DNA of 45,685 bases, from positions 1-45,685 of the IMG/VR virus record IMGVR_UViG_3300029787_005342; one strand, 5' to 3'. Both the position numbers and the translations under genes were made by a program. The notes beneath the pieces were generated by a model. It saw only the letters and a program-made list of their open reading frames with translations, did not search any database and had not been told where the DNA came from. Shown in pieces: positions 1 through 45,685 of the stretch. Origin of the DNA: a virus. Each line of letters begins with the position of its first letter. Within the stretch, counting starts at the first letter, position 1.

Positions 1-1
1 T

Positions 2-877
2 TCGTTTACACTTAAATTTACAGATGGTACAGAAAATGCTGGTATTGTTGTTGACAATCCAGCAACACTTGTAGGACTTGGAGATATTTCATCTTGGCCT
101 GTCTTACTTGCTGGTTTGGGATTTGCTATTATGGCTATACTTGACAAAAGAAAAATCCCTGGCGCTATTATCATTGGCATACTTGCAGTCAGTATACTTG
201 CATGGATGTTTGGTGTAGCAGATATATCAGGTGTTGTTGGCGCAGTTCCATCACCAGCTCATGCTTTCTCACTTGACTTTTCATTGTTAGCAACTGCTGG
301 CTTTATAGGCACTGCATTTGCATTCTTGTTTGTTGACTTTTTTGATACGGCAGGAACACTTACTTCAGTAGCAAATCTTACTGGCAAAGTTGATAAGAAA
401 ACAGGCGAAGTAGAAGGTATTGATAGAGCATTATTGGCTGATTCGACAGCAACAACTGTTGGTGCGTTGATGGGAACATCTAACACAACATCATATATCG
501 AATCAGGTGCAGGCATCAAAGAAGGAGGAAAAACAGGACTAACTGCTGTTACTGTTGCAGTGCTATTTTTAGCATGTTTAATTTTTGCTCCGTTGGCGCA
601 AAGCATTCCAGCTTTTGCAACTGGTCCTGCTTTAGTGTTTATTGCCACGTATTTCCTTCGTAATCTTAAAGATATCGACTGGGAAGATGTGTCAGAATAT
701 GCACCTGCTGTTTTGGCCGCTATTATTATGCCATTGACATTCTCAATTGCATACGGTATTGCACTAGGATTCATAGCACACGTGCTGATCAAAGCACTAA
801 GTGGCAGAGCATCAGATCTTAATGCAGGATCAATAGCGATTGCGGCAGTAAGTGTGTTATATTTCGTTGCCGCATAA
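2..877 (+). CDS. NCS2-family nucleobase permease (AzgA-like), 3' part
   Basis: The reading frame is open from the left edge, so the N-terminal part of the protein lies outside the window; about 291 residues are present. It is a hydrophobic inner-membrane protein with several membrane segments. The cytoplasmic stretch with DFFDTAGTL, followed by GxVDKxTG and the TSNTTSYIESGAGI segment, is typical of the AzgA branch of NCS2 proton symporters, which take up adenine, guanine and hypoxanthine. The AzgA versus general NCS2 assignment rests on remembered motifs. A GC-rich hairpin follows 13 bases after the stop. In a phage setting a purine importer would be unusual and would serve nucleotide supply. 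The substrate is inferred, not shown. Confidence 0.85.
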   Translation, partial: SFTLKFTDGTENAGIVVDNPATLVGLGDISSWPVLLAGLGFAIMAILDKRKIPGAIIIGILAVSILAWMFGVADISGVVGAVPSPAHAFSLDFSLLATAGFIGTAFAFLFVDFFDTAGTLTSVANLTGKVDKKTGEVEGIDRALLADSTATTVGALMGTSNTTSYIESGAGIKEGGKTGLTAVTVAVLFLACLIFAPLAQSIPAFATGPALVFIATYFLRNLKDIDWEDVSEYAPAVLAAIIMPLTFSIAYGIALGFIAHVLIKALSGRASDLNAGSIAIAAVSVLYFVAA

Positions 878-890
878 ACATTTTCTTAAT

Positions 891-909
891 GGGGGTGCTA
901 GACACCCCC
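891..909 (+). terminator. Perfect 7-bp GC hairpin (terminator or regulatory)
   Basis: GGGGGTG pairs with CACCCCC around a CTAGA loop. It lies just after the permease stop, so it may end that transcript, but only two T follow. It also sits directly before TTAAAT (910-915) and an ATG 7 bases later, the same arrangement as the hairpin at 3392-3414, so an operator or promoter-spacer role is possible. Confidence 0.55.
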
Positions 910-922
910 TTAAATACTCCAC

Positions 923-1819
923 ATGCACAATCCAATATCTTGGCACATTGAACCAACATCAAGATGCACTCTAGAGTGTCCAGGGTGTGATAGGACATGG
1001 TACAACAAAACTTTTAAAAAACAAATTATAGAAGACATAGATGTTGATGCATTAGTTAATTTTTTTAAACAAAACAATTTTGAAAATTCAAAAATAAGAC
1101 TGTGTGGCAACAACGGTGATCCTATATATCATCCTCAGTTCATTGATCTTCTAACCAAACTAAAATTACAAAAACACAAAATAAGTCTACACACTAACGG
1201 CTCTGCGAAAACAAAAGCATTTTGGCAAGCAGTGTGTAATCAACTTGATGAGCATGATTCAATAATTTTTGCCATTGATGGGTTGGAAGACACTAACCAT
1301 TTATATAGAAAAAATAGTAATTGGAAACAAATTATGGATGCTATTAATATTAGCACAAAATCAAATGTTCAAACAGAATGGCAGTTTATTGTTTTCAAAC
1401 ACAATCAAGGACAAATTCAACAGGCCAAAGATCTGAGTCAAAAATTAGGAATAGACCAATTTAATATGATGAAGTCTCATAGATGGATTGACGATTCATC
1501 ACATGATTATATGCCAGATGATCAATTTGTAGATGAAAAATATGATCAACAAAAACAAACAGTCAATAATAATATTGACATGAAGATGACTCCTAAATGC
1601 TTAACAAATAAGGACATTTATATAGATTCATATGGTAACATATATCCCTGCTGTTGGTCAGGAACACACAGATTTAAATTTAAAAATTCGTTTGGAAAAA
1701 ATCCTTTAAACATACAGCAAGGAGACTATCAATTAGACAATGACAAACACCAGTTTGTAACAGACAGTAAACAGTGGAACACAGCATCTCTAGTATGTAA
1801 AATGCACTGTGCAAAATAA
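923..1819 (+). CDS. Radical SAM protein with C-terminal SPASM-like cysteines
   Basis: This 298-residue protein has the radical SAM signature CxxxCxxC at residues 16, 20 and 23 (CTLECPGC), which binds the [4Fe-4S] cluster that cleaves S-adenosylmethionine. A second set of cysteines near residues 230-245 (PKCL and YPCCW) plus a final CKMHC resembles a SPASM or twitch auxiliary-cluster domain, used in peptide or protein modification and in some sugar chemistry. The ATG lies 13 bases after the hairpin at 891-909 and 7 bases after a possible -10 box TTAAAT. A second, differently organised radical SAM gene is at 32502. The substrate is unknown; the two ferredoxins in the window could supply electrons. 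Confidence 0.8.
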   Translation: MHNPISWHIEPTSRCTLECPGCDRTWYNKTFKKQIIEDIDVDALVNFFKQNNFENSKIRLCGNNGDPIYHPQFIDLLTKLKLQKHKISLHTNGSAKTKAFWQAVCNQLDEHDSIIFAIDGLEDTNHLYRKNSNWKQIMDAINISTKSNVQTEWQFIVFKHNQGQIQQAKDLSQKLGIDQFNMMKSHRWIDDSSHDYMPDDQFVDEKYDQQKQTVNNNIDMKMTPKCLTNKDIYIDSYGNIYPCCWSGTHRFKFKNSFGKNPLNIQQGDYQLDNDKHQFVTDSKQWNTASLVCKMHCAK

Positions 1820-1822
1820 AAA

Positions 1823-1846
1823 TATTCTGTAAAGCATTACAGAATA
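1823..1846. repeat. Perfect 10-bp inverted repeat
   Basis: TATTCTGTAA and TTACAGAATA flank a 4-base loop AGCA. It stands 4 bases after the radical SAM stop and ends 2 bases before the -35 box of the next promoter. There is no T-run, so it looks more like a protein-binding operator than a classic terminator; either is possible. Confidence 0.6.
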
Positions 1847-1848
1847 CC

Positions 1849-1877
1849 TTGACAGTTTATTTTTCCTGCTATATAAT
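1849..1877 (+). promoter_or_regulatory. Consensus sigma70 promoter for the tRNA block
   Basis: TTGACA (1849-1854), a 17-base spacer and TATAAT (1872-1877) match the bacterial sigma70 consensus exactly. The predicted start of transcription is at about 1884, immediately at the ATG of a 23-codon frame and ahead of tRNA-Thr and tRNA-Ala. The inverted repeat at 1823-1846 abuts it upstream and may control it. Confidence 0.8.
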
Positions 1878-1884
1878 ATCAATA

Positions 1885-1956
1885 ATGAATACTAATAGCA
1901 CAGATACTAAAGACAAACCAATAATTATTATTGAAGATGATGGTTATTGTGATTAA
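1885..1956 (+). CDS. Possible 23-residue leaderless peptide before tRNA-Thr
   Basis: The frame begins with ATG 8 bases after a perfect -10 box, so its mRNA would have essentially no leader, and there is no Shine-Dalgarno sequence. It encodes a polar N-terminal half, then KPIIII and an acidic end EDDGYCD. It stops 3 bases before tRNA-Thr. I do not recognise the peptide. It could be a real small protein, a leader peptide, or simply spacer; the fit between start codon and transcription start is the main argument for it. Confidence 0.4.
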   Translation: MNTNSTDTKDKPIIIIEDDGYCD

Positions 1957-1959
1957 TAT

Positions 1960-2035
<76 letters not shown>

Positions 2036-2037
2036 TC

Positions 2038-2113
2038 GGGGGATTAGCTCAGCTGGGAGAGCGCCTGATTTGCATTCAGGAGGTCAGCAGTTCGATCCTG
2101 CTATCCTCCACCA
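2038..2113 (+). tRNA. tRNA-Ala (anticodon UGC)
   Basis: The acceptor GGGGGAT pairs with ATCCTCC with one G-T pair; anticodon stem CCTGA/TCAGG with loop TTTGCAT gives UGC, reading GCA. GTTCGATCC T-loop and encoded CCA are present. It is not next to rRNA genes, unlike most bacterial Ala-UGC genes. Confidence 0.95.
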
Positions 2114-2128
2114 AAAAGGAGAAGAAAA

Positions 2129-2353
2129 ATGGCAAAGTTTAATAGAAACAACATGATTCAAGCAATACGCCATCATGCTGAGGGACACATTGCAAAACAT
2201 TCAATGAATGTTGAAGTGTATCTGAAAAATGCGGCTGGTATTGGTGAACATCCTGACATTTTAGAAGCAATAGAAAAAGAACTTGAAGTAGTTGCTAGAT
2301 ATCATGATCAGCTTGAAGTGTTAGACAAATATTTTCCGTTAGATGAAGATTAA
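2129..2353 (+). CDS. Conserved small phage-type protein, 74 residues
   Basis: It follows tRNA-Ala by 15 bases with a good Shine-Dalgarno (AAGGAG) before the ATG. The protein is probably helical, with the stretches IRHHAEGHIAKH and GIGEHPDILEAIE, then an acidic end. I associate this pattern with conserved unknown proteins of marine T4-like phages, from memory only. It overlaps the ferredoxin gene by 11 bases, so the two are probably translated together. Function unknown. Confidence 0.8.
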   Translation: MAKFNRNNMIQAIRHHAEGHIAKHSMNVEVYLKNAAGIGEHPDILEAIEKELEVVARYHDQLEVLDKYFPLDED

Positions 2354-2657
2354 TGTCATAGATAGATCAGGAGTACATCATACAATCCCTGCTGATGTGC
2401 CACTGACATTAGAAAGTGCTATTTCACAAGCAGGCCTACAAGATAGCTTTGGTATATGTGGTGGGGCTTGTGGTTGTTCATCCTGCCAAGTGTACATTGA
2501 AGAAGACAAATTTTCCAAATTAAGTCCAACTGAAGAAATGGAACAACAATTGTTAGATGATATGGCGCATGAACTGAAGCCAACATCAAGACTTGCCTGT
2601 CAAGTGGATCTTATTGAAGACATGGAAGGCTGGACTTTTACAATTGCTCCTTACTAA
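2343..2657 (+). CDS. [2Fe-2S] ferredoxin, adrenodoxin/ISC type
   Basis: A 104-residue electron carrier. Cluster ligands are visible as C39, C45, C48 and C86 (CGGACGCSSC, then RLACQV), the spacing of adrenodoxin-like bacterial ferredoxins, with an extra C43 common in that group. Its length is normal for the family. It overlaps the upstream 74-residue gene and the downstream small membrane gene. In its family it feeds electrons to iron-sulphur assembly or to oxygenases; here possible clients are the radical SAM proteins, which is inference. Confidence 0.9.
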   Translation: MKINVIDRSGVHHTIPADVPLTLESAISQAGLQDSFGICGGACGCSSCQVYIEEDKFSKLSPTEEMEQQLLDDMAHELKPTSRLACQVDLIEDMEGWTFTIAPY

Positions 2658-2928
2658 GATTAGTAACTTCTGGAGAGAAGGTTATGAATCAGATCCATTT
2701 GCATTTTACATGGAAATGGTATCAGCCATATCTGTTATAATTGGATCATCTATATTGACATACACAGTTTTATCTCCAAGACCTGATATTTTTGTTCCAT
2801 TTTATTTTGTTGGCAGTTCAACAGGACTTTATGCCGCCATCCTAAGGAAAACTCCTTGGGTTACTGTTTTGACAGGATGGTTTACAATTATGAACTCAAT
2901 TGCTTTATATCAATTGTTTTTAATATAG
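2644..2928 (+). CDS. Small membrane protein ending on tRNA-Ser
   Basis: The frame encodes two or three hydrophobic segments (around SAISVIIGSSILTYTVL and FVPFYFVGSSTGLYAAIL) with a short charged N-terminus. The start is uncertain: a TTG at 2644 overlaps the ferredoxin end, an ATG at 2710 is the alternative, and in-frame codons continue back to 2593. Its stop codon TAG (2926-2928) shares its last base with the first base of tRNA-Ser. I do not recognise a family; the arrangement suggests one polycistronic transcript that is cut at the tRNA. Confidence 0.65.
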   Translation: MLLTKISNFWREGYESDPFAFYMEMVSAISVIIGSSILTYTVLSPRPDIFVPFYFVGSSTGLYAAILRKTPWVTVLTGWFTIMNSIALYQLFLI

Positions 2929-3017
2929 GAGGGATGGCAGAGTGGTTGATTGCACTGGTCTTGAAAACCAGCATAGGCGCAAGTCTATCGAGAGTTCGAA
3001 TCTCTCTCCCTCCGCCA
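2928..3017 (+). tRNA. tRNA-Ser (anticodon UGA)
   Basis: The acceptor GGAGGGA pairs perfectly with TCCCTCC, followed by G and encoded CCA. Stem CTGGT/ACCAG with loop CTTGAAA gives UGA, reading TCA. A long variable arm identifies the serine class. Its first base is the last base of the upstream gene's stop codon. Confidence 0.95.
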
Positions 3018-3021
3018 CATA

Positions 3022-3279
3022 ATGGAACTTCCACAAACTGAAAAAGATTTAGACAACAAGTATAAATGGAAAATTTTGGTACCTGTTAGCAAAGGATGGC
3101 CTGCTGGTATGTCAAAGGCATTTAAAGTAAAAGCCCAATTTGATACATGGCTTACTGAAAATGACATATCTGGCCTGAGCTTTTACAACATGTTGTATTT
3201 GACAAGAGACAAAGATGTTGTATATTTTAAACTAAGTTGGCCTGGTGCACAAAATTTTCAAGTTATAAAATTGCGTTAA
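3022..3279 (+). CDS. Hypothetical protein, 85 residues
   Basis: The ATG lies only 4 bases after the CCA end of tRNA-Ser, and there is no room for a Shine-Dalgarno sequence outside the tRNA. Cutting at the tRNA 3' end would leave a near-leaderless mRNA. The protein is mixed charged and aromatic, with VPVSKGWPAGMSKAFKVKAQF near residue 20-40, and probably soluble. The family is not recognised. It sits between two tRNA genes, so it belongs to the same compact transcript. Confidence 0.6.
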   Translation: MELPQTEKDLDNKYKWKILVPVSKGWPAGMSKAFKVKAQFDTWLTENDISGLSFYNMLYLTRDKDVVYFKLSWPGAQNFQVIKLR

Positions 3280-3297
3280 TGATGTTACAATAATTTT

Positions 3298-3379
3298 GCG
3301 CCGATGGTGGAATGGTAGACACGCTGGTCTTAGGAACCAGTGCTTCGGCTTGTGAGTTCGAGTCTCACTCGGCGTACCA
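3298..3379 (+). tRNA. tRNA-Leu (anticodon UAG)
   Basis: The acceptor GCGCCGA pairs with TCGGCGT (first pair G-T); stem CTGGT/ACCAG with loop CTTAGGA gives UAG, reading CTA. The variable arm GTGCTTCGGCTT is of class II type. The 3' CCA is encoded. Confidence 0.95.
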
Positions 3380-3391
3380 TTGATCCTAGTT

Positions 3392-3414
3392 GGGGGGTGT
3401 ACTAGGCGCCCCCC
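3392..3414 (+). promoter_or_regulatory. GC hairpin with a competing hairpin, before a glycosyltransferase
   Basis: GGGGGG pairs with CCCCCC. An overlapping alternative pairs CCTAGT (3385-3390) with ACTAGG (3401-3406), so the two folds exclude each other. The hairpin follows tRNA-Leu by 12 bases and could be its terminator, though no T-run follows. Directly after it comes GATAAT (3415-3420), then 7 bases and an ATG, the same layout as at 891-923. Confidence 0.5.
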
Positions 3415-3427
3415 GATAATTATTCAT

Positions 3428-4138
3428 ATGTCCTGTGCAATTGTTCAATATAACATAGATCCACAACTTTATGCTGAACCAGGCTACAATAACTTGCATG
3501 ACACAAGTTTAAGAAGATCATTTGAGAAAAAATGCACTAAACTTGTTGCACATTATTGTAAAAAACACAACATAGATCATCATGTAATTACTAAGCCTAT
3601 TTTAGGGCATAGGCATCCAACATTCGAAAGATTTGATCTATGGTTGAATCCACAATGGACTGACAAATATGAATATGTGCTTTACATGGACAATGACATA
3701 ATGATAGATCCAGAATCACCTAATATATTCAATTGGTGTAGAAATGATAGTTTTAATGTGTGTTGGTATAAGTTTAGACATATAGGACCTGACTTACTTA
3801 AAAAACAAGTGAAAGATCATGTTTTAAAGCACATTCCTGCTGATACACTTAGATATAGATTCCAATCTGGTTTGTTTATCCTGAACAAGCATAGTGTTAA
3901 TGCTACCAAGAGATGGATATCAAAATACAAAATGTTTAATGTAGATGATGGCATGATTCTAAATTGGGCCATTTTAGCCAGCAAAGTAAAGATGAATATG
4001 ATGCCAATCACATTTAATGTTAAATTTAATACTCCAACCAAAACTGGATATTTTTTACACGCTGCCGGTGGTAAAAAACATGCCCCAAACAATTTTATAC
4101 ATTGGCGATGTGATGCTTTCTTGGATAAGATCAAATAA
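3428..4138 (+). CDS. Putative glycosyltransferase (GT-A type)
   Basis: A 236-residue protein with YVLYMDNDIMI near residues 93-103: a hydrophobic strand followed by a D-N-D metal and nucleotide-sugar site, typical of GT-A enzymes such as the GT8-like and GT34-like groups. An HAAGGKKHAPNN stretch lies near the C-terminus. An upstream extension of the frame would run through tRNA-Leu and the hairpin, so I take the ATG at 3428. It opens the glycan region and is followed 37 bases later by the GDPD-like gene. Donor and acceptor are unknown. Confidence 0.65.
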   Translation: MSCAIVQYNIDPQLYAEPGYNNLHDTSLRRSFEKKCTKLVAHYCKKHNIDHHVITKPILGHRHPTFERFDLWLNPQWTDKYEYVLYMDNDIMIDPESPNIFNWCRNDSFNVCWYKFRHIGPDLLKKQVKDHVLKHIPADTLRYRFQSGLFILNKHSVNATKRWISKYKMFNVDDGMILNWAILASKVKMNMMPITFNVKFNTPTKTGYFLHAAGGKKHAPNNFIHWRCDAFLDKIK

Positions 4139-4175
4139 CACAACGTTTAAATTACCTACATTAAATAGTCATATA

Positions 4176-4610
4176 ATGAAGTTGATATCACACAGAGGAA
4201 ACATCACTGCATCCAATCCTAAACTTGAAAACACGCCAGGTTACATTGAACTAGCGTTAGCAACATATGACTGTGAAGTAGATATTTGGTTTGACAACAA
4301 CAAATTTTATTTGGGCCATGATGGCCCTAAAATAGAAGTGTCTAAACATTTTGTAACACATCCGGGATTGTGGTGCCATGCAAAACATTATGCGTCATTA
4401 CAAGCATTGCTAGACATTGGTGCCCACTGCTTTTTCCATAAACATGATGACTACACCGTGACAAGCAAAGGAGTCATTTGGGCTTATCCAGGAAAAAAAG
4501 GAGATAAAAATACTGTATGTGTGCATCCTCATGAGTTAGACGTACAAGATGTAAAAAATTTTTATGGTGTATGTGCAAATAATATTAAGGATTATGAGGA
4601 TATAAAATGA
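4176..4610 (+). CDS. Short glycerophosphodiesterase-like (GDPD) protein
   Basis: A protein of 144 residues starting MKLISHRGN. The HRG motif at residues 6-8, the ExD pair in CEVDIWF and the following GHDG match the metal site and general acid/base positions of GDPD TIM-barrel enzymes, which cut glycerophosphodiesters or transfer alcohol phosphates. It is far shorter than the usual 230-250 residues, so it may be a minimal or partial barrel. It overlaps the next gene by ATGA, which links it to the nucleotidyltransferase and the RuBisCO-like protein. The activity is inference. Confidence 0.6.
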   Translation: MKLISHRGNITASNPKLENTPGYIELALATYDCEVDIWFDNNKFYLGHDGPKIEVSKHFVTHPGLWCHAKHYASLQALLDIGAHCFFHKHDDYTVTSKGVIWAYPGKKGDKNTVCVHPHELDVQDVKNFYGVCANNIKDYEDIK

Positions 4611-5320
4611 ACATAGTAATACCAATGGCAGGCGCTGGATCGAGATTCGAAAGTGCAGGCTATACTTTCCCCAAACCATTGATTGAAGTTGAAGGGCAAC
4701 CAATGATACACAAAGTTGTTAATAACTTAAACATTCAAGGCAGATATATTTTTTTAGTGCAAAAAGCACATTATGAAAAATATAATTTAGAAAATTTATT
4801 AAACATGATTTCGCCAGGATGTGAAATAATTCAGCTAGAAGGGTTGACTGAAGGAGCGGCATGCACAGTCCTAACAGCAAGAGATCATATTGATAACGAT
4901 GAACCATTAGTAATCGCTAATTCGGATCAGTATATTGAATGGAATGCATTTGAAACTATTTCCGAATTTTCGAATGAAGGTGTTGATGGAGGAATATTAA
5001 CATTTAGTTCAGTTCATCCAAAACACAGTTTTGCAAAGATTGATGGCCAAGGACATGTTACTGAAGTTGCTGAAAAGAAACCAATATCTACAAATGCAAC
5101 AGTTGGAGTATACTTTTGGAAAAAAGGCAGTGATTTTGTTTACTATGCAGATCAAATGATAGAAAAAAATATCCGCACTAACAATGAATTTTATGTATGT
5201 CCTGTGTATAATGAAGCCATAGGCGATGGCAAAAAAATAATAACAAGTATGGTTGATAAAATGTGGGGCATGGGAACACCTGAAGAGTTAGACAACTTTT
5301 TACAAAACTATAAAAAATAA
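4607..5320 (+). CDS. Sugar-phosphate (or alcohol-phosphate) nucleotidyltransferase
   Basis: A 237-residue NTP-transferase fold protein. The N-terminal MAGAGSRF and PKPLIEV give the nucleotide-binding G-x-G-x-R and lysine, and VIANSDQYIEW carries the metal-binding aspartate. Such enzymes make NDP-sugars, or CDP-alcohols in the LicC-like branch. Length fits the short single-domain class. It is translationally coupled to the GDPD-like gene (ATGA) and to the RuBisCO-like gene (TAATG), so these three probably serve one pathway that activates a phosphorylated small sugar or polyol. Confidence 0.85.
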   Translation: MNIVIPMAGAGSRFESAGYTFPKPLIEVEGQPMIHKVVNNLNIQGRYIFLVQKAHYEKYNLENLLNMISPGCEIIQLEGLTEGAACTVLTARDHIDNDEPLVIANSDQYIEWNAFETISEFSNEGVDGGILTFSSVHPKHSFAKIDGQGHVTEVAEKKPISTNATVGVYFWKKGSDFVYYADQMIEKNIRTNNEFYVCPVYNEAIGDGKKIITSMVDKMWGMGTPEELDNFLQNYKK

Positions 5321-6510
5321 TGCAATTTTATAATCCAAACATAGACACACAAAAATATGTTATAGCAACATATTGGATGAAATCAAAGAATGCTGACCTA
5401 AGGAAAACAGCCTGGGATCTTGCAATAGGGCAAAGTGTTGGTAATCCAAATGTAAGGAACCGTTGGGAAACTGAAGAACTATTTGAACAATCATCATGTG
5501 TCATAATGCATGAAAGAGATTCCCTTAAACATTTGACACAAGGTTATGTAAAAATAGGCTTTCCTATAATAAACACTGATTGGTCTGGTGATGGCATAAG
5601 CCATCTATTATGCCAACTTATGGGCGGCCAAGTTGACATTGACACTTTTGACTCATGTAGATTAACACACATTCAGTTTCCAACACATATCCAAGACAAA
5701 TTTTTAGGCCCTAAGTTTGGAATCACTGGCATGAGAGAATATACTGGACAAAAAGACAAACCATTTAGCGGAGCTATTGTGAAGCCTAAAACGGGTATGG
5801 ATGCAACAACACTACTAGAAATGGTTAAAGAATTGGTTGATGGAGGTTGTGACTTTATCAAGGAAGATGAGATCATGAGCAATCCAACATTTTGTCCTAT
5901 TGAAGAGAGAGTTGACCTTATTGCAAATTGGATGGCCAAACAGTCACGCAAAGTAGTATATGCTGTGTGCATAAACGGAGACCATGATGTAATATTAAAC
6001 AGAGCAAAAAAGGTATCTGAACTAGGTGGCAATGCTGTGCATATTAATTTTTGGTCAGGACTTGGAGTATATGGAGCAGTAAGAAGACTTGATCTACCTT
6101 TGTTTATACATTTTCAAAAATCTGGCGACAAAGTTATCACAGACAGTAGACATCAATTTGGAATTGATTGGCCAGTTATTTGCCAACTAGCAGGAATGCA
6201 AGGCGTTGATAGTATACATGCTGGCATGTGGGGTGGGTATCTTAGTGATGATGAAGAAGATTTGAAGACCACTATAAAAGTGTTGCATGATCATAATGTT
6301 GTGCCAGCACTAAGTTGTGGAATGCATCCGGGACTAGTACAAGCAAATGCAAGACAATTCGGCAACAATTTTATTGCAAATGTAGGAGGAGCCATACATG
6401 GTCATCCAGGAGGCACACTTGCAGGAGCCAAAGCTATGAGACAAGCCATAGACAAAACCCCAGGTGCAGAATACGACCAAGCCATTGCAAAATGGGGTTT
6501 GGTTAAGTGA
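5320..6510 (+). CDS. RuBisCO-like protein (form IV)
   Basis: A 396-residue RuBisCO large-chain homologue. Present: VKPKTG with K155 and K157 (equivalents of K175 and K177 in RuBisCO), GGCDFIKEDE with K181, D183 and E184 (the carbamylated lysine and metal ligands), H264, H300 and a GGAIHGHPGG phosphate loop. Missing: R295 becomes F265, H298 becomes S268, and loop-6 K334 becomes Y307. It should therefore not fix CO2. Known RuBisCO-like proteins catalyse enolisation, isomerisation or decarboxylation of phosphorylated sugars or thio-sugars. Here it is coupled to a nucleotidyltransferase and a GDPD-like gene, and to a glycosyltransferase-like gene by a GTGA overlap. The marine metagenomic 'IV-GOS' group is a plausible home but untested. 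Confidence 0.88.
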   Translation: MQFYNPNIDTQKYVIATYWMKSKNADLRKTAWDLAIGQSVGNPNVRNRWETEELFEQSSCVIMHERDSLKHLTQGYVKIGFPIINTDWSGDGISHLLCQLMGGQVDIDTFDSCRLTHIQFPTHIQDKFLGPKFGITGMREYTGQKDKPFSGAIVKPKTGMDATTLLEMVKELVDGGCDFIKEDEIMSNPTFCPIEERVDLIANWMAKQSRKVVYAVCINGDHDVILNRAKKVSELGGNAVHINFWSGLGVYGAVRRLDLPLFIHFQKSGDKVITDSRHQFGIDWPVICQLAGMQGVDSIHAGMWGGYLSDDEEDLKTTIKVLHDHNVVPALSCGMHPGLVQANARQFGNNFIANVGGAIHGHPGGTLAGAKAMRQAIDKTPGAEYDQAIAKWGLVK

Positions 6511-7214
6511 TCGCAGTATGCGTATCAGGATTAGCTAGATCAGGTTATAAAAAAGCAATTCAAATTGCACAAGAAGTATTTCCTTATGATTTTTTTTACA
6601 TGCAGTGGAAAGGATATGATCAACCTGAAGTTGCAAATTGTCAATTCTTCGATGAACCAATATATGATTACCACAATCTACTAGAAACAAAATACAAACC
6701 AGATTGCCACATATGGAGAAGATATACCAGACCAAACACTGGAAAAATTTTTAGAAAGCCTGGACTTTTAGAAAAAACAAAACACAATTCCAAACAAACA
6801 TTGGCACATTATTGGCTTACTAAAACCTTGCCTGAAAAATATACAACAATTATAAAATTAAGATATGATACTTTAGTATCAAAAAAAGTTGATTTTAAGC
6901 CTCTGCTAAAAAAATGCGTTGAAGAAGATACAGTGATTGGCATTGCAGGAAGTGTGCCAGGAAGAGATGTTGATTCTCCACTGAAAGTACATTCATACAA
7001 AGATTGCAAAAGATGTCCAGGACCATATCTATGGGACCATTTGGTATTTCATCCAAGATGGAAATTAAAAAATGTAGAAACACTTTTCAAGGACAAAAAC
7101 TTGATGGGGGCAGAATGGGGATTTTATCAAGTGCTACATGCCCAATGGAACGACAACAATTATCTAAACGTTGAAGGTGGTAATGTGTTGACAGCACATG
7201 CAAACGTAATATAA
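6507..7214 (+). CDS. Putative glycan-synthesis protein (nucleotide-sugar transferase-like)
   Basis: The start is GTG at 6507, overlapping the RuBisCO-like stop by four bases. The 235-residue protein begins with a strand (IAVCVSGLARSGY) and has IIKLRYDTLV near residue 113, a pattern like the acidic site of some capsule glycosyltransferase-like families. A C-terminal GGNVLTAHANV is also visible. No firm family. The context of nucleotidyltransferase, RuBisCO-like protein and FkbM genes supports a glycan role. Confidence 0.5.
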   Translation: MIAVCVSGLARSGYKKAIQIAQEVFPYDFFYMQWKGYDQPEVANCQFFDEPIYDYHNLLETKYKPDCHIWRRYTRPNTGKIFRKPGLLEKTKHNSKQTLAHYWLTKTLPEKYTTIIKLRYDTLVSKKVDFKPLLKKCVEEDTVIGIAGSVPGRDVDSPLKVHSYKDCKRCPGPYLWDHLVFHPRWKLKNVETLFKDKNLMGAEWGFYQVLHAQWNDNNYLNVEGGNVLTAHANVI

Positions 7215-7221
7215 TAGGACA

Positions 7222-7839
7222 ATGCACACATTAGATGAATATGGATGGCATATACTCCATGGCGACAATGGTTATGGATTAGCAGAAGTTAACAGAAGTA
7301 TAATGGTGCAAGGCCCAGTGGATAGATATTGCAAACAAAAAAACTGTGCTGTAGAAATAGGTTCATACTATGGATTTACAACCAAATTACTGAGTACACA
7401 TTTTAGTAAAGTATATGCCTTTGACTTGGATACCGAAGTAGCTAAATGTTTTGTTAAAAATATGGCAAAATTTAAGTGTGAGAATGTTGTATTCAATGCA
7501 CATGGACTTTCCAATAGCGAAAAATATATTACAAATATAAACACAGGCCATTACATGAATAAAAGCATTGCTGATTCTCAAAAAACTTTTTTGGTTAAAA
7601 AACTAGATGATTATAATATTGATCCGATCGACTTTTTAATTGTAGATACTGAGGGACATGAACATGCCGTGCTTGAAGGATCTATTAACACTATTGAAAA
7701 AACAAACCCAGTAATAATTTGTAAATTTCATAATAGTGCAAACGAAGGGGAAGATATTTTGACCAAACAATTAGGATATAAGTTTGTTCAACAAGTAAGC
7801 AACAACGATAGATTATATATTCATATGGAGCAACTATAA
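7222..7839 (+). CDS. FkbM-family methyltransferase (1 of 4)
   Basis: A 205-residue class I SAM-dependent methyltransferase. VEIGSYYG at residues 44-51 is the SAM-binding loop and YAFDLD the following acidic strand; IVDTEGHE near residue 138 is the FkbM signature. These enzymes O-methylate sugars or similar acceptors. It shares its opening (DEYGWHILHGD) with the next gene, which starts right after its stop, so the two are tandem paralogues. The acceptor is unknown. Confidence 0.85.
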   Translation: MHTLDEYGWHILHGDNGYGLAEVNRSIMVQGPVDRYCKQKNCAVEIGSYYGFTTKLLSTHFSKVYAFDLDTEVAKCFVKNMAKFKCENVVFNAHGLSNSEKYITNINTGHYMNKSIADSQKTFLVKKLDDYNIDPIDFLIVDTEGHEHAVLEGSINTIEKTNPVIICKFHNSANEGEDILTKQLGYKFVQQVSNNDRLYIHMEQL

Positions 7840-8520
7840 TTGGAAACATACGATTACTATGGGTGGCATGTAAGCATGGAAGATATAATGTATAGGAACC
7901 TTCTAAAGGAAAATGCAAACATCATAGATGCAGACAAAGATAAGTTAGTTAAAATTATTAACAAGCATGTAACAAACAGGAGTACTGCTTTGGATATTGG
8001 ATGCCATTATGGATTTATGACACAACTTTTATGTAGACATTTTAATACTGTGCATGCCTTTGATTTTAACAATGATGTATTTGAATGTTTTTTAAAAAAT
8101 GCACAAAAATTTAATCTCAGTAATGTTGTTCCGCATCCATATGGACTTGGAGACAGTAACAGAAAGGTTGCTACAAAAGATTGGTTTGCAAAAATAGGCA
8201 GAAGAGGACCGTTGGGTAATCATGTTGACATGCAAGGAAAAAAATTAGATCAGCACATTAAAACTTTAGACAGTTTAAAAATACGTGATGTTGGACTAAT
8301 GTTGATAGACACAGAAGGATTTGAACTTATGGTATTGCAAGGCGCGGATCAAACTATACGTAAGTATTCACCAGTGATAATTTTAGAGTGCCACAGTAAA
8401 AAAGAATTAACTAGAAAATTTGGATACAAAAAGGAAGCTATCATGGTCCATATGATACAACTTGGGTATAAAAATAAAGGATTAATAAACAGATCAGACA
8501 TATTATTTGTAAAGGAGTAA
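7840..8520 (+). CDS. FkbM-family methyltransferase (2 of 4)
   Basis: A 226-residue methyltransferase with LDIGCHYG at 51-58, VHAFDF, and LIDTEGFE near residue 160. The TTG at 7840 directly follows the previous stop; I prefer it over ATG 7876 because the N-terminal YDYYGWHVS aligns with YGWHIL of the upstream paralogue. It is followed by the HAD gene after one base. Probably a tandem duplicate with a different acceptor. Confidence 0.82.
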   Translation: METYDYYGWHVSMEDIMYRNLLKENANIIDADKDKLVKIINKHVTNRSTALDIGCHYGFMTQLLCRHFNTVHAFDFNNDVFECFLKNAQKFNLSNVVPHPYGLGDSNRKVATKDWFAKIGRRGPLGNHVDMQGKKLDQHIKTLDSLKIRDVGLMLIDTEGFELMVLQGADQTIRKYSPVIILECHSKKELTRKFGYKKEAIMVHMIQLGYKNKGLINRSDILFVKE

Positions 8521-8521
8521 A

Positions 8522-9076
8522 ATGAAATACGTATTAACAGACATAGATGGAGTGTGTTTGAATTGGACCAAACAATTCAACAAATTTTTAGCATACTATC
8601 ATCCAGATGTAACACTTGACGACCCCACTAAGGACTACGAGGACGTTGTCCACATCATGCATGACTTTAATAGATCAGCATGGATGGGGTGGTGCGAACC
8701 ACTACGTGATGCAGTTGATATACTAACAAAGTTTAAGGAACGGGGATTTGAAATACATGGATGCACAGCTATGGGATTTGATCCATATGCCATAGCCGCA
8801 AGGAAAACAAACTTAGAAAGATATTTTCCTAATATTTTTAGTCGATTAGATACCACTTCAATGGACACAGGATCAACCAAAGAAAAATGGCTTGAACAAT
8901 ACCGTGGAAAACAATGCATATGGGTTGAAGATAAATGGATAAATGCTAAGGCAGGCGCAGACATGGGTATACAAACATTTTTAATGCGTCAACCCTACAA
9001 CGCACAATATGATGATAACAAAATTATCAAGGTTGACAACTGGCAACAGATATATTACTATATAAACACAAAATGA
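8522..9076 (+). CDS. HAD-superfamily phosphatase
   Basis: A 184-residue protein with all four HAD motifs: TDIDGVCL (nucleophile D7 and acid D9), the threonine of GCTAMG, the lysine of STKEKWL and the acidic WVEDKWINAKAGADMG. The insertion region between motifs I and II is helical. HAD enzymes of this size dephosphorylate sugars or nucleotides. It lies between FkbM and glycosyltransferase genes and overlaps the next by four bases, which suggests a sugar-phosphate substrate, perhaps in the same pathway as the nucleotidyltransferase. Confidence 0.8.
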   Translation: MKYVLTDIDGVCLNWTKQFNKFLAYYHPDVTLDDPTKDYEDVVHIMHDFNRSAWMGWCEPLRDAVDILTKFKERGFEIHGCTAMGFDPYAIAARKTNLERYFPNIFSRLDTTSMDTGSTKEKWLEQYRGKQCIWVEDKWINAKAGADMGIQTFLMRQPYNAQYDDNKIIKVDNWQQIYYYINTK

Positions 9077-9804
9077 TGGACTTAAAAGTATTCATTGGCT
9101 GGGATTCAAGGGAGGATATTGCCTTCCAAGTTGCCAAACATTCAATTAAAAAACACAATCCCAATGTAAAAGTATATCCACTTAAATTGCCAACTTTACA
9201 AGAACTAGGCATTTACACAAGAGGAGTTGATGCAAAAGCGTCTACTGAATTTACGTTTAGTAGATTTTTTGTTCCTATGCTTACAGGATACAAAGGTTGG
9301 GCATTATTCATCGACTGTGATTTTTTATGCATGACTGATATCAATGAATTGTTTAAACAGGCAAATGACAACTACGCAGTTATGGTTGCAAAACATGACT
9401 ACACTCCAAAAGAAGGAACCAAAATGGATGGCAAGCAACAACTTCAATATCCAAGAAAAAATTGGTCTTCTTGTATGTTGTGGAACTGCGAACATCCGTC
9501 CAATAGGCTGTTAGATCAAAATGCTATGAACAGCAACGATGGACTATGGCATCATAGATTTGTTTGGTTAGCTGATCATGAAATAGGCCAAATATCTCAT
9601 GAATGGAACTGGCTCACTGATTGGTACACTGCCCCCGATGATGGCACACCTAAAATGTTGCATTACACTGAAGGTGGTCCGTGGTTCGAGCATTTACAAG
9701 ATGTTCCATACGCCCAAGAATGGCGTGATGCACATGCTGATTACAAGTCAACTTTGCAAGACTCTGTTGAAGACAAGATTGCAAAGGATGATGGCGGTTG
9801 GTGA
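9073..9804 (+). CDS. Glycosyltransferase, GT8-like
   Basis: A 243-residue GT-A protein starting MMDLKVFIGWDSRED. ALFIDCDFLCMTD near residue 80 supplies the DxD motif that binds Mn2+ and the nucleotide sugar, and a later LHYTEGGPWFEH resembles the C-terminal histidine motif of the GT8-type family. It overlaps the HAD gene and is followed by an FkbM gene after 6 bases, part of one operon. Specificity is unknown. Confidence 0.8.
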   Translation: MMDLKVFIGWDSREDIAFQVAKHSIKKHNPNVKVYPLKLPTLQELGIYTRGVDAKASTEFTFSRFFVPMLTGYKGWALFIDCDFLCMTDINELFKQANDNYAVMVAKHDYTPKEGTKMDGKQQLQYPRKNWSSCMLWNCEHPSNRLLDQNAMNSNDGLWHHRFVWLADHEIGQISHEWNWLTDWYTAPDDGTPKMLHYTEGGPWFEHLQDVPYAQEWRDAHADYKSTLQDSVEDKIAKDDGGW

Positions 9805-9810
9805 TAACGT

Positions 9811-10506
9811 GTGCCAAAACTAAGAACACAGCCTCAAAGTAATTTTCAAACAAATATTTTTGGTAAAACAATTAACTTTGTTAATTTGCCCAATCAGCCT
9901 ACATACATTCAGAGCAGGGTGTTTAGGATAAAAAGCAAAGAACCAGAAACCATTGATTGGATCGACAACATATCAAAATTAGACACACTATTTGACATTG
10001 GAGCCAACATTGGAATATACACCATGTGTGCCGGAGCCAAAGGCATCGAAACATACGCTTTTGAACCACATGCCGGCAACTACAACATACTATGTCAAAA
10101 TATATCAGTAAATCCGTTTCCCTGTGTTGCTTACTGTCTAGCACTTAGTGATAAATCCGCTTTTGACAACATATCTATTAAAAATTATCATCCAGGAGTA
10201 GCAGACAATGTTGTTAGTGAAATAGGCGAACAGTCCCATGGGGTTATTACACACGATCTTGATCCATTGTTGGATGTAAACAGCATAGCACAACCACATC
10301 ACATGAAGATTGATATTGACGGCCACGAATACAAGTTTTTCCAAGGTGCTAAAAAAACAATTGCCAAATGTAAGTCAATATTAATAGAAATAGAAAATCA
10401 GTATGCAGATGAAATTAGTTCAGAGATAAAAAACATGGGATTTAATCTTATTAGTAAACACAAACGTGGCAACTCAGACGAACACAACTATATTTTTTCT
10501 AAATAA
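9811..10506 (+). CDS. FkbM-family methyltransferase (3 of 4)
   Basis: A 231-residue FkbM protein with a GTG start. LFDIGANIGIYT and YAFEPHAGN form the SAM site and MKIDIDGHEY the family signature, closer to the standard FkbM pattern than the tandem pair at 7222/7840. It ends convergently with the - strand oxygenase, overlapping by 8 bases. It likely methylates a glycan. Confidence 0.85.
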   Translation: MPKLRTQPQSNFQTNIFGKTINFVNLPNQPTYIQSRVFRIKSKEPETIDWIDNISKLDTLFDIGANIGIYTMCAGAKGIETYAFEPHAGNYNILCQNISVNPFPCVAYCLALSDKSAFDNISIKNYHPGVADNVVSEIGEQSHGVITHDLDPLLDVNSIAQPHHMKIDIDGHEYKFFQGAKKTIAKCKSILIEIENQYADEISSEIKNMGFNLISKHKRGNSDEHNYIFSK

Positions 10507-11107
10507 ATCTTTTCCCTCTTCTATCTGACATAAGGAAATAGTTTAGTGTTATTCTATTAGTGGATTCACTGCTTTCATATGAATGCCATGTGACGCCTTT
10601 TTGTCCACAAAATACAAAAGTTGAATTAGGTTTCCATTCTGCCTCACTAACAAATGTTTTTTCATCTTTTGCAGTGTACATTTTTGTTCCAACATTTCTA
10701 ATAGGAGCAACGTAGGTTACCGAACTCCAAATTTTTTCCATGCCCTCTTCATGAATATCAAATTTGTAAGGCAAAGGAGGGGTAATTGATATGTGAGCAT
10801 ATACAGTAAGTCCGCCATACCATCTTGGATTTTCGTATAAATCTCTAGTAAGATTTTCAGCCTTTTCAAGTATTTGTGTTCCTATTGAATGCACATCGTC
10901 ATAAAGATCGATGCCATAGTCTTTAAATTCATGTGGAAAAATAAACTTTAAATTTCCTTGTGTATCTAAATTTAAAAATTGTTCACACTGTGATTGTAAT
11001 CTTGCAAACACATCGTATGGTAATGAATCATCAATAATTTGATGTTGCCATGGACTTTTAATTATTGGTGCATCCAATACTTTGTTGATGTAATATGTGC
11101 CCGCCAT
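10499..11107 (-). CDS. 2OG-Fe(II) oxygenase-like protein (1 of 3)
   Basis: A 202-residue protein with the double-stranded beta-helix iron site readable as H119 and E121 (FDIHEEG, an HxE form), H175 (VTWHSYE) and R185 for 2-oxoglutarate (NRITLNYF). Such enzymes hydroxylate proteins, sugars or small molecules and are common in marine T4-like phages. It is divergent from asnB with only 11 bases between start codons. HxE in place of HxD is less usual but known. Confidence 0.7.
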   Translation of the reverse strand: MAGTYYINKVLDAPIIKSPWQHQIIDDSLPYDVFARLQSQCEQFLNLDTQGNLKFIFPHEFKDYGIDLYDDVHSIGTQILEKAENLTRDLYENPRWYGGLTVYAHISITPPLPYKFDIHEEGMEKIWSSVTYVAPIRNVGTKMYTAKDEKTFVSEAEWKPNSTFVFCGQKGVTWHSYESSESTNRITLNYFLMSDRRGKRFI

Positions 11108-11112
11108 ACATA
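11085..11112 (+). promoter_or_regulatory. Candidate leaderless promoter of asnB
   Basis: TTGATG (11085-11090), 16 bases, TACATA (11107-11112), then 6 bases to the ATG at 11119. It must lie inside the start of the divergent oxygenase gene because only 11 bases separate the genes. Both boxes are imperfect. Confidence 0.4.
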
Positions 11113-11118
11113 TATTTA

Positions 11119-12831
11119 ATGTGTGGCATATACGGTATCACCAAAAAAGACTATCAATTGATACAAGGCTATATTGATGCTTGTGCATATAGAGGTCCAG
11201 ATGGCAGTGACATATGGCAAGATGACCATGTGACATTTGGTCATAATTTATTGGCTATTACATCGCAACCTTCAGAAGGTAAACAACCTTGGATCACAGA
11301 AAAAGGCAATGTATTGATCTACAATGGTGAAATATTCAATTACCAAGAATTACTTACAACATTTAATTTTACACCTAAGACAACATGTGACACAGAACTA
11401 CTAGCACACTTGCTTGATACCAAAGGACATGACTGTGTCGAACATCTTGATTCAATGCACGGATTTGCTTATTATGACAGACAGAACAAAACGATAACTT
11501 TGAGCAGAGATCATGTAGGTATAAAACCCTTATTCTATGCCGAGATATCTGATGGCATTATTTTTGGTTCTGAAATAAAAGGTATGATTGACCATGTGCC
11601 TAATGCAAGATGTATAGATGAATTTGCCGCCGCAGCTATGTCGTATTCAGGCATCAATGCAACCAAACACACAATGTTTACAAACATTAAAAAAGTGTTA
11701 CCTGGTGAAACTTTAGTTTACAGCATCGAACACAAAAAATTTGTACAAAGCCAAAGAACTTTTATAACTCCAAATTCTAATGGCGCACTGGACAATGAAC
11801 AATTCAGACATGAAGCACATGCAACTGTAAAAATGTCCACACTAGGCATTAGAAAATTTGGAATGTTTTTATCAGGAGGATTAGACTCAACGTTAGTTGC
11901 ACATGAACTAAAAAATATTTTAGGTGAAGTTGACTCATTTACTAATGAAATGAATCCAAATGTTATAATAGGAGAAGATTTTAACAGTGATGCAAACTGT
12001 GCCAAGCAATTTGCTGATGACATCGGACTTAACCACCATCGTATTGAAACCACTCCAAACACAGTCGAAACGTATTGGACTCCTGCCATGCAACATATGG
12101 AGCAACCTGTGTACAACATGAGCATGCCAATGTATTATTACACAAACAAGTGTCTTAGTGAAAAGGGTGTGGTAGTGACCATGGCTGGTGATATGGGAGA
12201 CGAATTGTTGGGTGGATATCAAAAATATTGGAAATGTAAACAAGATCCACCTACTAGTTTTGATGATATGATTTGGAAATGGATGCATAGAATTAAACGT
12301 CCAGTAGTGCTGACAACAAAAATTGACGCACATGATATTAAAAAAGAATTGATGCGAACAATCCCAGAACAACTTTGGAATGACAAAGATCCAGTCAATT
12401 CATACATGGCTGTGGATTGCATAACACAAGTGCCTGAAGAATTTTTTTCCCGAAACGATCAATATGGCATGCGGTTTTCAATGGAGGGAAGATTCCCTCT
12501 AGCAACAAAAAGGTTTATGAAATACTGTATGAATATACACAGCAAATATAAAATTGGTATAAACAAATCAGATACAAAATTGCCAACTAAACTTGCCTAT
12601 AAAAATATACTTCCTGGCTACATCATTGATAAGATGAAAACAGGTTGGACAGTGCCATTGATATATTGGTTCCATAATCATCCACATCTTGAAAAGTTAG
12701 CCATGCAGTATATGAATGGTGACGATTGTTTAAAAAATGTTGTGTCTATGGATAACTGGAAACAAAAGAAAACAAAGGTAGTAAGTTGGATGATGCGTTC
12801 ATGGGCACACTATTACCGTATGCAGTTGTAA
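11119..12831 (+). CDS. asnB: Asparagine synthetase (glutamine-hydrolysing)
   Basis: A 570-residue protein starting MCGIYG, where C2 is the glutaminase nucleophile freed by methionine removal; this fixes the start at 11119 although the frame continues upstream. AYRGPDGSD, and later NGEIFNY, belong to the N-terminal amidotransferase domain; LSGGLDSTLVAHEL is the ATP-pyrophosphatase loop of the synthetase domain. It makes asparagine from aspartate and glutamine, or amidates a sugar acid or peptide as AsnB-like enzymes in glycan clusters do. Length is normal. It overlaps the convergent - strand gene by 19 bases. Confidence 0.92.
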   Translation: MCGIYGITKKDYQLIQGYIDACAYRGPDGSDIWQDDHVTFGHNLLAITSQPSEGKQPWITEKGNVLIYNGEIFNYQELLTTFNFTPKTTCDTELLAHLLDTKGHDCVEHLDSMHGFAYYDRQNKTITLSRDHVGIKPLFYAEISDGIIFGSEIKGMIDHVPNARCIDEFAAAAMSYSGINATKHTMFTNIKKVLPGETLVYSIEHKKFVQSQRTFITPNSNGALDNEQFRHEAHATVKMSTLGIRKFGMFLSGGLDSTLVAHELKNILGEVDSFTNEMNPNVIIGEDFNSDANCAKQFADDIGLNHHRIETTPNTVETYWTPAMQHMEQPVYNMSMPMYYYTNKCLSEKGVVVTMAGDMGDELLGGYQKYWKCKQDPPTSFDDMIWKWMHRIKRPVVLTTKIDAHDIKKELMRTIPEQLWNDKDPVNSYMAVDCITQVPEEFFSRNDQYGMRFSMEGRFPLATKRFMKYCMNIHSKYKIGINKSDTKLPTKLAYKNILPGYIIDKMKTGWTVPLIYWFHNHPHLEKLAMQYMNGDDCLKNVVSMDNWKQKKTKVVSWMMRSWAHYYRMQL

Positions 12832-13610
12832 GCAAAACCAGAAGCCATTTCCGACAATGTAAACTGCTGATGTGCTAGATGCCACAACCAAGGTTCCCTT
12901 TCAGGTGTTTTCAAATGGTTTATATCTTCCAAGTTACTGGACATAGGATACGCCGCACAGTTGTCACTGCATATGACTGGTATGCCTTCGCATACAGCTT
13001 TTAGTGCAACCATACTATTATATGTTATCACACAGTATGCATCCTTTAGATCTTCCTCTAGAGGCCGTTGATCTTTATTCTTGACAAATCCTTTGAGTTG
13101 GGTAAAGCCACCTTCCGTTGTTATTTGCGGATTCAAAGGCTTGTCTCTTACAATTATTTCACGGTCTGTTTGCTGTTTTAAGGTCTTTACAGTGGTGGTA
13201 AGCCAATCCTGTGCATCAAACATCCATTCAATTGCACCAGTAGGAGGACATACAACAACTTGTGCTCCAGTTGTTTTCCATGGCACTATATCTTGTTTAA
13301 AATACTGTTCATATCTGTTAGGATTTTGTTCAGTTATAATGGTATTTGTGTTTGCATTTTTAGTTACTCTATACCAGTTCGGATTATTTTTATGTCCAGC
13401 TTTAAAATAAGCATGGTCACAAAAATAGTAATCATGTCCACCACGTTTTATCATGTCACCGGAACCCCTTAATATTCCCCAATAAAAATATTCATCATCA
13501 GGCATGTCTTGATCGTTTGGAATAGGATCAATAATTTTTCCATTGGTTCCTTTTGCCCAATTACGCACAATCCCTTCAGTGGAAGCTCTCATTGTTCTTA
13601 CACATCTCAT
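12813..13610 (-). CDS. GT-B-like glycan protein, paralogue A of 4
   Basis: A 265-residue protein of a family present four times in the window. The shared C-terminal half has a strand with CVITYNSMVALKAVCEGIPV near residue 190, as in capsule-type glycosyltransferases where S and the GxPV loop bind the nucleotide sugar, and a closing WLWHLAHQQFTLSEMASG. It is the last gene of a three-gene - strand operon, coupled to the previous one by ATGA. Sugar specificity unknown; the glycosyltransferase label is inference from fold-like motifs. Confidence 0.6.
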   Translation of the reverse strand: MRCVRTMRASTEGIVRNWAKGTNGKIIDPIPNDQDMPDDEYFYWGILRGSGDMIKRGGHDYYFCDHAYFKAGHKNNPNWYRVTKNANTNTIITEQNPNRYEQYFKQDIVPWKTTGAQVVVCPPTGAIEWMFDAQDWLTTTVKTLKQQTDREIIVRDKPLNPQITTEGGFTQLKGFVKNKDQRPLEEDLKDAYCVITYNSMVALKAVCEGIPVICSDNCAAYPMSSNLEDINHLKTPEREPWLWHLAHQQFTLSEMASGFAYNCIR

Positions 13611-14386
13611 ATCTGATATAACTCCTTAAAAATATCTTTAAACAAGCCACTTGCAAATTCATCACTAGTGTATTGATGATATGAGAGAGTGGCTAACCAC
13701 TCTGTTCTATTTGTTGGCCTAAAATGTTGGCCAAAATCTTTAGGATGTTTGCTTACTGTACTAGTTGAACTTTGCTCATGACTGTAAACGGGAATCCCTT
13801 CTATGAGAGCATCAACAGCCACCATTGAACATGATGTAACAACACAATCTGCTTTTGCAAGATCATCTGCTAAAGGAACATCAGCATAAGCTGGCCCACT
13901 TTTGCCTCCACGTCTTGGCTTGTGTCTGACCTTAATAGGAAGATCAGTTTTTGTTTTAAGATCTGCTATGGTCTCTTCAATCCAATTTGGTCTTGAGATA
14001 AATGAATGTAGTGTTGGGGAACTTGGTGCCACTAAAATATATTCGCCTTTGGATCTCCAATCTTTTATTTGGATATTATTAATTCTATCTGTCGGTAAAT
14101 CAAATATCTCATTACAATGAATGTTACTATAAGACACTCTCCATTTGTATTCGCCATTTGGATTGACTGCCTGTTTTAATGGATTCCATCTATCCCAATA
14201 TGGCATATCACATAGTAGATAAGGTTTGCCTGAAGATCTATTATTAATTACTCTGGTAAAATTTGCACTCCCCAGTCCCCACATGGTGTCAATGCCTTCT
14301 GTTGCATGATATTTTTTAAGTGGCGTAAGTGAGTACCAGGCTTTTGAATCTTTGCCGTGATTATTATTAATCACGTTTAGTTTCAT
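13607..14386 (-). CDS. GT-B-like glycan protein, paralogue B of 4
   Basis: About 259 residues from the ATG at 14386, which overlaps the upstream stop as ATGA; a TTG at 14401 is the alternative. CVVTSCSMVAVDALIEGIPV and the end TEWLATLSYHQYTSDEFASG match the paralogues at 12813, 15219 and 21605. It sits directly after the GT-A gene 14383, the same pairing and overlap as 20811/21605. It probably acts on the same glycan. Confidence 0.6.
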   Translation of the reverse strand: MKLNVINNNHGKDSKAWYSLTPLKKYHATEGIDTMWGLGSANFTRVINNRSSGKPYLLCDMPYWDRWNPLKQAVNPNGEYKWRVSYSNIHCNEIFDLPTDRINNIQIKDWRSKGEYILVAPSSPTLHSFISRPNWIEETIADLKTKTDLPIKVRHKPRRGGKSGPAYADVPLADDLAKADCVVTSCSMVAVDALIEGIPVYSHEQSSTSTVSKHPKDFGQHFRPTNRTEWLATLSYHQYTSDEFASGLFKDIFKELYQI

Positions 14387-15192
14387 TCTGTATTGTTCCA
14401 ATATTCTGCAGTCTGCTTGTAGTATATGTCAGATGCTTTGGAACGTCCTGTTTTTTTACGTTTGCCTTTTAGATGATCCATATAATGTCCTAATGGTGAA
14501 TTGATAAAAACATGTACGCCAGGCTTGTGCGGATGACCTTCGGATATGTTGTGAGATAATAAGCCTTGTTGTTCATATTTGTTTTTAATTGTTTCAAAAG
14601 CAATGCAATCATGATATTCAACAAGATCAAAAATTTTGTCAGTGTTGTAAAGTTCCTGCCAATCTTTCATAAAGTTAGAGTTGTAACTGCTTGTTGTGTC
14701 ATACATTACAAATCCACACTCGGGGTAAATTTTTTGTCTTCCTAGATATGAACAGTAATTGTTTTTTGGAAGTAGGCTCTCAATGAATTCTTTGGATACT
14801 GGATTGTGGGTAACAACATCTGCATCCAACCAAACAATTAAGTCTGACGAACTATTGAGAGCCTCGTGTGATACACAATATGATTTATGCGAAAATTTTA
14901 TTGCGTCCCACAAATATGAACCCTTGTCATTTAAATTTGATCCTATTTTGTGTCCTTTTGCGTATGGATTGTTCTCGTGCTTTTTTTTAAACGCAACAAG
15001 ATCTGGACATGAAGCATGTAGGTCGATCCATTCTACTTGTGGACCATAATCCGTATCAGGTTTTGTTTCATAGTAAATTTTTAATTTAATATCTTTGTCC
15101 CAATATTTGACAAATGTTTCAACCATACGTTGACCATATTGTTCCCAACCCGCAGATGAAAATGTTGTAATAACCGTTATTGACCTGGACAT
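14383..15192 (-). CDS. GT-A glycosyltransferase, paralogue of 20811
   Basis: A 269-residue protein with DLIVWLDADVVTH near residue 118, giving the DxD site. The segments PECGFVMYD and LGHYMDHLKGKRK also occur in the protein at 20811 (SECGFVSYN, LGDYMDHLKGERK), so they are clear paralogues. It starts the - strand operon 15192-12813 and is divergent from 15219 with 26 bases between starts. Acceptor and donor unknown. Confidence 0.75.
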   Translation of the reverse strand: MSRSITVITTFSSAGWEQYGQRMVETFVKYWDKDIKLKIYYETKPDTDYGPQVEWIDLHASCPDLVAFKKKHENNPYAKGHKIGSNLNDKGSYLWDAIKFSHKSYCVSHEALNSSSDLIVWLDADVVTHNPVSKEFIESLLPKNNYCSYLGRQKIYPECGFVMYDTTSSYNSNFMKDWQELYNTDKIFDLVEYHDCIAFETIKNKYEQQGLLSHNISEGHPHKPGVHVFINSPLGHYMDHLKGKRKKTGRSKASDIYYKQTAEYWNNTE

Positions 15193-15218
15193 TTATATGC
15201 GTATTTAAATAGCATGAA

Positions 15219-16202
15219 ATGAAAGTAGAGATATTTCGAAACACTGTCAAACGCAGAGGCAAGGGTGCTTCGTTCGAAATGATGAAAGCATGGAACGAGG
15301 GCATCAAGACAGCAGGTGATGATCCTATTTGGATCGAAGGACAAGGCGATGCCGAAAAATGGATGGGAGATCCAAAGGAAAAGGTTGCAGTGCATTTTGG
15401 TTATGGTCCGGACAACGCAGGAGATTTTCTCAAAGGCAATAGGAGAAAAATTAGACAACATCATCAAAAGAATGGCGGAGTGTGTATTGTGTTTGATGGA
15501 GGTTTGTGGACATCATTTGGCAATAGAGCCACTGATTGGAACAAACATTATTATAGATGTGCATTATGGTCACCAATGCGAAATGGAAATTTCCTTAACG
15601 AAAATTCTCCTGATGATAGATGGCAACAGATCAAGCAAAAATTTAACATTAATGACCAAGATTGGAAACAAAATGGCAAGTACATTATGCTTTGCACACA
15701 ACCCAAAGACAACTGGAGCATGGCCCAAAAAGATCCCTACCAATGGGTGGACCAAGTTGTTGAAGCACTGAAGGACAAAACAGACAAAACACTTTTACTT
15801 AGACCACATCCTAATCATGCTGATAAATGTGCTGAAGATATTGCAAAAAGACATCCTCAGATTAAAATTGCAGACATGACTAGAGGGGGCGGAATGTTTC
15901 ATAATTATCGTTGGACATTTTTAGAAGAGTTGGATGCATCAGATATTCATTGTGTAATTACACACAATTCCACAGCTGCTGTGGATGCCGCAACATATGG
16001 AGTGCCTGTACTGATGACCTCTGACCTATGTTTGGCATGGGAAGTAGGCACAGACAAATTGGATCAAGTGAATGAGCCTCCGCGTCCAGATAGAACACAA
16101 TGGCTATATGATTTGGCTTATGCCAATTGGACATTAGAGGAGGTACGTGACGGTACAGTCTGGCGTAGATTCAGGCCACACATAGAAGGAATGATATCAT
16201 GA
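15219..16202 (+). CDS. GT-B-like glycan protein, paralogue C of 4
   Basis: At 327 residues, the longest of the four paralogues. LLRPHPNH near residue 195, then CVITHNSTAAVDAATYGVPV and the closing DRTQWLYDLAYANWTLEEV carry the family pattern. The RPHP and S/T-x-A-x-x-A-x-x-x-GxPV elements are those of capsule and CDP-glycerol-type transferases. It overlaps the GT25 gene by ATGA. An ATG at 15214 is out of frame; 15219 fits. Confidence 0.65.
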   Translation: MKVEIFRNTVKRRGKGASFEMMKAWNEGIKTAGDDPIWIEGQGDAEKWMGDPKEKVAVHFGYGPDNAGDFLKGNRRKIRQHHQKNGGVCIVFDGGLWTSFGNRATDWNKHYYRCALWSPMRNGNFLNENSPDDRWQQIKQKFNINDQDWKQNGKYIMLCTQPKDNWSMAQKDPYQWVDQVVEALKDKTDKTLLLRPHPNHADKCAEDIAKRHPQIKIADMTRGGGMFHNYRWTFLEELDASDIHCVITHNSTAAVDAATYGVPVLMTSDLCLAWEVGTDKLDQVNEPPRPDRTQWLYDLAYANWTLEEVRDGTVWRRFRPHIEGMIS

Positions 16203-16828
16203 AAGCATTTATAGTATACCTAAAAGAAGTGCAATCAACTGTTGATTCTGCACTGGAATGTAAACGCACAGCAAGAGCACATGGATTAGATGCATGGATG
16301 CTAGAAGGGTTTACACCCTCACGTGCTGATAAATTTATTCAAGAACAAAACCTAAAGCCTTATCTACCAGGGCCTAAATTGTATAACATCAAATGGCAAA
16401 AAGGTGGCGTACGTGGTTGTATGATTTCACACTATCATGCCTGGAAAAAATGTATAGAACTAAACCAAAAAATTGTAATCCTTGAACATGATTCCCGTGT
16501 TGTCAGTGACACATATAATCAAGACTTTGAAGATGTATTGCACCTGGATGGATACAGATTCGAAGAAGATCCAAATGTAGGCAAAGCACCTATTGTAGAA
16601 GACTTCATCAACATCCGCAAAGGAGAAAATCAATTGAAGGGCACATATGGATATGTTATAAAACCGCATGCGGCCAAAAAGTTAATCCAAGGCGCACATG
16701 ATGATGGAGTTACTGCCTCTGACATGTTTGTCAAAGACAAGTATGTAAAGATACAAGTTGTCAAGCCAAGAGCAGTGTATGTCAACAGTCAAGACAGTTT
16801 GACGGGCGATAGATCGTTCTATATATAA
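16199..16828 (+). CDS. Glycosyltransferase family 25-like (LPS type)
   Basis: A 209-residue protein. GGVRGCMISHYHAWKKC near residue 63-79 and KIVILEHDSRV are the GT25 pattern found in LPS galactosyl- and glucosyltransferases, although the usual EDD is EHD here, so the metal-site residue may differ. A second conserved part, TYGYVIKPHAAKKLI, follows. It is coupled upstream by ATGA and is followed after 4 bases by an epimerase gene. Confidence 0.8.
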   Translation: MKAFIVYLKEVQSTVDSALECKRTARAHGLDAWMLEGFTPSRADKFIQEQNLKPYLPGPKLYNIKWQKGGVRGCMISHYHAWKKCIELNQKIVILEHDSRVVSDTYNQDFEDVLHLDGYRFEEDPNVGKAPIVEDFINIRKGENQLKGTYGYVIKPHAAKKLIQGAHDDGVTASDMFVKDKYVKIQVVKPRAVYVNSQDSLTGDRSFYI

Positions 16829-16832
16829 TCAT

Positions 16833-17564
16833 ATGCATATCACAATAACAGGGTCACATGGATTTATAGGCACACACCTTGTAAATTATTTGCTAGACAA
16901 CAAACATCACTTAAACTGTTGGGACTTGGAAATAGGCAGGAATATTTCAGAGTTTCATTTAAAAGACACATTAAGATCAGATACAGACTTAATAATTCAC
17001 CTAGCGGCTTTGGCCGGCATAAGAGAATCATTTGAAAAGGCAGATGAATTTTGGCAAACAAATGTTGAATACACAAAGCGTGTTTTTGATATTGCACAAT
17101 CTACCAACACAAGAGTAATATACGCATCATCTTCGGCATGTAATAGATGGTTCGGAAATCCTTATGCCATTTCAAAATACGTCAATGAATTTATTGCTCC
17201 ACCTAATTCTGTTGGCTTGAGATTTTCAACTGTATGGGGACAAGGAGCTCGTGGAGACATGTTGGTGCCACAGATAATGAATCGCACATTGAAATACGCA
17301 ACTAGACACAAAAGAGATCTAGTGCATGTAAGTGATTTGATATCTGGCATCCAATGCATAATGGATCATCCAGATGAGACCGGAGTATTTGAATTAGGCA
17401 CAGGCAGAACAGTTGCGGTGGACGAGTTGGTTGCATATAATGGCATAGATGTTCCCATCACTGAGGGATTTGATTATGAAGCACAAGATAATTTGTTGCC
17501 GTCACATAGATTAAGAGCATTAGGTTGGGAACCAAAACGTTTCATCATGGATGAAAAGTTGTGA
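16833..17564 (+). CDS. NAD-dependent sugar epimerase/dehydratase (short SDR)
   Basis: A 243-residue extended-SDR protein. TGSHGFIGTHL is the dinucleotide-binding GxxGxxG, LIIHLAALAG the following strand, YASSSACNRW the catalytic serine region and YAISK the Tyr/Lys pair. It is about 60 residues shorter than usual epimerases, with a reduced substrate domain. It converts an NDP-sugar, identity unknown. It overlaps the following FkbM gene by a GTGA start. Confidence 0.82.
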   Translation: MHITITGSHGFIGTHLVNYLLDNKHHLNCWDLEIGRNISEFHLKDTLRSDTDLIIHLAALAGIRESFEKADEFWQTNVEYTKRVFDIAQSTNTRVIYASSSACNRWFGNPYAISKYVNEFIAPPNSVGLRFSTVWGQGARGDMLVPQIMNRTLKYATRHKRDLVHVSDLISGIQCIMDHPDETGVFELGTGRTVAVDELVAYNGIDVPITEGFDYEAQDNLLPSHRLRALGWEPKRFIMDEKL

Positions 17565-18184
17565 AACAAGTAGATGGTTGGTGGGTGCCAGATGCTGATG
17601 ACGAATATCATCACAATGATAGAAACAATCATGATCAAAAAATATTTGACGCTATAGACTTACACACTCCTGGTTATGATCATGTTGTGGATGTTGGAGG
17701 CAATGTAGGCAAATGGGCAACACATTTTGCTTCCAAATACAAACATGTAACTGTATTTGAACCTGCAGATTATCACATCGAATGTTTTAAACTTAATTGC
17801 AAACAATTCAACAATGTGTATCTACATGAATATGGATTATCTAACAGCGCCAGTAAAGGTAAACTGGATGTTTACATCGAAGGGCATTTAGGCAGTACAC
17901 GAATACTTGATGCTGAAGATGGAGACATTGAGATGCGAACAATGGACAGTCTCAATATATCAAATATAGACGTGCTTAAGATAGATGTTGAGGGAAGAGA
18001 GTTACATGTGTTGCAAGGGGCCGAACAAACATTGAAAAGATTATCTCCTTTAATTGTTATAGAACGTTGTGTATTGAATAGCAGTGCCTTTGGGTATGAT
18101 AAAAAAGCAACACATGATGTGCTAACTTCGTACGGATACAAAAGGATTTACAAACTTACTAGAGATTGTATCTACAAAAAATGA
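17561..18184 (+). CDS. FkbM-family methyltransferase (4 of 4)
   Basis: A 207-residue protein with a GTG start inside the previous stop. VVDVGGNVGKWATHF, TVFEPAD and VLKIDVEGREL are the standard SAM and FkbM motifs. It is flanked on both sides by sugar epimerase genes with overlapping ends, so it probably methylates a sugar made by them or the chain carrying it. Confidence 0.85.
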   Translation: MKQVDGWWVPDADDEYHHNDRNNHDQKIFDAIDLHTPGYDHVVDVGGNVGKWATHFASKYKHVTVFEPADYHIECFKLNCKQFNNVYLHEYGLSNSASKGKLDVYIEGHLGSTRILDAEDGDIEMRTMDSLNISNIDVLKIDVEGRELHVLQGAEQTLKRLSPLIVIERCVLNSSAFGYDKKATHDVLTSYGYKRIYKLTRDCIYKK

Positions 18185-19185
18185 ATATTTTAGTAACAGG
18201 CTCGTTAGGCTTTGTTGGTTCACATCTTGCAAAAAGATATCATTATCAAGGACATAATGTGATTGGCATTGACAACGGAGTAGGTGGTTACGACGATAAT
18301 CTTACAGAAGTACAAACATATAAAATAGACTGTTGTGATCAATCCAACTTAGACACACTGTTTGCCAGGAATAAATTTGATCTAGTAATACACGCGGCCT
18401 GCACAGCGTATGAAGGCCTATCTGTAGTGTCACCAGTGTTTGTCACACGTAACACTTACGATGCTACTGTGAATGTTGTCTGCACATCCATAAAACATAA
18501 AGTTAAAAAATTTGTATACATGAGTTCAATGGCACGGTATGGCAAACAACAACCACCATTCACAGAAGATATGAAACCTGCACCTGAAGATCCATATGGC
18601 ATTGCAAAAGTAGCTGCTGAAGATACAGTAAAATGTTTGTGTGATGTTAATGGCATCGAATGGTCAATCGCAGTGCCACATAACATATATGGACCACAGC
18701 AAGTGTATGATGATCCATTTAGGAATGTTGTATCAATATTTTTACATAGGAACCTTCAAGGCAAGCCTCCAATAATTTATGGAGATGGTGAACAGATGAG
18801 ATGTTTTTCTTACATAGATGACACACTACAAGTATTTGATGAGATATGTTTTGGATCAAAAAGTTCAGCTGAGACTTTCAACATAGGTCCAGATGAAGAC
18901 TATGTAACAATCAACACTCTCGCGGAAATGTGTGCAAATGCAACAGGATATAATGGTAAGCCACACTACATGCCAGGACGTCCTAAAGAAGTAAAATACG
19001 CAACTTGTTCTTCTGATAAAATAAGAAAATATTTTAATTATGAAACAAAAATAAATCTTGCACAAGGCATCAATAAAACATTAGACTTTATTAAAACAAG
19101 AGGCATAAGAAAGTTTAATTATTCTTTACCAATAGAAATTGATAATGAACACACACCAACCACATGGACCAAAAAACTAATATAA
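18181..19185 (+). CDS. NAD-dependent epimerase (UDP-glucose 4-epimerase-like)
   Basis: A 334-residue extended SDR. TGSLGFVGSHLAKR binds NAD; MSSMARYG and DPYGIAKVAAED give the Ser and Tyr-Lys catalytic residues. NIYGPQQ and GDGEQMRCFSYIDD are typical of the GalE/RfbB group. The ATG at 18181 overlaps the previous stop; an upstream in-frame start is less likely. Product sugar unknown. Confidence 0.87.
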   Translation: MNILVTGSLGFVGSHLAKRYHYQGHNVIGIDNGVGGYDDNLTEVQTYKIDCCDQSNLDTLFARNKFDLVIHAACTAYEGLSVVSPVFVTRNTYDATVNVVCTSIKHKVKKFVYMSSMARYGKQQPPFTEDMKPAPEDPYGIAKVAAEDTVKCLCDVNGIEWSIAVPHNIYGPQQVYDDPFRNVVSIFLHRNLQGKPPIIYGDGEQMRCFSYIDDTLQVFDEICFGSKSSAETFNIGPDEDYVTINTLAEMCANATGYNGKPHYMPGRPKEVKYATCSSDKIRKYFNYETKINLAQGINKTLDFIKTRGIRKFNYSLPIEIDNEHTPTTWTKKLI

Positions 19186-19835
19186 CAATTTGTTGTCCAA
19201 CCAGAGGTAGGCCAAAATTTGCACAACGCATGGCCCTTTCAGCATTAGAAACTGCTGATAATCCTAACCAAATCAATATTAAATTTTATCTTAATGATGA
19301 TGATCCTCACTTAAATGAATATAAACAAATTTTGCAAAATTATGACATTGGCACAGATCAAAGCACAGTGTATAGCTGGAACCAAATAGCAGAAACAAAT
19401 ACTTCTGACTTATACATGTTAGCTGGAGACGACATTCAGTTTTTAACTCCAGGTTGGGATTCAAAATTTATGAATTGTTTTAACATATATCCAGATGGCA
19501 TTTTTATGATATCATTTGATAATGGCAAAGATAATCTAAAAACTTCGCCACATCCAGTTGTTACAAAACAATGGAGACAGGCCCTGGGTTGGTATTTTCC
19601 ATTCATGTTTCATCATTGGCACGTTGACACGTACACTCGAGACCTAGCAGAATCAGTAGACAGATATGTTTTTTTTAATGATATCACTATCAAAGCCAAA
19701 AAAATCACTAAAGATGATACAGCAAAAAAAGTAAGGACAAAGGGTGTACCTATGCGAGATAAGTTTGTATATGATAAAATGAAGTCCTGTTACTTTAGCC
19801 ATGATGTCAGTAAATTGCGTAAGGCAATGATATAA
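19164..19835 (+). CDS. Glycosyltransferase, GT2-like
   Basis: A 223-residue protein starting with ICCPTRGRPKFAQRM, the opening strand of GT2 enzymes; LYMLAGDDIQF near residue 90 carries the acidic pair of the nucleotide-sugar site. The C-terminal part contains HHWHVDTYTRDLAE. It overlaps the epimerase by 22 bases. No transmembrane segment is apparent, so it would act in the cytoplasm on a precursor. Confidence 0.72.
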   Translation: MDQKTNITICCPTRGRPKFAQRMALSALETADNPNQINIKFYLNDDDPHLNEYKQILQNYDIGTDQSTVYSWNQIAETNTSDLYMLAGDDIQFLTPGWDSKFMNCFNIYPDGIFMISFDNGKDNLKTSPHPVVTKQWRQALGWYFPFMFHHWHVDTYTRDLAESVDRYVFFNDITIKAKKITKDDTAKKVRTKGVPMRDKFVYDKMKSCYFSHDVSKLRKAMI

Positions 19836-19842
19836 TATTTGT

Positions 19843-20814
19843 ATGAAGAAGACAGCATTCGTAACTGGTATGACCGGACAAGATGGTCCTTATCTTGCAA
19901 AACATTTACTTGAAAATGATTACAAAGTATATGGACTAGTCAAAAGATACTCAAATCCAAATCTTGATAACATTAAATTTTTAGGCATAGAAAAAGACAT
20001 CGAATTACTGACTGGTGACATTACAGATACTGGACAAATGAATCATTTGTTAAAGTCTTTACAGCCAAACGAGTTTTACAATCTAGCTGCACAAAGTTTT
20101 GTTGGCGCAAGTTGGGAACTAAACAGAGTAACAACTGAAGTAAACGCCATGGGCGTTCTTAATATATTAAATGCTATTCATCAAAATTCACCAACAACAA
20201 AGTTTTATCAAGCAAGTACATCGGAACTGTATGGCAACAGCATAGTTGATGGCACTCTCAATGAAAACACAAACTTCAGGCCAAGATCACCATATGGGGT
20301 ATCTAAATTGTATGCCTACTGGATTACAATTAATTTTAGAGAATCTTATTCATTATTCACCACTAACGGCATACTTTTTAATCATGAATCTCCTTTACGT
20401 GGCAAAGAATTTGTTACAAGAAAAATAACAGATGGAGTAGCAAAAATAAAATTAGGACTAGAAAAAACAATTACTTTAGGAAACTTAGATGCAAGACGTG
20501 ATTGGGGTTTTGCTGGAGATTATGTACAAGCAATGCACTTAATGATGCAACAAGATAAGCCAGATGATTATGTAATTTGCACAGGTGTAGCAAATAGTAT
20601 TAGGCAACTGCTGGACACTGCATTCAAGCATGTAGGCATTGACGATTGGGAATCGCTTGTTGAAACTAATCCAAAATACAAAAGACCTGCAGAGGTGCAT
20701 GTATTACTTGGTGACAACACCAAAGCTAAAAATAAATTAGGTTGGCAGCCTAAAACTACTTTTGAAGACATGGTAAAGTTAATGGTTGATGAGGATATTA
20801 AAAGGAATCAATGA
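19843..20814 (+). CDS. gmd: GDP-mannose 4,6-dehydratase
   Basis: A 323-residue protein. TGMTGQDGPYLAKHLL is the hallmark NADP-binding loop of GMD, followed by LTGDITD, NLAAQSFVG, ASTSELYG and YGVSKLYAYW with the catalytic Tyr/Lys, and NHESPLRG. It converts GDP-mannose to GDP-4-keto-6-deoxymannose, precursor of fucose, rhamnose-D, perosamine and others. No GDP-fucose synthetase is seen next to it, so the final sugar is open; the epimerases here may finish it. TATAAT (19831-19836) lies 6 bases before the ATG but without a clear -35 box. Confidence 0.93.
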   Translation: MKKTAFVTGMTGQDGPYLAKHLLENDYKVYGLVKRYSNPNLDNIKFLGIEKDIELLTGDITDTGQMNHLLKSLQPNEFYNLAAQSFVGASWELNRVTTEVNAMGVLNILNAIHQNSPTTKFYQASTSELYGNSIVDGTLNENTNFRPRSPYGVSKLYAYWITINFRESYSLFTTNGILFNHESPLRGKEFVTRKITDGVAKIKLGLEKTITLGNLDARRDWGFAGDYVQAMHLMMQQDKPDDYVICTGVANSIRQLLDTAFKHVGIDDWESLVETNPKYKRPAEVHVLLGDNTKAKNKLGWQPKTTFEDMVKLMVDEDIKRNQ

Positions 20815-21608
20815 AACAAACATTTTCAGTGGTAACCACATGGGGGTTGCCTCATTGGGATACTCATGCTAAAAGATCAGTTCAAAGTATTATTGATCAA
20901 TGGCCACAACAAGTTGAAAAATTATTTTATCCTGACGACATAACTCAACAGATAGTAGCTCCTAACACAAATTATTATTCACTGTTGAATGAACAACCAG
21001 AATTTGCAACATTTAAAACACGTGCAGGCAGTGATGCTGAAGTAAAGGAAAAAATGAATGTATCAAAAAATGCATATGAATATGATGTGGTGAGATTTGC
21101 CCATAAAGTGTTTTCTGTATTAGACGCCGCAGAAAAGTGCACCACAGATCAACTTATATGGTTAGATGCAGATACAGTAACATATAAACCAATAACAATG
21201 GAGTGGTTGAATCATATTGCGCCAGAACATTCTTTTACAACTTTTATTGGTAGACCAAAAAAAGGATATTCTGAGTGTGGTTTTGTGTCTTACAATATAA
21301 GTTCTCCTTATGCCAAAGAATTTTTTACACGTTGGCGATCATATTACAGCAATGACTTATATAAAAGTTTAAATGCGTATACAGATTGTCATACTTACGA
21401 TGCAGTGAGAATAAAGATGAAAGAAGAACAAAAAATACAAGATAATGATCTTAATGATGGACGATTCCTTGGATATAGAGGATCAAAACATCCTTTTGTT
21501 AATTCAGAACTTGGCGATTATATGGACCATCTAAAAGGCGAAAGGAAAGATATTCAGTCGTCAGTAAAAGACATGAAAGTCAAAAGGCAAGATGAACACT
21601 GGCAATGA
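20811..21608 (+). CDS. GT-A glycosyltransferase, paralogue of 14383
   Basis: A 265-residue protein with DQLIWLDADTVTY giving the DxD site, and SECGFVSYN and LGDYMDHLKGERK shared with the - strand gene at 14383. It is coupled by ATGA to gmd upstream and to the GT-B-like gene downstream, repeating the pair found at 14383/13607. Confidence 0.75.
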   Translation: MKQTFSVVTTWGLPHWDTHAKRSVQSIIDQWPQQVEKLFYPDDITQQIVAPNTNYYSLLNEQPEFATFKTRAGSDAEVKEKMNVSKNAYEYDVVRFAHKVFSVLDAAEKCTTDQLIWLDADTVTYKPITMEWLNHIAPEHSFTTFIGRPKKGYSECGFVSYNISSPYAKEFFTRWRSYYSNDLYKSLNAYTDCHTYDAVRIKMKEEQKIQDNDLNDGRFLGYRGSKHPFVNSELGDYMDHLKGERKDIQSSVKDMKVKRQDEHWQ

Positions 21609-22459
21609 AAATAGCAGTGTTTCCCAAGACAAGCGCCATGGCGGGCAAGTCAGTAATGGCAGCTTTTATAGAGTCCCTCCGAAACGAAGACTACGTCATT
21701 TGCGAAAATCACGAAAGGCCCGAAGCAGACATAGTGGTTATGTGGTCATGGCTTCTTGGAATGTATGGCCGTGATGCCATATATAATCATTACAAAAATA
21801 CCAATACAAAATTTTTAACATTAGAAGTTGGAGCACTCCAACGTAATACATCTTGGAAGGTTGCCATAGGTGGCATCAATAGAAATGCCAACTTTGCCAA
21901 TAACTCTGCAGATGACAAAAGATTGGCCTTATTTGATCTCTCAACAAAACCTTGGCGGAGTGGAGGTGAACATATTATTGTGTGTGGACAAAATGAAAAA
22001 TCCATTGCGTGGGATCAAGGATCTACAACCAATTGGGTGTATAAAACAATAGAATGGATAAGATCACAAACTGAGAGGCCTATATGGTTTCGACCACATC
22101 CAAGATATCCTGTGACCATCGATCAAAATAAATTTGCTAATGTTAGTATCAGTATGCCTAAAAAAATTCAAGGATATGATGAAGTAGATTTTGCACATGC
22201 TTTACAAAACGCATATGCAGTTGTAAACTATAACAGTAATCCTGCAATCGAATCAGTGTTAGCAGGAGTGCCTGTCTATGTTGATAAATCGTCATTGTGC
22301 TGGCCTGTTGGTAATGACATAGGAAGTAATATAAATGTGCCTGCCACTCCTGATCGTACACAGTGGCTTGAACAGATAAGTTATACAGAATGGTTCGTAG
22401 AAGAAATAAAACAAGGACTTCCGTGGAGAAGACTGAAACAAAATTTGATCGATGGGTAA
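21605..22459 (+). CDS. GT-B-like glycan protein, paralogue D of 4
   Basis: A 284-residue protein with WFRPHPRYP near residue 160, AVVNYNSNPAIESVLAGVPV and the closing DRTQWLEQISYTEWFVEEI shared with the paralogues at 12813, 13607 and 15219. It overlaps upstream and downstream genes, including a small hidden membrane frame at 22423. The catalytic assignment is inferred from the RPHP and N-S-x-x-A-x-E-S elements. Confidence 0.62.
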   Translation: MKIAVFPKTSAMAGKSVMAAFIESLRNEDYVICENHERPEADIVVMWSWLLGMYGRDAIYNHYKNTNTKFLTLEVGALQRNTSWKVAIGGINRNANFANNSADDKRLALFDLSTKPWRSGGEHIIVCGQNEKSIAWDQGSTTNWVYKTIEWIRSQTERPIWFRPHPRYPVTIDQNKFANVSISMPKKIQGYDEVDFAHALQNAYAVVNYNSNPAIESVLAGVPVYVDKSSLCWPVGNDIGSNINVPATPDRTQWLEQISYTEWFVEEIKQGLPWRRLKQNLIDG

Positions 22460-22536
22460 CTAGAATATATTTCGGAACAATGATATTTGGTTTTCCAATA
22501 ATCTTTTTTATCCTGATATATTTAGAAACAAAATGA
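22423..22536 (+). CDS. Hidden 37-residue single-pass membrane protein
   Basis: A GTG-start frame overlapping the end of the GT-B-like gene by 37 bases. An AAGGA (22413-22417) lies 5 bases before the GTG, and in-frame stops precede it. The sequence has a charged N-terminus (EKTETKFDRW) followed by one hydrophobic span (IFGFPIIFFILIYL). Its stop TGA overlaps the next ATG as ATGA, the coupling used elsewhere here. No family recognised. Confidence 0.55.
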   Translation: MEKTETKFDRWVTRIYFGTMIFGFPIIFFILIYLETK

Positions 22537-23234
22537 ATGAATTTGTTTGTGTATGTACAGGAGTAAAGTATGGTACGGAATATGTTGATAAACTGTACAA
22601 CATGGTGTCGCGTCATGCAACCAATGTTAGATTTAATGTAATTACTGATAGCAAAAAAGACTGGCGCCCTGAAATCAATCAAATTATTGTTGATCCTATA
22701 TTTCCAACTTGGTGGAACAAAATCCACATGTTTAGAGATGACATAGGATTAAAAGGGCGTGTGTTGTTTATGGATTTGGATGTAGTAATTTTTAAAAACA
22801 TCGATCATTTTTGGGACTTTGAAAGTGATGCATTTATTATTATTCAAGATTTTAATAGATGCAGAATTCCTAATTATGCTGTGCGTAATTCATCTGTAAT
22901 GAAATTTAATGCAGGACAAGAATCACACATATGGACAGAATTTTTAGATAATCCTCAAAAAATTATGAGGCAATTTAGAGGTGACCAAGATTACATGACA
23001 GCAAGATATAAACAAGGGCCAATATGGCCAGCAGACTGGATAATGAGTTACAAATGGGAAATAGGACTAGAGCCAGGTGAGAAAAAACGATCTCCTCATG
23101 ATAAATTTGTCAAAGAAAAATATACAGACAAAAAGCACGGACTACCAGAAGATTGTTGTGTGGCTGTGTTTCATGGCAAGCCTAATCCTGCTGAAATACA
23201 GCATGACCCTTTGGTGCTAGACAATTGGCGATGA
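22533..23234 (+). CDS. Glycosyltransferase-like protein (GT-A)
   Basis: A 233-residue protein. VLFMDLDVVIFKN near residue 82 supplies the DxD; FRGDQDYM and the late VAVFHGKPNPAE follow the pattern of small bacterial and phage glycosyltransferases related to GT8. It overlaps the SGNH gene by four bases. Donor unknown. Confidence 0.78.
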   Translation: MNEFVCVCTGVKYGTEYVDKLYNMVSRHATNVRFNVITDSKKDWRPEINQIIVDPIFPTWWNKIHMFRDDIGLKGRVLFMDLDVVIFKNIDHFWDFESDAFIIIQDFNRCRIPNYAVRNSSVMKFNAGQESHIWTEFLDNPQKIMRQFRGDQDYMTARYKQGPIWPADWIMSYKWEIGLEPGEKKRSPHDKFVKEKYTDKKHGLPEDCCVAVFHGKPNPAEIQHDPLVLDNWR

Positions 23235-23971
23235 ATACATTAATAGTAGGGGACAGTTTTGTGCATGATATTGTTAAAACATATGCGGACTGTGCCAGAA
23301 AAGATTACAAAGACATACAAATTATTGGTATACCTGGAGCAGGGAATGATGCAATTGCTAATACTGTAATAGAGCACTTTCAAAATTTTGATAAAATTAT
23401 TATCAATTGGACATCAACATGTAGATATGATATACATATTTCCGAAAAAAAGTTAATTAAAAATTTAAAAAAAGGAACCACTAATGCTGTAATTGATAAT
23501 AAATTTTGGTTATTCTCTGGAGGATGGAGGGGGAATTGGGCAAAAGAATTATCAAACTTTATCTTCAAACCATTATACGCAAATAATTTTGACATCGAAG
23601 ATTCATGGCGAAGAACTTTACAACACATATTGATGGTACAAAAAACACTCAACTGTCATAATAAAAAACATTTAAGTATTTTTTCCTATGACACATTTGT
23701 GTCTCAATCATTTAGTGACTATGAAAAACAATATCAAGCAACAAGGCTTTATAATAAAAAAAGATGGCAAAAATATTTAGGCAATAACAATTATACAAGT
23801 TTAATTGACTGGCAACACATATGGTTTCACAAATACAAACATTCAGACACAGGCGGAATATTAGATTGGTGTCATGACAACACCCATGATGACAGTCATC
23901 ATCCTACCGAATTGGGTCATCAAAGGTTTTATCATTCTATTATTAAGCCATGGCTAGAACAAGATAATTAA
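23231..23971 (+). CDS. SGNH/GDSL-like hydrolase
   Basis: A protein of about 246 residues starting MNTLIVGDSFVHD, where GDS carries the catalytic serine (block I); a glycine in GIPGAGND and an asparagine in INWTST could be blocks II and III, and HDDSHHPTELGHQRF provides the D-x-x-H of block V. SGNH enzymes remove or transfer acyl groups, often acetyl on polysaccharides. The ATG at 23231 overlaps the previous stop; a TTG at 23225 is possible. No signal peptide is visible, so a cytoplasmic or virion role fits. Confidence 0.72.
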   Translation: MNTLIVGDSFVHDIVKTYADCARKDYKDIQIIGIPGAGNDAIANTVIEHFQNFDKIIINWTSTCRYDIHISEKKLIKNLKKGTTNAVIDNKFWLFSGGWRGNWAKELSNFIFKPLYANNFDIEDSWRRTLQHILMVQKTLNCHNKKHLSIFSYDTFVSQSFSDYEKQYQATRLYNKKRWQKYLGNNNYTSLIDWQHIWFHKYKHSDTGGILDWCHDNTHDDSHHPTELGHQRFYHSIIKPWLEQDN

Positions 23972-23975
23972 ACAT

Positions 23976-24482
23976 ATGCGACTGTTTAACTTTGAAGAAT
24001 ATGACAAACAGCCGAGACCTGTGCCATCAGGCGAAATAATAATTGCCACACAAAACGAATCGGACGATTTTGAATCATACAATTTAGATCAATATGTTGA
24101 AGATAGGAATGTAATTATATTAGGAATCCCTGGTGCTTTTACTCCAACATGCACTGATAAACATCTTCCTGGATTTGTCAAACAAGAACAAAATTTTTAC
24201 AAACGTGGCGTAGATGAAATTATTTGTATTAGTGTAAATGATCCACACGTCATGTTAGCCTTTTCTGAATATGTTAACCATGAAGGAGCAAAGATCACAA
24301 TGGCCGCTGATCCATATGGAGAAGTTGCTGAACAGATGGGATTGCTTACTGACATGGGTATGTTGGGTCAAAGATGCAAAAGATTCGCCGCAGTTGTTTC
24401 AGATGGCAAAATGCAACATGTTCTTGTAGATGAAAAAGGCATAGATGTGTCTAGTGCGGAAAACTGTCTTAAGTATTTGTAA
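23976..24482 (+). CDS. Peroxiredoxin, Prx5-type
   Basis: A 168-residue thiol peroxidase. PGAFTPTCTDKHLPGF contains the peroxidatic C59 with the P-x-x-x-T-x-x-C motif. Further cysteines are C80-region ICISV, C127-region GQRCKRF and a C-terminal one. It reduces hydrogen peroxide and organic peroxides using thioredoxin or glutathione. In this window it may protect iron-sulphur proteins, which is inference. It is followed immediately by the MptE-like gene (TAATG). Confidence 0.9.
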   Translation: MRLFNFEEYDKQPRPVPSGEIIIATQNESDDFESYNLDQYVEDRNVIILGIPGAFTPTCTDKHLPGFVKQEQNFYKRGVDEIICISVNDPHVMLAFSEYVNHEGAKITMAADPYGEVAEQMGLLTDMGMLGQRCKRFAAVVSDGKMQHVLVDEKGIDVSSAENCLKYL

Positions 24483-25168
24483 TGGCCTTATCAAATTATA
24501 AAGGCGAAGAAATAATTGATTCTATATTAATAAAGCAAGGCAAAAAAGTTTATGATGTTAAATGGATGCCAAGAACTGTGTTCAATGATCCGCAAAATAA
24601 GGACGCCTACATCATCGGCAATGGCGAATCAAGGAAACATTTTGACTTGTATGGTTTGCCACAAGACACATATGGTTGCAACGCATTGTATCGTGACTAT
24701 GAACCTGATTATCTAATAACAATTGATCAACACATGTATAAGGAGATAATTGAATCAGAATATGCTGATAAAAACATTGTGTATACACATAGAGACAACA
24801 TTAAAAGACATGGTGATCAAGGACATTTGATTCCTGCTAATCCATCACAAGGTGCAGGCACCACTGCTATGCACATTGCCATACATGATGGTCATAAAAA
24901 TTTGTATTGTTTAGGATTTGACTGTGCCAATTCAGGGCAGAACAATAATGTGTACAAAGATACTAGTGGTTACAGATCATCAGATACACAGGTCGATCAG
25001 TCCGTTTGGGCGGAACAAATATACACATTAATGACCAATAATAAGCATGTTAAATTTACATACGTTGAAGGAACAATACCTAACAAATTCTTAGAATTAT
25101 CAAATTGCACACAGATTGACTATGTCCAATTAAGTGACCATATAAATACTAAGAATGAAACTGCCTGA
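24482..25168 (+). CDS. MptE-like / DUF115-type protein
   Basis: A 228-residue protein with AYIIGNGESRKHFDL, then YGCNALYRDYEPDYLITID, and NLYCLGFDC, the pattern of the 6-hydroxymethylpterin pyrophosphokinase MptE-like fold, found in glycan clusters (Maf flagellin-glycosylation relatives) and in phages. Exact activity is unknown; a sugar transferase or pyrophosphokinase role is possible. It overlaps the next gene by 14 bases. Confidence 0.72.
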   Translation: MALSNYKGEEIIDSILIKQGKKVYDVKWMPRTVFNDPQNKDAYIIGNGESRKHFDLYGLPQDTYGCNALYRDYEPDYLITIDQHMYKEIIESEYADKNIVYTHRDNIKRHGDQGHLIPANPSQGAGTTAMHIAIHDGHKNLYCLGFDCANSGQNNNVYKDTSGYRSSDTQVDQSVWAEQIYTLMTNNKHVKFTYVEGTIPNKFLELSNCTQIDYVQLSDHINTKNETA

Positions 25169-25514
25169 TAAAATTAAAATTGGTTGGAAAGATATTGACA
25201 TCGAAAAAACCAAAGTATCATTTGTAAAAAATAATTCTGATTATTGGGGACAATACATTGCAAGGCAGAATAAAATAGAGATACAAGATGAGGCGCAAGG
25301 GCAAGATCTTGCAAACACTCTACTACATGAGATTATACATGCGATTACATACCATAGTTCAATGAATGCAGAAGGTGGGCCTTTGACACAGGACGGTGAT
25401 GAGGAGCAAGTTGTTAATTCAATGACCAATTGGTTAATGGGTGTGTTCAAAGACAATCCATGGCTTCTTGACTTTTTAAAAGACAACATACACGGAAAAA
25501 ACTCCAAAAAATAA
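25155..25514 (+). CDS. Small HExxH metallopeptidase-like protein
   Basis: A 119-residue protein with LLHEIIHAIT near residue 57, the zinc-binding HExxH of minimal metallopeptidases. Family members of this size occur in phages and as ImmA/IrrE- or SprT-like relatives; which one is uncertain. A downstream acidic residue in DGDEEQVVNS could be the third ligand. It ends the operon before a fresh promoter. Confidence 0.7.
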   Translation: MKLPDKIKIGWKDIDIEKTKVSFVKNNSDYWGQYIARQNKIEIQDEAQGQDLANTLLHEIIHAITYHSSMNAEGGPLTQDGDEEQVVNSMTNWLMGVFKDNPWLLDFLKDNIHGKNSKK

Positions 25515-25529
25515 CACTTTTTTAACTGG

Positions 25530-25568
25530 TTGACTAATTTGGTATAATACCATATAATAATGGTATTA
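25530..25568 (+). promoter_or_regulatory. Promoter overlapped by a palindromic operator
   Basis: TTGACT (25530-25535), 17 bases, TATAAT (25553-25558). Overlapping the -10 box is a perfect inverted repeat TAATACCAT / ATGGTATTA (25545-25553 and 25560-25568), and TGGTATAATACCA (25540-25552) is itself a palindrome. The start codon is 33 bases after the -10, with a Shine-Dalgarno AGAGG. This is the clearest repressor-type control site in the window. Confidence 0.75.
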
Positions 25569-25590
25569 ACTTATTAAGAGGTAACAACAA

Positions 25591-25920
25591 ATGACAAACG
25601 CACAATTAGTATTACAAAAAATTAAAGAAACACTATGCCATGAAGGCACAACTTACAAAGGCAATTCAGGAACATACATGTTTATTGAAGGTAAGACAAC
25701 TTCAGAAGGCACAATTAATGGTGTTGTAAAAAAATTAGATGACACAGGTGTTGCAAAGACAGCTGGATCATTTAAAGTGTTGGAAGATGGAACTGTGTTA
25801 AGATTTACTGGTATTGCAACAGCAACATCAAGATCAATTACAAAAGATATCCAAGCACAGACACCAGATGCACACCCAGGAGCAGAGCCTGAAGAAAAAC
25901 AAGAAGCAATTGCAGTCTAG
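25591..25920 (+). CDS. Hypothetical protein under its own controlled promoter
   Basis: A 109-residue protein with a beta-rich centre (GTYMFIEGKTTSEGTINGVVKKL and SFKVLEDGTVLRFTG) and a flexible acidic tail PEEKQEAIAV. I do not recognise it. It stands alone between a strong promoter with a palindromic operator and a terminator, which suggests a highly or specially regulated monocistronic gene. The repeated TSEG/TGV sheets could form a small beta sandwich. Confidence 0.7.
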   Translation: MTNAQLVLQKIKETLCHEGTTYKGNSGTYMFIEGKTTSEGTINGVVKKLDDTGVAKTAGSFKVLEDGTVLRFTGIATATSRSITKDIQAQTPDAHPGAEPEEKQEAIAV

Positions 25921-25963
25921 TCAAAAACGGCTTAGAATATCAAACGTTAATAAAACAATTTTG

Positions 25964-25991
25964 ACTGCTGAGTCTTTATGGGCTCAGCAGT
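25964..25991 (+). terminator. Rho-independent terminator
   Basis: ACTGCTGAG pairs with CTCAGCAGT (9 bp) around a 10-base loop, followed by TTTGG. It lies 43 bases after the stop of the 109-residue gene and before the PLP-like gene. The rest of 25921-26025 holds nothing else recognisable. Confidence 0.75.
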
Positions 25992-26025
25992 TTTGGAAAA
26001 CCATTTTATCCCATCTAACTAAGCA

Positions 26026-26880
26026 ATGAGAAATCAAAAATTATTTGACTTTTTACAAACGGGTAGAAAGAGTATGATCAACAATGCTGAAGTTGAAGCA
26101 CATATCAAAAAATTTTCATTTGAAGAATACAAAGATATATCAATTGACGACACTAAAACAGTTTTTGCAGAGGCTATATTAGGAAATCCTAGTAATAACA
26201 TAAAAGGATATGATAAATTCGAACACAAAGAATTAATCATAGGCGTCACACAGTTCATTGATAATCTGATTATGAAGTATGGCCTTAAAGGACTACAAAT
26301 TTTCGAACATGATTACACATATTATCAAAGATTAGATCCTGACATAAAATTTGCTAAAATTGGTCAATTAACTGCAGAAGTTCCTCTAATAATGAGTATG
26401 CCTTTTGCAGGACATTGTGATGTGCATAAAAATATGCAGGATATTCTAGATGAATGTTATGAAAAAAACATCGACGTCCATTTAGACTGTGCCTGGCTTA
26501 CATGTGCTGAAAATATAAGCTTCGACTTTAGCCACCCTAACATAAAGTCCTTTGCATCAAGTTTATCGAAAGCATATTCACTTGATTGGAATAGAATAGG
26601 CATTCGCTGGACTAAACAAAAGGATGATACAGATGCAATAACCATATATAACAATTTTAAATTATACAATGATTCATTATGCAAAATTGGTTATCATATG
26701 GTTAATAAATTTCCAATAAATTATTACTGGCAAACATACAGAGAATTATATCATTATGGTTGTAGACAAACCTATACTTTTCCCACAAAAATTATTTGGT
26801 TAACAAAAGGTCTTGATGGTGAATTGTTTGGTATGAGTAAGTTGCTTGAACACTTATACGATGTAGGTATGACACACTAA
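26026..26880 (+). CDS. Small PLP-dependent aminotransferase-like protein
   Basis: A protein of 284 residues. SLSKAYSLDWNRIGIRW carries K182 followed 8 residues later by R190, matching the Schiff-base lysine and arginine of fold-type I aminotransferases (K258 and R266 in aspartate aminotransferase); VHLDCAW gives D154 for the pyridine nitrogen. It lacks the usual 380-400 residue length, so the N-terminal part and small domain are reduced. It may be an amino-sugar aminotransferase or a divergent paralogue. It ends convergently with the - strand oxygenase (27-base overlap). Confidence 0.5.
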   Translation: MRNQKLFDFLQTGRKSMINNAEVEAHIKKFSFEEYKDISIDDTKTVFAEAILGNPSNNIKGYDKFEHKELIIGVTQFIDNLIMKYGLKGLQIFEHDYTYYQRLDPDIKFAKIGQLTAEVPLIMSMPFAGHCDVHKNMQDILDECYEKNIDVHLDCAWLTCAENISFDFSHPNIKSFASSLSKAYSLDWNRIGIRWTKQKDDTDAITIYNNFKLYNDSLCKIGYHMVNKFPINYYWQTYRELYHYGCRQTYTFPTKIIWLTKGLDGELFGMSKLLEHLYDVGMTH

Positions 26881-27465
26881 CATCTGCTTACTGCTAAAAT
26901 TTTTAAAATGTGTGCTAGTATGACACAAAGGACTATACCACCAAATCATATCTGCTCTTTTCCACTGATATTCAGCCTTCATGGTAAGACATGATAATTT
27001 TGATCGTTCAACATGAGAAAATTTTTCTTCGAACAAGTGATCACAGTTTGGATCTTTTTGTTCCCGATAATCTTTTTCGTTGAAAACCACAGTGCTTGCC
27101 ATGTGTGTTTTGTTTACATCATTATCAACTGAAAGAGGGATCAGACAACTAATCCAAGGCTTGCCTGGTAATCCTAATCTAATATGTTCGCCACAATCAT
27201 CATGTATATCAAAAGGACTTGTACAATCCGCAAACATAGAAAACACAACCTTTAGATCTTGTTGAAAATATTCTCTTAAAGGCACCATAAACTCTTTGTC
27301 AAATATAGGATACATTATGTTGTTTTCATGTACGCCAATTGTTTGTGTGGCGCCTTCATCAAAAGTATCTTTTAGATTTTCAGAGGAAAATATTTTCCTA
27401 AACATCGCTATTTGCGATTCGCTAAAAAAATTTTCTACACATCCTGCTTGATTTTCTACTAGCAT
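26854..27465 (-). CDS. 2OG-Fe(II) oxygenase-like protein (2 of 3)
   Basis: A 203-residue protein with FDIHDDCG (H88 and D90) and CHTSTHF (H182 or H186) as candidate iron ligands. The 2-oxoglutarate-binding arginine is not obvious. It diverges from UvsW with the two starts 17 bases apart and promoter boxes overlapping in the palindromic ATAATTAT. Substrate unknown. Confidence 0.58.
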   Translation of the reverse strand: MLVENQAGCVENFFSESQIAMFRKIFSSENLKDTFDEGATQTIGVHENNIMYPIFDKEFMVPLREYFQQDLKVVFSMFADCTSPFDIHDDCGEHIRLGLPGKPWISCLIPLSVDNDVNKTHMASTVVFNEKDYREQKDPNCDHLFEEKFSHVERSKLSCLTMKAEYQWKRADMIWWYSPLCHTSTHFKNFSSKQMLVCHTYIV

Positions 27466-27475
27466 GTGTTATAAT
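27448..27475 (+). promoter_or_regulatory. Promoter of the UvsW-like helicase, leaderless
   Basis: TTGATT (27448-27453), 16 bases, TATAAT (27470-27475). The predicted transcription start at about 27482 coincides with a GTG in the helicase frame. The ATG at 27464 lies upstream of the -10 box and could not be on this transcript. On the other strand, CATAAT (27479-27474) precedes the divergent oxygenase start by 8 bases. Confidence 0.65.
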
Positions 27476-27481
27476 TATGTT

Positions 27482-28933
27482 GTGCCGCACTGCAATATTA
27501 TCATAAAGGATGAAGTAAACGTTAAACTAGATGGTCTTGATCTTGTTACCAGACGTAAATTGACCAACAAATTCAAATATGAAATCCCAGGAGCACGTTT
27601 TATGCCAGCAGTAAAACTAGGTAGATGGGATGGAACTGTATCATTTTTTTCCCAAGGTGGCCTTACATACGTGAATCTTTTGGAACAAATAATGCCAATA
27701 CTTGAAGAGAACAATTACACATTTGATTTGGATGATAGAAGAACAGCTTGGGACTTGCAATTTGATCCAGTCAAAGAAGATACATTCAGTAATGTGACAT
27801 GGCCAGAAGGACACACTCATGAAGGTCAGCCCATAGCACTGCGTGAACATCAAGTTGAAGTAATTAACAATTTTATCAACAATCCACAATGCTTACAAGA
27901 AGTTGCCACAGCCGCAGGCAAAACTATAATAACAGCGGCTCTGTCCAAACTGATTGAGCCATATGGAAGATCAATTGTTATTGTGCCAAACAAGTCATTA
28001 GTCACGCAAACAGAAGAAGATTATATCAATATGGGGTTGGATGTTGGAGTTTACTTTGGCGACAGGAAAGAACCTGGCAGAACACACACAATTTGCACAT
28101 GGCAGTCGCTGAATATTCTTGAAAAGAAAAGACTAAATGCAGAAGATGATCTTATCGAAGAGTTTAAACGTGATGTTGTGTGCGTGATTGTGGATGAGGT
28201 GCACCAAGCAAAAGCAGATGTGTTGAGAAGGTTACTTACTAATGTTTATGGATATGTGCCAATACGTTGGGGACTCACTGGTACTATTCCAAAAAAGGAA
28301 TATGAATTCAAATCACTGCATGTGTCATTAGGTGATGTAATCAACAAAGTTAGTGCTATTGAATTGCAAGAAAAAGGTTTGTTGGCAAAATGTAATATAG
28401 AAATATTACAGATGTGGGATTATGTTGACTATAAAAACTATCGCGAAGAACAAACACATCTAGTGACTAAACAAGCAAGGATTGATTACATGGCAAGAAT
28501 GATTGAACAAATGCGTAAGTCTGGCAACACACTTGTATTAGTAGATAGAGTCAAGTCAGGAGAAATGTTGAACCAAGCCATATCAGATAGTGTGTTTGTG
28601 CGTGGGGCCACAAAGGCAGATGAAAGAAAAGAACATTATGATGATGTGAAAACATCAGATGACAAGGTGATTGTGGCAACCTATGGAGTGGCAGCTGTGG
28701 GAATAAACTTGCCACGTATATTCAATCTTGTGTTGATTGAGCCTGGCAAGTCTTTTGTAAGAGTAATACAATCCATAGGCAGAGGCATACGTAAAGCACA
28801 AGACAAAGATTTTGTGCAGGTATGGGATGTGTGTTCAACAGCAAAGTTTTCTAAGAGACATCTTACAGAACGTAAAAAGTTTTATAAGGAAGCACAGTAT
28901 CCGTTTGCAGTCACAAAGGTTGACTATCAGTAA
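27482..28933 (+). CDS. uvsW: UvsW-like DNA helicase (T4 type)
   Basis: About 483 residues. The N-terminal small domain with RFMPAVKLGRWDGTVSFF matches the T4 UvsW substrate-recognition domain; then the SF2 motor with Walker A ATAAGKTI, DEVHQ box, LTGT, and motif VI QSIGRGIRK. UvsW unwinds branched DNA and drives the switch to recombination-dependent replication in T4. I choose GTG 27482 because the -10 box lies between it and ATG 27464. It is followed by a new promoter inside its last codons. This is one of the strongest phage markers in the window. Confidence 0.9.
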   Translation: MPHCNIIIKDEVNVKLDGLDLVTRRKLTNKFKYEIPGARFMPAVKLGRWDGTVSFFSQGGLTYVNLLEQIMPILEENNYTFDLDDRRTAWDLQFDPVKEDTFSNVTWPEGHTHEGQPIALREHQVEVINNFINNPQCLQEVATAAGKTIITAALSKLIEPYGRSIVIVPNKSLVTQTEEDYINMGLDVGVYFGDRKEPGRTHTICTWQSLNILEKKRLNAEDDLIEEFKRDVVCVIVDEVHQAKADVLRRLLTNVYGYVPIRWGLTGTIPKKEYEFKSLHVSLGDVINKVSAIELQEKGLLAKCNIEILQMWDYVDYKNYREEQTHLVTKQARIDYMARMIEQMRKSGNTLVLVDRVKSGEMLNQAISDSVFVRGATKADERKEHYDDVKTSDDKVIVATYGVAAVGINLPRIFNLVLIEPGKSFVRVIQSIGRGIRKAQDKDFVQVWDVCSTAKFSKRHLTERKKFYKEAQYPFAVTKVDYQ

Positions 28934-28949
28934 CCAATCCACATATAAT
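28920..28949 (+). promoter_or_regulatory. Promoter before the 169-residue gene
   Basis: TTGACT (28920-28925), 18 bases, TATAAT (28944-28949), 8 bases to the ATG at 28958. The -35 box lies in the end of uvsW. The predicted mRNA leader is 0-3 bases. Confidence 0.65.
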
Positions 28950-28957
28950 AATACAAA

Positions 28958-29467
28958 ATGCAAATATTAACTTTAGAAAACACTGCATACTTGCTGAACA
29001 AGATTCCTGATCAAGTAGAAGAAGACATGAGATTTGCTGTGTTGGATAATTCAGATCCAGCGAGTCCGGACTTCTTTTTTGTGCCATTAATTTACTTAGA
29101 ATCATTTGCGTCTCCCTCTGCAGTGCTAGAAATAGAAAATCAAAAAATTCAAATGCCTTTGGACTGGCACATACTACTAGGCGATCCTGAATGCGGTGAC
29201 TTGGAGATACTGCCACTAACATCGTTGAATGATAGATCATTTCATGCGTTTTGTTTTAATCCAATTACAGATTCAATGCCATCCTATAAGGAAGTAAAAA
29301 TAACAAACATTTATAATGAAGTTGAATGGTTTTTTCCAAGAACAAGATCAAACCAACTGCTCACAGTTCCATTATCAACTGATAGTCAACCCAACTGTGC
29401 ATTTTTTGTCAAAGAAATCAATAGAAACAATGATGTCATTAGTTTGAATAATTTGTTCCATGCTTGA
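28958..29467 (+). CDS. Conserved phage-type protein, 169 residues
   Basis: An acidic, beta-rich protein with MPLDWHILLGDPECGDLEIL near residue 66-85 and HAFCFNPI. I associate this sequence pattern with conserved unknown proteins of marine T4-like phages, from memory only. It overlaps kdsA by 8 bases and heads a unit running through kdsA and an oxygenase. Confidence 0.72.
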   Translation: MQILTLENTAYLLNKIPDQVEEDMRFAVLDNSDPASPDFFFVPLIYLESFASPSAVLEIENQKIQMPLDWHILLGDPECGDLEILPLTSLNDRSFHAFCFNPITDSMPSYKEVKITNIYNEVEWFFPRTRSNQLLTVPLSTDSQPNCAFFVKEINRNNDVISLNNLFHA

Positions 29468-30266
29468 TTATAAATTTAATAACGATGCACCCTTAAGAAT
29501 TATTGCTGGTCCTTGTCAGATAGAATCTGAAGAACATGCCATGATGATGGCTGAAATAATACAAGGCATTTGTTCGGATGTTGGAGTGCGTTGGGTATAC
29601 AAATCATCCTTTGACAAGGCCAATAGATCTTCTATAGAAGGCAAAAGGGGTGTTGGCCTGAGACGTGGACTAGAGATACTTGAAAAGATAAAAAAGAAAT
29701 ATAATGTTCCAATCATAACAGACGTGCATGAACCAGACCAGTGTGGTGTCGTTGGTGAGGTCGTGGACATAATTCAAATCCCTGCATTTTTGTGTAGGCA
29801 AACAGATCTAATAATGGCAGCTGCTGAAACAAAAAAAATTATAAATGTAAAAAAAGGACAGTTCATTTCTTACACAGATGTTGATAATATTAAAATAAAA
29901 GTTAACGAAGCATGGAACGATCAGTTTATGATTACTGAGCGGGGCACTATGTTTGGCTACAATAATCTTGTTGTTGACATGAGAGGCTTTACATATATGA
30001 AAAATTTATGTCCTGTCATTTTCGATGGCACACATTCTGTCCAACAACCAGGAGCAAATGGAAAATCTTCAGGTGGTGATAGAAACATGGTTGAACCTTT
30101 GTGTCTATCAGCAGTTGCACAAGGCATTGCGGGTGTGTTTTTAGAAGTACATAATGATCCCGATACTGCTCCGTCAGATGGACCTAACATGTTGACGCCT
30201 GATTCTTTTAGAAAATTAATTACTAAACTTAAAATACTTGATTCAACTGTAAAACAAAAACTATGA
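29460..30266 (+). CDS. kdsA: 3-deoxy-D-manno-octulosonate 8-phosphate synthase
   Basis: A 268-residue TIM-barrel enzyme condensing phosphoenolpyruvate with arabinose 5-phosphate to Kdo-8-phosphate, precursor of LPS or capsule Kdo. IAGPCQIES, YKSSFDKANRSS, TDVHEP, IPAFLCRQTD, FDGTHSVQQPG and LEVHNDP are family motifs. The cysteine of AGPC marks the metal-dependent class. No kdsB, kdsC or kdsD homologue is adjacent, although the HAD protein at 8522 could be a phosphatase for it. It stands apart from the main glycan region, between small phage-type genes; KdsA is known in some marine myoviruses. Confidence 0.93.
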   Translation: MLDYKFNNDAPLRIIAGPCQIESEEHAMMMAEIIQGICSDVGVRWVYKSSFDKANRSSIEGKRGVGLRRGLEILEKIKKKYNVPIITDVHEPDQCGVVGEVVDIIQIPAFLCRQTDLIMAAAETKKIINVKKGQFISYTDVDNIKIKVNEAWNDQFMITERGTMFGYNNLVVDMRGFTYMKNLCPVIFDGTHSVQQPGANGKSSGGDRNMVEPLCLSAVAQGIAGVFLEVHNDPDTAPSDGPNMLTPDSFRKLITKLKILDSTVKQKL

Positions 30267-30817
30267 CATATACCATACACGGCGTGGCAAACATTGATTA
30301 TGAACCACTTTTTGCTACACTAAAAACTTTACAACCTCTGTATAGATCTGAATGGGGAGTAGACTATTGGGACACTGACAGAGATGAAAAAGAAATTGAT
30401 ATAAAACAAAAATACAGTGAACAGTCTGTGTCATATTATCAATACGCTGATGATGTGCTTTTGGATTTTGTCCCTACTGATGTAATAAAAAAATTTAGCA
30501 TTGATATTACTAATGCTGAAATAAAAGTGATAAAATATCCTCCAGGATCCTTTACACCACCTCACGTGGATAGATTCAATAGTTTGAAGAAAAAACACAA
30601 ACTAGCCAACACAGAAAATATTATTAGATTATGGATCTCATTACAAAAACCTACTTTTGGTCATGCTCTGTTTTTTGAACATGATGTGGTGCATGATGTA
30701 CCACAAGGGACAATGATCACTTGGGACCATAGTGCTAGGCATAGTGCCTGCAACGCTGGATTGGAAGATAGATACATAATGACTATTACAGCAGTTGGCA
30801 AAAGTGCAAATGTATAG
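30263..30817 (+). CDS. 2OG-Fe(II) oxygenase (3 of 3)
   Basis: A 184-residue protein with PPHVDRF (H101, D103), H160 in SARHSACN and R170, the HxD...H...R set of 2-oxoglutarate oxygenases of the prolyl-hydroxylase-like type. RLWISLQKP and FFEHDVVHDVPQGTMITW fit the core strands. It is coupled to kdsA by ATGA. Substrate unknown; sugar or protein hydroxylation are both possible. Confidence 0.8.
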   Translation: MTYTIHGVANIDYEPLFATLKTLQPLYRSEWGVDYWDTDRDEKEIDIKQKYSEQSVSYYQYADDVLLDFVPTDVIKKFSIDITNAEIKVIKYPPGSFTPPHVDRFNSLKKKHKLANTENIIRLWISLQKPTFGHALFFEHDVVHDVPQGTMITWDHSARHSACNAGLEDRYIMTITAVGKSANV

Positions 30818-30823
30818 TAACAT
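30795..30823 (+). promoter_or_regulatory. Weak candidate promoter before the gp62-like gene
   Basis: TTGGCA (30795-30800), 17 bases, TAACAT (30818-30823), then 6 bases to ATG 30830. The geometry is the leaderless one but the -10 box is poor. Confidence 0.35.
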
Positions 30824-30829
30824 ATATTA

Positions 30830-31276
30830 ATGGCAAGTTTTCTTGATATAAAAGCAATGATGAAGGCAGTGGATGGCAGAGACAAAACTTGGTATGACAG
30901 ATTGCCCTCTGAAGACAAAAAATTATACTCGCCATACATGTCAATGAAATGGACAGCGGCTGTTGAACATAAAGAACAAGCAATTCAAGAATTTTACATA
31001 GAAGAAGCAAATGAAAATGTAAACAAACACTTGTGGACTTTAAGTAAGAATCACAAATCGCTATTGTGGAGACTAACTGCAATGTGTGGATCAACTTTTA
31101 CAATGTTTCATAAATGGTTCTATCCAAAAAAGAAAAAGACATCTGAAAAATCCAAAATGAAAGAACTACAAGAATATTATCCATCCATGAAACAAGCAGA
31201 TCTCGATGTATTAGATGCCAAGCTAACTACACGTGAATGGACAGATATCAAGAAACAACACGGAAACACTAAATGA
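30830..31276 (+). CDS. Candidate gp62-like clamp-loader small subunit
   Basis: A 148-residue basic helical protein. The order of features resembles marine T4-like gp62 as I remember it: an N-terminal helix, then a region with [11 protein letters not shown] and [20 protein letters not shown], a basic [13 protein letters not shown], then [16 protein letters not shown] and a closing [13 protein letters not shown]. gp62 pairs with gp44 to load the sliding clamp; no gp44 or gp45 is in the window. The identification is tentative. Confidence 0.5.
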
Positions 31277-31596
31277 CATATCTTGTTAATGACAAATGTA
31301 TAATGTGCAAACACACATCGTGTGTAGAGGTGTGTCCTGTGGATTGTTTTTATGAGGGCGAAAATGTGCTTGTTATCAATCCAGATGAATGCATTGATTG
31401 TGGAGTGTGCGAACCTGAATGTCCTGAAGAAGCAATCATACCTGATCATCTTGATGAAGATAATAAATGGCTCGACTTTAACACAAAATGGGCCAACAAA
31501 TGGCCAGTAATTACAGAACCAAAAGATCCTTTGCCTGATTATGCACAACATTCAGGAGAAGAAGGAAAATTAGAGAAATATTTTAAAGATGAATGA
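31273..31596 (+). CDS. fdxA: 7Fe ferredoxin (3Fe-4S/4Fe-4S), FdxA type
   Basis: A 107-residue ferredoxin. [18 protein letters not shown] and [18 protein letters not shown] supply the cysteines of a [3Fe-4S] and a [4Fe-4S] cluster, and the C-terminal extension to 107 residues is as in alphaproteobacterial FdxA. It carries electrons at low potential in the cytoplasm. It is coupled to the upstream gp62-like gene by ATGA and overlaps the downstream membrane gene. With the [2Fe-2S] ferredoxin at 2343 it makes two ferredoxins in 30 kb. Confidence 0.92.
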
Positions 31597-31789
31597 TTGG
31601 ATAGAATATGCAGTGCCAAAAAAGTATTCCCGTATGTACAGGAATGCAATGTTGCGTAACATGTTTGTGTTTTTATTTTTTACCATGTTGTTTGGCATTT
31701 TTCCTAGCGGTTTTAGTGTATTGGTGTTGATGCTGATAACAGATTTCATTTTTTATCAAGTGGTGATAAAAGGTGGGAAAAAATACTAG
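31589..31789 (+). CDS. Small membrane protein, 66 residues
   Basis: A basic N-terminus ([16 protein letters not shown]) followed by two hydrophobic spans ([14 protein letters not shown] and [18 protein letters not shown]) and a lysine-rich end. It overlaps the ferredoxin gene by 8 bases. No family recognised; a two-span inner-membrane protein. Confidence 0.65.
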
Positions 31790-31795
31790 TACAAA

Positions 31796-31824
31796 TTGCT
31801 TTTACAATATCAACCTGTTACAAT
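31796..31824 (+). promoter_or_regulatory. Candidate promoter of the zinc-finger gene
   Basis: TTGCTT (31796-31801), 17 bases, TACAAT (31819-31824), 10 bases to ATG 31835. It supports ATG 31835 rather than an upstream in-frame TTG as start; the leader would be about 4 bases. Confidence 0.45.
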
Positions 31825-31834
31825 AAACACTAAT

Positions 31835-32509
31835 ATGCCAACTTGTGACTATTGTACAAAAACATTTTCAAAACAATCGACTCTGGATGTGCATATGTGC
31901 GAGCCTAAAAGACGTTGGGATCAAAAAGATAACAAAGTGCATGTGCTGGCTTTTGAAATATTCAAACGCTTTTATGAAATAAATTATTCAAACCAAAAGC
32001 CAAAACAGTTTGTACATTTTGTTAATTCACAATACTATCGAGCATTCATCAAAACATCAGAATTTATAACAGCTAACACTCCAATTGAAATTGGTGCTTT
32101 TATTGATTGGTTATGCACATCAAAAATAAGAATTGATTCTTGGCCAAAACAAGCAACCATTGATCAATATATTAAGCACTTAATACGGACTGAAGGTGTA
32201 ACACAAGCATTGAATCGCACAATACTTACTATGGGAGAATGGGCTGAAAAAGAAAATGCTAGACTAGAGGACTTTTTTAAGTATGTCAATTTGAACAGGG
32301 TTGCACAAATGATTGTAAATGGAAGAATATCACCATGGGTGCTATTGAACTGCGAGACAGGCAAAGAAATGATTACAATAATGCATGACGATCATATTAA
32401 AATAATACATGAAATTATTGATCCAGAATGGTGGAAAAGAACGTTTCGAAAACGTGATGAAGATCAGGACTTTGTCAAATCAACATTAAGAGAGGCAGGT
32501 ATTGAATAA
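31835..32509 (+). CDS. Zinc-finger-containing phage-type protein
   Basis: About 224 residues starting MPTCDYCTKTFSKQS. C4, C7, a conserved F and a later H/C pair (DVHMC) make a C2H2 or C2HC finger in the first 30 residues; the rest is helical with no catalytic motif that I can see (QYYRAFIKTSEFI, WPKQATIDQYIKHL). Fingers of this type in marine phage proteins suggest nucleic-acid binding. The next gene starts with a TTG overlapping its stop, so it is coupled to the radical SAM gene. Confidence 0.7.
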   Translation: MPTCDYCTKTFSKQSTLDVHMCEPKRRWDQKDNKVHVLAFEIFKRFYEINYSNQKPKQFVHFVNSQYYRAFIKTSEFITANTPIEIGAFIDWLCTSKIRIDSWPKQATIDQYIKHLIRTEGVTQALNRTILTMGEWAEKENARLEDFFKYVNLNRVAQMIVNGRISPWVLLNCETGKEMITIMHDDHIKIIHEIIDPEWWKRTFRKRDEDQDFVKSTLREAGIE

Positions 32510-33662
32510 CACATTTTGTAAGCCAGCACAAGAACATCTTTTCATCAGTTCACAAGGACACCTAGCACCATGTTGTTTTATTAAAGATGCAACTGATAGA
32601 CTGCAAGATGTAGAGGATCCTCTTGACTGGTTTTATAATCATCCATCACAACACAAACTAAGACAAAATTTAAACAGCAACGTTGCTGATGGAAGATGTT
32701 CTCACTGCTGGATAAATGAAGCACAAGGCAAGTGGAGTCTTAGAGTAAACGAAAACGGAAACAATTATTTAGGCAGTAAGCCAAATCTTAAATTATTACA
32801 CATAGTGGGTGGCAGACTGTGTAACCTTGCATGTAAAATGTGCTATGCCGATTTATCATCAATGGTGCAAATGGAACAAAGGCCGTGGGAATTATCTCAT
32901 CCAGATGAACAAAACTACAATTGGATCGATCAACAAGACAACATTGCAAAACTTATTAAATTAGCAAACACAGATACACTACAAGAAATACAGCTACAAG
33001 GCGGAGAGCCTCAACTAATAAAAGGATTTACAGATGTATTACAATCTATACCTTTGAAACGCAAACAAGAAATGCAGGTACAGATAACCACAAACGGAAC
33101 TGTGTTCAATGAACGTTTCTGGAAACATATCAAAGATTTCAAACATGTAATAATAGGACTCAGTATAGATGCAACAGATGAAAGATACCAACTTATTAGA
33201 TATCATGGCAGTTGGAATGTAACAGAAAAAAACACAAAAAAATTATTCAACTACCTTGCACAAACTAGACAAGCAGGTTTTTCTCTCAACATGAATATTG
33301 TGCAACAGCTTAGTAACTTAGATCAAGCTACTAGACTAACACAGTTTATGGAAACGTTAAGCAAGGCACATCCGCGCCTATACTCATCTTACACACTGAT
33401 GCCTGTTGGCGACAATGAATGTTGGGATCTACACAACATACCACTTAGTATTTTAAAACAAGCCTATAATAATATACACCCAAACAGTAAATTAGAAAAA
33501 GAATGGAGGACAAATATTGGTAAGGCAATCGATAAAAATAATTTTAAAACCAAATTTGCATCAGAAGTTTTAGATAGAGAAAAGTGGTTTAAAGCAAAAC
33601 ATGGAAAATGCTTATGGCATGAAAGGCCCGACTGGGAACAAACATATGAAAAAGCTTGTTGA
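32502..33662 (+). CDS. Radical SAM protein with N-terminal twitch-like cysteine domain
   Basis: A 386-residue protein. The N-terminal 70 residues carry C6, C24, C25, C66 and C69 (LAPCCFIKD and GRCSHCW), an auxiliary-cluster domain placed before the core; the radical SAM motif is C107, C111, C114 (CNLACKMC), followed by LQGGEP and TNGT. The TTG start at 32502 has a GAGAGG upstream and overlaps the previous stop. Phage homologues of this 'twitch first' type exist but have no known substrate. It is unlike the gene at 923, where the extra cysteines are C-terminal. Confidence 0.85.
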   Translation: MNNTFCKPAQEHLFISSQGHLAPCCFIKDATDRLQDVEDPLDWFYNHPSQHKLRQNLNSNVADGRCSHCWINEAQGKWSLRVNENGNNYLGSKPNLKLLHIVGGRLCNLACKMCYADLSSMVQMEQRPWELSHPDEQNYNWIDQQDNIAKLIKLANTDTLQEIQLQGGEPQLIKGFTDVLQSIPLKRKQEMQVQITTNGTVFNERFWKHIKDFKHVIIGLSIDATDERYQLIRYHGSWNVTEKNTKKLFNYLAQTRQAGFSLNMNIVQQLSNLDQATRLTQFMETLSKAHPRLYSSYTLMPVGDNECWDLHNIPLSILKQAYNNIHPNSKLEKEWRTNIGKAIDKNNFKTKFASEVLDREKWFKAKHGKCLWHERPDWEQTYEKAC

Positions 33663-33954
33663 TGTATACACAGCAACCACAGGCGGTTTCGGCGCAGATC
33701 TATTGCCACCTGGATATGGATACAATAAAAATTATCAATATAAAGTAAATTTGGGAACTTGCGGTGTTGGTTTTGAAATCATGAATTGGTGTGTCAAAAA
33801 TTGCAAATCTAAATGGGGCTGGCATTTTGTGTGTAAAGAAAACAACGATGTGCATGAATTAAATGATTATGAAAATATGTCTGCAGTTTTGACTTTTAAA
33901 ATGAAACAAGATGCTGTATACTTTATGTTAACACATGACCGACAAGATACTTAA
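33646..33954 (+). CDS. Hypothetical protein, 102 residues
   Basis: Starts MKKLVDVYTATTGGFGAD at an ATG inside the end of the radical SAM gene. It has a glycine/aromatic-rich N-terminal part, three cysteines (GTCGVGF, WCVKNCKS) and an alternating hydrophobic C-terminus (SAVLTFKM). No family recognised. It overlaps the next small gene by 20 bases. Confidence 0.6.
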   Translation: MKKLVDVYTATTGGFGADLLPPGYGYNKNYQYKVNLGTCGVGFEIMNWCVKNCKSKWGWHFVCKENNDVHELNDYENMSAVLTFKMKQDAVYFMLTHDRQDT

Positions 33955-34084
33955 AGAAATACAAAAAATGCAAAAACAAATAGAAGCATTAGATAAAAAG
34001 CTTGATGCTCATATAAGTTTTATTGAATCCGTTTATAATCCATTGAGTAAGAGTATTGATAGATTTAAAAAAATATTCAAGTGA
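33935..34084 (+). CDS. Small coiled-coil protein, 49 residues
   Basis: The frame gives a helix of heptad character, ILKEIQKMQKQIEALDKKLDAHISF, then VYNPLSKSIDRFKKIF. Small proteins of this pattern are common in marine T4-like phages. It overlaps both neighbours by 4-20 bases. Confidence 0.7.
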   Translation: MTDKILKEIQKMQKQIEALDKKLDAHISFIESVYNPLSKSIDRFKKIFK

Positions 34085-34212
34085 ACAAAATTATAAAACA
34101 ACTAGCATTAATTGATGTGCTTAAACATGATCCAAAAGACAAAAGATATAAACCAAAAGACTTTGTTAATTTCCAAAAAATTATCGAATGTATTAGGAAA
34201 AACATGCAATGA
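34081..34212 (+). CDS. Small hypothetical protein, 43 residues
   Basis: A GTG start overlapping the upstream stop (GTGA). The product begins NKIIKQLALIDVLKHD and ends with FQKIIECIRKNMQ, basic and helical. The next gene's ATG overlaps its stop (ATGA-like), which supports it as a translated gene. Confidence 0.6.
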   Translation: MNKIIKQLALIDVLKHDPKDKRYKPKDFVNFQKIIECIRKNMQ

Positions 34213-34400
34213 AATACAAATGTGTTGAAAGAGGCAAAGACTATAGAATTTTCCAAAACACGTTATTAGGAATATTTGTTTCGTACACTTTAGAAGATAG
34301 TAGAAATACAACACACAAGGGTGGTACAGAGTTTAATGTTAAACTAACAGACTATTATTTTAAAACGCTGGAACAAGTTAGGAAAAAATTACATGCCTGA
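34209..34400 (+). CDS. Small hypothetical protein, 63 residues
   Basis: Starts MKYKCVERGKDYRIF, basic and beta-rich, with RNTTHKGGTEFNVKL; coupled on both sides by overlaps of 4-8 bases. No family recognised. Confidence 0.65.
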   Translation: MKYKCVERGKDYRIFQNTLLGIFVSYTLEDSRNTTHKGGTEFNVKLTDYYFKTLEQVRKKLHA

Positions 34401-34953
34401 TATAGATATTGACTTTGCTGACAGACAAAAAATTTTAGATGTGTTGCCACACACACGTGCAACCATATGGGATGACAAGGGTATCAAATCACACAACACT
34501 GGAGTATACTTTACTGACATTCCAACTATTCCAGGCACTGATCAATCTGCTTTTGACCACAAGGTAGCAGATGAACTTGGATATTTTAAATTAGACTTTT
34601 TGAACGTAAACATATATTCGCAAGTGCAATCAAGACAACATCTGCAAGAACTGTTTGATAAAGAACCACCATGGCACAAATTACAAGATCAACACTTTGT
34701 AGATCAGTTGTTTCATCTCAACGGACACTATGATGTTGTTTCGAAGTTACAACCAGTTACACTGGAACAATTGGCAGCTTGTCTGGCCATAATACGTCCG
34801 GCTAAAAGACATTTGGTAAACAAAAATTGGAATGAGATACTGGAAGAAGTTTGGAAAAAACCAACTGACAATCAATATTTTTTTAAGAAAGCACACGCAT
34901 TTTCATATGCTGGTGCAGTAATTGTGCATATGAATTTGTTAGACCTTACGTAG
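34393..34953 (+). CDS. Mini C-family DNA polymerase (DnaE)-like protein
   Basis: A 186-residue protein that starts with MPDIDIDFADR, the motif carrying two of the catalytic aspartates of DNA polymerase III alpha. GYFKLDFLNV, AIIRPAKRH and FFKKAHAFSYA match later DnaE palm and finger motifs (KMDFLGL, RPGP, KSHAxAYA), but the hundreds of residues normally between them are missing. It is thus a highly condensed palm/fingers relic, or a conserved accessory protein; I recall similar short proteins in marine T4-like phages. Whether it polymerises DNA is doubtful. It ends convergently with the - strand gene at 34939. Confidence 0.75.
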   Translation: MPDIDIDFADRQKILDVLPHTRATIWDDKGIKSHNTGVYFTDIPTIPGTDQSAFDHKVADELGYFKLDFLNVNIYSQVQSRQHLQELFDKEPPWHKLQDQHFVDQLFHLNGHYDVVSKLQPVTLEQLAACLAIIRPAKRHLVNKNWNEILEEVWKKPTDNQYFFKKAHAFSYAGAVIVHMNLLDLT

Positions 34954-35310
34954 TAATTGCACTGTTTTTCTTCTTATCTTTTTATTTGCTAGTAAATCAG
35001 ATAATCTTGTTACTGGGCCGTGTAAGATCTCAGTTTCCTTAAGAGAATATGATCTAAGTGCTCCAGTGAATATTGCAAATTGTTTGCCGATAAACATGTT
35101 GATTGGTAGTTTCCTGTTTGATTCCCACCACCAATTTTTTCCATATTCTAAAAACATAGATTGCAAATCACGAGGTACAGAGTCATAACAGTACATGCTG
35201 ATAATTTTTTGATCACAGTTTTGAATGATCCCAACTTTTTCCTCTTTGTTTATGCGAATAATGGATAGAAAAGGATACGTTTCGTTAATTTTATCAACAC
35301 TTATAGGCAT
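34939..35310 (-). CDS. Conserved phage-type protein, 123 residues
   Basis: Starts MPISVDKINETYPFLSII (ATG 35310; a TTG one codon before is possible). Typical patterns are KVGIIQNCDQKII and NWWWESNRKLPINMFIG. I associate this with proteins next to the mini DnaE-like gene in marine T4-like phages; the pairing is seen here as a 15-base convergent overlap. Function unknown. Confidence 0.7.
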   Translation of the reverse strand: MPISVDKINETYPFLSIIRINKEEKVGIIQNCDQKIISMYCYDSVPRDLQSMFLEYGKNWWWESNRKLPINMFIGKQFAIFTGALRSYSLKETEILHGPVTRLSDLLANKKIRRKTVQLLRKV

Positions 35311-35376
35311 CAAACGTAGTTATGGTTTCCAACCTAATCAATCACACAAGTTTGGTTTATAAATATATCAAATGCC

Positions 35377-36180
35377 ATGCAATATTATGTTGGATATAAA
35401 CTTACAAATGAACTGGATGTGCTTACACATACAGCAGGACTTGAAAGACGGTTTGAAAAAGTGTACGAACGTTCTATAAAATTATACAAAGAATTTGACA
35501 ATACGTTCACAGTAGTGGTCAAAAATCAAGATCAGAAAAAACAATTTGTCAACGGAACATCATGTATGCTACAAATTTCTGATCAAGATGGCACATTGAT
35601 AGTAGAGAAAGATGGCACCATTACAGATGATGGTTCAACAGCGGCCACTAAAGGTCACATTACTTTTACAATTACAGAATCAGACATGTTGAAACTTGAC
35701 CAAATATTTTATCATGGCGTGCTTAAATTTACAGACACTGATTCCACTGTTAAGGTGCTGTACGCAGACACAAGATACAATGCCGCCATACAGTTTGAGG
35801 TTGTTGGAGACACATCACCAGAATTCACTGCATCTCAACTGCTGACATCATTCGAACTAATTGGAGACGAATATGTATCCAGTTCTGTGGATGCAGAGCC
35901 AAACAAAAATTCTAATTCTGCACTGCATACTGCTGTATATTATTTGACAAACTTTTCAGGTACAATTAAAATATTTGGTACGATGACTGATGGTGCTTCC
36001 TACGCCACTGATGCTCAACAAACAGAATTTTTCCAGATTGATTCGCAAACTTATACAGAGCAAAGCACTCCAGCATATGTTAATTTTACTGGTGTGTTTA
36101 AACGCATAGCATTTGTAATTCAATCCACTGATTCCTCAACTGTATTAGTTGGCCTTGACAAAATACTTTATCGATCATAA
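35377..36180 (+). CDS. Putative virion structural protein
   Basis: A 267-residue protein rich in beta-strand patterns and Ser/Thr/Asp, starting MQYYVGYKLTNELDV, with FEKVYERSIKLYKEFDNTFTV and repeated GTLIVEKDGTITDD-like turns. It resembles marine T4-like phage structural proteins in composition, but I cannot name it. TATATC (35364-35369) lies 7 bases before the ATG without a clear -35 box. The gap 35311-35376 holds the divergent start regions and no other feature. Confidence 0.5.
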   Translation: MQYYVGYKLTNELDVLTHTAGLERRFEKVYERSIKLYKEFDNTFTVVVKNQDQKKQFVNGTSCMLQISDQDGTLIVEKDGTITDDGSTAATKGHITFTITESDMLKLDQIFYHGVLKFTDTDSTVKVLYADTRYNAAIQFEVVGDTSPEFTASQLLTSFELIGDEYVSSSVDAEPNKNSNSALHTAVYYLTNFSGTIKIFGTMTDGASYATDAQQTEFFQIDSQTYTEQSTPAYVNFTGVFKRIAFVIQSTDSSTVLVGLDKILYRS

Positions 36181-36181
36181 T
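36155..36181 (+). promoter_or_regulatory. Candidate promoter of the DUF3307-like gene
   Basis: TTGACA (36155-36160), 15 bases, CATAAT (36176-36181), 5 bases before ATG 36187; TAATAT (36178-36183) would give a 17-base spacer. It lies in the end of the structural-type gene. Confidence 0.4.
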
Positions 36182-36186
36182 ATAGT

Positions 36187-36588
36187 ATGATGGTTACCAC
36201 AGTTTTCTTTTTGTTAATGGTAAAACATTTTGTATGTGATTTTGCATTGCAAGGAAGATTCAAAGAAAAACACGACAAACATTTAGTATCATCCACTAAA
36301 GGACATTTACATGCCTTAGATCATGCAGTAGGAACTGCGTTGGTTTTTTTATTTGTTGCCAGTTATGCTTTTGCAAAAGGACAAACTATATTTGTAACCA
36401 TCCTTTTGTTTCCAATCTTAGACTATGTTCTACATTTTTTTATTGATTGGTGTAAGAATAATTTTGTTCATCATAATAACCTGTTTCAACATGATAGAAG
36501 TTTTTGGATTCTAACCTCAGTTGACCAATGTCTACATGCATTAACATATTTTGTTTTTGTAATTTTGTTTGACATTTATTTCATTTAA
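36187..36588 (+). CDS. DUF3307-like membrane protein
   Basis: A 133-residue protein with four hydrophobic spans; the N-terminal KHFVCDFALQGRFKEKHDKH and later DYVLHFFIDWCKNNF are the pattern of DUF3307, a widespread phage and bacterial membrane family with unknown function. Histidines and aspartates in the spans suggest a metal or catalytic site. Confidence 0.75.
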   Translation: MMVTTVFFLLMVKHFVCDFALQGRFKEKHDKHLVSSTKGHLHALDHAVGTALVFLFVASYAFAKGQTIFVTILLFPILDYVLHFFIDWCKNNFVHHNNLFQHDRSFWILTSVDQCLHALTYFVFVILFDIYFI

Positions 36589-36596
36589 GTTATAAT
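36569..36596 (+). promoter_or_regulatory. Promoter of the primase, leaderless
   Basis: TTGACA (36569-36574), 16 bases, TATAAT (36591-36596), 7 bases to ATG 36604. Both boxes are perfect and the predicted transcription start falls on or beside the ATG. Confidence 0.72.
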
Positions 36597-36603
36597 AACA
36601 ACA

Positions 36604-37569
36604 ATGTTTCCGGAGCTCAAGCAAACACTAGAGTCGCATCTTCCCGCCAAAAGAAAAAAAACTCCTTCAGGTTGGACATCATTTAATGCTCCATGTTGTC
36701 ACCACAATGGCGAAACACAAGACACAAGGACAAGGGGAGGTATCATGTATCAACCAGATGGTGCTGTGCAATATCATTGTTTCAACTGCGGATATAAAGC
36801 AAACTTTACTCCAGGTAGATACTTGAGTAATAGGTTTAGGAAACTGTTGACATGGTTAAATGTATCGTCGTCTGATATAGGAAAACTTAGTATGCAGGCA
36901 ATGAAACTTGCACAAGAAATTACTCCAGAAACAAAAACAAAACAATTTGATGATGTTAATTTTGATTATTCGCCACTGCCCAAAGATGCACAACTAGTAA
37001 ACACACAACAACAATGTGTTGATTATCTTAAGTCAAGAGGATTCAATGCAAATGAAAAGTTTAAATTTTATTATTCTCCTACAATGAAAACTAGAATAAT
37101 TGTGCCAATACAATGGCAAAATAAAAATATCGGTTTTGTTGCAAGGGGGATGAGTGCAAACATCAAACCAAAATACTATGCACAAGTGCAACCTGGATCA
37201 TTGTTTAACATTGATGCACAACATTGGTCAAGGAAGTTTGTTGTATTAGTGGAGGGTGTGTTTGATGCAATCATGCTGGATTGCGTAGCCATACTTGGCA
37301 GTGAAATAAGTGTCAAACAAAAACAACAAATAGATGCACTCAATAGAAAAGTTATCATAGTGCCTGATCGTGATCGAGCCGGAAGCAAACTTATTGATCA
37401 GGCATGTGATTGGGGATGGTCAGTGTCTATGCCACCATGGCATGATGGCATCAAAGATGTCAACAATGCTGTATTAAAATATGGCAAGGTACTGACCATG
37501 CAAGCCATTCTCAATCACACACATGACACAAAAACAAAAATTAAAGTAAAAGAAAAACTATGGATCTAA
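36604..37569 (+). CDS. DNA primase, gp61-like (zinc ribbon and Toprim)
   Basis: A 321-residue protein. The N-terminal zinc site is C31/C32, H33/H34, then C59 and C62 (YHCFNCGY). The Toprim fold follows: VVLVEGVFDAIML with E217, and VIIVPDRDRAG with D255 and D257. This is the bacterial-type primase arrangement, size and organisation like T4 gp61, which works with the gp41 helicase; a gp41-like gene is at 39459. It overlaps the next small gene by 10 bases. Confidence 0.87.
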   Translation: MFPELKQTLESHLPAKRKKTPSGWTSFNAPCCHHNGETQDTRTRGGIMYQPDGAVQYHCFNCGYKANFTPGRYLSNRFRKLLTWLNVSSSDIGKLSMQAMKLAQEITPETKTKQFDDVNFDYSPLPKDAQLVNTQQQCVDYLKSRGFNANEKFKFYYSPTMKTRIIVPIQWQNKNIGFVARGMSANIKPKYYAQVQPGSLFNIDAQHWSRKFVVLVEGVFDAIMLDCVAILGSEISVKQKQQIDALNRKVIIVPDRDRAGSKLIDQACDWGWSVSMPPWHDGIKDVNNAVLKYGKVLTMQAILNHTHDTKTKIKVKEKLWI

Positions 37570-37718
37570 AAACAAAAGGAGATAAACTTATCAAGGCTAA
37601 TGCTAAAAGACAACAAGCAGAAGATCGACGTGCAATAAAACAAAATGCCAAAACATCTAATAGACTAAAAAAATATGCAAAAAAAACTTATACACCAAAG
37701 TATGGATGGGACGTGTAA
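37560..37718 (+). CDS. Small basic protein, 52 residues
   Basis: Starts MDLKTKGDKLIKANAKRQQ and is very rich in lysine, arginine and glutamine, ending YTPKYGWDV. It overlaps primase and the next gene (TAATG), so it is translated in the replication operon. It may bind nucleic acid; no family recognised. Confidence 0.65.
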   Translation: MDLKTKGDKLIKANAKRQQAEDRRAIKQNAKTSNRLKKYAKKTYTPKYGWDV

Positions 37719-38317
37719 TGGGTGCTCCTTACATTAATCTTGACAGCATATATCATAAACTTGACTGGACTGATCCTAAAAGTTTAATTTTAGAAATAGG
37801 ATCAGACCGTGAAGAAGGAAGCACTAAATTTTTAAATGACATCGCACAAAAAGTAAATTCAAAATTTATCACAGTTGATGTAGTTGATTACGCTAGACAA
37901 AACTTATCCGATTCTGATATTGAATTTGTTATATATGATTCAGGATCAGATTGGTGTAAAAACTATCTTGCACAAAGTGAATACACAATTAAAATTTTAT
38001 ATCTTGATAACTTTGATTGGATCTGGCACCCAGATCAAACGTTACCAGAATACATCAAGCAACAAATAGAGGAGTACAATGCACGTGGAGTCGAGATGAA
38101 TAATATTAATTCTGTTCAAGAACACTTTGCACAACTACTGCATTGTTATCCTAAGTTAAATGCACAATCTTTAATAGTAATGGATGACACATGGTTGGTG
38201 CCAGAACATGATGTCTACATAGGAAAGTGTGGACCAATTGTTCATTATCTTTTACTATTAGGTTGGCGAATTTTACACGATACAAAAGGCGGAATCATAA
38301 TGGGTAGGAGTATATAG
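37718..38317 (+). CDS. SAM-dependent methyltransferase-like protein
   Basis: A 199-residue protein with LILEIGSDREEGSTKFLND near residue 23, a motif I-like strand and glycine loop, and KFITVDVVDYA, the acidic strand. LIVMDDTWLV and IMGRS occur toward the C-terminus. This fits the class I methyltransferase fold of the glycan-type FkbM/TylF-like group; the target is unknown. The ATG overlaps the previous stop. Confidence 0.62.
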   Translation: MGAPYINLDSIYHKLDWTDPKSLILEIGSDREEGSTKFLNDIAQKVNSKFITVDVVDYARQNLSDSDIEFVIYDSGSDWCKNYLAQSEYTIKILYLDNFDWIWHPDQTLPEYIKQQIEEYNARGVEMNNINSVQEHFAQLLHCYPKLNAQSLIVMDDTWLVPEHDVYIGKCGPIVHYLLLLGWRILHDTKGGIIMGRSI

Positions 38318-38616
38318 TGCCATTTTATACAGAAAGAATAACTTTATATCGCAAAGAATGGAAAACTGACGATATTATTGCATATATGGAAAGTGATGAT
38401 TACAAAACATTAAATGAAACAGTGCATGGCAAAGCTGAAATAAAAACAAAAATAAAATTTGCTTGGTTACCTATAAGACTACGAAACAAAAATTTTTTGT
38501 GGTTGAAAAATTATGTTGAACGCACATTGGAATATTTGAATGTAAGAGGACGTGAGCGACTGACCATGCAAGAATACACAATATTAAAAATAAAGGGGAC
38601 ACATGAAAACATATAA
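38317..38616 (+). CDS. Hypothetical protein, 99 residues
   Basis: A GTG start directly at the stop of the methyltransferase-like gene. Basic, probably helical, with WKTDDIIAYMESDDYKTLNE and WLPIRLRNKNFLWLKNYVERTL. It overlaps the adenine methylase gene by 14 bases. No family recognised. Confidence 0.65.
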   Translation: MPFYTERITLYRKEWKTDDIIAYMESDDYKTLNETVHGKAEIKTKIKFAWLPIRLRNKNFLWLKNYVERTLEYLNVRGRERLTMQEYTILKIKGTHENI

Positions 38617-39427
38617 ACTGAAGACGCCATTAAGATATCCAGGAGGAAAGTCACGTGCTATGAAGTTCTTAGGCGCACATTTTCCACAACATATCGAATC
38701 ATATGTAGAACCATTTCTAGGAGGTGGCTCTGTTGCGTTGTGGGTAACACAACAATATCCTGAGGCAAATATACATGTCAACGATGCCTATCATCCTTTG
38801 TATGCATTTTGGCATCAACTACAAGAACAAGGCAAAGAAATGTCTGAAAGATTGTTGGACATCAAGAGGACAACTGAACATTCGGAAGACGCACAGCGAG
38901 AACTATTTCATGATGCACAAAAATGGATGCATGATGATAGAATAGATATGTTCACACTAGCATGTGCATTTTATATTGCAAACAAATGTTCATTTTCAGG
39001 ACTAGGCACTTCAACATTTAGCAAACAGGCGTATGATGGTAACTTTACTATAAACAGTATTAACAAGCTCCCAGAGTACCAAAAACTTATTGGTGGATGG
39101 ACCATATCTAATTTGGACTATAATTATTTCATGGTAAATGGCAATGACTTTTTATTTTTGGATCCTCCTTATGACATCAAATCTTTTTTGTATGGAAACA
39201 ATGGTGACAAACACAAAACATTTGACCATGATGAATTCAAAAACCATGTTGACACATTAACAAGTAAATTTATGATAACATACAATGCCAATCAAAAACT
39301 TATTGAAAAATACAAAACATATCATTGTCTACAATGGGATCTCAAATACACCATGCGATCCACAGGATCATATATGAAAGATCAAAACGAAAGAAAAGAA
39401 CTGTTGATAACCAATTATGAGAGATGA
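38603..39427 (+). CDS. DNA adenine N6-methyltransferase (D12 class)
   Basis: A 274-residue Dam-like enzyme. RYPGGKSRAM at 11-20 and VEPFLGGGSVA at 35-45 form the SAM pocket; FLDPPYD with DPPY at 187-190 is the catalytic motif. It methylates adenine in DNA at an unknown site. Phages use such enzymes against host restriction. It lies between the primase and helicase genes. Confidence 0.9.
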   Translation: MKTYKLKTPLRYPGGKSRAMKFLGAHFPQHIESYVEPFLGGGSVALWVTQQYPEANIHVNDAYHPLYAFWHQLQEQGKEMSERLLDIKRTTEHSEDAQRELFHDAQKWMHDDRIDMFTLACAFYIANKCSFSGLGTSTFSKQAYDGNFTINSINKLPEYQKLIGGWTISNLDYNYFMVNGNDFLFLDPPYDIKSFLYGNNGDKHKTFDHDEFKNHVDTLTSKFMITYNANQKLIEKYKTYHCLQWDLKYTMRSTGSYMKDQNERKELLITNYER

Positions 39428-39452
39428 CACATTATAAGAAAGGTATTATAAT
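39424..39452 (+). promoter_or_regulatory. Promoter of the helicase-nuoB-cytochrome b unit
   Basis: ATGACA (39424-39429), 17 bases, TATAAT (39447-39452), 6 bases to GTG 39459. It overlaps the end of the methylase gene. The predicted transcription start coincides with the helicase start codon. Confidence 0.65.
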
Positions 39453-39458
39453 ATAACA

Positions 39459-40874
39459 GTGGAATACACAAAAGACTTACAAAAACTATTTTTAGAAATG
39501 TTTCTTGCTGATGCAGAATCATTTGTAAGAGCACAAAACATTTTCAAATATTCGCACTATGATGCAAATTTAAGAGAAGCGGCAAAGTTCATATATGAAT
39601 ATGCTAATGAATACAAAACACTGCCTGATGTTGAAATGGTTAATGCTAAGACAGGCGCTGAGTTACAATCTGCGGCAGACATTGATCCAAAACACTTTGA
39701 TTGGTTCCTTGATGAATATGAAAGATTTGCAAGACACAAGTCGCTGGAATCAGCCATACTGGCATCTGCAGACATGTTGGAAAAAGGTGAATATGGGTCT
39801 GTTGAAGAAAAAATTAAAAAGGCAGTTGAAGTAGGACTGACCAAAGACATGGGTCTTGATTACTTTGAGGATCCTAAAGCAAGACTACAGGCACTGAAAG
39901 ACAACAATGGCATGGTGCCCACTGGATGGAAAAACTTTGACAAGAAACTGTTTGGTGGGTTCAACAGAGGCGAGTTGAATATATTTGCTGGTGGTTCGGG
40001 TGCTGGTAAAAGTTTGTTCCTGCAAAACTTGGCAGTCAACTATGCAGAACAAGGATTGAATGTGTGTTACGTCACATTGGAGTTGAGTGAGAAACTAACA
40101 GCAATGAGAATAGATGCAATGATGACTGAAACACCCACACGTGAAATATACAAAGACTTGGACACAGTGGATCTCAAAGTTAAGATGAAAGCAAAAACAT
40201 CTGGCAAGTTGAGAATAAAATACATTTCATCTGGTGCAACAGCATTGGATATTAGAGCATACATTAAGGAGTTTGAAATACAACACAATCTTACTTGTGA
40301 TGTGATACTGATTGACTATCTGGATCTGTTAATGCCGATGAATAGGAGAGTATCGCCCAGTGACTTGTTTGTCAAAGACAAGTATGTATCTGAAGAGTTG
40401 AGAAACTTGGCAGTGGATATCAACTGTTTGTTGATCACAGCATCGCAGTTGAACAGAGCTAGTGTTGAAGAAATTGAATTTGATCATTCGCACATCAGTG
40501 GTGGACTGAGCAAGATACAAACAGCAGACAATGTTATTGGTATCTTTACGTCGCGAGCAATGAGAGAACGTGGCAAGTATCAGATACAGTTTATGAAAAC
40601 AAGATCAAGTTCTGGTGTTGGACACAAAGTTGACTTAGAGTTCAACGTAGACACACTTCGAATATTAGACTTGGCAGAAGATGAAGAATATCAATCATTT
40701 AAAAAACAAGCGCCTTCCATATACACTAATCTCAAAAGGACATCAACTGTAACAGCAGAACCAAAAGAAGAACACAAATCATTAGAACAGCCCAAAGATG
40801 ATATCGGCAAAGTAAGAGCAACTGTTGAATCATCTAAGATCAAAGACTTAATTAAAAACTTAGGCAAAAATTAA
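39459..40874 (+). CDS. Replicative DNA helicase, gp41/DnaB-like
   Basis: A 471-residue RecA-type hexameric helicase. Walker A GGSGAGKS is at 178-185, YVTLELSEK follows, Walker B is in VILIDYLDLL near 286, and ITASQLNRAS and SGGLSKIQTADN match the DnaB/gp41 H3 and arginine-finger regions. The N-terminal 150 residues are like T4 gp41, not like bacterial DnaB. The start is GTG 39459. It is followed without a gap by endonuclease III, nuoB and cytochrome b, so it probably shares their transcript. Confidence 0.88.
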   Translation: MEYTKDLQKLFLEMFLADAESFVRAQNIFKYSHYDANLREAAKFIYEYANEYKTLPDVEMVNAKTGAELQSAADIDPKHFDWFLDEYERFARHKSLESAILASADMLEKGEYGSVEEKIKKAVEVGLTKDMGLDYFEDPKARLQALKDNNGMVPTGWKNFDKKLFGGFNRGELNIFAGGSGAGKSLFLQNLAVNYAEQGLNVCYVTLELSEKLTAMRIDAMMTETPTREIYKDLDTVDLKVKMKAKTSGKLRIKYISSGATALDIRAYIKEFEIQHNLTCDVILIDYLDLLMPMNRRVSPSDLFVKDKYVSEELRNLAVDINCLLITASQLNRASVEEIEFDHSHISGGLSKIQTADNVIGIFTSRAMRERGKYQIQFMKTRSSSGVGHKVDLEFNVDTLRILDLAEDEEYQSFKKQAPSIYTNLKRTSTVTAEPKEEHKSLEQPKDDIGKVRATVESSKIKDLIKNLGKN

Positions 40875-41564
40875 TTGAAAGACATTTACGAAATAGATTA
40901 CATCTATGAAAAGTTAAGTAAACTGTACCCACGATATACCAATCGAAAACCCAAAGCAAAAATTTATTCACATGCATACACAAGTTTGATCGGAGTAATG
41001 TTGTCTGCACAAAGTCAAGACAAAAGAACTGCTGTGGCTTGTAAGCAATTGTTTGACCTAGCTGAAACACCAGAACAAATGATTCAACTTACACAGGAAC
41101 AAATTATCGATGCAATAAAGCCTGCAGGACTTTACAATGCGAAAAGTAAAAACATACTTGCTACAAGTAAAATGTTGATAGAAGAGTTTGGCGGCCGTGT
41201 GCCACAAACACAAAAAGAACTAATGAGTTTGCCAGGAGTAGGACGCAAAAGTTCAGATATTGTAATGCGTTTTGTTTGGGGCGAGCCACACATAGCTGTA
41301 GACACTCATGTGTTTAGATTGCTATGGAGATTAGGATGGGCAGATAATCTAGATGAAGGTAAAGCGTCTGTAACAGTCAACCAGACCACGCCTAGCAAAT
41401 ACAAGTATGGAGCTCACATGTGGCTCATAACACATGCAAAAAAAGTTTGTAAATCAAGATCGCCTGGATGCAACACGTGTGTAATTAACAAAGTGTGTGA
41501 TAAACGTATGATTGATATTCCAAAATCTAAACTAAGAGATACCATAAAAAATAATGCCGCGTGA
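40875..41564 (+). CDS. nth: Endonuclease III (DNA glycosylase/AP lyase)
   Basis: A 229-residue base-excision enzyme. LPGVGRKSSDIV is the helix-hairpin-helix with the catalytic lysine, AVDTHVFRL contains the catalytic aspartate, and C-x6-C-x2-C-x5-C (CKSRSPGC, NTC, VINKVC) binds the [4Fe-4S] cluster. It removes oxidised pyrimidines. The TTG start is immediately after the helicase stop. All catalytic features are intact, so it should be active. Nth-like genes occur in some phages. Confidence 0.92.
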   Translation: MKDIYEIDYIYEKLSKLYPRYTNRKPKAKIYSHAYTSLIGVMLSAQSQDKRTAVACKQLFDLAETPEQMIQLTQEQIIDAIKPAGLYNAKSKNILATSKMLIEEFGGRVPQTQKELMSLPGVGRKSSDIVMRFVWGEPHIAVDTHVFRLLWRLGWADNLDEGKASVTVNQTTPSKYKYGAHMWLITHAKKVCKSRSPGCNTCVINKVCDKRMIDIPKSKLRDTIKNNAA

Positions 41565-41582
41565 TAATTAGTTTTGAATCAT

Positions 41583-42089
41583 ATGAGTAACATTGAAAAA
41601 TATAATTCTTTAAACATAGATGAAGTGTTTATGAAAAAAGGATTTGTCGTGCAAAGTTTCGAAAACTTGATCAATTGGGCACGTTCAGGATCATTGTGGC
41701 CAATGACATTTGGACTTGCATGTTGTGGAGTGGAGATGATGCACTCCTACATGAGTAGATATGACTTGGATCGATTAGGAGTCATACCAAGAGGGTCACC
41801 AAGACAATCTGATGTCATGATAGTTGCAGGCACACTGACAAACAAGATGGCTCCTGCACTTAGAAAAGTATATGATCAAATGCCGGAACCTCGTTGGGTA
41901 ATATCAATGGGATCATGTGCCAATGGTGGCGGATACTATCATTATTCATATTCTGTAGTGAGAGGATGTGACAGAATAGTTCCTGTGGATATCTATGTAC
42001 CAGGATGCCCTCCCACAGCAGAAGCATTGATGTATGGCATCATGATGCTACAAGACAAAATTAAAAAGAAAAAGAAAATTTATAGATGA
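41583..42089 (+). CDS. nuoB: NADH-quinone oxidoreductase subunit B
   Basis: A 168-residue protein, ATG 41583 (a TTG three codons upstream is unlikely). C47, C48, C112 and C142 are the four ligands of cluster N2, the last iron-sulphur centre of complex I, next to the ubiquinone site. [22 protein letters not shown] and [10 protein letters not shown] are strictly conserved family segments; it looks intact and similar to alphaproteobacterial and mitochondrial NuoB/PSST. No other nuo gene is present in the window, so it would have to join a complex encoded elsewhere. It overlaps cytochrome b by ATGA and follows nth by 18 bases. Confidence 0.95.
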
Positions 42090-43330
42090 GCAACAACGAC
42101 CTACAAGGATACAAGAAAACTCTCAACTCACCTTACACTGGCATCAAGGGTTGGATAGACTCAAGAATGCCACTTATAAGGCTAATGGAGGCAGAGTATC
42201 TTAGGTTTCCTGTGCCTAAGTCATTAAATTATTTTTGGTCTTTTGGCGGCATTGCAATGTTCTGTTTGATAGGATTAATATTAACAGGAATATTTTTAGG
42301 ATTTCATTACAAGCCATCAGCCGAAGAAGCATTTGATTCTGTTGAAAGAATCATGCGTGATGTAAGTTTTGGTTGGTTGATAAGATATCTTCATGCCAAC
42401 CTTGTGTCATTTTTCTTTATTGCTACCTACATACACATCTTCCGAGCCATGTACTTTGGATCTTACAAAGCGCCACGTGAACTGGTTTATATATTTGGGT
42501 TGACCATGTTTGTATTGATGATGGCCACAGCATTCCTTGGTTACACTTTGCCATGGGGGCAGATGTCCTATTGGGGAGCAACTGTTATAACCAACTTGTT
42601 TACTGCCATACCAGTAGTAGGTGAACCAATATTACTATTGCTACTAGGAGACTTTACAGTGGGCGATGCAACTGTTAATAGATTCTATGTGCTACATTGG
42701 TTGTTGGCGTTTGCTATTGTGGGTCTTGTTGTCTTTCACGTGATTGCACTGCACATGACTGGTTCGAACAATCCGACAGGATCAGAGCCTCAGAGCTGGG
42801 ATGAAACAGTAACATTTCATCCATATGTAACCATCAAAGATCTTAATGCAACAATATTTTTCTTTATCATAGTGGCCTTTGTATTGTTTTACTATCCTAA
42901 CATACTTGGCCATTCAGACAACTACATCCGAGCCAATGCAATGGTAACACCTGCACACATTGTACCTGAATGGTACTTTCTTCCATTCTATGCAATACTA
43001 AGAGCTATTCCAGACAAGTTAATGGGTGTGCTGGCCATGTTTGGTTCAATTGGACTGTTAGGATTGTTGCCTTGGTTAGATACATCAAAAGTTAGATCTT
43101 GTCTATTCAGGCCTGTGTGGAGATACTGTGTGTTGTTGTTTGCAATTAACTTCTTTATCTTAATGTATGTGGGTGCAAAACCTGCCGAAGGCATATATGT
43201 TTTACTTGCACAAATTGGTACAGCATATTGGTTTGCGTTTATATTAATACTGGCTCCTGTGGTTGGCTTTTTAGAAACGCCTAGACAACCTCTTACAATT
43301 ACAAATTACCTTGCCTCAAAAAAACATTAA
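42086..43330 (+). CDS. petB: Cytochrome b of the bc1 complex
   Basis: A full-length 414-residue membrane protein. The heme ligands are H103/H117 and H204/H218, each pair 14 apart as in bc1 rather than b6f, and PEWY at 294-297 forms part of the quinol-oxidising Qo site. [13 protein letters not shown] is the cd1 region. It oxidises ubiquinol. The Rieske protein and cytochrome c1 are not here, unlike the usual petABC operon. The start overlaps the nuoB stop (ATGA). The sequence shows no sign of decay. Its composition looks like that of its neighbours, as judged by eye. Confidence 0.95.
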
Positions 43331-43333
43331 TAA

Positions 43334-43486
43334 GTGAAACGCATAAAAGATTTTATTTGGTGGTATAAAAAATTAATTGCCAATGGACATGGTTACATAA
43401 TGTGCGTTGAGTATGCATCTTATAACAGTAAACATTTCAATAGAGATGGTAGTTACAGGAAGAAAAATATAACAGCAACGTATTAA
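43334..43486 (+). CDS. Small basic protein, 50 residues
   Basis: A GTG start 3 bases after the cytochrome b stop. The product begins KRIKDFIWWYKKLIANGHGY and is rich in K, R, Y and W, ending RKKNITATY. No Shine-Dalgarno is evident except weak AAT-rich sequence. Family unknown; it is included because it continues the tight run of genes. Confidence 0.45.
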   Translation: MKRIKDFIWWYKKLIANGHGYIMCVEYASYNSKHFNRDGSYRKKNITATY

Positions 43487-43543
43487 TCAATTAATTAATT
43501 GCAATTATAAATCGCAAAATATATGCTTAAATATTATTAATAC
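43487..43543 (+). promoter_or_regulatory. AT-rich leader region of pyrD with a -10-like box
   Basis: This 57-base gap holds TTAATTAATTAATTGCAA at its start and TATTAT (43532-43537) followed by 6 bases and the pyrD ATG. No good -35 box at the proper distance was found. Confidence 0.35.
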
Positions 43544-44740
43544 ATGAGCACCATAATTGGAATCAGAAATTTAATTTTAAGAATATTGTTTAGGGTGATG
43601 CGTCCTATGATCTTTTTGATGGATCCTGAACAAGCACACTATTCAATGAAACGTATTGGTGTGTTCTTAGGCAGTAACTTCATAACCAAAGCATTTACAA
43701 GTTTACTATTTGACTATGGACACAAAAGTCTAAATGTAGAAGTGGATGGAATCCAATATAGAAATCCAATTGGACTGTCTGCAGGATTTGACAAAGACGG
43801 TGAACTTACAAAAATATATCCTAATCTTGGTTTTGGACTTGCTGAACTAGGATCAATTACAGGAGAAATATGTCCAGGCAATCCTGGCAAACGTTTGTTT
43901 AGAATGGTCAAGTCTAAGTCTATTGTTGTGTGGTATGGACTTAACAACATGGGTGCAGAAAAACTTTCTGCAAGACTTGAAGGGCAAAAGTTTGGACGAT
44001 TGCGTGTTGGCATCAATGCCGCACTTTCAAACATGTCATCTGAATTTGATCTTGACTCCTCTATTGCCGACTATCTCAAAACAATGACACTGTTTAAAGA
44101 CATAGGTGATTACTACACAGTTAACATCAGTTGTCCTAACACACAAGAAGGTGAACCATTTGTCGACAAAGACAAACTTGATGCACTGTTGACTGCAATC
44201 AACACACACATCAGGCCTATCACAGCAAAACCTATCTATGTGAAATTGGCAGCTGACATGTCTGTGGAAGAAATAGACACCATTGTTGATGCATGTGTTG
44301 AACACAAAATGGAAGGTGTGGTGTGTACCAATCTTGCAAAGCCTAAGTACAACACTGAACACAGGCCAGAAGAATATCCTACAACCAAAGGATTGTTGCC
44401 TGCAGGCAAAGGCGCAATGAGTGGCTTACCGCTACAAAGAATATCAACAAATGTTGTGCGTCATGTGTACAGAAGAACTAGAGGTAAACTTACAATCATA
44501 GGAGTTGGCGGGATATTCAATGCCAGAGATGCTTATGAAAAAATTACTTCAGGTGCAAGTTTATGTCATATGATTACAACCATGATATTCGATGGTCCAC
44601 AAAACATCAACGAGATCAACAGAGGACTTGTTAAATTACTCAAAGCGGATGGTTTCAGCACCATAGCAGAAGCAGTTGGATCACGTAATCCGTTGCCAAA
44701 AATTACTCCAGCAAAACTTAAATTAGTGCAATCTGCCTAG
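43544..44740 (+). CDS. pyrD: Dihydroorotate dehydrogenase, class 2-like (quinone)
   Basis: A 398-residue enzyme. The N-terminal hydrophobic, basic part (LILRILFRVMRPMIFLMDPEQAH) is the membrane-binding domain of class 2 enzymes that pass electrons to ubiquinone; GLSAGFDKDGE, GNPGKRLFR, YGLNNMGAE and IIGVGGIFNARDAY are FMN and substrate motifs. The catalytic-base position reads N194-I-S-C197-P-N, with cysteine as in class 1 rather than the class 2 serine, and the following loop is QEGEPF. It catalyses the fourth step of pyrimidine synthesis. Stop codons of pyrD and of the convergent DnaE-like gene share the palindrome CTAG. Confidence 0.92.
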   Translation: MSTIIGIRNLILRILFRVMRPMIFLMDPEQAHYSMKRIGVFLGSNFITKAFTSLLFDYGHKSLNVEVDGIQYRNPIGLSAGFDKDGELTKIYPNLGFGLAELGSITGEICPGNPGKRLFRMVKSKSIVVWYGLNNMGAEKLSARLEGQKFGRLRVGINAALSNMSSEFDLDSSIADYLKTMTLFKDIGDYYTVNISCPNTQEGEPFVDKDKLDALLTAINTHIRPITAKPIYVKLAADMSVEEIDTIVDACVEHKMEGVVCTNLAKPKYNTEHRPEEYPTTKGLLPAGKGAMSGLPLQRISTNVVRHVYRRTRGKLTIIGVGGIFNARDAYEKITSGASLCHMITTMIFDGPQNINEINRGLVKLLKADGFSTIAEAVGSRNPLPKITPAKLKLVQSA

Positions 44741-45684
44741 TTATAGAACTTATCGATTGATATTGATTCACATTCAATGGCTTCAATGTAATCTGAATTG
44801 TTCAAATGTTTGATCCTACCAATGCCACGCACCACATCATTATCTGTATATGAAAAGGGTCGATTGATAGTGATATCTACGTAATAACCGTTGTCTACTC
44901 CTAGTGTGACAAATGTTACGTATTTTTTATTTCCGGCTTTGTAGACCCTTCCATTTGCAATTAAACCGCAAAATTCTACACGGTCAAGATATAGATGCTT
45001 TGTGTAAAATCCTGGTAAGAAAGATTTGTTTGACCACCAACCATATTTTTTGTATTGATACACAGGATCGTCCCATCGATCTGTTTTGGAAATAGTTGTA
45101 GGTTCCAATCCAGCACGTTTGGCTTCTGTCTTGTACACCCAACGTTTGTAAGATCCTTTGCAATGTTTGAGAGCACCTTTCCAAAATCCTTGCACATTGT
45201 GTGCTTTTTGATATGCCAACGCCCATATCAGTCTTCCTAAATTTACAGCATGTGCTCTGCACAATCCAAAGCCACTAAGAGATTGCAATGTGCGGAATAT
45301 TTCATCTTTGCGTGGATGGTTGCCTAGTCGAGTCATAAACTCCATTACACGTTCTTCATTTTTTTTAGCAAACGCTCTGCGATACATGTCTGCATCATAG
45401 TGATTACATCCAATCAGTTTGGATATCTGCATGATGGCATCATCTTCACACACCACTACATCAGATATTCTATCCGAAGTCCAGTCATTGAAAAAGGCCG
45501 CTTTGCGTCTACCCTCCATAGCCACTGGACGTATTAGTGCTGTGGCAAACACACAATCAAGCATTGACTGTGGGCGTATGGCTCGGAACAATCTTCGCAT
45601 GGCTGGTGATTCTCCCTGGGTAACTCCCAACACGTCTCCCCGACTCAACAAAGACGAAGTAGCCTCGTCGATCTCTGGATATTC
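44737..45684 (-). CDS. Divergent DNA polymerase III alpha (DnaE-like), C-terminal part
   Basis: The frame is open to the right edge, so the N-terminal part with the PHP domain and catalytic aspartates lies outside; 315 residues are visible. SRGDVLGVTQGESPAMRRLF corresponds to the DnaE segment TxGVFQxESxGM; FGLCRAHAVNLGRLIW to the KSHAxAYA helix; and VEFCGLIANGRVYKAGNKKY to the OB domain. The motifs are clear but strongly divergent from bacterial DnaE, which argues for a phage polymerase. The direction is opposite to the respiratory genes, and the 3' ends overlap by 3 bases. Confidence 0.8.
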   Translation of the reverse strand, partial: EYPEIDEATSSLLSRGDVLGVTQGESPAMRRLFRAIRPQSMLDCVFATALIRPVAMEGRRKAAFFNDWTSDRISDVVVCEDDAIMQISKLIGCNHYDADMYRRAFAKKNEERVMEFMTRLGNHPRKDEIFRTLQSLSGFGLCRAHAVNLGRLIWALAYQKAHNVQGFWKGALKHCKGSYKRWVYKTEAKRAGLEPTTISKTDRWDDPVYQYKKYGWWSNKSFLPGFYTKHLYLDRVEFCGLIANGRVYKAGNKKYVTFVTLGVDNGYYVDITINRPFSYTDNDVVRGIGRIKHLNNSDYIEAIECESISIDKFYN

Positions 45685-45685
45685 G

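Follow-up and report, generated by a model that had tools for sequence, protein, structure and literature searches.

A phage-borne clade of RuBisCO-like proteins coupled to a nucleotidyltransferase, with a possible role in glycan synthesis

The RuBisCO-like protein and its gene cassette

The RuBisCO-like protein (RLP) described here belongs to an uncharacterised clade that is probably found chiefly in T4-like and jumbo phages, with bacteria and archaea as scattered further carriers. The coupling of its gene to that of a nucleotidyltransferase (NTase) is far beyond chance. We give even odds that this clade catalyses a reaction new to the RuBisCO fold during the production of nucleotide-activated phosphosugars for surface or virion glycans. 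The window, meaning the whole stretch of DNA analysed, is the IMG/VR viral record IMGVR_UViG_3300029787_005342 (45,685 bases). The RLP region within it consists of the following features:

4176..4610, + strand: mini-GDPD-like protein of 144 aa, phrog_34507 (1.1e-19), with motifs HRG, EN, ExD, GHD and HAK
4607..5320, + strand: NTP_transferase-type nucleotidyltransferase (NTase) of 237 aa, phrog_3980
5320..6510, + strand: RLP of 396 aa, assigned by PF00016, structure model, tree and active-site alignment
5860..5871, + strand: codons of K181-E184 (carbamate lysine and metal ligands), from sequence and alignment
6507..7214, + strand: probable glycosyltransferase-like protein, overlapping the RLP stop and co-occurring with RLP loci of the window type (20 loci); a Pfam search gave no match
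7222..7839, + strand: FkbM-type methyltransferase (PF05050, 4e-10)
7840..8520, + strand: FkbM-type methyltransferase (PF05050, 9.4e-10)
8522..9076, + strand: HAD-family phosphatase-like protein, phrog_420, a regional gene and not a conserved partner of RLPs

The stop codon of the GDPD-like gene overlaps the NTase ATG at 4607-4610, the NTase TAA and the RLP ATG overlap at 5320, and the RLP TGA overlaps the GTG of the following gene at 6507-6510. An earlier note on this DNA had described the RLP as translated together with the NTase and the GDPD-like protein; the three reading frames are present as claimed, with all junctions overlapping. The HAD phosphatase that it placed in the same glycan region also exists, but such genes are rare beside RLPs (3/62 loci), which rules out the gene at 8522 as part of the cassette core.

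Fold and clade placement

The RLP is matched by PF00016 (RuBisCO_large) at 1.7e-38, with 133 bits against a cut-off of 30.1. Its AlphaFold2 model (pLDDT 90.1) finds Pyrococcus RuBisCO 2d69 as the best PDB match (E 6.6e-32), with Geobacillus MtnW 2oek (1.9e-31) also among the top matches. A domain above the curated cut-off, combined with the (beta/alpha)8 fold of the model, places the protein in the RuBisCO superfamily.

In a maximum-likelihood tree, the window RLP joins 43 other proteins, 23 of them viral and 20 cellular, at 100/100. A second tree, from which the longest branches were removed and to which named OiaX and MtnW references were added, consists of four clean groups, each at 100/100: the window RLP family, the OiaX-like proteins, RuBisCO and MtnW. 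In these trees, which comprise sequences other than the published IV-GOS, IV-Photo, IV-AMC, IV-Aful and R. rubrum DeepYkr (Rru_A1998) proteins, the family is a clade distinct from RuBisCO, MtnW and OiaX-like RLPs. A presumed DeepYkr protein (L154) groups with MtnW, apart from the window RLP family. The profile scores are likewise far from either group, at 145.9 bits for the mtnW model (cut-off 513.6) and 143 bits for the OiaX model (cut-off 700). Placement among the methionine-salvage enolases, the outcome that the earlier note named as speaking against its reading, did not occur in the phylogeny it called for; the RLP falls outside both MtnW and OiaX.

Active site

Residue equivalences were taken from a MAFFT alignment of 70 sequences and from an independent HMMER alignment against PDB chains. 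The carbamylated lysine and metal ligands reported previously, K181, D183 and E184, correspond to RuBisCO K201, D203 and E204 and are kept in 44/44 family members, as are K155 and K157 (RuBisCO K175 and K177). S332, G334, G356 and G357 are equivalent to RuBisCO S379, G381, G403 and G404; the first three are kept in 44/44 members and G357 in 43/44.

Other positions are altered throughout the family: E60 is replaced by G37, T65 by N42, W66 by P43, N123 by G103, H294 by Q266 and K334 by an invariant Y307. The R295 position is occupied by K267 in most members and by S in five viral ones, the H298 position by D270 in most and by A in five viral ones, and the H327 position by H300 in most and by Q in six viral ones. 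The earlier note had assigned F265, S268 and Y307 to R295, H298 and K334. Y307 is right, but F265 and S268 lie two positions off, both alignments giving K267 at R295, D270 at H298 and Q266 at H294; the changes at E60, T65, W66 and N123 were absent from it. Of the set examined for bona fide RuBisCO (E60, T65, W66, N123, K175, K201-E204, H294, R295, H327, K334 and S379), E60, T65, W66, N123, H294, R295 and K334 are all changed, and the protein falls outside bona fide RuBisCO.

The viral RLPs with Q at H327 are L014, L022, L049, L058, L072 and L076, and most of them also carry S and A at R295 and H298. Because the same viral sequences tend to carry all three changes, there may be two RLP substrate types, and the pattern suggests that the viral subclade with Q at H327 acts on the second.

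The NTase and mini-GDPD proteins

The NTase matches PF00483 (NTP_transferase) with 46.2 bits against a cut-off of 21.2, and its G9, G11, R13 and F14 are invariant, forming a GxGxRF-type motif; it belongs with the NTP_transferase sugar nucleotidyltransferases. The PDB entry closest to the family profile is 4evw (2.2e-34), deposited as a nucleoside-diphosphate-sugar pyrophosphorylase.

The mini-GDPD model has a pLDDT of 96.7, and its best PDB match is a GDPD, although a weak one (E 0.047). The N-terminal 48 columns align to full GDPD at 2.1e-7 and the HRG, EN, ExD and HD motifs are kept, while a search for the Pfam GDPD domain in the 144-aa protein gave no match. The label GDPD-like is supported by the motifs, the N-terminus and a weak fold match, but the protein lies outside the GDPD phosphodiesterases as defined by PF03009 over the full barrel.

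Gene coupling at RLP loci

After dereplication, 62 non-redundant viral RLP loci were retained. The NTase is present in 61 of the 62, the mini-GDPD in 51 and a cupin of ~107 aa in 45, and the gap between NTase and RLP is <450 nt in 49/61 loci. The commonest viral order is NTase-cupin-RLP with the GDPD downstream; the window-type order is GDPD-NTase-RLP, without the cupin. The NTase lies within 4.5 kb of the RLP in 20 of the 22 cellular loci; the two exceptions sit on short contigs (3.1 and 3.7 kb). Across nine whole genomes (0.9 to 7.8 Mb), including Legionella, Azospirillum, Elusimicrobia and Nanoarchaeia, the gene next to the RLP is the best genome-wide match to the NTase family in 9/9 cases and the only family match in 4/9. 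The neighbourhood search proposed in the earlier note, for which a lack of NTases would have counted against its reading, thus recovers both the NTase and the GDPD-like partner.

RLP, GDPD, cupin and NTase all occur together in Azospirillum and Elusimicrobia. In Azospirillum oleiclasticum, GDPD, RLP, cupin and NTase stand in a row at L098 3942-6749; besides these, the genome encodes a true RuBisCO plus a second RLP, which falls in the OiaX-like group. LicD (PF04991, 6e-44) adjoins the Legionella RLP and WavE adjoins the Verrucomicrobia RLP.

Distribution in phages and cells

At least 338 IMG/VR stretches encode RLP relatives, as found with patterns derived from the family alignment, and RLP-bearing contigs reach 274 kb. 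T4 gp23 is encoded on 12/40 related RLP contigs and a terminase above cut-off on 15/40, which rules out a host-chromosome or chimeric origin of the RLP. A tblastn search of cultured INPHARED phage records found no RLP. One scan of cellular genome contigs yielded 22 cellular RLP loci, distributed over Pelagibacterales, Legionella, Azospirillum, Verrucomicrobia, Elusimicrobia, Bacteroidota, Patescibacteria and archaea; within Legionellaceae, the RLP is found in 4/140 genomes, with one weak partial match in addition. The RLP of a Crocinitomicaceae contig is identical to a viral RLP, and some cellular loci, such as this one, may be phage DNA in bins. The viral nature of the contig, the wide occurrence of the family in phages and the cupin lying between NTase and RLP in most members all go beyond the earlier note.

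Cassettes without the RLP

The cassette counts given here are no unbiased census, as loci more similar to the queries ranked higher. Searching with the mini-GDPD located 79 new viral loci, of which 12 have an RLP; a dependence of NTase and GDPD on the RLP is thereby ruled out. A HAD_2 domain is fused to the N-terminus of the NTase in 39/59 non-redundant RLP-less loci versus 8/62 RLP loci (p 1e-9). In some RLP-less phage cassettes, RpiB (PF02502, 9.4e-30) is fused to the C-terminus of the NTase, accompanied by a PfkB-like kinase, a KdsC-like HAD protein, transketolase halves and, in some cases, the cupin known from RLP loci; other RLP-less cassettes carry an HpcH/HpaI aldolase. RpiB, transketolase and PfkB occur in 0/62 non-redundant viral RLP loci. 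For RpiB, the absence from RLP loci (p 0.025) is weak on its own because RpiB loci are few (5/59 RLP-less loci). The cupin occurs with the RLP or with RpiB, including in the cultured cyanophage Bellamy.

NTase lineages sort by cassette type, with 14 changes versus a shuffled mean of 61. The RLP is paired with several of these lineages, and the window NTase is closest to those of HAD-NTase cassettes. Since the clade of the window NTase adjoins the HAD-fused clade, the RLP probably joined such cassettes on more than one occasion, as judged from the NTase sequences. The several NTase partners, together with the proximity of the window NTase to the HAD-NTase types, imply that the RLP could act in place of another step or alongside it.

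Synechococcus phage Bellamy gp206 (L241 172-1329) carries the annotation 'phosphatase' but consists of an NTase fused to RpiB; it shares 73% identity with L202, and the cupin follows it. The 'phosphoheptose isomerase' genes near mini-GDPDs (S-SM2 gp207/gp210, Bellamy gp212) are misannotated HAD-like proteins of ~103-109 aa. The 584-aa NTase reading frame of one phage (L222 4250-6001) contains an insertion that resembles an intein; it closes with VAHN, followed by a cysteine.

Other genes of the contig

At 41574-43330 and 43544-44740, the window encodes NuoB (PF01058, 1.2e-27), cytochrome b (PF00033, 5.4e-64) and PyrD, and these genes adjoin a DnaB-like helicase and endonuclease III. Relatives of the cytochrome b were retrieved in 75 IMG/VR loci, several of which adjoin phage primase, DnaB or UvsW. 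DNA polymerase pieces are located on the - strand at 34393-34953 (186 aa) and 44737-45651 (304 aa); they match different PHROG polymerase families (phrog_11778 and phrog_405), and their sequences suggest that the polymerase is split or decayed. A DAHP synthetase I family protein resembling KDO-8-phosphate synthase is encoded at 29460-30266, and the left contig end carries the C-terminal part of a xanthine/uracil permease (116-877; PF00860, 1.7e-28).

Proposed function and alternative explanations

We lean slightly towards a function of the RLP as a sugar monophosphate isomerase partnering the NTase, which would activate the product for a surface or virion glycan. The RLP, dependent on metal and carbamate, would isomerise a sugar monophosphate in a reaction of the enolisation type, and the co-translated NTase would use an NTP to activate the product, a sugar phosphate or polyol phosphate. 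The glycosyltransferases and methyltransferases nearby would then build the activated unit into the glycan; in Legionella, a LicD-type phosphotransferase would perhaps insert it. The cupin, where present, probably performs a further sugar rearrangement, and the mini-GDPD may, as a guess, act on a phosphodiester or phospho-intermediate that arises along this pathway. LicD-type enzymes move phospho-units from CDP donors, which hints at CTP as the nucleotide and at a phosphodiester linkage, and would account for the presence of the mini-GDPD. The clade, the conserved metal site, the gene coupling and the lack of RpiB modules at RLP loci are read from the sequences; the isomerase chemistry, the order of steps and the glycan destination are what we infer. 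Counting against this reading are the small number of RpiB loci, the pairing of the RLP with several NTase lineages, the loci that combine the RLP with a HAD-NTase fusion (8/62) and the lack of the cupin in the window type.

The earlier note had left isomerisation and decarboxylation side by side, with activation by the NTase to follow. Isomerisation is favoured because RpiB isomerase domains occupy the same place in RLP-less cassettes; the activity would also fit known RLP chemistry, as the R. rubrum DeepYkr RLP isomerises a phosphorylated ketose (PMC4958253). The NTase is a nearly constant neighbour of the RLP. The glycan setting that was proposed at the same time gains support from the glycosyltransferases, epimerases and FkbM proteins that adjoin phage loci and from LicD and WavE in cells.

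It is unlikely that the RLP instead decarboxylates a phosphorylated sugar acid, as OiaX does, leaving a shortened ketose phosphate for the NTase to activate. OiaX is an RLP decarboxylase with the same fold and metal site, and the HpcH/HpaI aldolase in some RLP-less cassettes is an enzyme that makes keto acids; however, the window RLP lies outside the OiaX clade and far below the OiaX cut-off, the OiaX-like clade keeps R295 and K334 where this family has K and Y, and it is an isomerase, RpiB, that fills the slot in some RLP-less cassettes. The product of the cassette could also be an unusual phospho-metabolite with no part in glycans, used by the phage to modify DNA or lipids, for example, or as a phosphonate-like headgroup. 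GDPD and LicD do indicate phosphodiesters, and the NTase family resembles cytidylyltransferases of non-sugar phosphates in weak matches, but the glycosyltransferases, sugar epimerases and FkbM methyltransferases adjoining many loci, and WavE and LicD beside cellular RLPs, make this improbable. Least credible, and very improbable, is that the RLP gene simply serves routine metabolism, be it carbon fixation (as a viral rbcL) or methionine salvage. Automatic annotation labels phage RbcL-like genes as carbon fixation (PMC12607003), whereas here H294, E60, T65, W66, N123 and K334 are all changed, the clade is separate from RuBisCO I/III and MtnW at 100/100, and the recurrent RLP neighbours include no methionine-salvage or Calvin genes.

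If the role in glycan synthesis holds, it would be the first anabolic function of this kind for the RuBisCO fold. RLP functions in the literature compared are catabolic or belong to salvage, with substrates that come from methionine salvage or derive from apiose; a clade linked to nucleotide activation would give the fold a biosynthetic branch and a testable new reaction. It would also caution against equating viral rbcL-like genes with carbon fixation. Azospirillum oleiclasticum, which is in culture and holds the full set outside phages, makes direct testing possible.

Comparison with known systems

Phage RbcL-like genes are already known. In the excerpts of PMC12607003 considered, landfill-virus 'rbcL' genes are listed as carbon-fixation AMGs and are RbcL-like in a tree, and an earlier viral RbcL from Great Salt Lake is cited; excerpts of PMC1821046 report 65 GOS RuBisCO homologues in unplaced new groups. 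The former shares with the window the presence of RLP genes in phages and the latter their presence in ocean metagenomes, and the unplaced GOS branches may be the same family as the window RLP. Those excerpts describe neither a gene cassette nor a link to glycans, and in them the active site of this family is not analysed. Searches of the literature on RLPs with nucleotidyltransferase, phage, LPS or Legionella returned no description of the cassette; in the literature searched, neither the link of the clade to nucleotide activation nor the RpiB alternative turned up either.

MtnW (2oek, 2zvi, 3fk4, 4nas) shares the fold, the carbamate site and likely the single phosphate site, but forms a separate clade and differs at the K177, H294 and R295 positions. 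OiaX (3-oxo-isoapionate-4-phosphate decarboxylase) and its relatives likewise share fold and metal site and differ in clade, in retaining R295 and K334, and in profile score. The R. rubrum DeepYkr RLP is an MTRu-1P isomerase whose product is passed to a cupin (PMC4958253). As compared by description rather than by sequence, both systems would join an RLP isomerising a phosphorylated ketose to a cupin acting on the product, whereas the R. rubrum system serves sulphur salvage and has no NTase or GDPD described. The RpiB-NTase/PfkB/KdsC/cupin cassette of Bellamy and IMG/VR phages shares the NTase, cupin and mini-GDPD families with the RLP cassette, and has an RpiB isomerase domain and a kinase in place of the RLP.
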